In this document: positions 1 to 64,000 of the stretch, one piece after another
Numbering within the stretch: position 1 is the first letter of the stretch
How the letters are laid out: each line of letters opens with the position of its first letter
NCBI GenBank assembly: GCA_946537255.1
Contig: CAMNFS010000004.1
Span: 1 to 64,000 of the forward strand
Direction of reading: 5' to 3'
DNA from: an uncultured Erysipelotrichaceae bacterium
Lineage (GTDB): Bacteria > Bacillota_I > Bacilli_A > Erysipelotrichales > Erysipelotrichaceae
Length of the DNA: 64,000 nt
Notes under the pieces: model-generated
What the model was told of the DNA's origin: nothing
The model's database searches: none
The model's input: only the letters and a program-made list of their open reading frames with translations
Program-made: the position numbers and the translations under genes

Positions 1-61
1 CATATGAATCTTAGCACACAGAATGACAGAATTGCATTTCTTACAGAAGAATGGAGTAATT

Positions 62-580
62 ATGAACAAACGTATACTTGCGCTGGTCAGCGATGACTTT
101 GAAGATCTTGAACTCTGGTATCCCATCCTTCGGCTGCGGGAAGAGGGCTGCACGGTAATCACAGCCGGAGAAAAGAAAGGGCAGCTCTTTCATGGAAAAT
201 ACGGCGTGCCCTGTACTTCAGATCTCTCTTTCCTTGATGTGAAGACTGAGGAATTTGATGGATTGCTGGTGCCGGGAGGCTGGGCACCGGACAGGCTTCG
301 AAGGTTTCCTGAGGTGCTTGAAATTGTCCGCAGGATGAATGAGGATGGAAAGGTGATCGGTGAAATCTGCCATGCTGGGTGGGTGCTGATTTCCGCCGGG
401 ATACTCAAGGGCAGAAAAGTAACCAGTACACCGGGAATCCGTGATGATATGGAAAACGCCGGTGCCCATTGGCTGGATACTGCGTCTGTCGTGGACGGAA
501 ATGTGGTAAGTGCCCGCAGGCCGCCGGATCTGCCGGAGTACATGAAAGATTACATTGCGGTGCTTTCCGCGCAAGAATAA
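62..580 (+). CDS. DJ-1/PfpI family protein (glutamine amidotransferase-like)
   Basis: ORF with KRILALVSDDFEDLELWYP, GLLVPGGWAPD and GEICHAGWVLISAGILKGRKVTS (nucleophile-elbow Cys), typical of PfpI; start moved to the ATG at 62. Confidence 0.85.
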   Translation: MNKRILALVSDDFEDLELWYPILRLREEGCTVITAGEKKGQLFHGKYGVPCTSDLSFLDVKTEEFDGLLVPGGWAPDRLRRFPEVLEIVRRMNEDGKVIGEICHAGWVLISAGILKGRKVTSTPGIRDDMENAGAHWLDTASVVDGNVVSARRPPDLPEYMKDYIAVLSAQE

Positions 581-595
581 AACATTTATCAAGAA

Positions 596-620
596 GAAAA
601 GGGGCGTCAGCCCCTTTGAT
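596..620 (-). terminator. Intrinsic terminator between convergent genes
   Basis: AAAGGGGC-GTCA-GCCCCTTT hairpin; minus-strand reading is followed by TTCTTCTT. Confidence 0.7.
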
Positions 621-629
621 CGTCCTTCC

Positions 630-1415
630 TTACCAGTCCGTATCCCAGTCGGTATCGTTGGAATCCCAGGAATCATAATCGGAAGAAGTGCTGTCCTGGC
701 TTTTGATCTCTTCATAGGCAGCGGACTCCTTGAAATCGCTGACCCCCCAGCCGGAGCTGTAATCCTCACCCAGATAATACTGACTGCTGTCTCCCTGATA
801 GACCGGCTCGCTTTCGACCCAGCCATAATCTGTGTCCGTGTACCAGTTATCGCCGTAATGATAATAAATCCCGTCATCAAAGTGATAGTAACCGTCATGG
901 CGGTGATTCATCATCTGATAGGCGGTACCGCCGAGTGTCACCACAAGCCCGGCAATTGCCGCAAACATGACAATGCGCCGGTACAGGTTTCTCTGCTTTG
1001 CGACCTGAGCTCCTTTCTCCGGAGCGCCATCCGGATAGATGCCGCGGTTGCTGCATTCCTCCATCAGCTTGTCGAACAGCTCATTGACCGCATGCGCTTC
1101 ATCGCTGCCCTGGTAGCGGATGGCACGGGATCCGTCCGCTTTGTTTTTGTATACCACATACTCACTGCCGTTCTGATAGATTCCGAAGGCTTTTGGCTCC
1201 CTGAAATCCTCACCGATGAAAAAACGCATTTTCAGCAGCGGCATGCCGCGTTCACTGCAGTATTGCTTCAGCTCATCAATTGTCCTTGGATGAAAGATCT
1301 TCCGCTCGTTGTTGTCATTTGAATAGTTCGGGTTTGGCGCGCCGCACTGGGGACATACCGGATCAGTGGAAAGAAGGGTCGCGCCGCAGTATTCACATTT
1401 CCCTGTAGATGCCAT
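630..1415 (-). CDS. Zinc-ribbon membrane protein with C-terminal acidic/aromatic tail
   Basis: N-terminal CEYCGATLLSTDPVCPQCGAPNP zinc ribbon; TM segment IVMFAAIAGLVVTLGGTAYQM; acidic Tyr/Trp-rich tail. Confidence 0.7.
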   Translation of the reverse strand: MASTGKCEYCGATLLSTDPVCPQCGAPNPNYSNDNNERKIFHPRTIDELKQYCSERGMPLLKMRFFIGEDFREPKAFGIYQNGSEYVVYKNKADGSRAIRYQGSDEAHAVNELFDKLMEECSNRGIYPDGAPEKGAQVAKQRNLYRRIVMFAAIAGLVVTLGGTAYQMMNHRHDGYYHFDDGIYYHYGDNWYTDTDYGWVESEPVYQGDSSQYYLGEDYSSGWGVSDFKESAAYEEIKSQDSTSSDYDSWDSNDTDWDTDW

Positions 1416-1426
1416 TGAATTCTCCT

Positions 1427-1804
1427 TTACTGGTTTTCAAACCGGTGCAGAACCTCCTGCAGCTTGAGATAAACCTCTTTTACCGCATAGGCTTCGTCAT
1501 TTCCCTGATAACGGATCAGCCGGGTACCATCGGCCATGTTCTTGTATACCGTAAAAGAATCACCGCTCTGAAAGATTCCGATCGCCTTTGGCTTTGTGTA
1601 GTTCTCTCCGATGTGGAAATGAATGTCCTTCAGGGGAAGCCTGTGGATTTCGCAGTATTCCTGAAGCTGGGCGATCGTTTCCGGGATGATCGGGCCGGTG
1701 GATGGAGGTGTGTATTCCGGATTGGCGGCACCGCAGTTCGGACAGAAACGGTTCAGGGTAAGAATGGATGCACCGCAATAGCGGCAGATAACCTGTCTGC
1801 TCAT
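1427..1804 (-). CDS. Zinc-ribbon protein, short paralog of the downstream gene
   Basis: CRYCGASILTLNRFCPNCGAANPEY plus a central domain shared with 630..1415 (YKNMADGTRLIRYQGNDEAYAV vs YKNKADGSRAIRYQGSDEAHAV). Confidence 0.7.
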   Translation of the reverse strand: MSRQVICRYCGASILTLNRFCPNCGAANPEYTPPSTGPIIPETIAQLQEYCEIHRLPLKDIHFHIGENYTKPKAIGIFQSGDSFTVYKNMADGTRLIRYQGNDEAYAVKEVYLKLQEVLHRFENQ

Positions 1805-1910
1805 AATATGAAATCTCCTGTCATTCATTTTAGCAGAACGGACTGTCTGCTTCACAGTATTACTATTGTTTCCGGCAGGACATTTCTCCGCTTTATATTA
1901 CATAAGATTC

Positions 1911-2120
1911 TCAGTCCTGAATCGATTCGTCATACCAGAACAGTTCATCCAGTGTCTTGCCAAGCACCCGGCAGATCCGGATGCAGAGGTTGATGGTAGG
2001 GTTATAATCTCCTTTTTCTATGGCACTGATCGTCTGTCTGGAAACCCCGACTGCTTCCGCAAGTTCAGACTGGGAAAGATCAAGTCCGGCCCGGGCTGCC
2101 TTCAATCGAAGATTCTTCAT
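1911..2120 (-). CDS. XRE-family transcriptional regulator (short HTH)
   Basis: LSQSELAEAVGVSRQTISAIEKGDYNPTINLCIRICRVLGKTLDELF; ATGA overlap with the upstream gene. Confidence 0.9.
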   Translation of the reverse strand: MKNLRLKAARAGLDLSQSELAEAVGVSRQTISAIEKGDYNPTINLCIRICRVLGKTLDELFWYDESIQD

Positions 2121-2638
2121 TCCTTTTCCTCTTTTCCTTCTGTCGTTCGAATCCATCCGGCAAGGCCGATGATCAGAAAGGCGATACCGACCATAAGATT
2201 GCAGAAGGGGGCCATCAGGACTCCGTTTTCAATCATGCGTCCGTCTTTGAACGCGGCAAAAGCAACAGCGAAGTTAATGACTGCAATGACTGCCATGATA
2301 ATCAGATAACGGTTTTTCTGCGTGTTGAGTCCGATGAAGGCATCATGCATGATGCTGTAGACTGCCTGGACTGTGACTCCGATCATGATGGCAGTAAAGT
2401 GAATGACAAGCGGTTCTGCCGGAATCGGCTGAAAAAATTCGGTCAACATGGTCAGAAACTCGAAAAGAATCATCGCATAGAAGCCGTACATATAGGCTTC
2501 TCCCCGTGCCTGTTTCTGCATTTCATCATATTCCGTCCGGATCGACCGGTTTTTGTTGAACGCTCTGAGAATAAAGATCGACACGATAACGCCGAAGGTA
2601 ATTCCAAAGAGAAATCCGATTGCTCTGTAGCTGTTCAT
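2117..2638 (-). CDS. Multi-pass membrane protein co-transcribed with the XRE regulator
   Basis: Several hydrophobic segments (GFLFGITFGVIVSIFIL, LIIMAVIAVINFAVAFAAF, LMVGIAFLIIGLAGWI); coupled to the HTH gene. Confidence 0.7.
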   Translation of the reverse strand: MNSYRAIGFLFGITFGVIVSIFILRAFNKNRSIRTEYDEMQKQARGEAYMYGFYAMILFEFLTMLTEFFQPIPAEPLVIHFTAIMIGVTVQAVYSIMHDAFIGLNTQKNRYLIIMAVIAVINFAVAFAAFKDGRMIENGVLMAPFCNLMVGIAFLIIGLAGWIRTTEGKEEKE

Positions 2639-2836
2639 ATCATCCTCCTTTTTGCAGAAACGATTCTGCTTACGGATTCAATATAGCAACTGCACGACAT
2701 AATGTCAAATATATCTGTCAAATATCACGAAATAAATGAATTTAGAATAGTTAATCATATTTTTTACTGCATGGAAGATCAAATGAATTCCTTGTTTGAT
2801 GAAAACAAACAGGAAGAAGGGAAAGGGGTCTCGAAG

Positions 2837-2874
2837 AAAAAACCTTCCAGGACCAGATGGTCAAGGAAGGTTTT
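2837..2874 (-). terminator. Intrinsic terminator of the ABC transporter operon
   Basis: AAAACCTTCC ... GGAAGGTTTT hairpin; U-tract on the minus strand. Confidence 0.75.
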
Positions 2875-2876
2875 GG

Positions 2877-3683
2877 TTATCTCGAAAGAAGCGCTTCATC
2901 GCTGGCAAAGGTTTCACCGCTGGCTTCTTCAAACTTGCGGAGAAGATCCTCAACTGTCAGCTTTTTCTTTTCTTCACCGCGGACATCGTAGAGCACATGT
3001 CCCTCATCCATCATAATCAGACGGTTTCCGACTGCGATTGCGTCACGCATATTGTGAGTGACCATCAGAGTCGTCAGATGATCACGTTCGACAATCTGCT
3101 GCGTCAGCTCAAGCACTTTTTTTGCTGTTTTCGGATCCAGAGCAGCGGTATGTTCATCGAGAAGGAGAAGCTTCGGTTTCTGCAGACTTGCCATCAGAAG
3201 CGTTAGCGCCTGTCTCTGTCCGCCGGAAAGAAGTCCGACCTTCGATGTCATTCGATCTTCCAGTCCCAGTCCGAGCGACTTGAGACGCTCCTGAAACATG
3301 GATCGTTCTTCCGGTTTGACATTCCAGCCAAGCGTTCTTCTTTTTCCACGCTTGTATGCCAGGGCAAGGTTTTCCTCAATCTGCATGTCCGCGGCAGTTC
3401 CGGTCATCGGGTCCTGAAAGACTCGGCCGATCAGATAGGCCCGTTTGAAATCCGGAAGACCCGTTACATCGGTACCGTCAATGCGGATAGATCCTTCATC
3501 AACCGGCCAGACCCCGGCAACAGCATTGAGCATGGTGCTTTTGCCGGCACCGTTTCCGCCGATCACCGTTACAAAATCGTTTTCTTCCAGTTCAATACTG
3601 ACATGGTTCAGGGCAATCTTTTCATTAATGGTTCCGGGATTGAATGTCTTGCATACATTCGTAAGTTTCAGCATTGCGGTCAT
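2877..3683 (-). CDS. ABC transporter ATP-binding protein (TrpZ-like, partner of a DUF534-type binding protein)
   Basis: Walker A GGNGAGKST, signature LLSGGQRQALTLLMA, Walker B LLLLDEHTAALD. Confidence 0.9.
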   Translation of the reverse strand: MTAMLKLTNVCKTFNPGTINEKIALNHVSIELEENDFVTVIGGNGAGKSTMLNAVAGVWPVDEGSIRIDGTDVTGLPDFKRAYLIGRVFQDPMTGTAADMQIEENLALAYKRGKRRTLGWNVKPEERSMFQERLKSLGLGLEDRMTSKVGLLSGGQRQALTLLMASLQKPKLLLLDEHTAALDPKTAKKVLELTQQIVERDHLTTLMVTHNMRDAIAVGNRLIMMDEGHVLYDVRGEEKKKLTVEDLLRKFEEASGETFASDEALLSR

Positions 3684-3685
3684 GA

Positions 3686-4624
3686 TCAGTCCTCCTTTAC
3701 GGTTTTAGCCATTTTCCCGGCGCGGGAGAAGGACGACTTGGCATGTGCCTGCAGATTCGGAACGGAAAGGAATACGGCTACGATCACTGCGGTAAACAGT
3801 TTCAGATAGTTGGAGTCAAGTTTCAGCCAGAGAACGACAATAATGACAAGATAGTAAATGATGCCGCCGATGGTCACAAAGGTCAGTCTTCCGGCAAAGT
3901 TCATGCGTTTGCCAAGCAGGGCGCTGCCGATGACTTCCCCGATGATGACCGCCGCAAGTCCGATCACGATCGCACCGCGTCCCATATTGATGTCCGCGAA
4001 TCCCTGATACTGGGAAAGGAGTCCTCCCGCAAGGGCAACCAGCCCGTTGGCAAGAGCGAGGCCGATGACCTTCATGACGTTGATGTCAATACCCTGTGCT
4101 TTTGCCATTTCCGGATTACAGCCGGTTGCACGCATGGCGCTTCCATGTTCCGTACCGAAATACCAGTACAATAGCGCGATAATGACCGCCGCTATCAACA
4201 GACCAGTAATAATAGCGGTTGGAATATGCCGGCTGGTGATGGCCAGTGCGTATTTGTCAACCGGAAGTCCTTTGTTTGCGGCCATCCCCATGATTGCGAG
4301 ATTGATGGAGTACAGGGCAAACTGGGTAAGGATTCCGGAAAGGATGGCAGGTATGGAAAACAGCGTATGCAGAATGCCGGTCGCAAACCCTGCAAGCATA
4401 CCGGCGGCACAGGCAATGAGAAGGGCAATCCAGGGATTGACACCGCCAAGAATCATCATGACCGTAACTGCTCCCCCGGTGGTAAACGATCCATCTACCG
4501 TAAGATCCGATACACCGAGCAGCCGGAAGGTGATATAGACACCAAGGGCCATGACACCCCATATGATGCCCTGTGCTACGCCCGCCGGAAGGGCACCGAT
4601 CAGATTTGCAAAATTGAGACTCAT
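3686..4624 (-). CDS. ABC transporter permease (TrpY-like)
   Basis: Multi-TM; GVMALGVYITFRLLGVSDLTVDGSFTTGGAV is typical of these permeases; start reassigned to the ATG at 4624 after GGGGGAA. Confidence 0.88.
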   Translation of the reverse strand: MSLNFANLIGALPAGVAQGIIWGVMALGVYITFRLLGVSDLTVDGSFTTGGAVTVMMILGGVNPWIALLIACAAGMLAGFATGILHTLFSIPAILSGILTQFALYSINLAIMGMAANKGLPVDKYALAITSRHIPTAIITGLLIAAVIIALLYWYFGTEHGSAMRATGCNPEMAKAQGIDINVMKVIGLALANGLVALAGGLLSQYQGFADINMGRGAIVIGLAAVIIGEVIGSALLGKRMNFAGRLTFVTIGGIIYYLVIIVVLWLKLDSNYLKLFTAVIVAVFLSVPNLQAHAKSSFSRAGKMAKTVKED

Positions 4625-4665
4625 ATTTTTGTTCCCCCAACAGATGTTCTGGTTTTCAGAAAAAG

Positions 4666-4684
4666 AAGGGTGCATATGCACCCA
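4666..4684 (-). terminator. Intercistronic hairpin/attenuator between binding protein and permease genes
   Basis: Perfect palindrome GGGTGCATATGCACCC; minus-strand reading followed by TTCTTTTTC. Confidence 0.65.
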
Positions 4685-4707
4685 GATAATGAAATCCTTA
4701 TCGATTA

Positions 4708-5742
4708 CTATGCGCGAGGTGCGGCAGTGTAATCACTCGGTACATTGATGCCAAGCGCCTTGCAGCGTTCTTCATCATACTTCTTGACCGGGTTCTGGTA
4801 GTATTCGATCGGCATTTCACTGACATTGGATTCTCCCTTGAGAATCTTAGCTGCCATGGCGCCGGTTGTCTTGCCGAGCTCATAATAATCAATGGACAGG
4901 GTAGCGATTCCGCAGCCGGCCATGATTCCTTCCTCACCGCAGATGATCGGGCACTTGGCTTCACTGGCAACCGGATCAATGATGCCGGTATTGCTTGCGC
5001 AGGTATTGTCGGTCGGAATATACAGGGCGTCATTTTCAGAAACCGCTGTTTTGGTGACTGCCTGTACATCATTGGAATCCGTGAAGGTGTAGACGGTTAC
5101 TGTTTTACCGTTCTTCTCAAGCGCTGCCTTTACGACATCTGCCTGGTACTTTGAGTTTGCCTCTGCCGTGCAGTAGAGGATTCCGATCTTTTTGGCTTCC
5201 GGAAGCAGTTCATCGAACATCGCGGCCTGCTGATCCAGCGGGGCAAGGTCAGAGGTTCCGGAGACATTGGTTCCGACGGTTCCGCTGAAGTTATCAATGG
5301 AAAGGGCGGTGCCGTATTCCGTAATGGCGGTTCCAAGAACAGGGATCGCTGCAGTACCGTTGGCTGCGGCCTGAAGCGCAGGTGTGGCAATCGCAAGAAT
5401 CAGATCTGCCTTTTCTGTGACAAATCCGGATACGATCGAAGAGCAGGTAGCGGAATCACCGCTGGCATTCTGATAATCGAATTTGACGGCATCTCCAAGC
5501 TGGCTCTTCAGTTCATCCTGGAAACCCTGCGCGCTTGCATCGAGCGCGACATGCTGTACCAGCTGCACAATTCCAACGGTATAAGTCTTGTCAGAAGCAG
5601 CGGCCTGCGGCTGTGCTGCTGCGGTGTTATTGCTTTCAGGATTCGACGTTGCAGCAGGGGTGCCGGCAGATGTGTCAGCTCCGCATGCGGCCATTGCCAT
5701 GCACAGGGCTGCTGACAGAAATAAACTTGTAAACTTTTTCAT
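4708..5742 (-). CDS. ABC transporter substrate-binding lipoprotein (DUF534/TrpX-like)
   Basis: Lipobox region LCMAMAACGADTSAG; YTVGIVQLVQHVALDASAQGFQDEL; PIICGEEGIMAGCGIATLSIDYYELG. Confidence 0.9.
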   Translation of the reverse strand: MKKFTSLFLSAALCMAMAACGADTSAGTPAATSNPESNNTAAAQPQAAASDKTYTVGIVQLVQHVALDASAQGFQDELKSQLGDAVKFDYQNASGDSATCSSIVSGFVTEKADLILAIATPALQAAANGTAAIPVLGTAITEYGTALSIDNFSGTVGTNVSGTSDLAPLDQQAAMFDELLPEAKKIGILYCTAEANSKYQADVVKAALEKNGKTVTVYTFTDSNDVQAVTKTAVSENDALYIPTDNTCASNTGIIDPVASEAKCPIICGEEGIMAGCGIATLSIDYYELGKTTGAMAAKILKGESNVSEMPIEYYQNPVKKYDEERCKALGINVPSDYTAAPRA

Positions 5743-6029
5743 CGCTTTTTCATTCTCCCTTGAAAGATTTACAATACCCCGAAATTTTATTACATGAACG
5801 ATTCTTCGTCAACCAAATATCCGGGAATTGTTCCGTATGGGGTTGTGCATCTGAACGATTTCAGTGAAAGAAACCGAAATGCTTTCATAAACAGAAAAAG
5901 GAATTCATGAAAGAGGAAACGGCGGATATGCGGAAAACGGGCGCTCTTTAAGGACCCTCTGGTTTTTTTGCCAGTGAATCATTTGATTCCTCTTTCATTT
6001 AGAGAGAGGAAATGATACGATATGCAGGA

Positions 6030-6253
6030 AATCGATGAAGAAGACAAGTAGTGAACAGAGGATTTGCTGAAAAAGAGAGCAGACGGCGGTGAAAGATCTG
6101 CAGAAATCCGGTTCATGAAGCTGCTTTGAAGAGCGCCCAATCCGCGCCGCATGCCAGCGTTATCGGCGTAATTAAGTGCGCAGATTTAAAACGAGTCTGC
6201 GAAACAGGATGGTACCGCGTGATGAACGTTCCTGCATGTCTGCAGGTTTTTTT
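6030..6253 (+). promoter_or_regulatory. T-box riboswitch, predicted tRNA-Ala responsive
   Basis: T-box core GATGGTACCGCG (6208-6219); antiterminator pairing CAGGA (6205-6209) / TCCTG (6230-6234) excludes terminator CCTGCA-TGTC-TGCAGG-U8 (6231-6253); Stem I helices GAAC/GTTC and GGATTT/AAATCC; GCT (Ala) at 6120-6122 in the specifier position. Confidence 0.9.
6231..6253 (+). terminator. T-box terminator
   Basis: CCTGCATGTCTGCAGG followed by eight T. Confidence 0.9.
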
Positions 6254-6268
6254 ATTGGAGGTAGAGAA

Positions 6269-8911
6269 ATGAGTACAAGAAAAAATCTGACTGGAAATCA
6301 GGTACGCCAGATGTTTCTGGACTTCTTCCAGTCCAAGGGCTCCATGGTGGAACCCGGCGCGAGTCTGATTCCGCATAATGATCCGACTCTGCTCTGGATC
6401 AATGCCGGTGTTTCAGCTCTGAAGAAGTATTTTGACGGCACCGAGAAGCCCAAGTGCAACCGCATCTGCAACGCTCAGAAGAGCATCCGCACCAATGACA
6501 TCGAAAATGTCGGAAAGACAGCCCGTCATCACACGTTCTTCGAGATGCTCGGTAATTTTTCGATCGGTGATTATTTCAAACAGGAAGCGATTCCCTGGGC
6601 ATGGGAGTTTCTGACCAGCCCGGAATGGGTCGGTTTTGAAAAGGAACGCATGTATGTAACCGTATATCCGGATGATCAGGAAGCCTATGATCTCTGGGTG
6701 AAGGTCGGAATGGATCCGACCCATATCCGGAAGACTTATGACAACTTCTGGGAGATCGGAAGAGGTCCCGGAGGACCGGATACCGAACTGTATTATGACC
6801 GCGGTCCGGCTTATGATCCGCAGGGTCTTGGTGAAAGACTGTTTTTTGAAGACATTGAAAATGACCGGTACATTGAGGTCTGGAATATCGTTTTCTCGCA
6901 GTACGACTGCCGGCCCGGGGAAGTGGACCGCAGTGAATACAAGGAGCTTCCGCATAAGAACATCGATACCGGCATGGGCCTGGAGCGTCTGGTCGCTCTG
7001 ATTCAGGAGGGAGAGACCAACTTCGATACGGATCTGTTCCTGCCGGTGATTCATGCGACGGAAAGCTATGCGAAACATCCGTATTCCGATCCGGAATACA
7101 AAATGGCTTACCGGGTGATCGCGGACCATATCCGTACGGTGACCTTTGCCATCGCGGATGGCGCGATGTTCTCCAATGAAGGAAGAGGATATGTCCTGCG
7201 CCGGGTATTGAGAAGAGCGGTACGCTATGGAATCAAACTGGGTATTGAAGGCGCATTCATGTACCGTCTGGTAGACGTTGTCGCGGAAAACATGAAGGAT
7301 TATTATCCATACCTTCTGGGCAAGACGGAACTGATTTCCCGTCTGGTAAAACAGGAAGAAGAAAGCTTCCAGAGAACACTTGCCAATGGTGAGGCACTTC
7401 TGAATAACGAACTTCAGAAACATGAAAGCGAAAAGGTGCTTCCGGGTGAAGTCGTATTCCGGCTGTATGATACGTACGGCTTCCCGAAGGAACTTACTGT
7501 GGAGATTGCCTCAGATGCCGGGTACCATGTGGATCTTGAAGGATTTGACAGGGAAATGGCGGCTCAGATCAAGCGTGCCAAAGATGCCCGCGGCAATGAA
7601 CAGTCCATGCATGGACAGTCTGCTGATCTGATGGATTTTGAAAAGACCAGTGAGTTTACCGGATATACAGACCGGGAATGTGACGGGACCGTCATCGGTC
7701 TGTTCAAGGACGGCGTTCTTGTTGATGAACTGAGTGACAGCGGGGATGTGATTCTGGATCGAACCTGCTTCTATGCCGAGTCCGGCGGACAGTGCGCGGA
7801 TACCGGTGTGCTGATCGGAACGGATTTCTCCGCAAAGGTGACGGATGTCCGCAAGGCACCGCATAATCAGCCGCTCCATCATATAGAGATTGAAACCGGC
7901 GTCCTGAAAACCGGAGACAGAGTCCATGGCGTCTATGATTTTGAGAAACGGCAGAAGACAAGAGCCAATCACAGTTCCCTCCATCTTCTTCAGAGCGCAC
8001 TGAGAAAGGTTCTCGGAGATCATGTTGCCCAGGCCGGTTCCTACAACTGTCCGGATTACGGAAGATTTGACTTCAACCATTTTGAAAAGGTCAGCGACGA
8101 ACAGCTCAGAGAAATCGAGCGTCTTGTCAATGAGATGATTGAAGCGGATGTACAGGTTGTGACAGAAGTCCTGCCGGTGGAAGAGGCGAAAAAGACCGGA
8201 GCGATTGCGCTGTTTGACGAGAAGTACGGCGACAGTGTACGGGTGGTTTCCATGGGTGATTTTTCCAAGGAATTCTGCGGCGGTACGCATGTTGCCAATA
8301 CCGGCAGTCTCGGGGTATTCCGGATACTGAGTGAAGAGTCCATCGGATCCGGTGTCCGCCGTATTACCAGCGTCACAAAAATGGACGCGTATGATTCCTT
8401 CAAAGAGGATGAAATATACCTGAAGGAAACCGCGGCCGTTCTGAAGATGAAGAATCACAACGGTCTCAAGGAGAAGATTGAAGCTCTGCTTGCGGAGAAT
8501 GCGTCCCTGCGAAAGGAAGTCGCAGATTCCAAGCAGAAGGCACTGGCTGCGGAAGCCGATGCAAAACTTTCCAAAGCGATGGAAATCGCCGGTCTCAAAG
8601 TGCTGATTCTGGAAGAAAACGGCATGGATACCGGCGCAATGAAATCTTATGCGGAAACCCTTCGGAACAAGATGGGAGACAGCATTGTGTTTGTGTCCAA
8701 TGTCAGCCATGACAAGGTGACATTTGTCTGCGCTTCCAGCAAGGCCGCAATCGCGAAGGGTCTGCGGGCCGGGGATCTTGTAAAAGCGGCGGCTGTGATC
8801 GCCGGAGGAAACGGCGGGGGACGTCCTGATATGGCTCAGGCCGGAGGAAAGGACATATCCCGTGTCCATGATGCGCTTGCGGAGGTCCGAAAGAAGATCG
8901 AACAGGCGTGA
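6269..8911 (+). CDS. alaS: Alanyl-tRNA synthetase
   Basis: NLTGNQVRQMFLDFFQSKGSMVEPGASLIPHNDPTLLWINAGVSALKKYFDG; HHTFFEMLGNFSIGDYFK; C-terminal GGGRPDMAQAGG; start at 6269, not 6176. Confidence 0.97.
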   Translation: MSTRKNLTGNQVRQMFLDFFQSKGSMVEPGASLIPHNDPTLLWINAGVSALKKYFDGTEKPKCNRICNAQKSIRTNDIENVGKTARHHTFFEMLGNFSIGDYFKQEAIPWAWEFLTSPEWVGFEKERMYVTVYPDDQEAYDLWVKVGMDPTHIRKTYDNFWEIGRGPGGPDTELYYDRGPAYDPQGLGERLFFEDIENDRYIEVWNIVFSQYDCRPGEVDRSEYKELPHKNIDTGMGLERLVALIQEGETNFDTDLFLPVIHATESYAKHPYSDPEYKMAYRVIADHIRTVTFAIADGAMFSNEGRGYVLRRVLRRAVRYGIKLGIEGAFMYRLVDVVAENMKDYYPYLLGKTELISRLVKQEEESFQRTLANGEALLNNELQKHESEKVLPGEVVFRLYDTYGFPKELTVEIASDAGYHVDLEGFDREMAAQIKRAKDARGNEQSMHGQSADLMDFEKTSEFTGYTDRECDGTVIGLFKDGVLVDELSDSGDVILDRTCFYAESGGQCADTGVLIGTDFSAKVTDVRKAPHNQPLHHIEIETGVLKTGDRVHGVYDFEKRQKTRANHSSLHLLQSALRKVLGDHVAQAGSYNCPDYGRFDFNHFEKVSDEQLREIERLVNEMIEADVQVVTEVLPVEEAKKTGAIALFDEKYGDSVRVVSMGDFSKEFCGGTHVANTGSLGVFRILSEESIGSGVRRITSVTKMDAYDSFKEDEIYLKETAAVLKMKNHNGLKEKIEALLAENASLRKEVADSKQKALAAEADAKLSKAMEIAGLKVLILEENGMDTGAMKSYAETLRNKMGDSIVFVSNVSHDKVTFVCASSKAAIAKGLRAGDLVKAAAVIAGGNGGGRPDMAQAGGKDISRVHDALAEVRKKIEQA

Positions 8912-8929
8912 GCTGATCTTTTAAAAAAA

Positions 8930-8968
8930 TGAAACCGGAGTTTCGAAAGGAAAATTCCGGTTTTTTTC
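8930..8968 (+). terminator. Intrinsic terminator after alaS
   Basis: AAACCGGA ... TCCGGTTTTTTT hairpin. Confidence 0.8.
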
Positions 8969-9136
8969 AGCGGCAGAAAGAAAAAGGGTTCCAAGGTACA
9001 GATGCCTCTGAATACTTTCTGACGGCTGAAAGGATTCTCGATCAGGATTGTGCCTGTCTTTATGAAAGTCACAGATCCTTTTGCCAATCAGTTAGAGTAT
9101 ACTAACGGATGGACGCAGTCCGTCGGGGAGAAGACG

Positions 9137-9628
9137 ATGAAGGTAACCATTATTCTGACACTGATCATGTGTGCGCTGCTGTTTCTCATGATATGGGCAG
9201 CTGCTTACTTCTACCCATGGAACGGGCTTCTGAAGTTCTTTCCCAGGGACATTGAAGAAAAAGCGAGAGTACATAAACCGCCTTTTCCTGCAGCCCCGTT
9301 TTTTGGATGGATCATCATGGTGCTCTGCATGCTGGGCTTTGTCGGAGTGATCCTGTATGGCGGCTGGGATGGCATACAGAGAGGCTATACGTTCCCTCAG
9401 TTTCTTGTGCGGTTTCTGATCATACTGTTCGGCATGAAGGCATTCGATATCATCTGTCTGGATTATTTTCTGATCACAAAAACACAGTTTTTCCAGCATT
9501 ACATTCCCGAGACCAGAGGCTGTGCCGGTTACCACAGCTTTGGCTATAACCGAAAGCAGCAGATCAGACATTGTATCGGGCTTCTGTTCTGTGCCTTTCT
9601 GACGGCATGGATCTGTTCCTTGCTTTAA
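9137..9628 (+). CDS. Small multi-pass membrane protein, function unknown
   Basis: Several hydrophobic helices; start set at MKVTIILTLIMCALLFLMIW. Confidence 0.6.
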   Translation: MKVTIILTLIMCALLFLMIWAAAYFYPWNGLLKFFPRDIEEKARVHKPPFPAAPFFGWIIMVLCMLGFVGVILYGGWDGIQRGYTFPQFLVRFLIILFGMKAFDIICLDYFLITKTQFFQHYIPETRGCAGYHSFGYNRKQQIRHCIGLLFCAFLTAWICSLL

Positions 9629-9814
9629 TCTGCTTTACCTTCAGAAAGAAAAGGGGCTTTCAAAACAAAAATGACATCCCTGCTGGTAAGACTTAGTCTG
9701 GAAGCTGTGAATCAAAAGTATTCAGACGAATCGATCCTTTTAAAAGAAAGGCATTGTATATCCAACAGTCTGTGTTTCTTATGGCAGAAGGATCTCGATA
9801 CAGGAGACAGGAAT

Positions 9815-10510
9815 ATGAAAAGAGAAAAAGCAGAACGGTATCTGAAAATCGGTCTGTTCGGGGCAGTGCTGACACTGATCGGTGATCTTCTGATCGGGGC
9901 GGCGAAGTTTCCGGATGGAGCGGATATGATTCAGGGGTATTTCGGCATCGCCCTGACGATGCCTGCGTGGCGGCCGGTTCTTGGAGGACTGATTGGGTTT
10001 GCGGGGATCTGTTTGGAGTTTCCCGGCTTTCTGACAATCTGTCCGCTGATCGGTGATGAGAAGTCTTTGAACAGTCGGTTTTATAAGCTTGCGATCCATG
10101 TGTTTCTGGCTGTCGGGGGCGGAGCGGTACATCTTCCATGCGGTGTTTTCATGTGGCTTTATAAGTCTGTATCCGAAACGGCAGGAAAGGCTGCCGGATA
10201 TGACATCGCAATGAAATATCTGCTGTACTTTATGATGCCGGCCACGGCTGTATTCAGCGTGTTTTTCATCGGTGCCTGTGTCGTGCAGTTCATTGCCTTT
10301 TTCAAAGGACGTACACCGTTTCCGAAGTGGTACTGTGTATTCAATCTGCTGATTGGAAAGGTGGTTTTCAACATGGTGCGTCAGCTTGGCAATACCGCAT
10401 TCATCAACGGGATCGCGACTTCAAATATGAGCCTCAGTGCGATCATCATGTTTACGGCGCTGTTAGTGGGATGGAAGAAGTATGCAGTGGATAAGGAAGC
10501 TGATCAATGA
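9815..10510 (+). CDS. Membrane protein (resembles DUF6796-type family)
   Basis: MKREKAERYLKIGLFGAVLTLIGDLLIGAAKF and multiple TM segments; start set at 9815. Confidence 0.65.
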   Translation: MKREKAERYLKIGLFGAVLTLIGDLLIGAAKFPDGADMIQGYFGIALTMPAWRPVLGGLIGFAGICLEFPGFLTICPLIGDEKSLNSRFYKLAIHVFLAVGGGAVHLPCGVFMWLYKSVSETAGKAAGYDIAMKYLLYFMMPATAVFSVFFIGACVVQFIAFFKGRTPFPKWYCVFNLLIGKVVFNMVRQLGNTAFINGIATSNMSLSAIIMFTALLVGWKKYAVDKEADQ

Positions 10511-10766
10511 GTCTGTTATACAGGATCCTGAAGCCCATTGTCCGGAAAACAATGCCGGTATTGCGCCGGACTATGAAACGTCCTTCATCCGCTGCGGGGT
10601 AAAGGATTACACAATAAAAATCAAACCGGACATGTTCCATGCCTGGCCGGTTTTCACATTCCTGAAGGTGGGCCGGGATGGGGAAAAGGAAATCATTCAG
10701 GATATCCATACCTATTTCCTACGTGAAAACCAGGAACGAAACAGAAAGGAACTTCTGACTGGATGA
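10507..10766 (+). pseudogene. Alpha/beta-hydrolase (acetyl esterase-like) remnant with internal deletion and frame change
   Basis: Frame A from ATG 10507 reads MSLLYRILKPIVRKTMPVLRRTMKRPSSAAG*; a different frame then reads DYTIKIKPDMFHAWPVFTFLKVGRDGEKEIIQDIHTYF, resembling an esterase C-terminus. Neither the HGGG oxyanion segment nor the GxSxG elbow is present. Confidence 0.6.
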
Positions 10767-11107
10767 TGAGGAAATCAGATAGCTTCTCAGACAGTTCGGA
10801 AAACATGCACGCAGTAAAAAGCTTCGATCAGACTGGATGATCTTCTGCCGGCGATAAACACGCATTCCATTATCTGCCATGGGGTGTTTTTGATCCTGGG
10901 GATTGGCTGAAAGATGCTTGAAAAGTCTGACAGTTTCCGTCGTTTGTGATCCTTCAGACAGAAATTCCTTTCAGGAAACGGTCAATGACAGAAAAAATCA
11001 GAGAAGATGAAATCCGGTTTCCATGCCGGAATAGAGACGTTTTTCCGTTAGAATAAGTACAGACGGATCGTTTTCAGAACATCCGGTTTTTTCGAAAGGA
11101 GAACACG

Positions 11108-12874
11108 ATGACTTCTTTTACGGAATCGATGGAAAACAATACAATCCCGGAGGATTCCGGCCATTCGAATCAGGAAACAGCCTCGATCCGGATTCTTGCG
11201 ACAAGTGATATCCATGGCGTGTTTTACCCATGGAAATACCCTACAGACACAGAATTCACAACCAGCAATCTGTGCCAGATTGCTTCAGCTGTAAGGGAAT
11301 ACCGCAATGAGAATACTCTTCTGGTGGATGGGGGAGACTGTATTGAGGGAAATTCCGCGGATCTGTTTATTCATACCGATGAAATCCATCCCATGGCAGC
11401 TGCCATGAATGCGGTCGGATATGATATCTGTATTACCGGCAATCATGATTATGATTACGGTCTGGAAAAAGTCCGGAAGTTTCTGCATGAGCTGAATGCG
11501 GATGTTCTGACTGGCAATGTGTATGATGCGGAGGGAACTCCGATTGCCGGAGGCTGTCTGATCAGAAGAATCGGAGCGGTCCGGGCAGCGGTGATCGGTA
11601 TGACGACCCCGGTAATCGCAAGGACTCATCGAAATATACTGGAGGGATGTCTTGTTACGGACCCGTATGCTGAAACAGAAAAGATCCTGAAGGAAATTGA
11701 AGGAAAATATGATGTGCTGATCGGCCTTTTCCACATGGGCATTTCGGATGAGTTCCATATTGAGCATTCCGGTATCACCCAGCTGTGTGAAAAATTTCCG
11801 CAGTTTGATGTCATGATAGCGAGCCATGAACATAAACGGATCGAAGGTATTCTGATCAATGGAGTTCTGACGGTCATGAATAAGAATGACGGAGAAACGA
11901 TGAGCGTCATTGATCTTTCTCTTGAGAAAACGGACGGAAGCTGGACCGTTACGGAAAAAACATCCCGATTGATCGAGATAAGCACTTTTGCGCCAGACAG
12001 GGATCTTATGCGGTTATTGAAACCATATCATGAGCTTGCAAGAGAGGATATGAAAGCCACTGTTGGAAAGCTGTGCGGAGGAGAGCTCAATCCGGAACAC
12101 GGACAGCTCTTTCTGCCGGCGATACATAGAATGGATACACCGCTGAATACGCTGATTCTGAATGTCATTCTGCATTATACCGGAGCCAGGGTTTCCGCAG
12201 CCGCGATCGCGGATCCGGGAACCAATGTTCTGCCAGGCGTTCTCAGTAAGAGCGATCTGAGTCGGATCTATAAATTCGGAAATACCCTCACGATCGTAAG
12301 GATGAACGGAAGACAGCTGAAAATGCTGCTGGAAAAATGCACCGGTCTTTTCAACACCTATCATCCCGGGGATCTGACGCTTTCCATCCAGGAGGGAACC
12401 CATGACTATAACTGGTACAACTTCAAAGGCGTCTGTTATGAAATCAATGTTTCCAGGGAATCCGGAAACCGGATTGAACATATGACCTTTGAAGACGGGA
12501 TGCCGATTCATGAGGACGACCAGTTTAAATTTGCCGGCACGAATTTTCTCTGCGATACCATGATCTTCAATCCCGGAGCTGTGTATGAAAAAGAGGATAT
12601 GCCGGAACTGATTGAGACAGAAGCCGGCGGATCACTCGGCGATATCCGGAAGATGATTCATGATTATATCGTGCGGGTCAAAAAGGGAGTTCTGAAAGCG
12701 GAGAAATCAGACAACTGGAAGATTACCGGCACTTCATGGGATCCTGCAAAACATGCCCGGGCGATGCGGCTTCTGCAGCAGGGAAGAATTCCAGAGGATT
12801 ATATCGATTCGAACCAACATCTGTTCAAGGCGATCACGGAAAAGGATCTCGATCTTTTTGAACATATGGAATAA
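11108..12874 (+). CDS. Bifunctional UDP-sugar hydrolase/5'-nucleotidase-like metallophosphoesterase
   Basis: ILATSDIHGVFYPW, LLVDGGDCIEGN, ITGNHDYDYGLEKV metallophosphatase motifs plus a nucleotidase C-terminal domain; no obvious signal peptide. Confidence 0.85.
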   Translation: MTSFTESMENNTIPEDSGHSNQETASIRILATSDIHGVFYPWKYPTDTEFTTSNLCQIASAVREYRNENTLLVDGGDCIEGNSADLFIHTDEIHPMAAAMNAVGYDICITGNHDYDYGLEKVRKFLHELNADVLTGNVYDAEGTPIAGGCLIRRIGAVRAAVIGMTTPVIARTHRNILEGCLVTDPYAETEKILKEIEGKYDVLIGLFHMGISDEFHIEHSGITQLCEKFPQFDVMIASHEHKRIEGILINGVLTVMNKNDGETMSVIDLSLEKTDGSWTVTEKTSRLIEISTFAPDRDLMRLLKPYHELAREDMKATVGKLCGGELNPEHGQLFLPAIHRMDTPLNTLILNVILHYTGARVSAAAIADPGTNVLPGVLSKSDLSRIYKFGNTLTIVRMNGRQLKMLLEKCTGLFNTYHPGDLTLSIQEGTHDYNWYNFKGVCYEINVSRESGNRIEHMTFEDGMPIHEDDQFKFAGTNFLCDTMIFNPGAVYEKEDMPELIETEAGGSLGDIRKMIHDYIVRVKKGVLKAEKSDNWKITGTSWDPAKHARAMRLLQQGRIPEDYIDSNQHLFKAITEKDLDLFEHME

Positions 12875-12919
12875 CGAATTCTGTATATCTCTTATTTCAG
12901 ATTGACAGGTGAAACGAAT

Positions 12920-14644
12920 ATGTTTGATAAACGACTGATGAAGCTTTGCCCTGAAAGCAGAAAATACATTATTGGAAATATCGTTCTGCAGTGGCTGGAA
13001 CTGGTTCTGAACGCGGTCATGATCGGTATCGTTTCCTTTCTGATCGAAGAACTGGCCGAGAGTGGGAGATGGGACGCAGACCTTCTGCTTCCGGTCCTTC
13101 TGATCACTGTCATTGCCCGTTTTTTCATCACCCGCGGGGCGGTGAGGATGAGCTGGCTCGCTTCTTCTACGGTAAAAAAGAAACTGCGCGGTCTGATTTA
13201 CGATAAGCTTCTGAGGCTTGGGGAACGATATCATGAACATGTCACAACCGCCGAGCTCGTACAGGAAAGCGTGGAAGGGACCGAACAGCTGGAAAGCTAT
13301 TTCGGACAGTATGTGCCGCAGTTTTTCTATGCCTTTCTGGCACCGCTGACGCTGTTTGTGCTCTTCGGGATCCGGGGCAGCTGGAAAACCGCACTGGTTC
13401 TTCTGATTGCTGTACCGCTGATTCCCGGGGCGATCATGATGGTGCAGAAGATTGCCAAACGGATTCTTTCCAGATACTGGGGAAAGTATACCGAGCTTGG
13501 ATCCAGCTTTCTGGAAAATCTTCAGGGCATGACAACTCTGAAGACCTATCAGGCGGACGCGTATAAGAATGAGCAGATGAACCGGGAATCCGAAGAGTTC
13601 CGCAGAGTAACGATGATGGTTCTGACGATGCAGCTGAATTCCGTGACCATTATGGATTTTGTGGCCTATGGCGGAGCCGCGATTGGCATTATCATCGCTT
13701 CCGGAGAGTTTCTGAATGGCAGAATCGGAATCGCGGACGCCATCTTCATGATTCTTCTTTCAGCGGATTTCTTTCTGCCGATGCGCAGACTTGGCAGCTA
13801 CTTTCATGTCGCCATGAACGGAATGGCCGCGAGCGACCGAATTTTCCGCTTTCTCAATACGGAAGATCCGGCGGAAGGCAGTCTTTCCGCTGCCCATGGG
13901 GATATCGTGATGGACCGGGTTTCCTTCAGCTATGATGGCGAACGGGAAGTACTTCATGAAATCTCCCTGAAGGCAGTCGAACATCAGTTCATCGGAATTG
14001 TCGGAGAATCCGGCAGCGGCAAATCGACAATCGCTTCCATGATCATGGGAAGAATTCAGCCAACGTCCGGAACGGTTTCGCTTGCCGGAATACCGATCGC
14101 AGAAATAAAGCGCGACAGTCTGATGAAGGAAATCACAGCCATTTCCTCCGGCAGTGTGTTTTTCAAGGGAACCCTGCGGGAAAATCTTTCCGTAAACGGA
14201 GAATACAGCGATCAGGAAATGATTCAGGCGCTTGCAAAAGCACAGCTTCATGAGCTTCTGAACAACGGAAAAGGGCTGGATACGGAGCTTCTGGAAAACG
14301 CTGAAAATCTCTCTGGCGGACAGCGTCAGAGGCTTGCCATTGCAAGAGCGTATCTGCTGAATTCGCCGGTCTGGATTCTGGATGAAGCAACCTCCAATAT
14401 CGACAGTGAAAGCGAGGAACTGATTCTCAACTCCATACTTGCCGAAAGAAACAGAAGAACGCTGATCTTTATCACACACCGTCTTGCCAATACGGCAGCG
14501 GCTGACCATATCTACTGTCTGAAGGATGGAAAAGTGGCAGAGCATGGAACCCACAGGGAGCTGCTTGCCCAAGACGGTGAATACGCCAAGCTCTGGAATA
14601 CCCAGATTCTTCTGGAACAGTATGGGAAGGAGGAACCGAAATGA
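12920..14644 (+). CDS. ABC transporter ATP-binding/permease (CydD-like)
   Basis: MTTLKTYQADAYKNEQM, Walker A GESGSGKST, LSGGQRQRLAIARAYL, Walker B VWILDEATSNID. Confidence 0.88.
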   Translation: MFDKRLMKLCPESRKYIIGNIVLQWLELVLNAVMIGIVSFLIEELAESGRWDADLLLPVLLITVIARFFITRGAVRMSWLASSTVKKKLRGLIYDKLLRLGERYHEHVTTAELVQESVEGTEQLESYFGQYVPQFFYAFLAPLTLFVLFGIRGSWKTALVLLIAVPLIPGAIMMVQKIAKRILSRYWGKYTELGSSFLENLQGMTTLKTYQADAYKNEQMNRESEEFRRVTMMVLTMQLNSVTIMDFVAYGGAAIGIIIASGEFLNGRIGIADAIFMILLSADFFLPMRRLGSYFHVAMNGMAASDRIFRFLNTEDPAEGSLSAAHGDIVMDRVSFSYDGEREVLHEISLKAVEHQFIGIVGESGSGKSTIASMIMGRIQPTSGTVSLAGIPIAEIKRDSLMKEITAISSGSVFFKGTLRENLSVNGEYSDQEMIQALAKAQLHELLNNGKGLDTELLENAENLSGGQRQRLAIARAYLLNSPVWILDEATSNIDSESEELILNSILAERNRRTLIFITHRLANTAAADHIYCLKDGKVAEHGTHRELLAQDGEYAKLWNTQILLEQYGKEEPK

Positions 14645-16305
14645 AATCGGAAAGCAGACTGAAGATCATGTGCCGGATGCTGAAACTGGTAAAGGATCTG
14701 AAATGGTACATGTGTTTTGCCGTTCTGGCAGGAACGCTTGGATTTCTGTGCGCCCAGTTTATTCCGATTCTCGGCGGTTACGCTGTATTAATCGGCATGG
14801 GCCAGTCGGTACGTCTTGGTTATCAGACAATCTGTATCATTCTGATCGTGATCGCTCTATCAAGAGCGGTTCTGAAATACGCGGAACAGCGTACCAATCA
14901 CTATATTGCCTTTACGCTTCTGGCAATCATCCGTGACCGGGTTTTCCAGGCACTGAGACGGCTTTCGCCGGCAAAGCTTGAGGGCAGAGACAAAGGAGAT
15001 CTCATTTCTCTGATTACCTCGGATGTGGAACTGCTTGAGGTATTCTATGCCCATACGATTTCTCCGATCTGTATCGCGGTACTTACCGAAACCATCATGT
15101 GTCTGTATATCGGCAGCTTTCATCCGCTTCTTGGAGTTATCGCCCTTGCGGCCTATGTTGTGATCGGCGCTGTGCTTCCGATGATCATTTCCAGAAAAAG
15201 CGGAACCCTCGGGGATGATCTGCGGCGGGAATCCGGAGATCTTGCGGCATACATGCTGGAAAATATCCGCGGGCTGCGGGAGATCATTCAGTTTGGAAGC
15301 GGAGAAACCCGTAGGAACATCATGAATGAAAGAACCGATACGCTTCGGAATCATCAGGAAAAGCTCAGTGCCCTGAGCGGTTCCAATCTCGCTTTGGCCA
15401 ATACGCTGATTCTGATCTTTGATCTTGTGATGCTTGCGGCCGGAGGGTTTCTGTATCAGTCCGGAAGAACGGACATGAAAGGATTTCTTCTGCCGGTAAT
15501 CGCTCTGATGTCTTCCTTCGGACCGGTCAGCGCGCTTGCAAATCTTGGAACAGCTCTGCAGTCCACTCTTGCCAGCGGCGCAAGAATTCTTTCGCTCATT
15601 GATGAGAAACCGGAAACCGAAGAAATCACCGGAAAGCAGCCGGTATCCTTTGCGTCTGCGGAAATGGATCATGTGACATTCGGCTATCAGAAGGAAACGG
15701 TACTGAAGGATTTCTCTGCTTCGTTCGGGTCGAAAGGAATCTATGGACTTGTGGGTCCAAGCGGATGCGGAAAATCCACGATTCTCAAACTGCTGATGCG
15801 CTTCTGGAAGGTAAAGCAGGGAGAAGTACGGATCTCCTCGCGTTCTGTGGAGGAAATCAATACCTCCGATCTTCGGGATATGGAAAGCTACATGACGCAG
15901 TCCACCGAACTTTTCAAGGATACGATCGCGGAAAATATCCGCATTGCCCGTCTGAATGCTACGGATGAGGAAATCCAGGCGGCCGCAAAAAAAGCTTCGA
16001 TCCACGACTTTATCATGAAGCTTCCAAAGGGCTACGATACCGAGGTCGGGGAGCTTGGAGATACTCTTTCCGGAGGAGAGAGACAGCGGATCGGGCTTGC
16101 CAGGATCTTTCTGCATGGCGCGCCGTTTGTTCTTCTGGATGAGCCGACCAGCAATCTGGACAGTCTCAATGAGGCGATGATTCTGAAGTCTCTGAAAGAG
16201 GAGATGACGGATCGCACGGTGCTTCTGGTATCACATCGTCTTTCCACCGTCCGGATCGCCGATAGAATCATTGATCTGGAAAAGGAAGCCTGTGCGTCTG
16301 AATGA
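14641..16305 (+). CDS. ABC transporter ATP-binding/permease (CydC-like)
   Basis: GPSGCGKSTILKLL, LSGGERQRIGLARIFL, FVLLDEPTSNLD; ATGA overlap with the preceding gene. Confidence 0.88.
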   Translation: MKSESRLKIMCRMLKLVKDLKWYMCFAVLAGTLGFLCAQFIPILGGYAVLIGMGQSVRLGYQTICIILIVIALSRAVLKYAEQRTNHYIAFTLLAIIRDRVFQALRRLSPAKLEGRDKGDLISLITSDVELLEVFYAHTISPICIAVLTETIMCLYIGSFHPLLGVIALAAYVVIGAVLPMIISRKSGTLGDDLRRESGDLAAYMLENIRGLREIIQFGSGETRRNIMNERTDTLRNHQEKLSALSGSNLALANTLILIFDLVMLAAGGFLYQSGRTDMKGFLLPVIALMSSFGPVSALANLGTALQSTLASGARILSLIDEKPETEEITGKQPVSFASAEMDHVTFGYQKETVLKDFSASFGSKGIYGLVGPSGCGKSTILKLLMRFWKVKQGEVRISSRSVEEINTSDLRDMESYMTQSTELFKDTIAENIRIARLNATDEEIQAAAKKASIHDFIMKLPKGYDTEVGELGDTLSGGERQRIGLARIFLHGAPFVLLDEPTSNLDSLNEAMILKSLKEEMTDRTVLLVSHRLSTVRIADRIIDLEKEACASE

Positions 16306-16330
16306 AAAAATGTAACTGAAAGAGAAAAGA

Positions 16331-16344
16331 TGTAAGCGCATTCT
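16331..16344 (+). promoter_or_regulatory. cre-like sequence upstream of ireB
   Basis: TGTAAGCGCATTCT matches 13/14 of TGWAARCGYTWWCW by eye; overlaps a possible -10 TATACT. Confidence 0.35.
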
Positions 16345-16398
16345 ATACTTTTCTTCAAACGTGAACTAAAATAAAAAACAGGAAGTGGAGGTGTTCCC

Positions 16399-16665
16399 AT
16401 GAGTAATATTGATATTTCCCCGACCGTCAGCTTTGACGCCGATCAGGTGAGGCGTGAAAACATCCGTCAGGTTCTGATGTTAGTGGAGTCTGCTCTGAAA
16501 GAACGCGGCTACAATGCTATCAACCAGCTTGCCGGCTATCTGATTTCCAATGATCCTGCGTATATTTCCTCACATAAAAACGCGCGGTCCATCATTCAGT
16601 CGGTAGAACGGCATGAGATCATAGAGGAACTGGTCCGGTTCTATCTGGAAGAAAACAACAGATGA
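16399..16665 (+). CDS. IreB family regulatory phosphoprotein (DUF965)
   Basis: VRRENIRQVLMLVESALKERGYNAINQLAGYLISNDPAYISSHKNAR. Confidence 0.92.
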   Translation: MSNIDISPTVSFDADQVRRENIRQVLMLVESALKERGYNAINQLAGYLISNDPAYISSHKNARSIIQSVERHEIIEELVRFYLEENNR

Positions 16666-17087
16666 TTTATCTTGGCCTTGATCTTGGATCTGTTACCTGC
16701 GGAGTATCCCGCTCAGAAACCGGCCTGATTGCCAGTCCCGTCACAACGATCCGCTTTCATCCGGATGATTATGACACATGCATGGACCGGCTGCTGGAAC
16801 TGGTTCAGAAGGAACATCCGGATCAGATCGTACTGGGATGGCCGCTTCTGGAAAACGGTGACCGGGGCGAACGGGCTTTGATCTGTGAGCAGTTCGGCCG
16901 GGTGCTTGAAGCGGAAAGCGGAGTTCCGGTTGCGCTTCAGGATGAGCGATGTACCACAAAGGATTCGGAACAGATTCTGATTGAAGCTGATTTATCTCGA
17001 AAAAAAAGAAAAAAGGTGATCGACCGCATGGCGGCAGTTCGGATTCTGCAGTATTATCTTGATGCAGAAAGAAGCAAAGGCGGTTGA
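16662..17087 (+). CDS. ruvX: Holliday junction resolvase-like protein RuvX/YqgF
   Basis: YLGLDLGSVTCGVSRSETGLIASPV; VALQDERCTTKDSEQ; DRMAAVRILQYYL. Confidence 0.92.
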   Translation: MIYLGLDLGSVTCGVSRSETGLIASPVTTIRFHPDDYDTCMDRLLELVQKEHPDQIVLGWPLLENGDRGERALICEQFGRVLEAESGVPVALQDERCTTKDSEQILIEADLSRKKRKKVIDRMAAVRILQYYLDAERSKGG

Positions 17088-17120
17088 ACACCTTTCTTAA
17101 TTGCGGACAGGAGGCAGTTT

Positions 17121-17378
17121 ATGGAAGATACGATTATTCTTGCCAATGAAGACGGACAGGAATTTCCGATGAAGATACTTCTGACATTTCAAAATGAAGA
17201 AACCGGGAAAAACTATGTGTTTATCACCGATCCGAATGAGGAAGTGCAGGAGGATGAGGAAACCGTTCTTGTCTACAGCTATGACGAGGATGGAAATCTT
17301 GAAGAAGTAACGGATCCGGAAGAATTTGAAATGTGCCAGGAAGTTCTTCTTGCCTTTACAGAGGAAGACGATGGCTAA
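17121..17378 (+). CDS. DUF1292 protein
   Basis: DTIILANEDGQEFPMKILLTFQNEETGKNYVFI; position after ruvX. Confidence 0.88.
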   Translation: MEDTIILANEDGQEFPMKILLTFQNEETGKNYVFITDPNEEVQEDEETVLVYSYDEDGNLEEVTDPEEFEMCQEVLLAFTEEDDG

Positions 17379-18468
17379 GAAGAAAAAACGTACGGTCAGA
17401 AAAAAAAGGAAACTGAATCTGGGACGGCTTCTGATTGTTGTACTGATCCCCGTCCTTCTGATTTCCGGCGCCGTGTTCTACTTCGGTTATCAGAACGCCC
17501 TGAAGCCGGTTCAGAAGAAAAGTGAGCAGGTCACTTATACGGTTCAGCCAGGCACAGGCGCCAAAGCTGTTGCGGCTGAGCTTCATAAGGAAGGCATCAT
17601 CGGAAATCCCGACTATGTGTACTATCATATCCGTCAGAAGAATCTGACCGATGTCAAGACCGGGACTTATACCCTGAACAAGAACTGGACCCCGGAACAT
17701 ATCTTTGAGGTACTCAATGATGCCTCGGCGGCAGAAGTGGATGCCGCAAGAGTGACCATTATTGAAGGAGACTGGGCGAAGCACGCGGCCGCTAAAATCG
17801 CGGCGGAAACCAATGTCAGCGCCCAGGAACTTCTGGAGCTGTGGAATGATGAATCCTATCTCCGCGGCCTGATGGAGAAATATCCGTTCCTGACAGATGG
17901 GCTTTTCAAGGAGAATATCCGCATCCGGCTGGAGGGGTATCTGGCACCGAATACCTATCAGTTCTATCGGGAAACGGACGCGAAAACTGTCACAGAAAAG
18001 ATTCTGGATCAGCAGCTTGCGGTCTATAACTCCTTCAAGGAGGACTTTGACGCAAGCAAGTATTCGATTCATGATCTCTATACGCTGGCTTCCATCGTTC
18101 AGTATGAATCCGGAAAACCGGATGATATGAAAATGATTGCCGGTGTGTTCTATAACCGTCTGAAGGATAACTGGCCGCTGCAGTCAAGTGTAACGGTCTG
18201 CTATGCCATGGATAATGACGACGGTGAAAACTGGCTGGCATGTGAGGCAAACGCGGATTTTGACAGTCCGTACAATACGTACATGTATCCCGGACTTCCC
18301 CCGGGACCGATCGTGAATCCAGGGCCTGAGGCTATTGACGCAGTCCTGCATCCGACGGAAAACGACTACTACTTCTTCATGGCGGATGTGGCGACCGGCG
18401 AAGTATACTACGCAAAGACGCTGGAAGAACATAATGCCAATGTCGCGGCGCATACAACCTACCACTGA
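17371..18468 (+). CDS. mltG: Endolytic murein transglycosylase
   Basis: Single N-terminal TM; TLASIVQYESGKPDDMKMIAGVFYNRL and YNTYMYPGLPPGPIVNPG. Confidence 0.93.
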   Translation: MAKKKKRTVRKKRKLNLGRLLIVVLIPVLLISGAVFYFGYQNALKPVQKKSEQVTYTVQPGTGAKAVAAELHKEGIIGNPDYVYYHIRQKNLTDVKTGTYTLNKNWTPEHIFEVLNDASAAEVDAARVTIIEGDWAKHAAAKIAAETNVSAQELLELWNDESYLRGLMEKYPFLTDGLFKENIRIRLEGYLAPNTYQFYRETDAKTVTEKILDQQLAVYNSFKEDFDASKYSIHDLYTLASIVQYESGKPDDMKMIAGVFYNRLKDNWPLQSSVTVCYAMDNDDGENWLACEANADFDSPYNTYMYPGLPPGPIVNPGPEAIDAVLHPTENDYYFFMADVATGEVYYAKTLEEHNANVAAHTTYH

Positions 18469-18926
18469 TGAAAAAGAGCACATGTGTCTATCTGATCCGG
18501 GATGGAAAGTGGCTGATGCTGCTGAGGAACCGGAAGAAAAATGATGTCAATCACGGAAAGTGGATCGGTGTCGGCGGCAAGTGCGAAGGACAGGAATCCT
18601 ATGAGGACTGTGCCGTAAGGGAAGTAAGGGAAGAAACCGGACTCAATGCGGAACAACTGATTCCGGCCGGTATTCTGCTGTTTGAATACGAAGGTAAAGA
18701 ACCGGAGGAGATTGCGGTATTTGTATGTCGGCGCTTTTCCGGAACCATGCGCGAATGTGATGAGGGAACGCTTGCCTGGATCGATGAGGATCAGGTCCTC
18801 AGCCTGCAGCTGTGGGAGGGGGACAGAATCTTTCTGGAACAGATGCTTTCCGGATCTGTTGATCCATTCCGGATCCGGCTATGTTATGACAGAGCGGATC
18901 ATCTGATAAAAAGTGAACCCTGCTGA
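18468..18926 (+). CDS. NUDIX hydrolase (8-oxo-dGTP diphosphatase-like)
   Basis: [26 protein letters not shown] Nudix box. Confidence 0.9.
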
Positions 18927-18937
18927 GGAGAGAAGCC

Positions 18938-19570
18938 ATGAATAAACCAATTCTGATCGGTATTGCCGGAGGAACCGCTTCGGGAAAAACCAGTATTGCG
19001 GAAAAAATCGCGGATGAATTCAAGGATGTCCGGTCGGTTCTGATTCTGCGCCAGGATGATTATTACAAGGATCAGTCTCATCTCACCATGGAGGAGAGAT
19101 ACCGTACCAACTATGATCATCCGTTTGCCTTTGACAATGATCTTCTGATCAGCCATCTCAAGGAACTGATGAAGGGGCATTCCATTCAGAGGCCGACTTA
19201 TGATTTTGTTGTGCACAACCGTTCGGATGTCACTGTGACAGTGGAACCCGCCGATGTCATTCTGCTTGAAGGTCTGTTTGTTCTGGAAAATGAAGATCTG
19301 CGCCGGCTCGAGCATATCAAGGTATTTGTAGATACCGCCAGTGATATCCGTTTTATCCGGAGGCTTATGAGGGATGTCAAGGAACGGGGAAGGTCTCTTG
19401 ACAGCGTGGTCAATCAGTATGTCAGTACCGTCCGCGTCATGCATGATTCCTTCATTGAACCGACCAAGAAATACGCGGATATCATCATTCCCGAAGGCGG
19501 CAGCAACGCCGTTGCAATTGATCTTCTGGCAACAAAAATCAGTAGCATCATTCATTCCCGTGAGATATAA
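18938..19570 (+). CDS. udk: Uridine kinase
   Basis: [45 protein letters not shown]. Confidence 0.95.
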
Positions 19571-19599
19571 TATTGCGTGGTTAAGTTAAGGAGAGTTTC

Positions 19600-20073
19600 A
19601 TGGCTGAAGAAAAGACATATCTGACCGAAGAAGGTCTTAAGAAATTACAGGATGAATATTCCAACCTCGTTCATGTCGAACGTGAGGTTGTCAAGGCAGA
19701 ACTGAAGGAAGCCCGTTCCCTGGGTGACCTTTCCGAAAACGCCGACTACGATGCCGCAAGAGAAAAGCAGGCGCAGCTGGAACATCGGATTTCCGAACTG
19801 GAGTTCATGCTCAAGAATTATGAAATCATTGATACCAAGGGAGATTCCAAGGTCGTTCATATCGGTTCTACGGTAACCCTGCAGTTCCAGGACACCATGG
19901 AAACCGCTACCTATCGGATCGTCGGCCGTCAGGAAGCAGATCCTCTTGAGGGTATGATTTCCAATGAGACACCGCTTGCCAAGGCGATTCTTGATCGCAA
20001 GGCCGGTCAGATCAGTGAGGTTCCGGCAAAAAAGCCGTACAAGGTTCTGATCATTTCTGTTGAACAGAAGTAA
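19600..20073 (+). CDS. greA: Transcription elongation factor GreA
   Basis: YLTEEGLKKLQDEYSNL, EARSLGDLSENADYDAAREKQAQLE. Confidence 0.96.
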   Translation: MAEEKTYLTEEGLKKLQDEYSNLVHVEREVVKAELKEARSLGDLSENADYDAAREKQAQLEHRISELEFMLKNYEIIDTKGDSKVVHIGSTVTLQFQDTMETATYRIVGRQEADPLEGMISNETPLAKAILDRKAGQISEVPAKKPYKVLIISVEQK

Positions 20074-20126
20074 TTGTTCCGGAGAGATTTCCGATATCGA
20101 TCTATACAGATAAGCAGGAGGCTGAT

Positions 20127-20603
20127 ATGAAGCGACTGCTTATTTTATTTATGATGGGTCTTATGACATTCGGGATCCGGGTTAGCCCGATCAATCTGGA
20201 AGAGATGCATGCCCAGGAAATCACCATTACCGTAACCGGTGCAGTTGAAGAGCCCGGGCCGATTGTCACGCATCCCTATGCGACTGTTGCCGAGGTCCTT
20301 GAATGCGTGGATTTAAAGGACAGCGCGGATCTTTCCGCATTGAATCCTGAAACCGTGCTGAACAACCATGATGTTCTGAATATTCCGGAAAAGAAGCAGC
20401 CTGGAGAACCCGAGAGGATTTCCATCAACACCGCGGATGAGGAGACTCTGACAAGGCTTCCCGGCATCGGACCGGCCATGGCGCAGAAAATCGTATCCTA
20501 CCGAACGGAACACGGACTGTTTCAGAAGCGGGAGGATCTGCTGCATGTCAAGGGAATCGGACGCGCGAAGTATGAAAAACTTGAAGATCTTATCACCCTT
20601 TAG
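20127..20603 (+). CDS. comEA: ComEA family helix-hairpin-helix DNA-binding protein
   Basis: N-terminal signal/anchor, SLBB-like region ITVTGAVEEPG, ISINTADEETLTRLPGIGPAMAQKIVSYR. Confidence 0.9.
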   Translation: MKRLLILFMMGLMTFGIRVSPINLEEMHAQEITITVTGAVEEPGPIVTHPYATVAEVLECVDLKDSADLSALNPETVLNNHDVLNIPEKKQPGEPERISINTADEETLTRLPGIGPAMAQKIVSYRTEHGLFQKREDLLHVKGIGRAKYEKLEDLITL

Positions 20604-22557
20604 GGATCTTCTGGATCATCCGCTGCTTCTGGTAATCCTTGCGTGGCTGATTCTTTCCGCCAAATCCTGCCGTGCTGCAGTTTATGTGCTTGCCTTACTG
20701 CTTGCGGGCATGATGGCGGGATGGAAACAGATTGTTTCAGCCGCTTTGATTCTCGGTATTTTCCTGATTCCATTTCATCAGACTGAGCCATTCTATGAAG
20801 GACGGGTCATTCAGGTAAGAAACAGCTACTGCATCGTAAAAAACGGCCATGGAAAGATGCTCGTATATACCCGACAGAGACCGATCCTGGACAGCTGGAT
20901 TTCCTGGAATGGAACCATACAGGATCTTTCAGAAGCCAGAGGATTCTGGCGGTTTGACTTTGCCGCATACTGTCATCGACAGGGGATTTATCAGGCGGTA
21001 AGCGCGGATTCCATAACAGTACTTCACCCATCCCGCAGTCTGAGGGGATATCTTATGAAACGGATTCAGGATCGGGTCAGAGAAGAGGACAGAGAGGTGC
21101 TTCTGAACCTTCTGTTTCAGATCCGTTCCCCGGATCAGTTTGAAGGCATATTTGCGGATCGGGGATTCTCCCTGTCAGGAGTGATTGCTTTTCTTACGAT
21201 GCTGTTTTCCTTTTTTCTGTATGAAGAGGATAACCGCAGAGTCACTTTTATCATCACGCTGCTGCTTGCGGCAGTATTTCATTTTCCATATCTGCTTGTA
21301 CAGCGGCTGATCTTTTCGACGCTTGGGTTTCTTGGATGCTCCGGGAGAAAAAAAACCGGGATCGGATATCTGATCGGTCTGAGGCTGTTTCCTTCTGCCG
21401 CAGGCAGTGCTGCCTTTCTGATTCCGGCAGTATACCGTTTTTCCAAAAGCCGTTCAAACAGCCATCTGAACCGGCTCTGGATCAGCTGTCAGATGGAATC
21501 CCTTCTGTTTCATACCGTGAATCCGCTGGAACTGCTTTCTTTCCGTCTTCTGCTTCCGTGCATGGGGTTTCTCTGGCTTCTGGGAATGATGGAGGCGCTT
21601 TTTCTGATACCGGCCGCTTCCTGGATCAAAGCGGCAGATCGTCTTCTGGCCTTTGTGCAGATCCCGGAGAGAAATGGAACGATGCTTGGATTGGGACTTC
21701 TGTTTTATCTTTTGCTGCTGGCTACTTTTCGAAAGCACTCACGCAGAAATGAGATCCGAATCCTTCTTTTTCTTCTGTTTCAGTACGGCGGTCTATTCCA
21801 TCCGCTTCCGGAGCTGACTTTTATCAATGTCGGCCAGGGAGACGCAATTCTGATCAAGGGCCCTTATGGAAAAGGAACAGTGCTTGTGGATACTGGAAAA
21901 CCCTCGCAATGGAACGCCCTGAATGGATTTCTGAAGGCCAAGGGAATTCAGCGTCTTGATGCCATGATCATTACCCATTCCGACAAGGATCACAGCGGCA
22001 ATATGGAGCGGGTAGAGGATACGTATCATTCGGAAAAGATCATTACCGATCATGAGGGACAGTACATTCTTGGCGGAATGCTGTTCCATGATCTCAATAC
22101 CATTGAGAGCGAAGATGAAAATGAGAGCTCTGTCATAACCTGTTTCCGGATGAATGGTCTGAACATTCTTCTGATGGGGGATGCAAGTTTCCATACGGAG
22201 GAATCCCTTCTGAAAAAATATGACATGCTTTCGGCTGATATCCTCAAGCTTTCCCATCATGGCTCCGCCACCGGAAACAGTGCCGTGTTTCTTGATACGG
22301 TAAGGCCGGAACTGGCGATTGTATCAAGCGGTGCCTACCGTATCTACCATCATCCAAGTCCTGAGGTAACGAACCGTCTGAATCAGAGAAGAATCCCGTA
22401 TCTGGATACCAAGGAGGAAGGGGATATTACGATTCTCTGTCTGCCTGCAGGGCAGAATCTGCTTGTGACTTCCTCAGGAACCATCGGCTGGATCAGATCG
22501 AAAAAAGAGGCGGAAGGTACGTTTCTAAAGGATGCCCGCAAGTTTTTTTCTTCATGA
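20572..22557 (+). CDS. comEC: ComEC/Rec2 competence DNA channel with C-terminal metallo-beta-lactamase domain
   Basis: Hydrophobic Competence core; FINVGQGDAILIKGPYGKGTVLVDTG; ITHSDKDHSGN; LKLSHHGSATGN. Confidence 0.9.
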   Translation: MKNLKILSPFRDLLDHPLLLVILAWLILSAKSCRAAVYVLALLLAGMMAGWKQIVSAALILGIFLIPFHQTEPFYEGRVIQVRNSYCIVKNGHGKMLVYTRQRPILDSWISWNGTIQDLSEARGFWRFDFAAYCHRQGIYQAVSADSITVLHPSRSLRGYLMKRIQDRVREEDREVLLNLLFQIRSPDQFEGIFADRGFSLSGVIAFLTMLFSFFLYEEDNRRVTFIITLLLAAVFHFPYLLVQRLIFSTLGFLGCSGRKKTGIGYLIGLRLFPSAAGSAAFLIPAVYRFSKSRSNSHLNRLWISCQMESLLFHTVNPLELLSFRLLLPCMGFLWLLGMMEALFLIPAASWIKAADRLLAFVQIPERNGTMLGLGLLFYLLLLATFRKHSRRNEIRILLFLLFQYGGLFHPLPELTFINVGQGDAILIKGPYGKGTVLVDTGKPSQWNALNGFLKAKGIQRLDAMIITHSDKDHSGNMERVEDTYHSEKIITDHEGQYILGGMLFHDLNTIESEDENESSVITCFRMNGLNILLMGDASFHTEESLLKKYDMLSADILKLSHHGSATGNSAVFLDTVRPELAIVSSGAYRIYHHPSPEVTNRLNQRRIPYLDTKEEGDITILCLPAGQNLLVTSSGTIGWIRSKKEAEGTFLKDARKFFSS

Positions 22558-22590
22558 AAGGATTTCTGGAAAGACTGATATAATAGGCCT

Positions 22591-23598
22591 GTGATTACCG
22601 TACTGGAAGGCAGAGAAAGCTATCAGCTGAATGCGAGAAAAAAAGCACTGATTCAGAAATCCGGTGCCGTGGGTGAAAATATCATTGTGCTGGACGCGAG
22701 CAGCCGCACCGGTTTTTCTCTTGCCGGAGCACTGAATCAATGCGCGACGGTTTCCCTGTTCGGGGACAGACGGGTTGTTCTTCTGAGCAATCCGTATTTT
22801 CTGAAGTCTCCCACCGGATCCGGAGGAAATAAATCTTCAAAAAAGAAAGACGCACCCGCTGACAACGCCCAGCTGCTGGATCAGTACTGTGCCAATCCGA
22901 ATCCGGACTGCGATCTCATCTTTCTCTGTGATGGGTTTGCCTGTGACAAGCGCACCCGGGAGTATAAGGTGCTTTCTTCCTATTCAGGGAAAACCGTAAC
23001 CATGATCAGTTTTTCCACGCCAAGTCCCAAAGAACTCGAGCAGCTGATTGACCGGGAACTGAACCGGAAGGGATATCATCTTTCAAACGACGCACTTCGG
23101 GAGCTGAAACTCAGAATCGGTGATTCTTCCACAGAGTTCTACAGGACAATGGAAAAGCTGGATCTCTATGGGGAAAAAGAGATTGACCGGGCAGTCATTG
23201 CGGGACTGGTTTCCTTTAATCCGGAAGTGAATGTCTGGAAACTGTCGGATGCCTTTATCAAAGGAAAGGCCAGGGAAACCATTGAATGCTGGAAGGAAAT
23301 GACGGAACATGCGTCCATGGATGTTTACGGTATCATGCCGACGCTTAGCTACCGCCTGAAAAAACTGTTCAATGTACGGCGCTGTTATGAGGCAGGTCTC
23401 AGCAATGAGGAAATACGGAAGCGGGCCGGAAGTAATTATCCGGACAGGGATCTGGACAGCTGCGGCGGTCATTCCAGCGGCTGGTTTCTGAAACGGCTTG
23501 CGGAACTTGCGGATATTGATCAGGGAATGAAAAACGGAAGCCTTGACGGCATGCAGGCACTGGAGCTGTTTCTTCTGAGGAATCTGAGCCATGGCTGA
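22591..23598 (+). CDS. holA: DNA polymerase III subunit delta
   Basis: GTG start; LFGDRRVVLLSNPYFL; SPKELEQLIDRELNRKGY; IMPTLSYRLKKLFNVRR; position after comEC. Confidence 0.88.
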   Translation: MITVLEGRESYQLNARKKALIQKSGAVGENIIVLDASSRTGFSLAGALNQCATVSLFGDRRVVLLSNPYFLKSPTGSGGNKSSKKKDAPADNAQLLDQYCANPNPDCDLIFLCDGFACDKRTREYKVLSSYSGKTVTMISFSTPSPKELEQLIDRELNRKGYHLSNDALRELKLRIGDSSTEFYRTMEKLDLYGEKEIDRAVIAGLVSFNPEVNVWKLSDAFIKGKARETIECWKEMTEHASMDVYGIMPTLSYRLKKLFNVRRCYEAGLSNEEIRKRAGSNYPDRDLDSCGGHSSGWFLKRLAELADIDQGMKNGSLDGMQALELFLLRNLSHG

Positions 23599-24076
23599 AC
23601 CATTGCTGAAACATCCGTTCGATCCGCTTTTTGATGCGGAATCGAGGGTTCTGATACTCGGCTCGTTTCCATCTGTTGTCTCCCGTGAAAAGGACTTCTA
23701 TTACGCCAATGCAACCAACCGGTTCTGGCCGCTGATGGCCATGCTTTTTGAAGAAGAAATCCTGGACAGGAGAGAATTCTGTCACCGCCGTCATATTGCC
23801 CTTTGGGATGTGATCTTCTCCTGCCGCATTCACGCCTCAAGCGACGCGAGCATTACGGATGTCACGGCAAATGATATTGACGGCCTTGTAAGAAAAACAA
23901 AGATCCGGGCGGTGTTCACCACCGGCCGCAAGGCAGGGAGCCTTTATGAGAAATATGTGGACTGTGACAGAATTCATATCTGCCTTCCCTCGACCAGCGC
24001 TGCCAATGCCAGGATGCGGATGGAGGATCTTCTGAAGGAATACCGGAAGATAAAGGAATATGCGGAAAAAGATTGA
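23591..24076 (+). CDS. DNA-deoxyinosine/G-U mismatch glycosylase (UDG superfamily)
   Basis: VLILGSFPSVVSREKDFYYANATNRFWPLMAMLF. Confidence 0.85.
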   Translation: MAEPLLKHPFDPLFDAESRVLILGSFPSVVSREKDFYYANATNRFWPLMAMLFEEEILDRREFCHRRHIALWDVIFSCRIHASSDASITDVTANDIDGLVRKTKIRAVFTTGRKAGSLYEKYVDCDRIHICLPSTSAANARMRMEDLLKEYRKIKEYAEKD

Positions 24077-26225
24077 ACTTCTTTCACCGGCCGGAAACAT
24101 GGATGCGCTGCACGCAGCTGTAGCGGCCGGATGTGATGCGGTATATCTTGGATGTACCAGTTTCTCCGCCCGTGCGTTTGCCGGGAATTTTAATCATGAA
24201 GAGCTTCTGGAGGCGGTCCGGTTCTGCCACATCCGGAATGTAAAGGTATATGTCACGATGAATACGCTTCTGTATGAAGCGGAAATGGATGCGGCAATGA
24301 AGGAAGTCGGATTTCTGTATGAGGCAGATGTGGACGCGCTTCTGATACAGGATTACGGCCTTTTCCACCGGATCCGTCTGGAATATCCGGATTTTGAGCT
24401 GCACTGCAGCACCCAGATGCATATCCATAACGCGGCCGGCTGTCAGTTCATGAAGGAACAGGGAGCCTCCCGCGCGGTTCTTGCAAGAGAAACGAGCATC
24501 GAGACCGTGCGGCAATGCTGCAAGACCGGGATTGAAATTGAAGTGTTCGCGTATGGGGCACTGTGTGTTGGCTACAGCGGCCAGTGTCTGATGTCCTCAT
24601 CCGTGAAGAACCGATCCGGCAACCGGGGCGTATGCGCACAGATGTGCCGGCTTCGTTTCTATCCAAGCGACGGCCATAGCCGATTTGATTCCCCGGCGGG
24701 AGAATATGCGCTTGCGATGAAGGATCTCAATGTCATCGACAGGATTCCGGAGCTGATCGAAGCGGGAGTATCCAGTCTTAAAATCGAAGGACGGATGAAG
24801 AAAAGCGAGTATGTGTATCTTGTGACAAAGACCTTCCGGGAGGCAATCGATGCGTATTACAGCGGCCGTCTGTATCAGGTTTCAGAACAGCGGCTCCACA
24901 TGCTGGAACGGCTTTTCAACCGCGGGTTTACCGAAGGGTATCTGTTTCACGCGGACTTTGCTCAGCGGATGACCATGGACCGTCCCAATCACCGGGGTGT
25001 GGAAATCGGAAAGGTGCTGCGATACAAGGATGGAAAGGTTCTGGTGCGCCTGAGTGATCATCTGTCCCAGCATGACGGGCTGCGGATTCTTAACCGTCCA
25101 GTCGATACCGGTCTGACTGCTGTGAAAATTGAGAAAAAGGGAAAACTTGTCAATGCGGCAGAAGCAGGGGATGAAGTGTGGCTGGAATGTCATTCCAAAC
25201 CAGTTCCGAAACCGGGACAGCCGCTTCTCAAGACAAGTGATACTTCGCTTCTGAAACAGCTTCAGAAGGAAATGGAGGAACATGAACGTCTGATTTCCGT
25301 ACAGATTTCCTGTCGGGCCCTGATTGGCGAACCGCTGTGTCTTGAGGCGGTCGATGAAGAAGGATTTCATGTGAGCGCACAGAGCCGGATCATCCTTCAG
25401 AAGGCGGATAAGGCACCGATTGGAAAGGAACGGATGACGAAGGCACTTTCCAAAACAGGCGAGGAGCCATATCGTGTTTCCGTTTTGTTTGAAGAACTGC
25501 AGGAAGTATTCCTTCCGGTCAATGAATTGAATGAAACAAGAAGACAGCTTCTGAAACTTCTTTCTGAGAAGCGGGCCAGCCGCCATGAGCGGAAGGGACA
25601 TCAGACATACGTCTTTTCACCCCGTGAGGGAATCATGGAATACCCTCTTATTTACACGGAGGAAAAGGACAGCGCAGATGATGATACACATTTCAGAAAA
25701 TTTGTAAAATTACCGGTTGTTTCAGAAAATGAATGTGATAGAATTTTCATTGGCAGATCCATACTTTCAAATGCAGGGGATCTTTGGATGAATCTTGACC
25801 ACTGTATTGCCGGGATGACGTTCAATATTACGAACTCCTGGGCACTGGCCTTTATTCAGTCACAGCCCGGCATGGATGCCGTCATTCTTTCCAGTGAATG
25901 CAGCGAAGAACAGATCGCTGCTATTCTGGATGGATACCGGAACCGGTATGGATTGGAAGCACCGGCCTATCAGCTGGTATACGGAAGAAGACCGATGATG
26001 TTCATCAAGGACTATCCGTATGAAATGCCATATCTGGAAGATCTTGAACAGCGGATGTATCCGCTGATCAAAGAGGGAAGCACGACGGTGATCCTCGAAC
26101 CGGAACCGTACCGCCGTGCCAACCGCTACTGCAGAGGCAGCTATCTGATTCTGACCATCGAAGGGGATAGGGAATCAGAAGCCATAAAGGAGGAAGCATA
26201 TGAAGAAATTTTTAGAAGAATTTAA
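24060..26225 (+). CDS. Peptidase U32 family protein (long form with C-terminal extension)
   Basis: ELLSPAGNMDALHAAVAAGCDAVYLG; GQCLMSSSVKNRSGNRGVCAQMCRLRF; SLKIEGRMKKSEYVYLVTKTFREAID. Confidence 0.93.
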   Translation: MRKKIELLSPAGNMDALHAAVAAGCDAVYLGCTSFSARAFAGNFNHEELLEAVRFCHIRNVKVYVTMNTLLYEAEMDAAMKEVGFLYEADVDALLIQDYGLFHRIRLEYPDFELHCSTQMHIHNAAGCQFMKEQGASRAVLARETSIETVRQCCKTGIEIEVFAYGALCVGYSGQCLMSSSVKNRSGNRGVCAQMCRLRFYPSDGHSRFDSPAGEYALAMKDLNVIDRIPELIEAGVSSLKIEGRMKKSEYVYLVTKTFREAIDAYYSGRLYQVSEQRLHMLERLFNRGFTEGYLFHADFAQRMTMDRPNHRGVEIGKVLRYKDGKVLVRLSDHLSQHDGLRILNRPVDTGLTAVKIEKKGKLVNAAEAGDEVWLECHSKPVPKPGQPLLKTSDTSLLKQLQKEMEEHERLISVQISCRALIGEPLCLEAVDEEGFHVSAQSRIILQKADKAPIGKERMTKALSKTGEEPYRVSVLFEELQEVFLPVNELNETRRQLLKLLSEKRASRHERKGHQTYVFSPREGIMEYPLIYTEEKDSADDDTHFRKFVKLPVVSENECDRIFIGRSILSNAGDLWMNLDHCIAGMTFNITNSWALAFIQSQPGMDAVILSSECSEEQIAAILDGYRNRYGLEAPAYQLVYGRRPMMFIKDYPYEMPYLEDLEQRMYPLIKEGSTTVILEPEPYRRANRYCRGSYLILTIEGDRESEAIKEEAYEEIFRRI

Positions 26226-26583
26226 AGCATTCGCACTCAAGGGAAACGTTATGGACATGGCGATCGGCGTCATGGTCGGCGGCGCGTTCCAGTCAATCAT
26301 TACCGCCCTGACTGAAAACATCCTGAACCCGATCATCGGCTGCCTTGGCGGAACCGAAATCGGTCTGGCTACTCCGATCGGCAATACCGGCCAGGTCATC
26401 AACTGGGGTGCATTCATCACAGCTGTCATCAATTTCCTGATCATGGCATTTGTTCTCTTCTGCATTCTGAAGGCAGTAAACAAGATCATGCCGAAGAAGG
26501 AAGAAGCTCCAGCCGCTCCGGCAAAGAGCGACGAGACGAAGGTTCTCGAAGAGATTCTCACCGCGATAAAGGAAAAGAACTGA
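26200..26583 (+). CDS. mscL: Large-conductance mechanosensitive channel
   Basis: FLEEFKAFALKGNVMDMAIGVMVGGAFQSIITALTENILNPIIG; overlaps the U32 gene by 26 bp. Confidence 0.96.
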   Translation: MKKFLEEFKAFALKGNVMDMAIGVMVGGAFQSIITALTENILNPIIGCLGGTEIGLATPIGNTGQVINWGAFITAVINFLIMAFVLFCILKAVNKIMPKKEEAPAAPAKSDETKVLEEILTAIKEKN

Positions 26584-26594
26584 CAACGCGGTTC

Positions 26595-26622
26595 CTAAGG
26601 TTCTCAGAGAGAGCCTTTTTTC
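26595..26622 (+). terminator. Intrinsic terminator after mscL
   Basis: AAGGTTCTC-AGA-GAGAGCCTT + T run (one G-U pair). Confidence 0.7.
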
Positions 26623-26699
26623 TTTCGGAAAGGTCGTCATTACGTAGGCGAGGACGGGTCTTTTTGTTATAATATGCGAGGACTTTTAAGGAGAGTGCG

Positions 26700-29648
26700 A
26701 TGTTTTTAAAACGGATCGAAATGCAGGGATTCAAGTCTTTTGCCGACAAAACCGTTATTTCTTTTGAACATCCGATTACCGGCATCGTCGGACCGAACGG
26801 ATGCGGAAAATCAAATATTACTGATGCCGTGCGCTGGGTGCTTGGAGAACAGAGCAGCCGTCAGATGCGCGGTGAAAAGATGAGTGATGTCATCTTTTCC
26901 GGTTCTGCTGACCGCAGACCTCTGAATATGGCAGAGGTCACCCTTGTGTTTGACAACAGCAGTCATATTCTGAATTCTGACAAGGATGAACTCGAGGTAA
27001 CCCGCCGTCTGTACCGGGATACCGGCGACGCGCAGTATCTGATCAATCGGAATGCGGTCCGGCTGAAGGATGTAGTGGACCTGTTTCTGGATACAGGACT
27101 CGGCAAATCCAGTCTGAGCATTATTTCTCAGGGTAATGTCATTACCTTCGCGGAAAGCAAGCCACTTGACCGCCGGGGGATCTTTGAAGAAGCAGCCGGT
27201 GTATCAAAATATAAAAAGCGCAAACTGGAAAGTATTTCCAGGCTGAGCCGCACAAAGGACAATCTGGATCGCAGCCAGGATATTCTTGCGGAACTGGAAA
27301 AACAGGTCAGCCCGCTGAAACGGCAGGCCCGCAAGGCGGAAATATACCGGGAAAAGAAGCAGCGGCTGGAGCAGATAGAAATCGCGGTTCTCGTACAGGA
27401 AGTGGAGGAACTGAACGCTTCCATCGATGACGCGAAGAAGACCCTGTTTGATATAGAAACAAAGACGCAGATCTACTCCACGGAGCTGCAGGTAGGGGAA
27501 GGAAGAATTCTTGAGCAGAAGAAAGAATCCTCTCAGCTGGAGAAGGATATTTCCGATCTTCAGGAACAGCTCATGAAGGCAGTCGATGATATTACGAATC
27601 TCGAACAGCGGCGCACCGAAATGGATGAGCGCAGAAAGTATATTATCGAAACCGGTAACCGGGAACAGAAGGCAAGGGAAACCAAGGAACTGCTCGATAC
27701 TGCCAAGCTGGAATACGAAGACAGAAAGCAGCGTCTGGACGCCATCAACAATGAAATCAGACTGGACAGCGAACGCCTGCGGCAGGTTGCCCAGAAGGTG
27801 TTTGATCTTGGAAATGAGTATGAACAGGCCCAGAGTCTTCTGCGCAGTCTGCAGAACCAGCAGGTCTATCTTGAAAATATTCTCCGGGATCCATTCTCAA
27901 GCGGACGCAACGCAGGAACGAAATCCATCATGGAAAACCGCAATGCGCTGCATGGGATACTGGGTGTGATCGGACAGGAAATACATGCTGAAAACGGGTA
28001 TGAACAGGCGGTTTCGGAAGCGCTTGGCGGGGCGATGTACAATATCGTCACCAAAGATGAGGAAAGCGCACGGAATGCGATCCGCTTCCTGAAACGGAAC
28101 CAGAGCGGACGGGCGACCTTCCTTCCGGTCAGTGTCTGTACCAGAAGAACGGTCAGTCACGAAGCTTCGGTGATCTGTTCGAATACGGAAGGGTATCTTG
28201 GCACAGCCGACCAGTTTGTGACCTGTGACCCGAGATTCCAGCCGGTAGTGGATTACCTGCTTGGCAATGTTCTGGTTGTAAAGACGATGGAAGCCGGCAA
28301 TGAGCTTTCCGGTCTTACCCGCAGGATGTACAACATTGTGACAACGGACGGGGAAGTGATTCATCGCGGCGGTTCCATGACCGGCGGTAAGATGAAGCGT
28401 TCCACGACGCCGATTACTGCCGCTCATGAAGCGGAGAATATCCGGAAATCAATCGACGCGCAGTCTGCCCGGGTGGAGCTTTCCAGAAGGGAAAGCGAGA
28501 AGGCAGTAAGCGAACGGGAGGAAATTACCCGCCGTCTGCAGCAGAACCGGATTGCCGCGGCGAGTCTTGAACCGGTAGTGGATGCCAAGCAGGCAAAATA
28601 TGAACGTCTCAAAAATGATCTTGCGCTGCTTGCCCCGGATGGAATGGTGGAATCCTTCAATGAAGAAGAAGCGGACGATACTGTTGTTCGTCTGAACAGG
28701 GCTTATTCCGAACGGGACCGGATTACTTCGGAAATCAAATCCAAACGGGAACGAAGGATTATTGTCAACGGTGAGATTGACCGCAAGGATCAGCAGATCC
28801 GGCAGCTGCGCAAGGATCAGGAACGCGCCACAGCCGCGGCCAATGCGATCAAGATTGATCAGGGACGTCTCGAAACAAAGATTGAAAACAATCTTCAGCG
28901 GCTTGCCAGTGAATATCAGCTGACCTTTGAATTTGCCAAGACAAAAGTCGGAGATACCGTGGTTGAAAACGCGCGGGAAGAGGTCATGCAGCTGAGGGCG
29001 GATATCGAACGGCTCGGCAATGTCAACATGGAAGCACCCGAACAGTATGAGGAAGTCAACGGCCGGTATGAATTCCTGAAGAAGCAGATTGAGGAACTGA
29101 CCGCAAGCCGGGATAAAATCCTTGCGGCGATTGAGGAAATGGACCGGGTGATGACAACCCAGTTCAAATCCATGTTTGACGCGATCAACCGGGAATTCAA
29201 CGACATCTTCCGCAGTCTTTACGGCGGCGGCAAGGCAACACTGATCCTTGAGGATCCGACCGATATTCTGAATACCGGAATCGACATTGACGCGCAGCCT
29301 CCGGGAAAGGCCGTTCAGAACAACATGCTGTTCTCGGGTGGTGAGAAATCACTGATCGCTCTTTGTGTTCTGTTTGCGATTCTCAAGGTCAAACCGGTAC
29401 CGCTCGTCATTCTTGACGAAGTTGAGGCAGCCCTTGATCAGGGCAACGTGGAGCGGTTTGCTCAGTACCTGCACAATTATACGAATCAGACCCAGTTTAT
29501 AGTGGTTACGCACCGTCCCGGCACCATGGAAAATACCGATGTCCTGTATGGTGTTACGATGCAGAAGCAGGGTGTTTCCCAGATGCTGAAGGTGGAACTG
29601 CGTGATGCGATGAATATGGCAGAAGAACAGCCTGAGGGAGAAAAATAA
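26700..29648 (+). CDS. smc: Chromosome segregation protein SMC (short-arm form, 982 aa)
   Basis: MFLKRIEMQGFKSFADKTVISFEHPITGIVGPNGCGKSNI; hinge GILGVIGQEIHAENGYEQAVSEALGGAMYNIV; LFSGGEKSLIALCVLFA; TATAAT -10 just upstream. Confidence 0.95.
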   Translation: MFLKRIEMQGFKSFADKTVISFEHPITGIVGPNGCGKSNITDAVRWVLGEQSSRQMRGEKMSDVIFSGSADRRPLNMAEVTLVFDNSSHILNSDKDELEVTRRLYRDTGDAQYLINRNAVRLKDVVDLFLDTGLGKSSLSIISQGNVITFAESKPLDRRGIFEEAAGVSKYKKRKLESISRLSRTKDNLDRSQDILAELEKQVSPLKRQARKAEIYREKKQRLEQIEIAVLVQEVEELNASIDDAKKTLFDIETKTQIYSTELQVGEGRILEQKKESSQLEKDISDLQEQLMKAVDDITNLEQRRTEMDERRKYIIETGNREQKARETKELLDTAKLEYEDRKQRLDAINNEIRLDSERLRQVAQKVFDLGNEYEQAQSLLRSLQNQQVYLENILRDPFSSGRNAGTKSIMENRNALHGILGVIGQEIHAENGYEQAVSEALGGAMYNIVTKDEESARNAIRFLKRNQSGRATFLPVSVCTRRTVSHEASVICSNTEGYLGTADQFVTCDPRFQPVVDYLLGNVLVVKTMEAGNELSGLTRRMYNIVTTDGEVIHRGGSMTGGKMKRSTTPITAAHEAENIRKSIDAQSARVELSRRESEKAVSEREEITRRLQQNRIAAASLEPVVDAKQAKYERLKNDLALLAPDGMVESFNEEEADDTVVRLNRAYSERDRITSEIKSKRERRIIVNGEIDRKDQQIRQLRKDQERATAAANAIKIDQGRLETKIENNLQRLASEYQLTFEFAKTKVGDTVVENAREEVMQLRADIERLGNVNMEAPEQYEEVNGRYEFLKKQIEELTASRDKILAAIEEMDRVMTTQFKSMFDAINREFNDIFRSLYGGGKATLILEDPTDILNTGIDIDAQPPGKAVQNNMLFSGGEKSLIALCVLFAILKVKPVPLVILDEVEAALDQGNVERFAQYLHNYTNQTQFIVVTHRPGTMENTDVLYGVTMQKQGVSQMLKVELRDAMNMAEEQPEGEK

Positions 29649-30622
29649 TGGGTTTTCTGGATAAACTGAAAAATGCGTTCTCCAAAAAGGAGGACAAGGC
29701 AATCTATCTTTCCGGATTCAGGAAATCAAAGGATTCCTTCGGCGGTGCGCTGAATGAGATGAAGCTCAAGTACAAAGGCATCAATGATGAGTTTCTGGAA
29801 CAGCTGACCATTGTTCTTCTGGAAGCGGATGTCGGAATCGAGCTTGCGGACATGATCTGTGAAAAGCTGAAGGCTACCGCGAGCGAATACGAAAATGTCA
29901 CGTTCCGCTGGGCGATGAACTTTCTGATTGAATCCATGAAGGAAATCTACGAGGAAAGCGAAGATCCTCCGATCCGCTATAATGAAAACGGCCCGACCGT
30001 CATTCTTCTTGAAGGCGTCAATGGCAGCGGCAAGACAACGACCTGCGCGAAACTTGCAAAAATGTATATGGATCAGGGCAGGACCGTAGCCTTTGTGGCA
30101 GCGGATACGTTCCGTGCCGGGGCAATTGATCAGCTTGCGGAGTGGGGAGAAAGACTTGGAGTTCCTACAATCAAAGGAAGGGAAAACGGCGATCCAAGCG
30201 CGGCAATAGTCGACGGATGCCGGTATGCGAAGGAAAATCATATCGATATTCTTCTCTGTGATACAGCCGGCCGTCTGCAGAACAAGCAGGGTCTTATGGC
30301 GGAACTTTCGAAAATGAACCGGGTTGCCGCAAAGGAAATTCCCGGAGCGCCGCACAACACCTGGCTGGTCCTTGATGCGACTACCGGGCAGAATGGACTT
30401 GCGCAGGCAGAAATTTTCAATGAAGCGACTGATCTTTCAGGTATTATATTGACAAAGATGGATGGTACTGCAAAAGGCGGCATTATTATTTCGATCAAGC
30501 ACCGCCTGCATCTGCCGGTTTACTTCATCGGCCTTGGTGAGAAACCGGAAGATCTGAGACCGTTTGATCTGGAGTCCTATCTGTACAGCATTTCCGAGGA
30601 ACTGCAGGAACATGTCGGATAA
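29648..30622 (+). CDS. ftsY: Signal recognition particle receptor FtsY
   Basis: VILLEGVNGSGKTTTCAKLAKMY, DTFRAGAIDQL, LLCDTAGRLQNK, LTKMDGTAKGG. Confidence 0.97.
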   Translation: MGFLDKLKNAFSKKEDKAIYLSGFRKSKDSFGGALNEMKLKYKGINDEFLEQLTIVLLEADVGIELADMICEKLKATASEYENVTFRWAMNFLIESMKEIYEESEDPPIRYNENGPTVILLEGVNGSGKTTTCAKLAKMYMDQGRTVAFVAADTFRAGAIDQLAEWGERLGVPTIKGRENGDPSAAIVDGCRYAKENHIDILLCDTAGRLQNKQGLMAELSKMNRVAAKEIPGAPHNTWLVLDATTGQNGLAQAEIFNEATDLSGIILTKMDGTAKGGIIISIKHRLHLPVYFIGLGEKPEDLRPFDLESYLYSISEELQEHVG

Positions 30623-30938
30623 GATCAGAGTGAATACACTTCTGGATTATTACGGCGCACTGCTAACCGAGAGACAGCAGGAGCTCTGCCGGTATTATTA
30701 CCGGGATGATTATTCTCTGCAGGAAATAGCGGAACTGGAAGGTATTTCCCGCAGTGCGGTGCATGATACCGTCAGAAAAAGCGAAGCGGAGTTGGAACAT
30801 TATGAAGAGACTCTGAAATGCATTCAGGCGGCAAATGCCAGGAAACTGGTATACAGCCGGATGGAGAAGGATCCATCTGCTGCAGCATATCTGAACAACC
30901 TATTGGAAACAGAACTGATCGGAGGAAATTATGAGTAA
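30612..30938 (+). CDS. ylxM: YlxM family DNA-binding protein (SRP-associated)
   Basis: LLDYYGALLTERQQELCRYYYRDDYSLQEIAELEGISRSAVHDTVRKSE. Confidence 0.92.
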   Translation: MSDKIRVNTLLDYYGALLTERQQELCRYYYRDDYSLQEIAELEGISRSAVHDTVRKSEAELEHYEETLKCIQAANARKLVYSRMEKDPSAAAYLNNLLETELIGGNYE

Positions 30939-32127
30939 GGTTATTTCAGTAAATTCAGGTTCATCGTCTTTGAAGTTTCAGCTGTTTGACATGCCGTCTG
31001 AAACCGTTCTGACAAGCGGTCAGGCAGAGCGCATCGGCCAGGATCTCGGCACCTTTACCATCAAGGTAAACGGAGAAAAGAAGGTAAAGGACCTTCCGAT
31101 TCCGGATCATAAGACCGCTGTCAAACTGCTTCTGGATTCGCTTCTGGAATATGAAATTGTCAAATCTCTTGATGAGATTCAGGGTGCCGGTCACAGAATC
31201 GTGCAGGGCGGTTCCTATTTTGATCAGTCCGTTGTCGCAGACGCAGATGTTGTCGGAAAGGTCAGAGAACTCGCTGAACTCGCCCCGCTGCACAATCCCG
31301 CACACCTGGTATGCTATGAGGCATTCCGCAGCGCGCTGCCGCACATCGGTCATGTGTTTGTATTTGATACCGCATTCCATCAGACCATGGGACCGGAGAG
31401 TTATCTGTTCCCGGTACCTTATGACTGGTACAAGCAGTATAATATCCGCCGCTATGGCGCTCACGGTACCAGCCACTGGTATGTCAACCGCCGCACGGCC
31501 GAACTCATGGACAGGGATGTCAATACGCTCAATATGATTACCTGCCACCTTGGCAACGGCGCAAGCATTACGGCAATTAAGAACGGAAAGGTTATCAACA
31601 CCTCCATGGGTCTTACTCCGCTTGGCGGTATCATGATGGGAACCCGGTGCGGTGACATTGATCCGACTGTTGTCTTCTACATGATGAAGAAGCTCGAGTG
31701 CACTCCTGACGAAATGGATACCTATCTCAACAAGAGAAGCGGCATGCTCGGTGTTTCCGGTATCTCCAGTGACGCCAGAGACATTCAGGCTGCGGTAGAC
31801 AAAGGCGATCAGCGGGCAATTCTTACAACCCAGCTCTATACCAACCGGGTTGTAAATGTTGTCGGCGGATATTATGCGGAGCTCGGTCATGTAGACGCGA
31901 TTGCCTTCACAGCCGGACTCGGTGAGAATGATGCCGCCACCCGTGAAAGAATCCTGAAGGGTCTTGAAGAGGCGCTTGGTCTTTCCATCGATTATGATCT
32001 CAACGCGGAAATCCATGGCAAGGAGTGCCTGATTTCCAAGCCGGACAGCAGAATCGCTGTATATATTGTACCGACCAACGAAGAACTCGTTATCGCAAGA
32101 GATACCTGCAGACTGCTGGGGCTGTAA
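30931..32127 (+). CDS. ackA: Acetate kinase
   Basis: VISVNSGSSSLKFQLFDMPSETVLTSGQAERIG; GAHGTSHWYVNRR; FTAGLGENDAATRE. Confidence 0.97.
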   Translation: MSKVISVNSGSSSLKFQLFDMPSETVLTSGQAERIGQDLGTFTIKVNGEKKVKDLPIPDHKTAVKLLLDSLLEYEIVKSLDEIQGAGHRIVQGGSYFDQSVVADADVVGKVRELAELAPLHNPAHLVCYEAFRSALPHIGHVFVFDTAFHQTMGPESYLFPVPYDWYKQYNIRRYGAHGTSHWYVNRRTAELMDRDVNTLNMITCHLGNGASITAIKNGKVINTSMGLTPLGGIMMGTRCGDIDPTVVFYMMKKLECTPDEMDTYLNKRSGMLGVSGISSDARDIQAAVDKGDQRAILTTQLYTNRVVNVVGGYYAELGHVDAIAFTAGLGENDAATRERILKGLEEALGLSIDYDLNAEIHGKECLISKPDSRIAVYIVPTNEELVIARDTCRLLGL

Positions 32128-32130
32128 TCA

Positions 32131-33078
32131 ATGTTCTGTTTTGATGGACTGCTTGAAGAAATCGAACAGGCTGATATTATAACGATTTTTCGTCATGTCC
32201 ATCCTGACTGTGATGCGGTCGGAAGCCAGTTCGGCCTTAAGAACTGGCTTCTTGAGAATTATCCTGACAAAAAGGTATACGCGCTCGGCAAGGAATACTG
32301 CACGCAGGGCAACTGCTGGCCTGCCAGCGATGTGCCTGGCAGGGAAGAACTGAAGGAAAGCCTTGCCCTGGTTGTCGATACCGCAGATGAAGAGCGCATT
32401 GACGATGACAGTTTTGAACTGGCAAGACGGCTGATCAAGATCGATCACCATCCGAACCGGTCCCCATACGGACAGCGGATGTATGTATTTGAAACAAGCG
32501 CATCAACCTGTGAAATCCTGGCGGAATTCTTTCGTCAGAGCGGTAAGGAAATGTCGCAGAAGACCGCGGAATATCTTTATCGGGGAATGCTTACGGATAC
32601 GCTTTGTTTCCGAACCACCAATACCCAGTCTCATACACTGGAAATCGCCGGCTGGACGGCTCAGTTCAGTGTTCGGATTCCCGAGCTGAACCGGGAACTG
32701 TTTGATCAGAGTCTCAGGGACTTCCGGTTTGCGAACATGATCAGAAGTACGGTCAAAATACTTGATCAGAAACTGGCTTACCGGATCATTACTGTAAAGG
32801 AACAGAAGGAATGGGGAATGACCGCTTCCGAAGCGCGGAATTTCGTAGATGAATACGGTCATGTTCGCGAGTTCGAAATCTTTCTTCTGATTACGGAAAG
32901 GGAACACAACGGAAGCTTCGTCTATGATGCGAGTCTTCGATCCAAGACGGTGGTCATCAACGGGATTGCCGAGAAGTTCAGGGGCGGCGGACACCGGAAC
33001 GCATCCGGTGTAAAAGGCCTTACCCGGACAGAGTGTGATGAACTGATTTCAGCGCTTTTTGCGAGTATTCCGCGCTGA
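32131..33078 (+). CDS. DHH/DHHA1 phosphoesterase (NrnA-like)
   Basis: IITIFRHVHPDCDAVGSQFGL; DHH-type motif IKIDHHPN; FRGGGHRNASG. Confidence 0.92.
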   Translation: MFCFDGLLEEIEQADIITIFRHVHPDCDAVGSQFGLKNWLLENYPDKKVYALGKEYCTQGNCWPASDVPGREELKESLALVVDTADEERIDDDSFELARRLIKIDHHPNRSPYGQRMYVFETSASTCEILAEFFRQSGKEMSQKTAEYLYRGMLTDTLCFRTTNTQSHTLEIAGWTAQFSVRIPELNRELFDQSLRDFRFANMIRSTVKILDQKLAYRIITVKEQKEWGMTASEARNFVDEYGHVREFEIFLLITEREHNGSFVYDASLRSKTVVINGIAEKFRGGGHRNASGVKGLTRTECDELISALFASIPR

Positions 33079-33120
33079 AAAAATCATCGAAAAATGTCAC
33101 TTGTCAAGTATTGAATTGAA

Positions 33121-33144
33121 ATTGTTACGTGGTAATATAACAAT
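33121..33144 (+). promoter_or_regulatory. Inverted repeat overlapping the putative HU promoter
   Basis: ATTGTTA-N10-TAACAAT perfect arms around a TAATAT -10-like hexamer (33133-33138). Confidence 0.5.
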
Positions 33145-33173
33145 CACGTACGTAGCGAAAAGGAGATTGAATT

Positions 33174-33455
33174 ATGGAAACTGTAAACAAGAAAACAATC
33201 GCTGAAGTAATTTCAGATCGTCACAGTATGACAAAGAAAGAAGCTGTCGAAATCGTAGATCTTGTATTCGAAACCATGGCACAGAGCCTGGAGGACGGAG
33301 CGAAGGTTGACATTACCGGTTTCGGTAAGTTTGAAGTCAAGACACGTGCTGCCCGCACAGGAATCAACCCTCAGACCAAAGAGACCATAAAAATCGCTGC
33401 CTCCAAGGTACCGGGATTCAAGGCATCCAAGAGCCTCAAGGACCGGGTCCGTTGA
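33174..33455 (+). CDS. hup: HU family DNA-binding protein
   Basis: NKKTIAEVISDRHSMTKKEAVEIVDLVFETMAQSLEDGAKVDITGFGKFEVK. Confidence 0.95.
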   Translation: METVNKKTIAEVISDRHSMTKKEAVEIVDLVFETMAQSLEDGAKVDITGFGKFEVKTRAARTGINPQTKETIKIAASKVPGFKASKSLKDRVR

Positions 33456-33465
33456 GTTATTCAGA

Positions 33466-33496
33466 TGTGCCGGTTCTGCCGGCATTTCTTTTTTGA
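33466..33496 (+). terminator. Intrinsic terminator after HU
   Basis: TGCCGG-TTCTG-CCGGCA followed by TTTCTTTTTT. Confidence 0.75.
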
Positions 33497-33532
33497 TTCA
33501 TAGAGAACAGTGAAGCAACGGAGGAAACTTGC

Positions 33533-34630
33533 ATGAAAAAAATGATTTTATATACAGCAGCTGCCATATTGCTTGCCGGATGTGCCGCAGGGCCCGCACC
33601 GGCTCCTTCAGCTGCGCCGGTGACTGAGCCGGCTGTGACAGAGGCTTCAGTCAGTCCGCAGGAAACAGTCGCACCTTCTGCCGAGACCAAAGCGGCAGAG
33701 ATAACGGATGCCAGTGAACCGATTGATTTCAGCCAGCCGGAAAACTGGCTGTACTATGGTACGGATGACACCAAACCGGCACAGGCATTTGTAATTACCG
33801 CAACGGTAGAATATACGCCGGCCGGCAATGTATCCATCAAGAATGCGGATACCTTCAGAAGAGAGCAGGGGTTCATCAACCGGATCAAAGGCATGATGGA
33901 AGACAGATGCAGCATCTATGCGCCTGCCTACAGACAGATGACGCTGGACTGTTATGTGAATGAGAAGAAATCTGACTATGAAGCATATGCCTATAAGGAT
34001 ATCTCTGATGCCTTCCGTTACTGGCTGGATCATGCGCATCAGTCCGGTACGCCTTTGATTCTCTTTGGGTTTTCCCAGGGAGGGGATATGGCCAAAAAGA
34101 TCCTGGAGGAATATTTCAGCCCTGATACAGATGAAGCAGCGGCTCTTCGCAGGGATCTTGCCGGAGCATATCTTCTTGGCACAGGAATGGAAAAATCATG
34201 GTACGATTTGCATGGAAATCTTCACGCGGCAGAAGGAAAAGACGATACTGGCGTTATCATCAGTTTCGATGCGGAAACACCTGAAGTGCATGATTCTCTG
34301 ATTCTCAGGGAAGGAACAGAATATGTTTCGATCAATCCGCTGAACTGGAAAACCGATTCCACCCGGGCATCAAAGGAAGAAAACCCCGGTGCGGTTTTGA
34401 CCAATGCCAAAGGGGAAATCAAAATGGAAGAGGAGCATTTCTGCGGCGGATATCTGGACGATACACCGCGGCACGCGCTGAAGGTGGATGATCTTGAATA
34501 TGAAAAATACGCAAATACGATCGCCTATCTTCCGGTTGGAAGCTACCACGCGTACGATGTGACATTCTTTTACAAAAGCATCAGACAGAACGTCACGGAC
34601 CGGATCGACGCACTGATGAAAGCCCGTTAG
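33533..34630 (+). CDS. Lipoprotein with DUF3089-like alpha/beta hydrolase domain
   Basis: Lipobox ILLAGCAAG; LILFGFSQGGDMAKKIL (GxSxG). Confidence 0.8.
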   Translation: MKKMILYTAAAILLAGCAAGPAPAPSAAPVTEPAVTEASVSPQETVAPSAETKAAEITDASEPIDFSQPENWLYYGTDDTKPAQAFVITATVEYTPAGNVSIKNADTFRREQGFINRIKGMMEDRCSIYAPAYRQMTLDCYVNEKKSDYEAYAYKDISDAFRYWLDHAHQSGTPLILFGFSQGGDMAKKILEEYFSPDTDEAAALRRDLAGAYLLGTGMEKSWYDLHGNLHAAEGKDDTGVIISFDAETPEVHDSLILREGTEYVSINPLNWKTDSTRASKEENPGAVLTNAKGEIKMEEEHFCGGYLDDTPRHALKVDDLEYEKYANTIAYLPVGSYHAYDVTFFYKSIRQNVTDRIDALMKAR

Positions 34631-34671
34631 TAAACCGGGTAACAACAATTCTGTAGATGAAATGAATTACG

Positions 34672-34716
34672 ACAGTATTTCCGTAGGAAAAATCCCCGGA
34701 GATACTGTTTTTTTTA
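34672..34716 (+). terminator. Intrinsic terminator
   Basis: ACAGTATTTCCG ... CGGAGATACTGT (11/12 complementary) followed by eight T. Confidence 0.85.
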
Positions 34717-34888
34717 TTCTATTCAAATATTTCATTGCTAAAATAAACATGATGATTTACCTGAACCAGAAACGGTACGCTTTTCATTCCATACGAATCG
34801 GAAGAAGGAGTTTTTCCTTTGCTGTATCGGATCAGAAAGTGTACTGTGAAGGGTCAGGACAGAATGCATGAAAAGGAGAATATGTGAG

Positions 34889-35533
34889 ATGAATGCATTA
34901 AATGAAGCTATTGCGAAAATCGGTGTTGTTCCAGTTATCAAGCTCAGCAATCCGGAACGGGATGCGGCGCCTCTTGCCAAGGCTTTATGTGAAGGCGGTC
35001 TGCCGGTAGCGGAAGTCACATTCCGGGCTGCTGGTGCTGACAAGGCAATCAGAATCATGAAGGAAACCTGTCCGGACATGATCGTCGGTGCCGGAACCGT
35101 TCTGACAGTCGAACAGGCACAGGCTGCTTATGACGCCGGCGCGCAGTTCATTGTTTCACCGGGTTTTGCGTACATTCTTGCGGATAAGTGCAAGGAACTT
35201 GGAATTCAGTATTTCCCTGGCGTCACTACTCCGACAGAGTATCAGATGGCACTTCCTTATGGATACGAAGTGATCAAGTTCTTCCCGGCAGAGCAGTCCG
35301 GCGGACTGGCAAAGATCAAGGCGATGTCCGCGCCGTTCCCGATGTTCAAGGTCATGCCTACCGGCGGAATCTCTCTTAAGAATCTGGAAGAATACCTTTC
35401 CTGCCCGGTCATTGCGGCATGCGGCGGTTCCTACATGGTCAAGGCGGATGATATCGAAAACGGAAACTGGGACAAGATCAAGGATCTCTGCCGCGAAACC
35501 CGTGCGATTGTTGACAGAGTCCGCCCCCAGTAA
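34889..35533 (+). CDS. eda: 2-dehydro-3-deoxy-phosphogluconate (KDPG) aldolase
   Basis: GVVPVIKLSNPERDAAPLAKALCEGGLPVAEVTFR; VGAGTVLTVEQAQAAYDAGAQFIVSPG; start reassigned to the ATG after AAAAGGAG. Confidence 0.93.
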   Translation: MNALNEAIAKIGVVPVIKLSNPERDAAPLAKALCEGGLPVAEVTFRAAGADKAIRIMKETCPDMIVGAGTVLTVEQAQAAYDAGAQFIVSPGFAYILADKCKELGIQYFPGVTTPTEYQMALPYGYEVIKFFPAEQSGGLAKIKAMSAPFPMFKVMPTGGISLKNLEEYLSCPVIAACGGSYMVKADDIENGNWDKIKDLCRETRAIVDRVRPQ

Positions 35534-35558
35534 TCAAAGGGTTTTCTGAAGAAATAGT

Positions 35559-36644
35559 ATGAAAAACTACAATCCGCTCCGTAAGGAAAGCACCGGTCAG
35601 AAGTTCATCACTTTCGGTGAGATCATGCTCAGACTGACGCCTCCCAATTATGGAAAAATCCGGGTTGCGACTGACTTTGAAGTCAGCTATGGCGGCAGTG
35701 AGGCGAATATCGCTCTGGCGCTTTCCAACCTGAATGTGGACAGTACCTTTTTCTCTGTTGTTCCGAATAATTCTCTTGGAAAAAGTGCTGTCCGCATGCT
35801 TCGAAGCAACGACGTTCACTGTACGCCGGTCATTCTGACTTCGCCGGAAGAGACTCCGACCCATCGTCTTGGCACCTATTATCTGGAGACAGGATATGGA
35901 ATCCGTGCCAGCAAGGTAACCTATGACAGAAAGCACAGCGCAATTACGGAGTATGATTTCTCCGTTATTGACACAAAGATGCTTCTCGAGGGTTATGACT
36001 GGCTTCATCTGTCCGGCATTACACCGGCCCTGAGTCCAAGCTGCGCAGAGTTTCTGCTGAGGCTCATGAAAACAGCGAAGGAAATGGGGCTGACTGTCAG
36101 TTTTGACGGCAACTTCCGCTCCCTGTTATGGTCCTGGGAAGAAGCGAGAGATTACTGCACGGAATGTCTTCCGTATGTGGATGTGCTGTTCGGCATTGAA
36201 CCATATCATATCTGGAAGGATGAAAATGATCACAGCCTCGGAGATGTCAAGGATGGAGTTCCCCTGCAGCCGAGCTATGAGCAGCAGGATGAAATCTTTC
36301 AGGCATTTGTTGAACGCTATCCGAATATCAAATGTATCGCCAGACACGTAAGATACGCACATTCCGGCAGCGAAAACAGCCTGATGGCATTCATGTACTA
36401 TGAAGGTCATACATTTGAAAGCAAGATGTTTACCTTCAATATCCTCGATCGGGTCGGCGGCGGCGACGCGTTTGCCAGCGGTCTGATCTATGCCATGATG
36501 CATGGGTACAAGCCGATGGATATGGTGAACTTCGCGGTTGCCTCTTCGGTCATCAAGCATACGATTCACGGGGATGGAAACATTACGGATGATGTGGATA
36601 CCATCCGCAATCTGATGAACATGAATTATGACATCAAACGTTAA
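35559..36644 (+). CDS. PfkB family sugar kinase (2-dehydro-3-deoxygluconokinase-like)
   Basis: FITFGEIMLRLTPPNYGKI; VSYGGSEANIALALSNL; RVGGGDAFASGLIYAM; adjacent to the aldolase. Confidence 0.9.
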   Translation: MKNYNPLRKESTGQKFITFGEIMLRLTPPNYGKIRVATDFEVSYGGSEANIALALSNLNVDSTFFSVVPNNSLGKSAVRMLRSNDVHCTPVILTSPEETPTHRLGTYYLETGYGIRASKVTYDRKHSAITEYDFSVIDTKMLLEGYDWLHLSGITPALSPSCAEFLLRLMKTAKEMGLTVSFDGNFRSLLWSWEEARDYCTECLPYVDVLFGIEPYHIWKDENDHSLGDVKDGVPLQPSYEQQDEIFQAFVERYPNIKCIARHVRYAHSGSENSLMAFMYYEGHTFESKMFTFNILDRVGGGDAFASGLIYAMMHGYKPMDMVNFAVASSVIKHTIHGDGNITDDVDTIRNLMNMNYDIKR

Positions 36645-36662
36645 TTAGGAGGGGAAATAACT

Positions 36663-37964
36663 ATGGCATTACATGTAATGGCGGAAGCGGAACGCTGTCT
36701 TGGCTGCAAGAAACCGAGATGCCAGCAGGGCTGCCCGATTCATACGGATATCCCGGAGGTGATCCGGCTGCTGAAAGCGGGAAAACTGAACGATGCCGGA
36801 TGGAAGCTGTTTGAAAACAACCCTCTGACAACTGTCTGCAGCATTGTCTGCAATCATGAGAATCAGTGCGAGGGGCATTGTGTGCAGGGCATCAAAGGCG
36901 CACCGGTCCACTTTTCTGTCATTGAGAATTACATCTCCACGACCTACGCGAATCAGATGACAGCCGGTCCGGCGCCCTCCAACGGCAGGCGTGCCGCAGT
37001 CATCGGAGCCGGTCCTTCCGGTCTTACGATCGCTATCATTCTTGCCCGCTATGGGTACAAAATGACGATTTTTGATACCAGAGATAAGATCGGCGGCGTC
37101 ATGCGGTACGGCATTCCTGATTTCCGTCTTCCGGATGCGGTCCTTGATGATTTCGCATACCGGCACCTTGAGCTCAAGGGAATCCAGTTCCGTCCGAATA
37201 CCCATATCGGAACGGCGCTTACCATTGATGATCTGTTCAACGACGGATATCAGAGCATCTTCGTCGGAGCCGGTCTCTGGAAGCCGCGCCGTCTGCATAT
37301 CCGGGGTGAAAGCCTTGGCCATGTCAGCTATGCGATCAACTATCTGTCCTCGCCGGAGGCATATCGGCTCGGCAAGCGGGTTATGGTAATCGGTGTTGGA
37401 AACGCGGCCATGGACTGCGCCAGAACGGCAATCCGCTCAGGCGCGCACTATGTCACCTGCGTCAGCCGTACCGAAGAAATCAAGGCCAGCAAGTATGAGT
37501 CCAGTTATGCAAAGCTTGAGGGCGTGGAATTCCTGCTCAACAAATGCACGATTGAAATCCGCGATGACGGTGTGATTCTTGCGGACAGCGAAGTGGATGA
37601 AAACGGCAGAGTTTCCGCGAAGAAAGGCACAGAAAAACTCTATCCATGCGACAGCGTCATTATCGCGGTCTCTCAGGAAGCAGAGAGCAATCTTGTCACA
37701 ACGACCAAAGGTATCGATACCGGCAAGACCGGACTGCTTTCCGTTGACTCTGACGGGCATACCAGCCGTCCTGGCGTATTTGCGGCAGGTGACGCGGTAA
37801 ACGGCGCCCGGACCGTTGTAGAAGCTGTAGCCAACGGCAAAAAGGTTGCGGAAGCCATGCATCAATACATGCAGACACTGCCGCTTCCGGTCACAACTGA
37901 TTATCCGGATGTACCGGTGGTCGACTTTGCCGAAGCACAGGCTATGAGCGAACAGCTGATCTGA
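36663..37964 (+). CDS. GltD-like NAD(P)-dependent FAD oxidoreductase
   Basis: AERCLGCKKPRCQQGCPIHTDIPEVI; AAVIGAGPSGLTIAIILARYGYKMTIFD; PGVFAAGDAVNGARTVVEAVANGKKVAEA. Confidence 0.92.
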   Translation: MALHVMAEAERCLGCKKPRCQQGCPIHTDIPEVIRLLKAGKLNDAGWKLFENNPLTTVCSIVCNHENQCEGHCVQGIKGAPVHFSVIENYISTTYANQMTAGPAPSNGRRAAVIGAGPSGLTIAIILARYGYKMTIFDTRDKIGGVMRYGIPDFRLPDAVLDDFAYRHLELKGIQFRPNTHIGTALTIDDLFNDGYQSIFVGAGLWKPRRLHIRGESLGHVSYAINYLSSPEAYRLGKRVMVIGVGNAAMDCARTAIRSGAHYVTCVSRTEEIKASKYESSYAKLEGVEFLLNKCTIEIRDDGVILADSEVDENGRVSAKKGTEKLYPCDSVIIAVSQEAESNLVTTTKGIDTGKTGLLSVDSDGHTSRPGVFAAGDAVNGARTVVEAVANGKKVAEAMHQYMQTLPLPVTTDYPDVPVVDFAEAQAMSEQLI

Positions 37965-37975
37965 AACATATGATT

Positions 37976-38010
37976 CGAGAAACTGCAGATTCTGCGGTTT
38001 CTCTTTTTTA
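37976..38010 (+). terminator. Intrinsic terminator
   Basis: GAGAAACTGCAG-..-CTGCGGTTTCTC + T run. Confidence 0.85.
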
Positions 38011-38067
38011 TTGACTGATGAAAGGAACTGGAAAAGGAAACGGTTCATGATACGGTAAAATGAAGGC

Positions 38068-39069
38068 ATGAGAGAATACAGAAATCTGCTGTTTACAGCA
38101 TCTGTGCTTTGCTTTATCGCCGCTTATGGATTTTTCAATACCAATCCAGGCTTTTCTGTTTTTCTTCTGATTCTCGGTATTCTTCTGTTTCCGCATCGCT
38201 CAAGAAAAAACTATGGAAAGGAAAAGGGAATTCTTTCCGCTGTCCTTCTGTCGTTCTATTTCTTTGTCTATCTGCCGTTTTCCGTTCCGGTATCCGGGGA
38301 GTGTACCGTAACCTTTCTGGATGTCGGTCAGGGAGACTGTACGATTCTTGAATTCATGGATGGAAAAACCACAGTCATCGACGGAGGACTGAGTCAGTAT
38401 GGAACAAGGATCGTCTCTTTTCTTCAGAGCCGGAAAATCCACCGGATTGATCTTCTGATCGCTACTCATCTTCACAGCGATCATATCGGCGGATTACCGG
38501 ATATTCTTTCCTGTTTCCCAGTCGAGCGATTCATTGAACCCGTATATCCATCGGAACTCAGTCCGGATACAGCTGCAGTCCGTTATCTGAAACAGGCCTT
38601 GAAAAAAGAGAATCTCACACAGGAAGCGGTACAGGGAGGCAGGGTGCTGCTGGAAGGGGATGGGTACCTTCTGGAGGCTGTTTCCCCGGTCGCGTCCATT
38701 GATTCCCTGGATCTGAATGATTACTGTCTGATATTAAAACTCACCTGCGGCAGAAATGTGTTTCTTTTTACAGCTGACGCGGGATACCTGGCTGAGCTGG
38801 AAATACTGGATCAGAATCTTTCCGCGGATGTTCTGAAGATCGGACATCACGGTAGCTTTGGAAGTACCAGTACCGCATTTCTGAACGCGGTCAGTCCAAA
38901 ATACGGAGTGATATCCGTAGGAACGGATAATGACTATGAACTGCCGAATCCGTATGTTCTGAACCGGCTCCAGGATTATAACGTCCATGTTTTCCGTACG
39001 GATCAAAACGGTACCGTTACCATGCACAGTGATGGAATCTCCATAACAGTACAATGCGAAAAGCCCTGA
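38068..39069 (+). CDS. Stand-alone ComEC-like metallo-beta-lactamase with N-terminal TM segments
   Basis: VTFLDVGQGDCTILEFMDGKTTVIDGG; IATHLHSDHIGGLPDIL; LKIGHHGSFGSTSTAFLNAV. Confidence 0.88.
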   Translation: MREYRNLLFTASVLCFIAAYGFFNTNPGFSVFLLILGILLFPHRSRKNYGKEKGILSAVLLSFYFFVYLPFSVPVSGECTVTFLDVGQGDCTILEFMDGKTTVIDGGLSQYGTRIVSFLQSRKIHRIDLLIATHLHSDHIGGLPDILSCFPVERFIEPVYPSELSPDTAAVRYLKQALKKENLTQEAVQGGRVLLEGDGYLLEAVSPVASIDSLDLNDYCLILKLTCGRNVFLFTADAGYLAELEILDQNLSADVLKIGHHGSFGSTSTAFLNAVSPKYGVISVGTDNDYELPNPYVLNRLQDYNVHVFRTDQNGTVTMHSDGISITVQCEKP

Positions 39070-39616
39070 AACATGGTTGAAAACGGCAGGATAGTTGTTA
39101 CGGAAATCTCAGAAATTTCATTGATCCCAAAGGAAGAAAGACACTGAAAAAGATGATTGCAGAGCCATTCTGACTGTTGAATCGAAACCGTAGTTCACGA
39201 AAAAACATGTTGTTTTTCCAACAACGAAAATCCTCCGGTATTAAGCATCCATAAGGCTTCAAAAAATAAATTGGTTGAAAACGCAACTATTCATGCATGG
39301 CATGTTTTCCTATTGTTGCAAGGCCAACGAATTAAAAGCGGCATGAAATTCAACAGGTGTTGAATCGGTGCTGAAGACGGCGGATTTACGCAAAATGGTT
39401 ATCAGACGAAACATCAGCATCCATGTCCTGAAAAAATCCGCATCACACATACTGTCGATACAGAAACTTCATGATTGGACAAATGATCATCCAACAATCT
39501 CATAAGAAACAGAGCGATCACAGATGGTTATTCCATTCATAAAAGGGTTTATAAATTGTGAATATTTCACAAAATAAGATCTGCTGAGCAGAATCCGAAA
39601 AAGTCCGTATCCGTCT

Positions 39617-39860
39617 ATGGATCTTTCAGGGAATGGAAATATGCTGCTGGCCGGAATCATCTGTGCCTTTCTGACGCTGTTTCAGATCTATCCAAAGACA
39701 ACCCATAAGCCTGAAACTGTCTCAGAGCATTCTGAGGAACAATTCAATTTGTGGATCGTGGATCCGATCCAATCAGAGGCTTTATGAGAGAGAAATTTTC
39801 ATAAGCGGAAAGACAGTTGTCCATGCCGATGCGTCTCAGCGAGTCCTGCAGCGTCTGTAA
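39617..39860 (+). pseudogene. Possible badly decayed IS66-type transposase remnant
   Basis: MDLSGNGNMLLAGIICAF... then, after a frame change, ISGKTVVHADASQRVLQRL*, loosely resembling IS66 DLSRxxMANWII ... LHADETxVQVL; short and weak. Confidence 0.25.
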
Positions 39861-40051
39861 ATAAAACACAGACAGCAGGAACCGACAATAAGTATCAGAT
39901 CAATTGAAAACAAACAACAAAGCAGAAAAAAACCCAGATTCAGAACATGAATCAATCATTGTCCGCAAATCACATATTGCCGAGCACTCAGAGACTCATC
40001 TGAATCAAGCTATGGCAGAAAAGCCCCCTCGTCCTTTTATAAATAGTACTT

Positions 40052-40071
40052 CGCATAATGTATGTTATGCG
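40052..40071. repeat. Inverted repeat CGCATAA-TGTATG-TTATGCG
   Basis: Perfect 7-bp arms. Confidence 0.6.
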
Positions 40072-40474
40072 ATTTTTATATAAAGAGCTTTTGGGGGACT
40101 ATCCCCCTGTAACCGATGGTTCAGAAAACGGCCGCACGGAAGCTTTTGATTCCTGGAAAAGACTGTTTTTTGTAATTCATGAAACTGTCGATAAATACTC
40201 TGTGATAGAAATCAGAGAAAAATCTTTTAGTTCTGAGCGATTCCAGGTATGCGTCTGTCTGATGAGGATATGATCCTTAAAGAAATAAAACAGACTGTTT
40301 ATCTTCAGCTTTGACATTCTTCTGATCTTTCTGAAAGACAGTTGCTGCCTGTTCCTCAGGAGACGTATCGAATGCAGTGATTATAGTTGAATCATCCAAC
40401 CGTTAGATAAAAACAGTGAAAGGATGCCCTGAGAGCCTGGAACAAGTGAACTTCCCTTTCTGTTGTTCCAATCA

Positions 40475-40518
40475 GAAAAAAGACACGGATCATCACGCAG
40501 TTTCGAACCGTGTCTTCC
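40475..40518 (-). terminator. Intrinsic terminator of the subtilase gene
   Basis: AAGACACGG ... CCGTGTCTT hairpin; minus-strand TTTTTTCTGATT. Confidence 0.8.
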
Positions 40519-40542
40519 GGTTATTCACCATGGTCTTTATGA

Positions 40543-43500
40543 CTATCTGACATAGATGGTGTATTTCTTTGATTTTCCATCCGGAGAATAGAATGTAATG
40601 ACAGCTTTTCCGGTCTTGTTTGGATAAGTATAAATCCAGACAGGATAGCACATGCCGTAGTGCATCATATCTTTGTGATCCGGATCACTGTAACTCATTG
40701 GAGCGGCGGCATTGTAATCAAGATATACGCCAAGCAGGTCCCGGTCGGAAGTCTTTACCTCCACTCTTGCCGGAGTATCCACAAACAGACTGAGTTTTTT
40801 GGAACTGTCGACCGTAATTTCTGTAAACGGTTCGAAAGGTTTTGACTCACTGTTTCCGAATGCCCAGACACTGAGCGGCTTTGCAAGCCAGACGGTTGTT
40901 TCCGCATCATAGCCTGTTCCATCCGCAGAAACAGCCTTGATCTTTGCCTGAACGAATCCCTTATCGAATTCTGCAGCCTCAAGGATCTTCTTATTCAGAC
41001 TGAGAACCCCGTTCTTCAGTGTGACTGCCTTGAGCTCATTCACTTTTTCCAGAATGCTGGTGGATTTTTTATTGATATCCGTAAATGTGACATCCTGCAG
41101 TATGAACTCCGCTTTCTTTTCACTTGGCTTACCATATGTGCTTCCATAACTGACCAGTTTATTGAGATTCATGGACTTCCCAATTGAAAGCGAGAGTTTC
41201 TCAGCGCCGCCGAACTTTATGAAGGAAACCGGGACATGAACATTTACCGTAACAGTGTCCTTTTTTCTGGAACCATCATTTGCAGTGCAGGTTATTCTGG
41301 CGGTTCCTTTCCCAACGGCTGTTACCAGTCCATTGTCATCCACAGTCGCGACCTTGGGGTTGCTGGAGGTCCATACCGGCGGAATCTCATTACCTGTTAT
41401 CTGTGCAGTCAGCTGGGTCTGATTATGCTTTCCGTTGTAAACCGGACTGTTTGGAATATTCTTTGTGAAGATCGTAATGGAGGTGATATCCCCTTTCTTA
41501 TTTCTGACAGCCCGGGGATCCTCACTCAGAAGTACAAGAGATGTGGCTTTCCCATCTACCCTTACGGTTTTTTCACCGTAAATGGCTGATCCGTCTGATG
41601 CCGTCGCAACAACGGTGAATTCTGTACCGGCGGGTACTGATTTTCCTACCTTCAGCGTACCGTTCTTCGTGATACTGATTCCTTTGACCTCTTCTCTTAA
41701 GGACCAGGTTACGGATCTGTTCTTTGTACTGGATGGAAGCACGGATGCTTTCATGAGTGCACTTGCCCCCTGCGCCACTCCATCCTGACCGCTGATCGTT
41801 ACAGACTCAGCCAGCTGAACTGCAGTCACAGTACAGACAGCGCTCTTTTTGGATCCATCCAGAAGACGGAGCGTCACTCTGGCAGTTCCGGCTGCTTTTG
41901 CCTGAACTGTACCATCTGAGGTGACTTCCACAGTCTTTGGATCGGAACTGATCCATTCATGTTCCACTGCGGAGAGATCAACCGGATTGCCTTTGACATC
42001 CTTCAGAGTCCCGATCTGAATCCGGTCAGAGCCGATGATTCCTGCGTTAGCAGAGAATTTCAGTGACAGCTTCTGATTTTTCAATGTAAGAGATCCTATT
42101 TTTACCTTTGCAGGTTCAGGAGCATAGGTGTGAATAGTTATGGAAGAATTCTTTCCCAGTACACCCAGCCCGCTGACTGCGGCAGCGTTCAGAGTGACTG
42201 TACTCCCCTTTGGAAGCGTATCTGCGTACAGAAAGGTGTCTTTCTCAAAGATTTCGCCGTGGATCACCTCTTTGTTCCTGATGACCGGTTTTTTACCATC
42301 CGTGGAAAAAAGAATAGTGCTGTTCAGCTTCTCCTTTACCGGCGTAATCATGATATAAGCCCCCTGCGGAAGACTCTTCTCAAACGAAGTGATCGGCTGA
42401 TCCTCCTTGTTGAATATCTGAATCTTCACTTCCTGCTTTTCGTTGTCAAACATGTTTTCCATGTTCAGAATTCCCGCACCCATGCCTTCATCGGGACACG
42501 GAACCGCGGATTTTTTCAGTACCGCACGGCATTCCTCCGGACTGACGTGGCCGTGAACACTCATATACAGTGCCAGAGCCCCGCTGACAAGCGGTGTTGA
42601 AGCAGAGGTTCCGTTCATCCAATTGTAATAATTGTTGTACGGCTTATTGTCACTGGACCAGCAGGACCACATCTGTACGCCGGGTGCTGAGATGTCCACA
42701 TCCTTGCCATAATTGGAAAAAGGAGCTCTTCTTCCATTTCTGTCTACGGCAGCGACACAGATGGTTTCCTTGAATGTCGCTGGAAATACCCTGATATTGG
42801 TACCGTTGTTGGAGGCACTGCAGACCATCGTGATTCCTTTGCTGTAAAGGGTTTTGATCACCTGCTCTTCTTCCGCGGAGTATTTCTTGGCGGAAAGACT
42901 CATATTGACAATGTCGCAGTTTTCCTGCATGGCGCGGTTGAGCCCGCGAATCAGATTTGACCGCTTGTATGTGGTTTTTCCCAGGAAGACATCCATCGCA
43001 ACGATCTGGACATCCGGTGCTATTCCGGCCCCTCCGCTTCCATTGTCAGCGGCTGCTCCGATATATCCGGCCACTTCCGTTCCGTGTCCGCTTCCATAGT
43101 GTCTTACATCTCCCATGTCAACCATGGTGGTGTTATGTCTCAGTTCATAATGAAGATCATTTGTACCGCAGTCAATAACACCGACCTTGACCTTATCACT
43201 TCCGGTTGTCACATTCCATGCGGCATAGGTTCCGATCATATCGTGATACCACTGAAAGGAGGAATTTGTCGGATCCTTGAGATAGGTATCGGGGTCCTTA
43301 AATGCCTCTTCAACCCATCCCGACCAGTCTCTTGCCTTTGGAAGGGATTCCAGGGATTCCGTTCCCTCTTCGTATTCGATATCCGGTTCGATTTCACTGA
43401 GATAGTCCGGTTCCACAAAGGGAAGGCGTTCATCCTCAAGACATGCCAGAACCGCATCCTTAACTGTGATCTCTGGATCGGTAAGCGTGATCTCGCCGAC

Positions 43501-44040
43501 CCCGTCCCTGAGACAGGAAAGCTCGCCATGATAGATCTCTGCCGCAGTTTCCGCATAGGCTTCATCTTCGGTAAGAACAATCAGCGTCCCGGGTTCATAA
43601 TCAATGCCTTCCGTACTTTCCTCCAGCTGCCCTTTCACATCGTATTCAAGACAGTTTCGGCGCAGGGTCAGATCGGTTTCGGAAGGTTCAAAACCATCAG
43701 GAACAGCAAACCGTGGGGATTTCTCCTCCGGTTGGCTCACAGTCTCTGTTACTTCTTCCTCATTCTTTTCTTCTTCGCTGTCATTTTCCGGTATTTCGAC
43801 AGCCGCATCACTTTCCGTGTGTTCTTCCTCTGAAACGGATACGTCTTCTTCCAAAACCTCTTCCACCGCAGGTTCATCTTCTGTTTCCGGTTGTGAAACC
43901 GGTTCGATGATCTCGGACTGACCGGTTTCTTCTTCTGAATCAGTCGGGGAAGCTTCTTCCGCACAGACTGTGCTGACGCCCATGGTCAAAGCAAGCAGCG
44001 TGCTGATGAACATCGTATAGGGAGTGTTTCTATGCTTCAT
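40543..44040 (-). CDS. Secreted S8 subtilisin-like serine protease with C-terminal Ig-like (Big) domains
   Basis: Signal peptide MFISTLLALTMGVSTVCAEE; VGVIDCGTND (Asp), GHGTEVAGYIG (His), GTSASTPLVSGALALY (Ser); Big_2-like VSVTISGQ/WTSSNPKVATVDDNGLVTAVGKGTARITCTA. Confidence 0.92.
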   Translation of the reverse strand: MKHRNTPYTMFISTLLALTMGVSTVCAEEASPTDSEEETGQSEIIEPVSQPETEDEPAVEEVLEEDVSVSEEEHTESDAAVEIPENDSEEEKNEEEVTETVSQPEEKSPRFAVPDGFEPSETDLTLRRNCLEYDVKGQLEESTEGIDYEPGTLIVLTEDEAYAETAAEIYHGELSCLRDGVGEITLTDPEITVKDAVLACLEDERLPFVEPDYLSEIEPDIEYEEGTESLESLPKARDWSGWVEEAFKDPDTYLKDPTNSSFQWYHDMIGTYAAWNVTTGSDKVKVGVIDCGTNDLHYELRHNTTMVDMGDVRHYGSGHGTEVAGYIGAAADNGSGGAGIAPDVQIVAMDVFLGKTTYKRSNLIRGLNRAMQENCDIVNMSLSAKKYSAEEEQVIKTLYSKGITMVCSASNNGTNIRVFPATFKETICVAAVDRNGRRAPFSNYGKDVDISAPGVQMWSCWSSDNKPYNNYYNWMNGTSASTPLVSGALALYMSVHGHVSPEECRAVLKKSAVPCPDEGMGAGILNMENMFDNEKQEVKIQIFNKEDQPITSFEKSLPQGAYIMITPVKEKLNSTILFSTDGKKPVIRNKEVIHGEIFEKDTFLYADTLPKGSTVTLNAAAVSGLGVLGKNSSITIHTYAPEPAKVKIGSLTLKNQKLSLKFSANAGIIGSDRIQIGTLKDVKGNPVDLSAVEHEWISSDPKTVEVTSDGTVQAKAAGTARVTLRLLDGSKKSAVCTVTAVQLAESVTISGQDGVAQGASALMKASVLPSSTKNRSVTWSLREEVKGISITKNGTLKVGKSVPAGTEFTVVATASDGSAIYGEKTVRVDGKATSLVLLSEDPRAVRNKKGDITSITIFTKNIPNSPVYNGKHNQTQLTAQITGNEIPPVWTSSNPKVATVDDNGLVTAVGKGTARITCTANDGSRKKDTVTVNVHVPVSFIKFGGAEKLSLSIGKSMNLNKLVSYGSTYGKPSEKKAEFILQDVTFTDINKKSTSILEKVNELKAVTLKNGVLSLNKKILEAAEFDKGFVQAKIKAVSADGTGYDAETTVWLAKPLSVWAFGNSESKPFEPFTEITVDSSKKLSLFVDTPARVEVKTSDRDLLGVYLDYNAAAPMSYSDPDHKDMMHYGMCYPVWIYTYPNKTGKAVITFYSPDGKSKKYTIYVR

Positions 44041-44172
44041 ATGGATTCTCCTTTTTATTCAGGGTCATTTTGATGAGATGAAGAAATTATAAATCATCCG
44101 GATTCATTCTGCGAGAAAGACTTCCCGAATCAGAAAAAGGACTTTTCAGCCCTTCTTCTGATGATTCACTGA

Positions 44173-47100
44173 TTATTCTTCGCTGATGTCATCATCTTCT
44201 TCCTTGACCTGCTTGGTCAGAACAAGAATCAGCCCGGCGATTAACATGAACAGGACTGCTCCGCCGCCGATCAGAATTCCTGTCGGGAATTCCTTTTTCT
44301 TAACGGCAGACGCGGTTTCGTTATCCGGCACCAGCACAATCCCTTCCGTACTTTCACTGCCCGGTTTGATAACGGGTGTATTCGGAGAAGCAGAAGGCTT
44401 CAGATCAGTAGTATCCGGCTTTGCAGTGCTTCCTGAACCGGAGGAGCTGTTCTGGGACTGTGACTCGGTCCCATTGCTGCTCTGTGAAGGAGCTGCGGGG
44501 GTTCCGGTTCCATTACTGCTGGCTCCCTGATTGGAAGGCACTGCGGTGATGACTGGCGCACTGTTGGAAGATGGTGTGGATGCCGGGGCATAACTGCCGC
44601 CGGACCCGCTGCCGGAGGAAGGATTGGAACTGCTGTTATTTGTGATTTCCCGGTAGGTATTGGTCAGAGAAATGGAGAGAGGTGATTTTGCGGTATGCGT
44701 CTTTTTGACCTCAAAGGTTCCCGAACTTGCGATGCTGAGCGTAAAGCCGCTGATTGCCGCTGAACTGAGTTCTTCTTCCAGCACATATTTTCCGACCGGA
44801 AGATTCAGCCATGGTTTGGTTTCTCCGGCAATGAAGGAAACCCACGCATCCGCCTGACTGGAAGCTCTGGTGCCGTCCTGATAGTAATAGAAGCCGCTGG
44901 TGCTCTTGACCGCAATCCGGTACTGCTGTCCTGCCGCAGACATGGGAGCTCCTCTTACAATCTTGGTAATCAGGACATTGCCGGTATTCGAGTTGACGGT
45001 ATACCGGTTCAGAACATTCGCCGTCACTTTTTTCCCGCCTGCGACACTGTAGCTTCCGGTACCGGTCGTTTTCAGGGAATAGTTCTCAATTTCCGCATCC
45101 TTCGTATTCTCTTCCACCGTATAGATACCGGCAGGAAGATTATTCCAGTTTCTTGTTTCCCCTGCCTTGAAGCTGACATAATGCGGGGAAGTTCCATATA
45201 CGGAACCGCTGGTCCGGTAATATCTGCCATATGCATCCTTTACCGCAATCCCATAGGTCTTTGAGGACGCGGAGGATGGAGCGCCGCTTACGGTATTTGT
45301 GACACTCAGTGTTCCCGCGGAGGAATAGGTATTTTCAATATCCACTGTCTTTGTTCCGGTATCGGAAAGAACGATCTTTCCGGTTCCTTCAACATTCAGG
45401 GCATAGCCGCTGATCAAAGCGGACTCCAAATCCTCTTCCAGTGTATAGGTACCGGCAGAAAGCCCTTCCCAGCTTCTGCTTTCGCCGTTATGAATCGTGA
45501 TGTAAACCGGAGAAGTACCGGCAATGGTTCCATCTGACTTGTAATAAGTCCCTGCCGCATCCCGCAATGCAATCCGGTAGGCTTTGGAATCTGCGGAGGA
45601 AGGTGCGCCATAGACATAAAGATTTACTACAAGATCACTTCTTCTGGCCCTGTAGTTATTGTGAACTTCCGCTTCATTCAGCGCACTTGTGCTGACCGTA
45701 ACCTCACCGGTTCCCTTCACGTTCAGTTCATAGCCATCAATCTGGGCGTGATCAAGATCTTCCTCAATGTAGTACGTGCCATCCTTCAGGCCATTCCAGG
45801 CAATGGATTCCCCTGCCAGGAAGGAAACATAGTCCGGCTGCGGCCCGGCGATACTTCCGTCTGTGGAATAGTAGACATTGTCTCCATCCCGCAGTGCGAT
45901 CCGGTATTCCCGGTTCTTTTCCTTTGCCGGCAGACCGCTTACGGTCTTGGTAATGACAAGAGATCCATCCACTTTGGTATAGACAACAGTATCCGTGAGT
46001 TCAGCAGGATGATCCGCGGTTTTTGTTTCATCTACCTGAACATATCCTTCCTTCGGATCTGTATGGTGTGTCACTTCATAGCCTTCTATCTCAAGATCCG
46101 CCATGTCGATATCCACGGCATAGATTCCTGATGGAAGATTGATCCAGCGGCTGGGATTACTGAGAGATACCGGAATCCAGATCGATTCCTGTGTTTCCGC
46201 GATAGAACCATCCGGGCGGTAGAATTCCATTGTCTCCGTATTTCTGAGAGCTGCCCGGAATTCCTTCTTCTCTGCTTCTTCGGGAACCGGGTAGGAACTG
46301 GATCCGCTTTCCAGGAACAGGGTGAGATCAAATACTCCCTGATCCTTACGGTAGATGGTTTCAACATCTCTTGTGATCACAGCAGGTTCATCGGAAATGC
46401 TGAACTCCGTATCGCCTGTAAATTCGTGGACATATCCCCTGACAGATACCTCGGCTTCATCTTCCAGAATGACATAGTCACCTTCCGGAAGATGATTCCA
46501 GACGGCGGAATCCTTTCTTCCATGGAATACAACAAAGGCATCCTCAGGCGTTTCAGCCTCTTTTCCATCCGGCAGATAATACGCCCCGTCTTTGCCCAGT
46601 ACGGCAATCCTGTAAGAAGAAGGAATCTCTTCCTCTTCAGCACCGGAAACGGTGTGAGAAATGGTGACACTGCCGCTTTCGGCTGTATATTCGCATGCAA
46701 ACAGGACTTCGGAAGTCTGCTTTGGATCAGCTGCTGCAGTAACAAGTGCGCCTTCTTCCTCATCATACGGATTTCCGTTTACTCTGACTGAAAACCCGGG
46801 TTTTGCAAGGTTCGTTGCCGCAAAAGCAATCTCTGTTCCGGAAGGAATTTCCTTAAGGGTCCACACAAACGGATCCGTATCCGTACCGGTTCCTTCTTCC
46901 GCTGTTTCCGCGGTCATGATTCCATTTTCATATCCGTTGGTAATACGGAAATCGGGAATCACACTCAGTCCGGAAAACGAAGCTTTTACCGTAATGGATG
47001 CTTTTTCTGCGGATGCTTTGCGGGCGGAAAGAAACAGTTCCGTTCCATTCAGATAGGTATTGCGAACCATGGATTCCGTATCAGAAGAGATGCGGAATTC

Positions 47101-48702
47101 AAATGGCTCTGAATCCTTCTCATATCCTTCCGCGGCTGTGATCTCCCGGAGGGTATAGGTTTTATTCTCTTCCAGCGTCCATCCGGATTCCGTACTTCCT
47201 TTGACAAGGAAACGGCCGTTATGATCCGTTGTGAATTCCACCGGATTTCCAAGCTGATCCATGACGGGACCGTTTTCATCAAAGAGACCCCATACCGCGC
47301 CGGCAACTCCGGTTTTCGGATCTTCAGCGTCTGTTTTGACGATGGAAATGGAAAGAGGCTCCGTTTTGGATTCCTCAGGAAGGTCCTTGCCGTATTCTGA
47401 CACGGTTTCATCCTTTGAATCTGTTTCTTCGGCTGTTTCAGAAGAATTCTGGTTTTCCTGAGGATTCTGGATCGTTTCTTCCGGATTCGTTTCATCCTGA
47501 ACAATAGATTCCGGCTGGATTACTTCCTCTTCAGGCAGCGCTTCACAGCGAATGGAAATGACATAGGTACTGCCCTCTGTATCGGTAACTGTGAGCGTTC
47601 TTTCGCCTTCGAAACTGTGATCCGCCCGGATGATCCAGTCCTCTCCATAAGGTTCAGCCGCAAGCACGGAACTGTCTGAACTGCGCACATCCGTCAGTGA
47701 AGAAGCAGAAATGGAAAGCTCATTCAGAATGGATGAAAGACTGACCTCACTTTTCTCCCGGATCACCCAGGAATAACTGTCATAGACATGTGAGAGAGTA
47801 TAACTTACACCGAACGCGGAAAAGCTTTTGCCGGTGTATCGGATTTCCTGAATTCCCCCGTTTCTGACAGAGATGTTGCCATTGAGCACTTCACCCTTTC
47901 CGCTGTCTGAAACACGGACAATCCTGGCGGAATGAATGGATGAACTGCTGTCGCCTGCCTGAATCGGAGAGAGGAAGGTCATGGTGATGGAAACCGAGTC
48001 AGCCGGCTTGATCCGCTTCTCCCCTTCCGTGAAATAAACATCATAGAGAACAAACTCAGATCCTTCCTTCAGACCAAGTCCGGAAAAGGAACTGACCGCT
48101 TTCTGATATGCCGAACTGCCTGGCGCAAGATAATCCGCATGAAGTACGGTATTTTCACTGAGACCGGCAGACTTCTTCGCGCTGGCAGTTACATTGACCG
48201 AACCATCTGAGACAGTAAGCCGGACTGCGGATGCCTGACTGGTGCCGGATTCTGTTTTCTTCGAGTCTGTTTCCTTTTTTCGATAATGAAAGGTAAACCG
48301 AATTTCCGATGTACCTGGAAAGACATCGGAATAATAAACCGGAAGACCGGCTTTGGAAGTATAGTACTGACTTCCGATCGCACTGACACTGTCCGTAACG
48401 GCATCCGGACGGACAACAGTCACTTCTCCGGTAAAGACATAGCCCGTTCCAAGATCCCCGGCCATTCCGGATACCGCCGTCGGAGTTTCATTGACGATCA
48501 GTGTCCCGGATTTCTGTGTATTGTCTTCATCACAGAGATAAACGGCGGAAAGAACAGGACCGGCCGGTACTGTTTCATATGCGGGGGAAGATCCTTCTCC
48601 CTCTCTGCCGTCTGTTTCAGCCGATACCGCGGTACCGCTCTGAAAAAACAGATTCATGGAAAGCAATGCTGTAAACAGCTTTTTTACGGTAGTTTTCATC
48701 AC
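44173..48702 (-). CDS. 1509-aa secreted surface protein: SpaA/Cna-B-like domain plus about six tandem divergent ~110-aa modules, Ser/Pro/Asn stalk and C-terminal TM
   Basis: Signal peptide; ISIVKTDAEDPKTGVAGAVWGLFDENG; repeated (V/I)TxxVxGxP...YRIAxRDxxGxYYxxDGxxAG...WxxLxxGxYxxEE; C-terminal KEFPTGILIGGGAVLFMLIAGLILVLTKQ. Confidence 0.88.
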   Translation of the reverse strand: MMKTTVKKLFTALLSMNLFFQSGTAVSAETDGREGEGSSPAYETVPAGPVLSAVYLCDEDNTQKSGTLIVNETPTAVSGMAGDLGTGYVFTGEVTVVRPDAVTDSVSAIGSQYYTSKAGLPVYYSDVFPGTSEIRFTFHYRKKETDSKKTESGTSQASAVRLTVSDGSVNVTASAKKSAGLSENTVLHADYLAPGSSAYQKAVSSFSGLGLKEGSEFVLYDVYFTEGEKRIKPADSVSITMTFLSPIQAGDSSSSIHSARIVRVSDSGKGEVLNGNISVRNGGIQEIRYTGKSFSAFGVSYTLSHVYDSYSWVIREKSEVSLSSILNELSISASSLTDVRSSDSSVLAAEPYGEDWIIRADHSFEGERTLTVTDTEGSTYVISIRCEALPEEEVIQPESIVQDETNPEETIQNPQENQNSSETAEETDSKDETVSEYGKDLPEESKTEPLSISIVKTDAEDPKTGVAGAVWGLFDENGPVMDQLGNPVEFTTDHNGRFLVKGSTESGWTLEENKTYTLREITAAEGYEKDSEPFEFRISSDTESMVRNTYLNGTELFLSARKASAEKASITVKASFSGLSVIPDFRITNGYENGIMTAETAEEGTGTDTDPFVWTLKEIPSGTEIAFAATNLAKPGFSVRVNGNPYDEEEGALVTAAADPKQTSEVLFACEYTAESGSVTISHTVSGAEEEEIPSSYRIAVLGKDGAYYLPDGKEAETPEDAFVVFHGRKDSAVWNHLPEGDYVILEDEAEVSVRGYVHEFTGDTEFSISDEPAVITRDVETIYRKDQGVFDLTLFLESGSSSYPVPEEAEKKEFRAALRNTETMEFYRPDGSIAETQESIWIPVSLSNPSRWINLPSGIYAVDIDMADLEIEGYEVTHHTDPKEGYVQVDETKTADHPAELTDTVVYTKVDGSLVITKTVSGLPAKEKNREYRIALRDGDNVYYSTDGSIAGPQPDYVSFLAGESIAWNGLKDGTYYIEEDLDHAQIDGYELNVKGTGEVTVSTSALNEAEVHNNYRARRSDLVVNLYVYGAPSSADSKAYRIALRDAAGTYYKSDGTIAGTSPVYITIHNGESRSWEGLSAGTYTLEEDLESALISGYALNVEGTGKIVLSDTGTKTVDIENTYSSAGTLSVTNTVSGAPSSASSKTYGIAVKDAYGRYYRTSGSVYGTSPHYVSFKAGETRNWNNLPAGIYTVEENTKDAEIENYSLKTTGTGSYSVAGGKKVTANVLNRYTVNSNTGNVLITKIVRGAPMSAAGQQYRIAVKSTSGFYYYQDGTRASSQADAWVSFIAGETKPWLNLPVGKYVLEEELSSAAISGFTLSIASSGTFEVKKTHTAKSPLSISLTNTYREITNNSSSNPSSGSGSGGSYAPASTPSSNSAPVITAVPSNQGASSNGTGTPAAPSQSSNGTESQSQNSSSGSGSTAKPDTTDLKPSASPNTPVIKPGSESTEGIVLVPDNETASAVKKKEFPTGILIGGGAVLFMLIAGLILVLTKQVKEEDDDISEE

Positions 48703-48726
48703 ACACCTCCCTCAGCTGATTCGTAT

Positions 48727-48814
48727 GCGTCCTGCTTCCGGCAGTATTCTGAATCGACCCTTTTTCCCTGATATTTCCGGGAAGGTATCGATAAGCCGGA
48801 AAAAGGCAGGACGC
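48727..48814 (-). promoter_or_regulatory. Long structured 5' leader upstream of the 1509-aa surface protein gene
   Basis: Nested inverted repeats: GCGTCCTGC/GCAGGACGC (48806-48814 / 48727-48735), 4-nt bulge, TTCCGGC/GCCGGAA (48795-48801 / 48736-48742), inner ATCGA/TCGAT and TTCCC/GGGAA helices. Confidence 0.65.
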
Positions 48815-48934
48815 AAAGACATGGTTACAGTTTCAATGTATCGAAACTATCTGATTGCAATATGGAAATTATGTGAAAATTCTGTGAACATCTGAGTGCC
48901 AAATAAAAAAAGAGCTGATCGCCGCAGGCAGAGA

Positions 48935-50287
48935 TCAGCTGACATATTTCATCCATTGATTGCTGAAATAACGGCCCGCGAACAGAATCAGCTGGATTCC
49001 CTGACTGATCAGAATACTGAGCCAGACTCCCTGCAGTCCCATATGAAAGTAATTGGTGAAAACATACAGGCACAGAGGCTGAATAACCGTTACGCCAACG
49101 GTTGTTCCGATCATGGTGTAACGCACATCGCCAGCGCCGCGCAGAACCGCGGAAAAGATGGTTTTGCTGATCTGAATCGGCAGAATCACCGCAAAATAGA
49201 AGGCAATCATTCTTCCATATCCGGCCATCACGGCATCGTTGGGATAATAGATATTGTAAATCTGCTGATTAAACAACAGCATGATTCCGGAAAATACAGC
49301 CGAGATGATCAGTCCGAACTGAAGGGAACACCAGGTATACTTCTTTGCCTTCTCGATGTCACCCTCGCCAAGACTGCGGCCAAACAGCGCTACCGCCGCT
49401 GCCTGCAGTCCATCCGCAAAAGCAAATCCAAGCGTCATGAAATTCATACCGACCAGGTGTGCCGCAAAGGGATCCGTCCCGACCCGGGCTGTCATGGAAG
49501 ATGTGATCATCATGCCAAGACGGCTCAGAATGTTCTCAGACAGAATTGCTGTACTGATTCCTGCCATATCCTTCGCGTAGCCGATCTCCGGCCGGATTTT
49601 TTCCTGCACAATATACTGCACCTGGACAAAGCTCTTTTCGAGAAACAGCGTCCGTACACTGATGACACAGGCACAGGCAGTTCCAAGAACAGTCGCAATG
49701 GCGGCTCCGATGATTCCAAGAGCCGGAAACCCGAATTTACCATTGATCAGAAGATAGTCAAAAACAAGATTGACGATATTGGAAACAATATTGGTCCGCA
49801 TGGCAAGTCTGGTATTTCCGCTGCCGCGCTGTGCGGCATTGACATACAGAAGCAGCAGATTGAAAATACTTCCGCCCATGATCACCCGGAAATACTGAGC
49901 AGACTTTCCAACAGTTTCCGCGTTCGCCCCGGCCAGGGACATGAAGGTCTCCGCAAACAGAAGGCAGATCACCGTCAGAAGAGCACACATGCATATAACG
50001 ATGAAAAGTCCGGTCACAAACAGTCCGTTGGCATCCCGGCGGTTTTTCTCTCCGACCTTTCTTGCAATCATCAGAGAAATACAGGTATTGATGGCAAAGA
50101 AAAAAGTGAATACAAAAAACTTCGGCTGGTTGGTAATACCGACAGCGGAAACAGAAGCTTTTCCGAGACTTGAAACCATCAGGGTATCAACAATGCCTGC
50201 CAGCGCGACAAGAACGCTTTCAATCACGGCAGGCCATGCCATGTCAAACGTTTCTCTGCTGAAGGATCGCTGTTTGGATTCACTCAT
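48935..50287 (-). CDS. MATE family efflux transporter
   Basis: 12-TM MATE architecture; AWPAVIESVLVALAGIVDTLMVSSLG; NAAQRGSGNTRLAM. Confidence 0.93.
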   Translation of the reverse strand: MSESKQRSFSRETFDMAWPAVIESVLVALAGIVDTLMVSSLGKASVSAVGITNQPKFFVFTFFFAINTCISLMIARKVGEKNRRDANGLFVTGLFIVICMCALLTVICLLFAETFMSLAGANAETVGKSAQYFRVIMGGSIFNLLLLYVNAAQRGSGNTRLAMRTNIVSNIVNLVFDYLLINGKFGFPALGIIGAAIATVLGTACACVISVRTLFLEKSFVQVQYIVQEKIRPEIGYAKDMAGISTAILSENILSRLGMMITSSMTARVGTDPFAAHLVGMNFMTLGFAFADGLQAAAVALFGRSLGEGDIEKAKKYTWCSLQFGLIISAVFSGIMLLFNQQIYNIYYPNDAVMAGYGRMIAFYFAVILPIQISKTIFSAVLRGAGDVRYTMIGTTVGVTVIQPLCLYVFTNYFHMGLQGVWLSILISQGIQLILFAGRYFSNQWMKYVS

Positions 50288-50399
50288 ACTATATTCTTCC
50301 CGGGAATCATTATATCCAATTCATGCCCTCTTTGGCGCCAGGATCGAAAGAAAAAGGATGATTTCATCCTTTTCATGGGTTTTCCTGAAAGGTTCGGTT

Positions 50400-51182
50400 T
50401 CAGTCGGAATGATTCATAAGAATCGCAAATCCCGGTGCTTCCCGCCTCATCTGATAGGAAAGCAGTTGTCTCTTTTCCAGGCGGAGTGCCTTTTCATACA
50501 GTTCCGGAAGATGCGTGATCCGCTTTGTCTGAACAATCGCACCGGATATTACGGACAGATCGATTTCCGGCCGGTCGAGAATCCACCTGCCCCTTGCATC
50601 ATCCTTTGCGTTATGGGAGAGGGAAAACAGATCGGCAATACCGGCCCTGCGGTATTCCAGAAGCATTTCGCACGCTTTGAACGATCGGGCACAGAGATCG
50701 ATCAGCCGGTGTACCTCTTCTTTCTTTTCATAAAGAAGAGAATCCATGAATACGGCAATGACATGTCGGGAATGATCCATTTCTTCCAGCCATTGGCCGC
50801 TCATATAGTCACACGGCAGTACATCTTCCCGGATCCGGCATGCCATCAGTCCGTTTCTGAGGTCAATGATCTCCTTATGATCAAGATTCAGATAACGGCA
50901 GTGTCCGTTATCAATAATCGGAAACAGCGTATCAAATCCACATCCGATCCGGATAATCAAAGCGTTCGGATCATGCCGCAGAACAGTCCGGATGGAATCC
51001 GCCGCAATTGCCTCGTAAAGTCCTTCCCTGACCGCTTCATTTTCTGAAAGAGACGGAACGGAAAGAGAATTCCGCCGGACGGTCTCTTCTGCCATCCGGT
51101 CGCGGAAAACAAGCGGATACTTCGCGGATGCGGTTGCTCTGGCACAGAGGTTTCTCAGACTGCGTTCTTCTCTTTCTTCCAT
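50400..51182 (-). CDS. Class I SAM methyltransferase, leucine carboxyl methyltransferase/TcmP-like
   Basis: NALIIRIGCGFDTLFPIIDNGHCRYLNLDHKEIIDLR; AVFMDSLLYE. Confidence 0.8.
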   Translation of the reverse strand: MEEREERSLRNLCARATASAKYPLVFRDRMAEETVRRNSLSVPSLSENEAVREGLYEAIAADSIRTVLRHDPNALIIRIGCGFDTLFPIIDNGHCRYLNLDHKEIIDLRNGLMACRIREDVLPCDYMSGQWLEEMDHSRHVIAVFMDSLLYEKKEEVHRLIDLCARSFKACEMLLEYRRAGIADLFSLSHNAKDDARGRWILDRPEIDLSVISGAIVQTKRITHLPELYEKALRLEKRQLLSYQMRREAPGFAILMNHSD

Positions 51183-51202
51183 CTTTTCCTCGTTTTCTTC
51201 CG

Positions 51203-51880
51203 TTACTTCCGATGTCTTTTCTGATAATCCTCACGGATCGGCTCCAGCATGGACGCATCCATGAATACCTCATGAAGTTCTTCCGATGAGGATGCCTTTC
51301 TTGCCGCGCTTACAAACTGATTCATGACCCGGTGATTCAGGGCAGTTCCCGCTGCGTCACTTTCGTAGCTGACCGCGTGATTTCTGTCGCCAAGACCGAA
51401 TCTCGATGCAGTACTGACTGCGTCCATATTTGCCCCGAGAAACAGAAATTCCCATCCGGCCTCGGCTTTCTGCTGCTCTACCAGTTTCCTGACTTCCCCA
51501 AAGGAATATTTTCGGGAACTGTTCTCCAATCCATCCGTCATGATCAGAAACAGCGTCTTCTCCGGACGGTCTTCCTGGCGTCCATATTTATGGATCGTTC
51601 TGATATGGTGAATCGCCCCGCCCAAAGCATCCAGCAGAGCTGTACAGCCGCCCACCCGGTAGACAGTCCGGTCCAGCGGTTCTGCCCGTTCAATCGGAAT
51701 GCGGTCATGAACAACCGTTGCTTCACTGTCAAACAGCACGGTGGAAAGAAGCGCTTCTCCTTCCTTTCCCTGCTGTTCCTTCAGCATTGCGTTGAAACCT
51801 CCGATGGTATCTTCTTCCAGTCCGGCCATCGAGCCGCTCCGATCAAGAATGTATACAATTTCTGTCAGTCCCTGTTTCAT
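51203..51880 (-). CDS. von Willebrand factor type A domain protein
   Basis: EIVYILDRSGSMAGLEEDTIGGFNAML (MIDAS DxSxS), VGGCTALLDALGGAI, LIMTDGLENSS. Confidence 0.9.
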   Translation of the reverse strand: MKQGLTEIVYILDRSGSMAGLEEDTIGGFNAMLKEQQGKEGEALLSTVLFDSEATVVHDRIPIERAEPLDRTVYRVGGCTALLDALGGAIHHIRTIHKYGRQEDRPEKTLFLIMTDGLENSSRKYSFGEVRKLVEQQKAEAGWEFLFLGANMDAVSTASRFGLGDRNHAVSYESDAAGTALNHRVMNQFVSAARKASSSEELHEVFMDASMLEPIREDYQKRHRK

Positions 51881-51955
51881 GTCATATCCTCTCTTTCTGA
51901 TCCCATCGTACCGATGGATCAGGAAGAGAAGGTCGCCCGTCGGGCGACATTTTCA

Positions 51956-52984
51956 TCAGGCCAGAATCGGTTCGTCATGCTCAAACAGAGACAGATTGAT
52001 TTCATTGACATCATATACTCCCTGGGTAATGAAATACTGTACGATCAGATCCGAGCGGCTGCTCGGACTCAGGGCATATCCTGCTCTGGCAAGCAGATCC
52101 GTGGTTTCATCCATGGAAAGATTCAGGGCAACCGCAAGGGCGAGAACCGTATTTTTCTTCGGATGATATTTGGGATTGGAACGGATCTTGGAAAACAGTT
52201 TCCGGTCAAGATTGGCACGGTGATACACCTCCGGATCCGTATACCCTTTCCTGTCAATCCAGTTCAGAAGGCTTTCCTGAAAGGTCTCTCCCAGCTGGTC
52301 GATCATGCTTTCAAGCTCGCAGGAAGCCGCTTCCATCGCTTCTTCCCTGCCGTAATTTTTCAGGCTGATATCCGAATGGAAGAGAGCGCTGACCGGGGCG
52401 GAACCCGGTTTTCGCCGTCTTTCCTGCCGGTATTCATTCCGAATGGCGTTTTCGACATAGTGTTCGTCGAGATAGGAATCCACACCCCGGTAGATCCGAT
52501 CGGATATTTCAAAGGATGATCGGTCAAACACGGCAATCGTGATCTTCATATCATGATCCAGCAGATAGCGGGAACTTTCTTCAATCAGAATATGCAGAGA
52601 ATCTTCACGGGGATATCCGTTGGATCCCGTCCCAAGCAGAGGCATGGCAACTGAACGAAGATTCTTCCGTTCGGCTTCCTCAAAAATCCTTTCCGCGCAT
52701 TGATGGAGATAATCGAGACACTCTCGGCGTCTTTCCTCCTGATAAACCGGATAAACCGCGTGGATAATCCATCTGGCCGGAAGATTGAATCCTTCTGTCA
52801 CAAAAACAGTCCCAGGCTCCACGGATCCGATCCGGATTCTTTCCTTCAGAAGGCGTTCCTTCCCTGCTGCCGCATAGACCGCGGATTCAGATCCGCTTCC
52901 GATGATCGGATGCGGATTAGCCGTGCAGACGATCGCGTCCGCATGAATCCTGGTAATATCTTCACGTATGATTGATAATGGCAT
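51956..52984 (-). CDS. Macro domain fused to a C-terminal helical (HTH-like) domain
   Basis: ITRIHADAIVCTANPHPIIGSGSESAVYAAAG; SVAMPLLGTGSNGYP (macro); C-terminal NLDRKLFSKIRSNPKYHPKKNTVLALAVALNLSMDETTDLLARAGYALS. Confidence 0.88.
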   Translation of the reverse strand: MPLSIIREDITRIHADAIVCTANPHPIIGSGSESAVYAAAGKERLLKERIRIGSVEPGTVFVTEGFNLPARWIIHAVYPVYQEERRRECLDYLHQCAERIFEEAERKNLRSVAMPLLGTGSNGYPREDSLHILIEESSRYLLDHDMKITIAVFDRSSFEISDRIYRGVDSYLDEHYVENAIRNEYRQERRRKPGSAPVSALFHSDISLKNYGREEAMEAASCELESMIDQLGETFQESLLNWIDRKGYTDPEVYHRANLDRKLFSKIRSNPKYHPKKNTVLALAVALNLSMDETTDLLARAGYALSPSSRSDLIVQYFITQGVYDVNEINLSLFEHDEPILA

Positions 52985-52992
52985 GATTCACC

Positions 52993-53781
52993 TCAGTTTT
53001 TTGCATGCATGTCGAGCTGCGGATAAGGAATGACAATTCCTGCCTGATGCAGATCACGCTGAATGATCCGCAGTGCTTCCCGGCGGAGATCCGGCATCTG
53101 ATCCGGTGCGCAGAAGAAACGGATTTTGTAAATTATGCAGGAATCGCGGAACTCATGCACCCCTTTGTAAATACATTCCGAAATTCCCTCGACTTCCGCA
53201 ATATGCACGCAGGTCTCCTGCAGCGTAAGGTTGATATGTTCCGGATCATCCTCATAGGAAAGACCGATATCGATGTCATTCTGTCTCGATTTTCTTGTGA
53301 CATTGTCAATATTCCGATTGGCAATAATATGCATGTCATGGGTATAGATATCATCGATCCGTACGCTTCTTGCGGACATGGCGGTTACCTTTCCGGTAAT
53401 GTCGTGGAATACGATCGTGTCCCCGACATCAAAGTAGTTGTCCTGAGAAAGATGAATTCCATTGACAATATCCCTCAGCAGATCCTGCATGGCAAGACCT
53501 ACCACCGCGGAGAGAACACTCAGAAACGCTGCCAGCGTGGTAAGACGGATGCCGTTGATATGGAGAATTGTCATGACCATGATGACAACCAGGCTGCCCT
53601 GAATCAGCCGGTAGATCATATGGGAAATCTGTGAGATTCTCTGATCCGGCCGGATGATCTTCTCTTTCCTCAGCCGCTTGTATGCGGAAGAGACCAGATG
53701 ATTGGCAAACAGATACAGCGCCAGGACAATAATGGAACCGATAAACGCAGGAGACTGCACATAACTGACGATTTCATTCAT
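52993..53781 (-). CDS. Small-conductance mechanosensitive channel family protein (MscS-type)
   Basis: TLAAFLSVLSAVVGLAMQDLLRDIVNGIHLSQDNYFDVGDTIVFHDITGKVTAMSARSVRI. Confidence 0.9.
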   Translation of the reverse strand: MNEIVSYVQSPAFIGSIIVLALYLFANHLVSSAYKRLRKEKIIRPDQRISQISHMIYRLIQGSLVVIMVMTILHINGIRLTTLAAFLSVLSAVVGLAMQDLLRDIVNGIHLSQDNYFDVGDTIVFHDITGKVTAMSARSVRIDDIYTHDMHIIANRNIDNVTRKSRQNDIDIGLSYEDDPEHINLTLQETCVHIAEVEGISECIYKGVHEFRDSCIIYKIRFFCAPDQMPDLRREALRIIQRDLHQAGIVIPYPQLDMHAKN

Positions 53782-53972
53782 ACTATCAAACCTCCCTGTT
53801 AGTCATAAATAACGGAGTGCCAAAGCCGCTCAGGTTACTGAAAAAAGAATTGATCAGACCGTCATTCCGGTTTCTTCGGAAAGAGAATACAAATCGGACC
53901 CAAGACATGGAACAGATGCATGCGCTGTCTGGCGTATCCTTACGCGGAAGAAAGAGGGCTGCATTCCCTGCA

Positions 53973-56900
53973 TCAGGCAAGAGGAATATTGTTTCTCTGC
54001 AGGATTTCCTTGATCTTCCAGTTCAGCAGGTCTTCTGTTTCCCCGCGGTAGCGTTCCGCTACTTCGGCCTGCACCCGGCAGAGCATTGTGCCTTTTTCAA
54101 GGGCATGGATACCAAGGAAAACCGGATCCTTCAGGATCATCGGATACTGCGGACGGATTTCCTTCAGTTCACGGTTCAGTGTCTCGGCAAGAAAATTAAT
54201 ATCCACTGTATTGGGTACGAGGAAGCTGGTGATGGCATAGGAATTCCTATTCGTCATATTCAGAACACTGGACAGATTCCGGTTGTTGATAATCTTGACA
54301 TTTTTTGTCCAGGATACAATCTTGGTTGTGCGGATGCCGATCTCCTTTACCATTCCCATGAAGCCATTGACTTCAACGATATCACCCACCTGAAAATCCC
54401 CTTCAAAAATGATGAACAGACCGGCAAGGATATCCGTAATCAGATCCTTTGCGCCCATACCTATGACAAGTCCCATGATTCCCACGGAAGCAACCAGAGC
54501 ACGGATATCAAATCCAAGCCGCAGAAGACAGATGTAGAGAATCAGAAGCACGGAAAACAGCTTGATCGTACTGCTCATAAGACGGCAGAAGGTTTCACCC
54601 CGCGGCTGCATCAGCTGCGAAAGCAGATTCAGCACAAGGACGATGACCGTTACAAGGATCGTTCCGCAGACAATCGTAACAAGCACGGATGTCACCGAAA
54701 ATACATTGATGCCGCTGCCGTGGGAAATGGACATGCTGTAGGTAATGACAGAACGGAAGTTTTCGCTCTTCAGATAAAACAGAACCATAAAGAAAGCCGC
54801 GACTGCAACCAGAAGATGAATGATCGAAGACACCTTCTCTTCCGGCAGCATCTCCTTCCATTCCTGGCGGAAATCAGAGGCAGAAGTTCTTTTCTTCCTG
54901 GGACTGATGGAAAAGATATTCTGATCCCTGTCGCTGTTGTAATAAATATCGATAAGCTTTGGATTGACTACGATCGTATCGTTTCTCGCACAGTATACGG
55001 TTGTCTTTTTCCCGTGTTTTGCCCGCATCACAAACAGGCAGATACAGAAGCAGAGCACGGAAAACAGAACCGCAGTCAGGGTAATCTCAGTACGCCCGAG
55101 AAACGCATTATTGTATGGCTGCCCGACGAAGACAAGATATGGATCCATCTTCCGGTTGGTCGCGTAGTAGGAATTATACGCAAGGTTCACCTTTCCGGTA
55201 TAGTACGGGTTCAGCATCTCTTCCCGGTAACCGTCATAATCCTCCAGGGAAGTGCCGATGGTATCCTTCTCCGGACAGTGTACAATCGTCCTGTTTTCAG
55301 GATTCAGAACAATGAACGAGTTAATGCCGTTATTGACCCGCTCGGAGATGATATAGCTGATATCGGAATGTTCGATCGCCTGCTTCTGCTTATCAGCCCG
55401 GAATACAGCCTGAAGAATGCCATAGGGATTGTTTTCCTCATCAGTAAGCAGAACCCCGACAGGAAGAACATAACCGCTTCCCCATGGATCCTTGATGACA
55501 TCTCCTGTAAGGTATGGACGCCCCTTCTGAAGATCCGTAAAATGAATGACGTTTTCCGTATTTTCTTCGGAGGCAGTGATATCCTCCAGCACAAGATTGG
55601 TCAGAGTTCCGCTTCCATACATTTCCTTCCCGTCCATATCAAAGACCACAACGCGCTCGAGATTAAAGGAATCACTGATCTTCGAAATTTCGGTCCGGTT
55701 TCTACAGGATGGATTTTCAAAAATATATCCGGCTAAGATTTGGGTGGTTTCCAGAAACTGATTCTTACTGGTGTTCAGATAATGATCCTGTTCATTATGC
55801 ATTTCCTGTATGGTTGCCTGCAGGAGGCTGATCTCCTGATCCGCGCCGGTGATCAGTGTGGAGATGGAGGAAAGCGTATCGATATAGTATACAAATCCTC
55901 CCACTGCCAGAAGACCGATAAAGCCGATGATCAGGGTTTTGTAGCGGATGGCAGACGGGGTGTAGGAACTGTCAGTGACGCCAACGCTGCGGTACTGCCG
56001 GTTATAGTACACATAGGTGCTCTCCAGAATCAGGATACAGAAGAAAAATACGGTCACCAGCAGTGCCTGTGTCGCTGAGGAGGAAATCACCGGAGAAAGA
56101 TCCGAGATACTGTAGATGTAACGACCAGTGCGTTCATAAACAGTTCTGCTGGAAAAATACAGTTTTCCCTTTCCGGCATGGATTCCCAGATCAAACCGGT
56201 CTGATTCGGACAGGTACTGATTCTGTTCATTTCCGAATACCTCATGGATCTTTTTCCCGATCAGTGACTGATCCTTTGCAAAAACGATTTCTTCGTTTTG
56301 ATCTACCAGTAATGCCGAAAGATGATCCGTGGTCTTGGTGACAAACAGCTGCTCGTAATCCTCTTCATGATTCAGCTCCTTCAGCAGACTTTCAAAACTG
56401 TACTGAAACACAATCCAGGAGTCATTGTCGATTCTCCTTCCGCAATGGGTCAGGAAAACGGAATCGGTGAGGGAATCGTATGTCGGTTCTTCAACAAAGG
56501 GTTCCCAGCTCTCTTTGTCAATTTTGGTCAGAAATCCGGTTTTCTGAAATGAGCGTGTCTGAGCAACGACGTTCCCATTCCGGTCAATGATGGCGGCTTT
56601 CAGATTCTGAAACGGAATCAGAAGAGAATCCATCAGATATTCCTGATTCATTTCCGTCGGATTGTTTCTCTTTGACTCATATTCATACAGAACAAAAGTC
56701 GTACGCTGCAAGTAGGATTCGCGTATGATATCATTGAGAATCACATCATTTTCATCCAGGGTTTCAAGTGCCTGAATGGTGTTTTCCGTGTGATCAATAT
56801 TTATGGAAACCTGACGTGCCATGGAAATAGAAAGATCGGTCAGAAACAGAATGGCGCCGACGGCCAGAGATAAAAGCAGGTCAATCAGGATGACCCTGCG

Positions 56901-56981
56901 TACGGAAAGATAATATGCAGTACCTTTTTCCTTTTCTTTTTTCTGAATCGGCTCCATCTCTGTCTCCCTTGAAAGATGCAT
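53973..56981 (-). CDS. Multi-domain MscS channel with two extracytoplasmic Cache-like sensor regions
   Basis: C-terminal VASVGIMGLVIGMGAKDLITDILAGLFIIFEGDFQVGDIVEVNGFMGMVKEIGIRTTKI (MscS); HLSALLVDQNEEIVFAKDQSLIGKKI and SFIVLNPENRTIVHCPEKDTIGTSL (Cache-like) in two TM-bounded regions. Confidence 0.88.
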   Translation of the reverse strand: MHLSRETEMEPIQKKEKEKGTAYYLSVRRVILIDLLLSLAVGAILFLTDLSISMARQVSINIDHTENTIQALETLDENDVILNDIIRESYLQRTTFVLYEYESKRNNPTEMNQEYLMDSLLIPFQNLKAAIIDRNGNVVAQTRSFQKTGFLTKIDKESWEPFVEEPTYDSLTDSVFLTHCGRRIDNDSWIVFQYSFESLLKELNHEEDYEQLFVTKTTDHLSALLVDQNEEIVFAKDQSLIGKKIHEVFGNEQNQYLSESDRFDLGIHAGKGKLYFSSRTVYERTGRYIYSISDLSPVISSSATQALLVTVFFFCILILESTYVYYNRQYRSVGVTDSSYTPSAIRYKTLIIGFIGLLAVGGFVYYIDTLSSISTLITGADQEISLLQATIQEMHNEQDHYLNTSKNQFLETTQILAGYIFENPSCRNRTEISKISDSFNLERVVVFDMDGKEMYGSGTLTNLVLEDITASEENTENVIHFTDLQKGRPYLTGDVIKDPWGSGYVLPVGVLLTDEENNPYGILQAVFRADKQKQAIEHSDISYIISERVNNGINSFIVLNPENRTIVHCPEKDTIGTSLEDYDGYREEMLNPYYTGKVNLAYNSYYATNRKMDPYLVFVGQPYNNAFLGRTEITLTAVLFSVLCFCICLFVMRAKHGKKTTVYCARNDTIVVNPKLIDIYYNSDRDQNIFSISPRKKRTSASDFRQEWKEMLPEEKVSSIIHLLVAVAAFFMVLFYLKSENFRSVITYSMSISHGSGINVFSVTSVLVTIVCGTILVTVIVLVLNLLSQLMQPRGETFCRLMSSTIKLFSVLLILYICLLRLGFDIRALVASVGIMGLVIGMGAKDLITDILAGLFIIFEGDFQVGDIVEVNGFMGMVKEIGIRTTKIVSWTKNVKIINNRNLSSVLNMTNRNSYAITSFLVPNTVDINFLAETLNRELKEIRPQYPMILKDPVFLGIHALEKGTMLCRVQAEVAERYRGETEDLLNWKIKEILQRNNIPLA

Positions 56982-57028
56982 TTATCATATCGAATCCAAT
57001 GCCGGATCGGCAAGTCTGCCCGGATCCC

Positions 57029-57973
57029 TCATTCTTTCTGCTTTGAAGGGACTGTTACAGACAGATCCTCGCTGTCCAGATTGCCCGGATGGCATTTCCG
57101 GTAGCTGTCAATCATCTGCCGGCTCGCGACATGGGTGTAGATTTCGGTGGTACGGATATCCGAATGTCCCAGCATCTCCTGAATGGATCTCAGATCCGCG
57201 CCGCCCTGCAGAAGATGGGTTGCATAGCTGTGGCGCAGCTTATGAGGGGTAATGTGTTCCTGAAATCCCAGAGCGGCACATTTCTCCCGCAGAAGCTTTT
57301 CCACGGATTCCCTGGTCACCTTCCGACCGAACCGGTTCACAAAGAACAGATTGCTTTTCCGCTTCATGAATACCGGCCGGACCGTAAAGCAGTATTTTGA
57401 AATCACTTCCGCTGAGCCCTTCGGCAGCGGTACGATCCGTTCCTTATTTCCCTTGCCAAGCACTCTGACAAAACCAGTGTCAAGATCCACCCGGTTCATC
57501 GTGAGATCGCACGCTTCAGAAATCCGCAGACCGCAGGCATAGATCATTTCCAGCAGGGCATGCTGAAACAGCTGCCGGGGATCACTGTCATCAAAGGAAT
57601 CCATAAGCGTCCGGATCTGATTGATGGTTGCGTACACCGGAAGCGATTTCTCACCGCGGTGAATTTCCAGATTCTGAGAAGGATCATTTTCATCAAACAG
57701 AAAATTCAGATATCGATGAAAGGAACGGATGGAAGCAGCCATGCGGCCGATGCTGGTTCCCTTCTTGTCCTCACTCTGCTCAAGAATGAACCCTTCGGTC
57801 ATATCCTCCTTGATCTGTTTGGTGTCCTTGATCCCCTGTTCCGCAAGAAATGCCGCATACTGTTTCAGATCATTCTCATACCCGGCAATCGTACGGGGAG
57901 ATTTTCCCTGATTGATCGTGAGATCCGCAAGATAGCGGCTCATCGCCTTATCTATTTTCATGAGCTGCCTCAC
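57029..57973 (-). CDS. xerD: Tyrosine recombinase XerD-like
   Basis: HALLEMIYACGLRISEACDLTMNRVDL; ITPHKLRHSYATHLLQGGADLRSIQEMLGHSDIRTTEIYTHV (R-HxxR-H-Y). Confidence 0.93.
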   Translation of the reverse strand: MRQLMKIDKAMSRYLADLTINQGKSPRTIAGYENDLKQYAAFLAEQGIKDTKQIKEDMTEGFILEQSEDKKGTSIGRMAASIRSFHRYLNFLFDENDPSQNLEIHRGEKSLPVYATINQIRTLMDSFDDSDPRQLFQHALLEMIYACGLRISEACDLTMNRVDLDTGFVRVLGKGNKERIVPLPKGSAEVISKYCFTVRPVFMKRKSNLFFVNRFGRKVTRESVEKLLREKCAALGFQEHITPHKLRHSYATHLLQGGADLRSIQEMLGHSDIRTTEIYTHVASRQMIDSYRKCHPGNLDSEDLSVTVPSKQKE

Positions 57974-59120
57974 TGGCCCGGATCAGCCGGATCCCGCCTA
58001 GCTCCTCATTGAGATCCCGGAGAACGGAAATGGTTTCTTCCCTTCGGGCCACAGATTCATCAAACAGATTCAATTGCTTCACGGAAGAAGAATCCGTGTG
58101 AAAATCCGAAACGGAAACACCAAGCAGCCGGACCGGTTCCTGATCCCAGTTCTCATTGAACAGCGCAATTGCCCGCTCATACAGATCATCCGCCTTCCAT
58201 ACCGGTTCCAGAAGACGGCTGCTTCTGTCACAGCTTGAAAAATCATAGTATTTGATCCGGATACTGAGAAGATATCCGGCTTTTTTCGCTCTGGCAAGAC
58301 GATGGGAAAGGGTTCTTGAAAGGGTTCTGATCATCCCTCTCAGTTCTTCGTAATCCGTGATATCCTCAAGGAACGTTTCGGAAACTCCCATACTCCGGGA
58401 ATCCCAGTCCTTCATAATGGTGCGGTCGTCATGGCCGTTGGCCCTTTCCACCATGAGCTCCGTATTCTTTCCGAAGATGGGCCGAAGCTGTTCAATATCC
58501 CTGTAGTTGGCAAGATCCCCGATCGTATGTATGCTCAGATCCTCCATATATGGAAGTGTCTTGGCTCCGACCCCGCGCATTTCCCTGATCGGAAGCGGCC
58601 AGAGTTTCGCCGGTACTTCCCGGATTCTCAGAACCGTGATGCCATTTGGTTTTTTCATATCACTCGCCATCTTGGCAAGAAACAGATTCGGGGCAACGCC
58701 GATCGAACAGGAAAGTCCCAGTTCCTCTTTCACCCGTTTCTGAAGCTGCCAGGCAAGATCCAGCGGATGTTCAAAGCGCTGAATGGCATCTGTCATATCA
58801 GCATAACACTCATCAATGCTCGCCTGTTCCATGTCTTCCGTATAGCTTTCGACAATCCGCATGAACTCTGTGGATTTTTCCCGGTAAAAATTAAAATGCG
58901 GCGCGACAATGATCAGATCACGGCAGCGCCGTTTCGCCTCCTCGATCGGCATGGCGGAATGTACACCGAAAGCCCGCGCTTCATAGCTGCAGGTACTGAC
59001 AACGGATCGGCGGGTCGTTCCGCTGACCGCGATCGGTTTACCAAGAAGAGAGGGATCCAGAAGAATCTCACAGCTCGCAAAAAAAGCATTCAGATCAATA
59101 TGAAAATAGACTCTGCTCAT
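57948..59120 (-). CDS. dinB: DNA polymerase IV (Y family)
   Basis: YFHIDLNAFFASCEILLDPSLLGKPIAVSG; SIDECYADMTDA; SIGVAPNLFLAKMASDMKKPNG. Confidence 0.95.
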   Translation of the reverse strand: MSRVYFHIDLNAFFASCEILLDPSLLGKPIAVSGTTRRSVVSTCSYEARAFGVHSAMPIEEAKRRCRDLIIVAPHFNFYREKSTEFMRIVESYTEDMEQASIDECYADMTDAIQRFEHPLDLAWQLQKRVKEELGLSCSIGVAPNLFLAKMASDMKKPNGITVLRIREVPAKLWPLPIREMRGVGAKTLPYMEDLSIHTIGDLANYRDIEQLRPIFGKNTELMVERANGHDDRTIMKDWDSRSMGVSETFLEDITDYEELRGMIRTLSRTLSHRLARAKKAGYLLSIRIKYYDFSSCDRSSRLLEPVWKADDLYERAIALFNENWDQEPVRLLGVSVSDFHTDSSSVKQLNLFDESVARREETISVLRDLNEELGGIRLIRASEAAHENR

Positions 59121-60763
59121 GATTTCCTGCTTCTTTCATACAGCTCCCCTGCCGCCGCAAGACTCGCAGAGGTGATTTCTCCGCTGGCGATCACTGCCAG
59201 CTGACGGATCACTTCATCCTGATCCAGTTTCCGTACATGGGTATGTGTATGTCCGTTTTCCTCAGACTTCGATACGAAATAATGATGTTCTGCGGAAGCG
59301 GCAACCGGAGAAAGATGAGTCACCGCGAAAACCTGAGCGCTTTCGGAAAGTTCCTGCATTTTTCTTCCGATGGCGGAGGCAACCGGACCGGAGACGCCGG
59401 TGTCTATTTCATCAAAGATAACAGTTTCAATGCCTTCAAGCTCGGTAAAGACCGCCTTAAGCCCAAGCATCAGACGTGAAAGCTCTCCTCCGCTTGCCGT
59501 TTTGGAAAGAGGCTTCAGTTCCTCCCCCTGATTCATGGAAATCAGAAATTCCACCCGGTCAAGACCGTTCTCATTTGGCTCACTGTCTCTGATATCCGTA
59601 TGAAATCCAGCATGTTCCAGCATGAGATCACGAAGATGAACTGCAATCTTTTCATCCAGTTTCCCGCTTTCTGAACGCCGCAGGGCGGAAAGCTTACGGG
59701 CGGATGCTTCAAAAACGGAATAGGCGGAACGGATTTTCTGATCCATTTCTTCCAGATAGTCCTGCCGCCGCAGAATCCGGTGAACCCGCTGTTCGAGCTC
59801 CTCCTTTTTCTCCAGAATCTCGGAAATGGAATGGCCGAACCGGCGTTTCAGCTTCTGAATCAGAAACAGACGCTCCTCCATGGAATTGATTTCCTCTTCG
59901 GAAAGATCCATGGATTCCAGGGCGTTTCGAAGACTGTCCATCGCATCAGCGATTCCATAGTAAGCGTCGTTGACAGAGGTACGGGCCTGATTGAACAGGG
60001 CGTTATCATCAAGAGACTGCACAAGCCGGTTGGTTTCATAAAGCTGTGCGGAAAGCGACTCATCATACGTATTCAGAATCGAAGAAAGCTTCTCGTATTC
60101 ATTTTTCAGTACCTTGTACTGTTTTTCCTTCTCAAGAAGTTCCTCTTCCTCATTTTCCCGAAGATCGGCAGATTCAATCTCACTGATCTCATGCCGGAAG
60201 AATTCCAGATCGCTTTCATTGTAGGTTTCCTGAAGTGCCTTTTCCTTTTCTTCAACCAGTTCACGCCAGGCATGATACGCATCTCTCGTCTCTTCCTTCA
60301 GCTCACTGTCCTTGAGAAACTGATCCAGAAGATGAATATGACTCGCGGTATTCAGCAGATACTGGCTGTCCCGCTGCCCATGAATGTCAATTTCATCCGC
60401 GAGAACTTCCTTCATGAGAGAAAGCGTCGCGATGCGGTGATCAATCCGAACAACACTCTTTCCGGAACGGTGAATTTCACGGGTAAAAGTTACCTCCTCA
60501 TCACAGTCAAATCCCGCTTCCTTCAGGACACGCATGGCATGTCTGTTTCCGGAAAGATCAAAGGTGCCCTCAACAATCGCGCGTTCCGCGTTGGCGGCGA
60601 TGAGAGCGGTGCTTGCCCGATCGGCTCTCAAAAGCGAAATGGCGTCGATCAGTATGGACTTCCCGGCGCCGGTTTCTCCGATGAAAGCACTGAATCCCTT
60701 CTGAAACTCAAGGCTCAGTTCATCAATCAGAACAAAGTTTTCAATATACAAATGAAGAATCAT
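59117..60763 (-). CDS. recN: DNA repair protein RecN
   Basis: LHLYIENFVLIDELSLEFQKGFSAFIGETGAGKSILIDAI; TASGGELSRLMLGLKAVF; VIFDEIDTGVSG. Confidence 0.96.
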   Translation of the reverse strand: MILHLYIENFVLIDELSLEFQKGFSAFIGETGAGKSILIDAISLLRADRASTALIAANAERAIVEGTFDLSGNRHAMRVLKEAGFDCDEEVTFTREIHRSGKSVVRIDHRIATLSLMKEVLADEIDIHGQRDSQYLLNTASHIHLLDQFLKDSELKEETRDAYHAWRELVEEKEKALQETYNESDLEFFRHEISEIESADLRENEEEELLEKEKQYKVLKNEYEKLSSILNTYDESLSAQLYETNRLVQSLDDNALFNQARTSVNDAYYGIADAMDSLRNALESMDLSEEEINSMEERLFLIQKLKRRFGHSISEILEKKEELEQRVHRILRRQDYLEEMDQKIRSAYSVFEASARKLSALRRSESGKLDEKIAVHLRDLMLEHAGFHTDIRDSEPNENGLDRVEFLISMNQGEELKPLSKTASGGELSRLMLGLKAVFTELEGIETVIFDEIDTGVSGPVASAIGRKMQELSESAQVFAVTHLSPVAASAEHHYFVSKSEENGHTHTHVRKLDQDEVIRQLAVIASGEITSASLAAAGELYERSRKS

Positions 60764-60767
60764 ATAA

Positions 60768-62627
60768 TTACTGAACTGTTTTCAGAATATCATCATACAG
60801 CAGATTCAGGTCAAATCCCGCCTCTTTTTTCAGAAGTGAGGCAGCCCCGTGCTGGATGTATTCATCCCCGATTCCATACCGCTTCAGCGGCATGGAAATT
60901 CCCTCATCACAGCAGGATTCCAGAATCGCTGAAGAGAGTCCGGATGCCTTCATATCGGTTTCATAAACAAAAACCGGAACATGCAGAGCGGCAATACGCC
61001 GGATGCATGCAAGATCCAGCGGCTTGAAGAAACGGGCATTTACAACCAGAACCGGAAGATCATTGATTCTTGCTTTTTCACTGATTTTCAGAACATCCGG
61101 TCCATAGCTGATTACCGCGGCCCGGATCGTTTCCGGCACATAGATCTCCTTCCAGGAAAGCGGAATGACCTCCGCTTTTTCAATGTTTCTTACATCCACT
61201 TCCCCTCTTGGATAACGGATGGCAAACGGATGATTCTGATGCAGAGCGGTGGCAATCATGTTCCGTGCCTCCTGGGCATCACAGGGCTGAGCAATGATGA
61301 GATTGGGAAGCGGCCGCAGAATACCGATGTCAAAGACGCCATGGTGCGTCTCTCCGTCTGCTCCGACCAGCCCGGCCCGGTCAATCCCGATCAGAACCGG
61401 AAGATCCATTCTGCATACATCATGGTTGATCTGATCATAGGCCCGCTGCAGGAAGCTGCTGTAGATACTGACAAACGGACGCAGACCGGAAATGGCCATG
61501 CCGGCCGCAAAGGTCATGGTATGCTCTTCGGCAATTCCGCAGTCAAAGCTTCGGTTCGGGAATTTCGCGAAAAATGTATCCAGCGCGGATCCATAGAGCA
61601 TGGCGGGTGTAAGCGCGACAATCCTTTCATCCTTTTCCGCAAACTCCGTCACGGTATCGGCGATCACAGCAGACCATGTACGGAACCCTTCCGGTGTTTC
61701 ATGAAGCGGTTTTCCCGTATCTCTGTCAAATGGCCCAACTCCATGCCAGGATCCCTTGAGATCCCTTTCGCACGGACCATAGCCGCGGCCCTTCTGGGTA
61801 ATGACATGAACAACGACGGGGCCTTCATGCGTCTTGGCAACTGAAAGTACCCGGATCAGATCACGGATATTGTGTCCGTCAACTGGGCCGAGATATTCCA
61901 GATTGAATTCTCCGAAGATTCCCCGGTCGATCACGGAATCCTTCAGCGCATCCTTGACATTCTTCATGCCATGATACATGACCATTCCAAAATCACTCCG
62001 CTTCAGAGACTCCTTCATCGTCATCTTCAGATTGTTATAGGCGGCAGCGGAACGAAGCCTCGCAAATCCGCGGGTCAGAGCGCCGACATTGGTGGAAATG
62101 GACATGTTGTTGTCGTTGAAAATAATCACCATGTTCCTCTGCTCACTGCCGATCTGATTCAATGCCTCAAGACTTTCACCGGAACCCATCGCGCCGTCTC
62201 CGATCACCGGCACAATAAAATAATCCTCTCCTCTGAGATCTCTGGCCGCGGCCATGCCAAGCGCCGCGGAAAGCGAGGTTGAACTGTGTCCGGCTTCCCA
62301 GACATCATGTTCGGATTCCCTGCGCTTCTGAAATCCGGAGAGTCCATGAAACTGACGGAGAGACTGAAAATCTTTCGCTCTTCCTGTCAGTATCTTATGT
62401 GTATAGGACTGATGTCCCACATCAAAAAACAGTTTGTCTTTCGGCGAATCAAAAACAACATGCATCGCGATGGTCAGTTCGACCGTGCCGAGATTGCTTG
62501 CGAGATGTCCGCCGGTTCTGGAAATGTTCTCAATCAGAAACTTTCTGATATCAAATGCGAGCAGAGTCAGATCGCTGACACTGAGATCCTTTAGAAAATC
62601 AGGATTCCGAATCTCTGTAAGATCCAT
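60768..62627 (-). CDS. dxs: 1-deoxy-D-xylulose-5-phosphate synthase
   Basis: GGHLASNLGTVELTIAMHVVFDSPKDKLFFDVGHQSYTHKILTGR; VIGDGAMGSGESLEALN; VDGHNIRDL. Confidence 0.97.
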   Translation of the reverse strand: MDLTEIRNPDFLKDLSVSDLTLLAFDIRKFLIENISRTGGHLASNLGTVELTIAMHVVFDSPKDKLFFDVGHQSYTHKILTGRAKDFQSLRQFHGLSGFQKRRESEHDVWEAGHSSTSLSAALGMAAARDLRGEDYFIVPVIGDGAMGSGESLEALNQIGSEQRNMVIIFNDNNMSISTNVGALTRGFARLRSAAAYNNLKMTMKESLKRSDFGMVMYHGMKNVKDALKDSVIDRGIFGEFNLEYLGPVDGHNIRDLIRVLSVAKTHEGPVVVHVITQKGRGYGPCERDLKGSWHGVGPFDRDTGKPLHETPEGFRTWSAVIADTVTEFAEKDERIVALTPAMLYGSALDTFFAKFPNRSFDCGIAEEHTMTFAAGMAISGLRPFVSIYSSFLQRAYDQINHDVCRMDLPVLIGIDRAGLVGADGETHHGVFDIGILRPLPNLIIAQPCDAQEARNMIATALHQNHPFAIRYPRGEVDVRNIEKAEVIPLSWKEIYVPETIRAAVISYGPDVLKISEKARINDLPVLVVNARFFKPLDLACIRRIAALHVPVFVYETDMKASGLSSAILESCCDEGISMPLKRYGIGDEYIQHGAASLLKKEAGFDLNLLYDDILKTVQ

Positions 62628-62635
62628 AGTTCCTC

Positions 62636-63475
62636 CTACCTGAAACGCGCTTCAATCCCCCGGATCATACTGATCAAAGAAGAAGCTTCGAATCCCCTGA
62701 ATCCTGCAATACGAATACAGCTTTCATCGTAAAGTTCCTTCATCATAGCGCGCGCCTTTTCCTCCCCAAGAAGAGACACGCTGGTCACCTTATGATTGCG
62801 GCTGTCACTGTTGCTTTTGCCAAGCTCTTCAGCAGTGGCTGTTACATCTAATATATCATCCTGTATCTGAAATGCCAGTCCTATCCGGTTTCCGACTTCA
62901 TGCCACGCATTCACAATCTCTTCCCCCTGGCCGGAAAGAACAGCCCCCATCATGAGCGGAGCAGAAAGAAGACATCCGGTTTTATAGAGATGAACCCGGC
63001 GGATCTCTTCAAAGGTATCCTGATCGCTTTCATTGATATCCAGACACTGCCCGTAGATCATCCCCGAAGGGCCGGCCATCTCAGAAAGGATTCCCACACA
63101 GCGCAGTACCCGATCAGCCGGTTCCCTTGATTCGGAGATCTGATGGAACGCTTCGGTCAGAAGGCCGTCACCGGCAAGAATAGCAGTAGCTTCATCAAAC
63201 TGAATATGATTGGTCGGCCTGCCGCGGCGCAGATCATCATTGTCCATGGCAGGAAGATCGTCATGAATCAGAGAATAGGTATGAATCATCTCAATTGCTC
63301 TTGCGAAAGGAATTCCGATGGATTCATCCTTGCCATACCCTTTCAGCACTTCAAACAGAAGAAGCGGCCGGATGCGTTTTCCGCCGGCAGTCAGGGAATA
63401 AAGCATGCTGTCTCTGACACGGCTTTCATGAACTTCATTCAAAGAAGCGGAAATGATTGCTTCAATATTCTCCAT
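62636..63475 (-). CDS. ispA: Polyprenyl (farnesyl/geranyl) diphosphate synthase
   Basis: GGKRIRPLLLFEVLKGYG; IHTYSLIHDDLPAMDNDDLRRGRPTNH; FQIQDDILDVT. Confidence 0.95.
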   Translation of the reverse strand: MENIEAIISASLNEVHESRVRDSMLYSLTAGGKRIRPLLLFEVLKGYGKDESIGIPFARAIEMIHTYSLIHDDLPAMDNDDLRRGRPTNHIQFDEATAILAGDGLLTEAFHQISESREPADRVLRCVGILSEMAGPSGMIYGQCLDINESDQDTFEEIRRVHLYKTGCLLSAPLMMGAVLSGQGEEIVNAWHEVGNRIGLAFQIQDDILDVTATAEELGKSNSDSRNHKVTSVSLLGEEKARAMMKELYDESCIRIAGFRGFEASSLISMIRGIEARFR

Positions 63476-63680
63476 CCGCTGTTTCCTCCTCGCTCTTCTG
63501 TTTCAGTTCCATGGCCCTTGCCTCGAATTTCTTCAGCTGCGCATCACACGACTTCACAAGTCTGAGACCTTCCTCAAAAAGAGCAATCGTTTCATTCAAT
63601 GGCTGCTCATTGCTTTCAAGAAGCGCAACGATTTCATCCAGGCGCTCCATGGATTCTTCAAATGTCACCGTCTTTGCCAT
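63462..63680 (-). CDS. xseB: Exodeoxyribonuclease VII small subunit
   Basis: TFEESMERLDEIVALLESNEQPLNETIALFEEGLRLVKSC. Confidence 0.95.
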   Translation of the reverse strand: MAKTVTFEESMERLDEIVALLESNEQPLNETIALFEEGLRLVKSCDAQLKKFEARAMELKQKSEEETADGEY

Positions 63681-63683
63681 ATC

Positions 63684-64000
63684 TCAATCTCCTTTATGTA
63701 CCGACTGGATTTCCGCTTCCGCGCTTCCCCGGTGCAGCCGCACCGTGATCCTGTCGCCTTTTTTCAATTCCTCTGCGTCACTTACAGCCGTATCATTTTT
63801 CGAAACAACCGCGTATCCCCGCTCCAGAATCTTAAGAGGAGAATACGCATCCAGAAGGCCTGCCTTCTGACGCAGACTTCTCTCTTCTTCGAGAAGCCGC
63901 TGGTCCAGAAGCCGGATCATTTCATCTTCTGTTTCCTTCAGGGTTCTTCGTGATTCCCTGATCCGCGTGGCTGCATGCATGGAAAGAAGTTCTCTTCGGG
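63684..64000 (-). CDS. xseA: Exodeoxyribonuclease VII large subunit, C-terminal part (runs off the window edge)
   Basis: LDAYSPLKILERGYAVVSKNDTAVSDAEELKKGDRITVRLHRGSAEAEI; adjacent to xseB. Confidence 0.9.
   Translation of the reverse strand, partial: RRELLSMHAATRIRESRRTLKETEDEMIRLLDQRLLEEERSLRQKAGLLDAYSPLKILERGYAVVSKNDTAVSDAEELKKGDRITVRLHRGSAEAEIQSVHKGD

Follow-up and report, generated by a model that had tools for sequence, protein, structure and literature searches.

Can an MscS-type pore be placed under the control of molecules outside the cell? The question is raised by one gene in a stretch of 64,000 nucleotides (hereafter the window; contig CAMNFS010000004.1, GCA_946537255.1) from an uncultured Erysipelotrichaceae bacterium, in which a first-pass annotation had proposed an MscS channel carrying two extracytoplasmic sensor regions and, on that ground, a mechanosensitive channel that may be ligand-gated. 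The open reading frame at 53973-56981 comprises 1002 codons with zero internal stops and lies on the minus strand, a detail absent from that annotation. Direct reading of the sequence places a ribosome-binding-like AGGGAG 6 nt ahead of the ninth codon, an ATG (Met9); the dCache-MscS gene therefore probably starts at 56957 and encodes a protein of 994 aa (56957..53973). The coordinates of the features discussed below are collected in Table 1. In the window as a whole, no Rfam RNA was detected, promoter-like sites occur at chance level, and terminator-like sites are somewhat more frequent than expected by chance (14 vs 8.9 +/- 2.5).

Table 1. Features of the dCache-MscS locus, with positions in the window.
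Feature	Positions	Strand	Basis
dCache-dCache-MscS channel, probable CDS, 994 aa	53973..56957	-	ORF and AGGGAG before Met9
Shine-Dalgarno-like AGGGAG 5' of Met9	56964..56969	-	sequence read directly
TM1, residues 30-48, N terminus inside	56838..56894	-	hydropathy; basic N-terminal tail
Sensor 1, residues ~53-303, stalk helix and two PAS-like lobes, predicted dCache, extracytoplasmic	56073..56825	-	AlphaFold2 (AF2), Foldseek, profile
TM2, residues 306-324	56010..56066	-	hydropathy; C-terminal helix of the sensor 1 AF2 model continues into TM2
TM3, residues 349-367	55881..55937	-	hydropathy; continuous with sensor 2 stalk helix
Sensor 2, residues ~370-631, stalk helix and two PAS-like lobes, predicted dCache, extracytoplasmic	55089..55874	-	AF2, Foldseek, Pfam on relatives
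TM4, residues 633-651	55029..55085	-	hydropathy; AF2 helix
Cytoplasmic linker, residues 655-714, sensor 2 to channel	54840..55019	-	between TM4 and TM5; inside by topology inference
Channel helices TM5, TM6 and TM7, residues 717-826	54504..54833	-	hydropathy; MS_channel_1st 807-845; solved MscS aligns from ~765-788
MscS pore helix, residues 829-861; constriction equivalents L838 and M842	54399..54497	-	family conservation
MscS beta domain, residues 846-910	54252..54446	-	PF00924 E 1.7e-14
Small MscS-family protein, 262 aa, probable operon partner	52993..53781	-	PF00924 E 1.3e-9
Macro-domain protein, downstream of small MscS	51956..52984	-	PF01661 E 8.7e-25

Transmembrane (TM) helices of the window protein were called by hydropathy, and their sidedness was assigned from charge and the known MscS topology. 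The chain runs from a TM helix through sensor 1, two TM helices, sensor 2, a further TM helix and a linker to four TM helices including the pore helix, and ends in the beta domain; the channel helices proper are TM5 (717-735), TM6 (766-784) and TM7 (808-826), followed by the pore helix. The two extracytoplasmic segments measure ~255 aa (TM1-TM2) and ~265 aa (TM3-TM4). This arrangement of helices and loops recurs throughout the 120 long family members that we assembled (about 800-1275 aa, the window's included, a few of them cut by contig ends). Over these 120 members, positive charge prevails in the N-terminal tail (net +26 per 100 aa) and in the TM2-TM3 loop, and negative charge in the two large loops; with the core in the known MscS orientation, this argues that both sensors lie outside the cell and the linker (655-714) inside.

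The C-terminal part of the protein resembles a canonical MscS channel. Residues 846-910 match the MscS beta domain (PF00924; E 1.7e-14, 54.1 bits vs a cut-off of 20.2) and residues 807-845 the pore helices (PF21088, MS_channel_1st; E 7.3e-6, 26.3 bits vs a cut-off of 23.1), and no other Pfam family scored over its cut-off in the window protein. The closest solved homologue, T. tengcongensis MscS (3t9n/3udc), aligns with residues 788-1000 at E 6e-28. The hydrophobic constriction is kept at positions 838 and 842, which our own alignment of the pore helix equates with L105 and L109 of E. coli MscS: the former is Leu in 99/120 members, the latter Leu in 91/120 and Met in the window protein. G823, D850 and G854 are invariant (120/120). 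Both the layout and the canonical pore and beta domain described in the first-pass annotation are thus borne out, the layout by hydropathy and Pfam and by its repetition in 119 relatives, the channel by Pfam scores over the cut-offs, the solved MscS match and the retained constriction. Among the NCBIfam equivalogs, those for MscS, YbiO, MscM and MscK match the channel end alone and score far under their cut-offs (MscK 17.6 of 991 bits); assignment to the large MscS proteins of the MscK, MscM or YbiO type was rejected, as none of these equivalogs extends over the full protein.

What, then, are the two large loops? Cache domains form the largest superfamily of prokaryotic extracellular sensors, and both loops of the window protein are predicted to be double Cache (dCache) domains. 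When the window's own two sensors were modelled with AlphaFold2, the mean pLDDT reached 87.4 (sensor 1) and 91.2 (sensor 2), and in both models an unbroken helix passes from the membrane into a stalk, followed by two alpha/beta lobes and an exit helix into the next TM helix. Foldseek searches against the PDB returned, for both sensors, leading matches that are nearly all dCache ligand-binding domains, among them those of receptors for amino acids, purines and others, with alignments covering both lobes (sensor 1, E 7.7e-8; sensor 2, E ~1e-9; probability 1.00 for each). The TM-scores are low (about 0.2-0.54) and the rmsd is high for both sensors, which we attribute to the angles between lobes and stalk and to the TM helices included in the query; what we propose is therefore a homology of fold and not a tight superposition. 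A dCache domain fills the whole extracellular region between two TM helices, with an average length of about 271 aa (PMC4822843); the ~255 and ~265 aa found here between paired TM helices come near the census average, and the stalk helix with two PAS-like lobes is present in the AlphaFold2 models and the Foldseek matches, at TM-scores < 0.55.

Neither Pfam nor NCBIfam gave a Cache match in the window protein itself; the matches came from the scan of its relatives. In a set of 79 diverse sensor-1 sequences, no Pfam family is matched more often than dCache_1 (20/79, best E 1.3e-6), with dCache_2 in second place (15/79), and for sensor 2 dCache_1 is the top family in 37/79 sequences (best E 4.3e-10); most of these dCache_1 matches fall under the Pfam gathering cut-off. 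A Collinsella relative (L134) exceeds it, with 45.7 bits vs 45 over profile positions 12-239 of 240, and one from Blautia schinkii (L129) remains under the same cut-off at 41.9 bits. When compared with solved structures, the sensor-1 profile matches Mlp37 (3c8c, E 1.1e-5) and McpH (8bmv, E 6e-4), in both cases through the membrane-proximal lobe. The Cache-like nature that the first-pass annotation had ascribed to the loops is hence upheld by the models, the structural matches and the relatives' dCache_1 hits, and the outcome that would have spoken against it, loops without a Cache- or PAS-like fold, did not occur; its description can be refined in that each Cache-like region is predicted to form a double Cache domain, giving four lobes per subunit. 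Judged by eye, the likely equivalent of PctA R126, an Arg of the dCache_1AA binding motif, is Gln in 86/120 family members and Asn in the window protein; a PDB sequence search with a Collinsella sensor 2 yielded nothing useful for a comparison with this motif.

The two sensors are homologous to each other: their profiles align with an hhalign probability of 99.9 (E 2.6e-31) over 294 columns, TM helices included, so the TM-dCache-TM unit has probably been duplicated. Conservation, expressed as the frequency of each column's commonest residue averaged over a region, reaches 0.70 in the pore and beta region and 0.50 in the distal lobe of sensor 2, which is the best conserved part of the N-terminal extension; sensor 1 is less conserved (lobes 0.38-0.43). 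dCache_1 receptors usually bind their ligand in the distal lobe. In sensor 2 of the window protein, the family consensus stretch SxDPEDQSYxFxxLL has diverged and is directly preceded by a 5-residue insertion, and for this reason the ligand site of this particular sensor may be changed or lost.

Within the window's genus, 43/70 genomes contain matches to the sensor-region profile, up to 12 in a single genome and some of them partial. Beyond it, a scan of species genomes yielded 80 loci in Erysipelotrichaceae, Lachnospiraceae, Oscillospiraceae, Collinsella and Olsenella (Actinomycetota) and a Flexilinea (Chloroflexota), and the isolates carrying dCache-MscS include Blautia schinkii DSM 10518, Collinsella tanakaei, C. 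ihumii and Lachnospiraceae CE91-St61, the last with a complete genome. In taxon samples searched with differing thresholds, profile matches were present in 13/250 genomes of a family-level, Lachnospiraceae-centred sample, in 15/60 centred on Collinsella, in 6/201 centred on Oscillospiraceae and in 3/392 of a broad phylum sample, one of these being a GGDEF protein. The distribution is patchy, and the gene therefore has no essential housekeeping role. The GGDEF protein (L173 in genome G399), a diguanylate cyclase and no member of MscS, was picked up through its sensor, which the profile matches, and was set aside.

The gene neighbourhood of the relatives bears on what the sensors may perceive. 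The genome_contigs set provided 62 loci, 60 of them with enough readable upstream DNA; a solute-binding-protein (SBP) gene lies immediately upstream on the same strand in 48/60 Clostridia and Coriobacteriia loci, and such pairs occur in Bacillota as well as Actinomycetota. The spacing to the channel gene is mostly between -49 and +22 bp, with single outliers at +90 and -151, the latter probably caused by an over-extended channel start. All upstream SBPs belong to one family, SBP_bac_3 (E 2.9e-27), which also matches Lig_chan-Glu_bd weakly (E 1.6e-5), and their closest solved relatives are PEB1a (2v25) and the glutamine-binding and lysine/arginine/ornithine-binding proteins. An alignment of 25 of them contains one conserved Arg and one conserved Asp, which we take to be the typical amino-acid-binding residues of the family, and a simple pattern identifies a clear lipobox in 11/25. 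No amino-acid permease was recognised among the neighbours looked at; 7 loci have an aquaporin-type (MIP) gene ahead of the SBP gene. In the window's own genus, a different arrangement is found within a subclade of ~1115-aa proteins: in 8 sequences of this subclade, the gene for an NMT1-like SBP overlaps the 3' end of the channel gene by 3-4 bp. Neither an SBP_bac_3 gene upstream nor an NMT1-type gene at the 3' end accompanies the window copy or its close relatives. Because an SBP gene is coupled to the channel in most of the Clostridia and Coriobacteriia relatives, ligand control appears more plausible and the SBP becomes a candidate co-receptor.

In the window, the dCache-MscS gene is followed after 191 bp by the gene of a small MscS protein, its probable operon partner, and 8 bp further by that of a macro-domain protein. 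A related locus (L031 in genome G033) has the order dCache-MscS, dCache-MscS, small MscS and macro, and the window's small MscS and macro-domain proteins are 61% and 53% identical to the products of the genes in the same position there. Such tandem dCache-MscS genes occur in eight genomes of the window's genus. On a tree of the pore region, in which bootstrap support is not fully settled, the first and second tandem genes fall into two distinct clusters that branch alike internally, and this mirrored pattern indicates that they have long been co-inherited as a pair.

Taking together the conserved architecture, the dCache fold predicted for the sensors, the signs of their duplication and the SBP linkage in other clades, we propose, as the reading that we consider rather probable, that dCache-MscS is a receptor-channel which an extracellular ligand, or a ligand-loaded SBP, gates or tunes. 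From this starting point we infer ligand binding, its transmission, conduction, gating and a residual mechanosensitivity in the following hypothetical sequence, in which (i) an MscS-type pore, presumably heptameric, bears an N-terminal extension of two TM-dCache-TM units; (ii) a small extracellular molecule, or a docking ligand-loaded SBP, would bind to the dCache lobes; (iii) binding would move the stalk helices together with TM2 and TM4; (iv) the short cytoplasmic linker would relay this movement to the channel helices; (v) the pore would then open or close, or its tension threshold or open probability would shift, so that the release of solutes and ions would depend on both the chemistry outside and the tension of the membrane. 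The window copy, which has no adjacent SBP gene, may bind its ligand directly, and many relatives may do so via the SBP. Several points weigh against the receptor-channel reading: the lack of a Pfam Cache match in the window protein itself, dCache scores under the cut-off in most relatives, the low TM-scores, the diverged stretch in the window's sensor 2, the missing SBP gene beside the window copy and the patchy distribution. More tentatively, and with rather less confidence than would make it a working assumption, we suggest a widespread and distinct class of extracellular-ligand-gated MscS pores, presumed heptameric and thus with 14 dCache modules per channel, many of them served by an amino-acid-type SBP as co-receptor; in one clade, the ancient tandem-paired subunits may form hetero-oligomers that read different ligands.

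Several other readings have to be weighed against the receptor-channel. In an ordinary osmotic safety valve, tension alone would open the pore and the dCache domains would be structural, serving as a wall anchor or in membrane shaping or oligomer assembly. Large extracellular additions are known in other MscS subfamilies (PMC4560390). The canonical pore and beta domain would suit such a valve, and an aquaporin gene located just upstream of the SBP-channel pair in 7 loci fits osmotic work. However, both extensions are predicted to fold like members of a superfamily dedicated to ligand sensing, conservation within them peaks in the distal lobe of sensor 2, where dCache_1 domains usually bind their ligand, and the coupled SBP genes are hard to explain by tension alone; we regard a pure osmotic valve as unlikely. 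A regulated metabolite exporter, in which sensors and SBP report an extracellular amino acid and switch export, would overlap the receptor-channel reading as a special case of it. The relationship of the linked SBP to PEB1a, glutamine-binding and related amino-acid binding proteins is in line with such a function, and MscCG-type channels of Corynebacterium secrete glutamate (PMC7835871, PMC9861469). Yet the pore shows no readable substrate specificity, no exporter phenotype is known and the window copy lacks the SBP; we regard dedicated export as decidedly improbable. A further reading, to which we give very little credence, is a receptor whose pore has ceased to conduct and whose MscS body serves signalling as a scaffold for the oligomer. 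Mechanosensitivity was absent from some members of the MscS superfamily when they were tested (PMC4560390), and the separate small MscS and macro-domain proteins of the window operon could act as effectors, but conservation at the pore-lining and hydrophobic-gate positions extends over 120 members and no other output domain was detected. The concern already voiced in the first-pass annotation, an assembly or gene-fusion artefact, can be dismissed almost entirely even for a draft genome of 129 contigs, since 119 other long relatives from many species, isolates included, share the layout with intact frames, which argues against both chance and a chimaeric contig.

If the receptor-channel reading is correct, MscS channels of gut bacteria would be chemically addressable receptors and not emergency valves alone, and with the dCache domains sitting directly on the pore, a single step could lead from nutrient binding to altered membrane permeability. 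The conserved SBP-channel gene pair supplies a candidate co-receptor, so that the idea can be put to the test in strains already in culture, Blautia schinkii and Collinsella tanakaei among them. Together, the relatives and the SBP linkage suggest a widespread, apparently undescribed family of chemically controlled bacterial channels; a literature search returned no description of the dCache-MscS fusion or of the SBP-gene linkage, which is weak evidence of absence given its thin coverage of subscription papers.

Compared with known systems, dCache-MscS shares its pore helices, beta domain and hydrophobic constriction residues with MscS of T. tengcongensis and E. coli, to which it adds ~650 residues with four extra TM helices and two extracytoplasmic dCache modules, as well as the cytoplasmic linker and one TM helix before the core. 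As proposed, it would work much like the prokaryotic glutamate receptors of the GluR0 type, in which an extracellular amino-acid sensor controls a channel; in GluR0, however, the binding domain is fused to a K+ channel pore, whereas here the SBP is encoded by a separate gene and the pore is of the MscS type. Membership of the GluR0 type was rejected on the MscS pore and the absence of a K+ channel match in Pfam. For the role of the SBP, we borrow the model of LuxP-LuxQ, in which a separate binding protein acts through a Cache-type sensor with a kinase output; a corresponding contact between SBP and sensor is what we would expect here. In bCNG channels, an MscS core is likewise fused to a ligand-binding domain, but this cyclic-nucleotide-binding domain is cytoplasmic and C-terminal, whereas the sensors of dCache-MscS are N-terminal, lie outside by predicted topology and are of the dCache type. 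Assignment to bCNG was rejected, as neither Pfam nor NCBIfam gave a match to a cyclic-nucleotide-binding domain. An MscS channel with an added ligand-binding domain is therefore known in principle, and bCNG is the precedent for ligand gating (Caldwell 2010, as cited in PMC4560390). Cache domains have also been associated with an ion channel in the animal calcium-channel alpha2delta proteins, and the entry 'ion channels' in Table 1 of the 2016 Cache census refers to VWA_N/VGCC_alpha2 proteins only, i.e. animal-type auxiliary subunits (PMC4822843). In contrast to the auxiliary, poreless alpha2delta, dCache-MscS is bacterial and combines sensor and pore, the latter unrelated, in one chain. The output partners listed for Cache domains are kinases, chemoreceptors, cyclases and phosphatases (PMC4822843), and those in a preprint on dCache_1AM are chemoreceptors, kinases, cyclic (di)nucleotide enzymes and phosphatases, next to a stand-alone form (PMC10104139). 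With the dCache chemoreceptors, kinases and diguanylate cyclases (PctA, Mlp24, Mlp37, McpH, KinD), dCache-MscS shares the TM-dCache-TM unit and its predicted fold; it differs from them in carrying two dCache units per chain and in its output, which is a pore instead of an MCP, kinase or GGDEF domain.

A solute-binding protein gene of the amino-acid type (SBP_bac_3) lies directly upstream of, and is coupled to, the dCache-MscS gene at L101 and at 47 more of the 62 loci in the genome_contigs set (60 with readable upstream DNA), in Clostridia and Coriobacteriia. In the window's genus, the dCache-MscS genes for proteins of ~1115 aa are overlapped at their 3' end by a second kind of binding protein gene, NMT1-type, at L036 as well as at L038, L039 and L048. 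An aquaporin-type (MIP) gene stands ahead of the SBP-channel pair at L130, L101, L110, L116, L121, L124 and L126.

Two dCache-MscS genes occur in tandem at L023 and L025-L031. The trees of the first and second genes are mirrored, which suggests that the tandem genes encode paired subunits. Genes for a SAM hydroxide adenosyltransferase were seen beside some of these pairs (L023, L027 and L028). The small MscS/macro-domain gene pair adjoining dCache-MscS genes is kept in a second species (L031); in the window's pair, the macro domain is of the ADP-ribose type.

Features discussed, with L-numbers denoting loci and G000 the window's own genome
Feature	Location	Remark
SBP_bac_3 gene	L101:3828-4661	directly upstream, coupled
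NMT1-type gene	L036:8106-9167	overlaps channel gene 3' end
SAM hydroxide adenosyltransferase gene	L023:6585-7463	adjoins tandem pair
Small MscS + macro-domain gene pair	window 51956-53781	
Divergent dCache-MscS paralogue, 972 aa	L022:3658-6576	intact; G000 contig 67
Additional dCache-MscS copy	L002, about 110-1511 (contig positions)	broken; G000 contig 59
Surface protein, 1509 aa	window 44173-48702	SpaA fold, DUF5979-like repeats
dCache-MscS member, 1234 aa	L172:1450-5154	longer insertions; same class, another family
GGDEF diguanylate cyclase	L173:1351-3246	sensor region matches family profile, E 1e-22

The divergent paralogue and the broken copy both belong to the window's own genome; the broken one sits at the end of a contig, with its channel and its sensor-2 pieces in different reading frames. 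The surface protein ends in a sortase-signal-like FPTG-TM-charged tail. Judged by its match to the profile built from dCache-MscS sensor regions, the sensor of the GGDEF protein is possibly a cousin of the channel sensors, with a different output.
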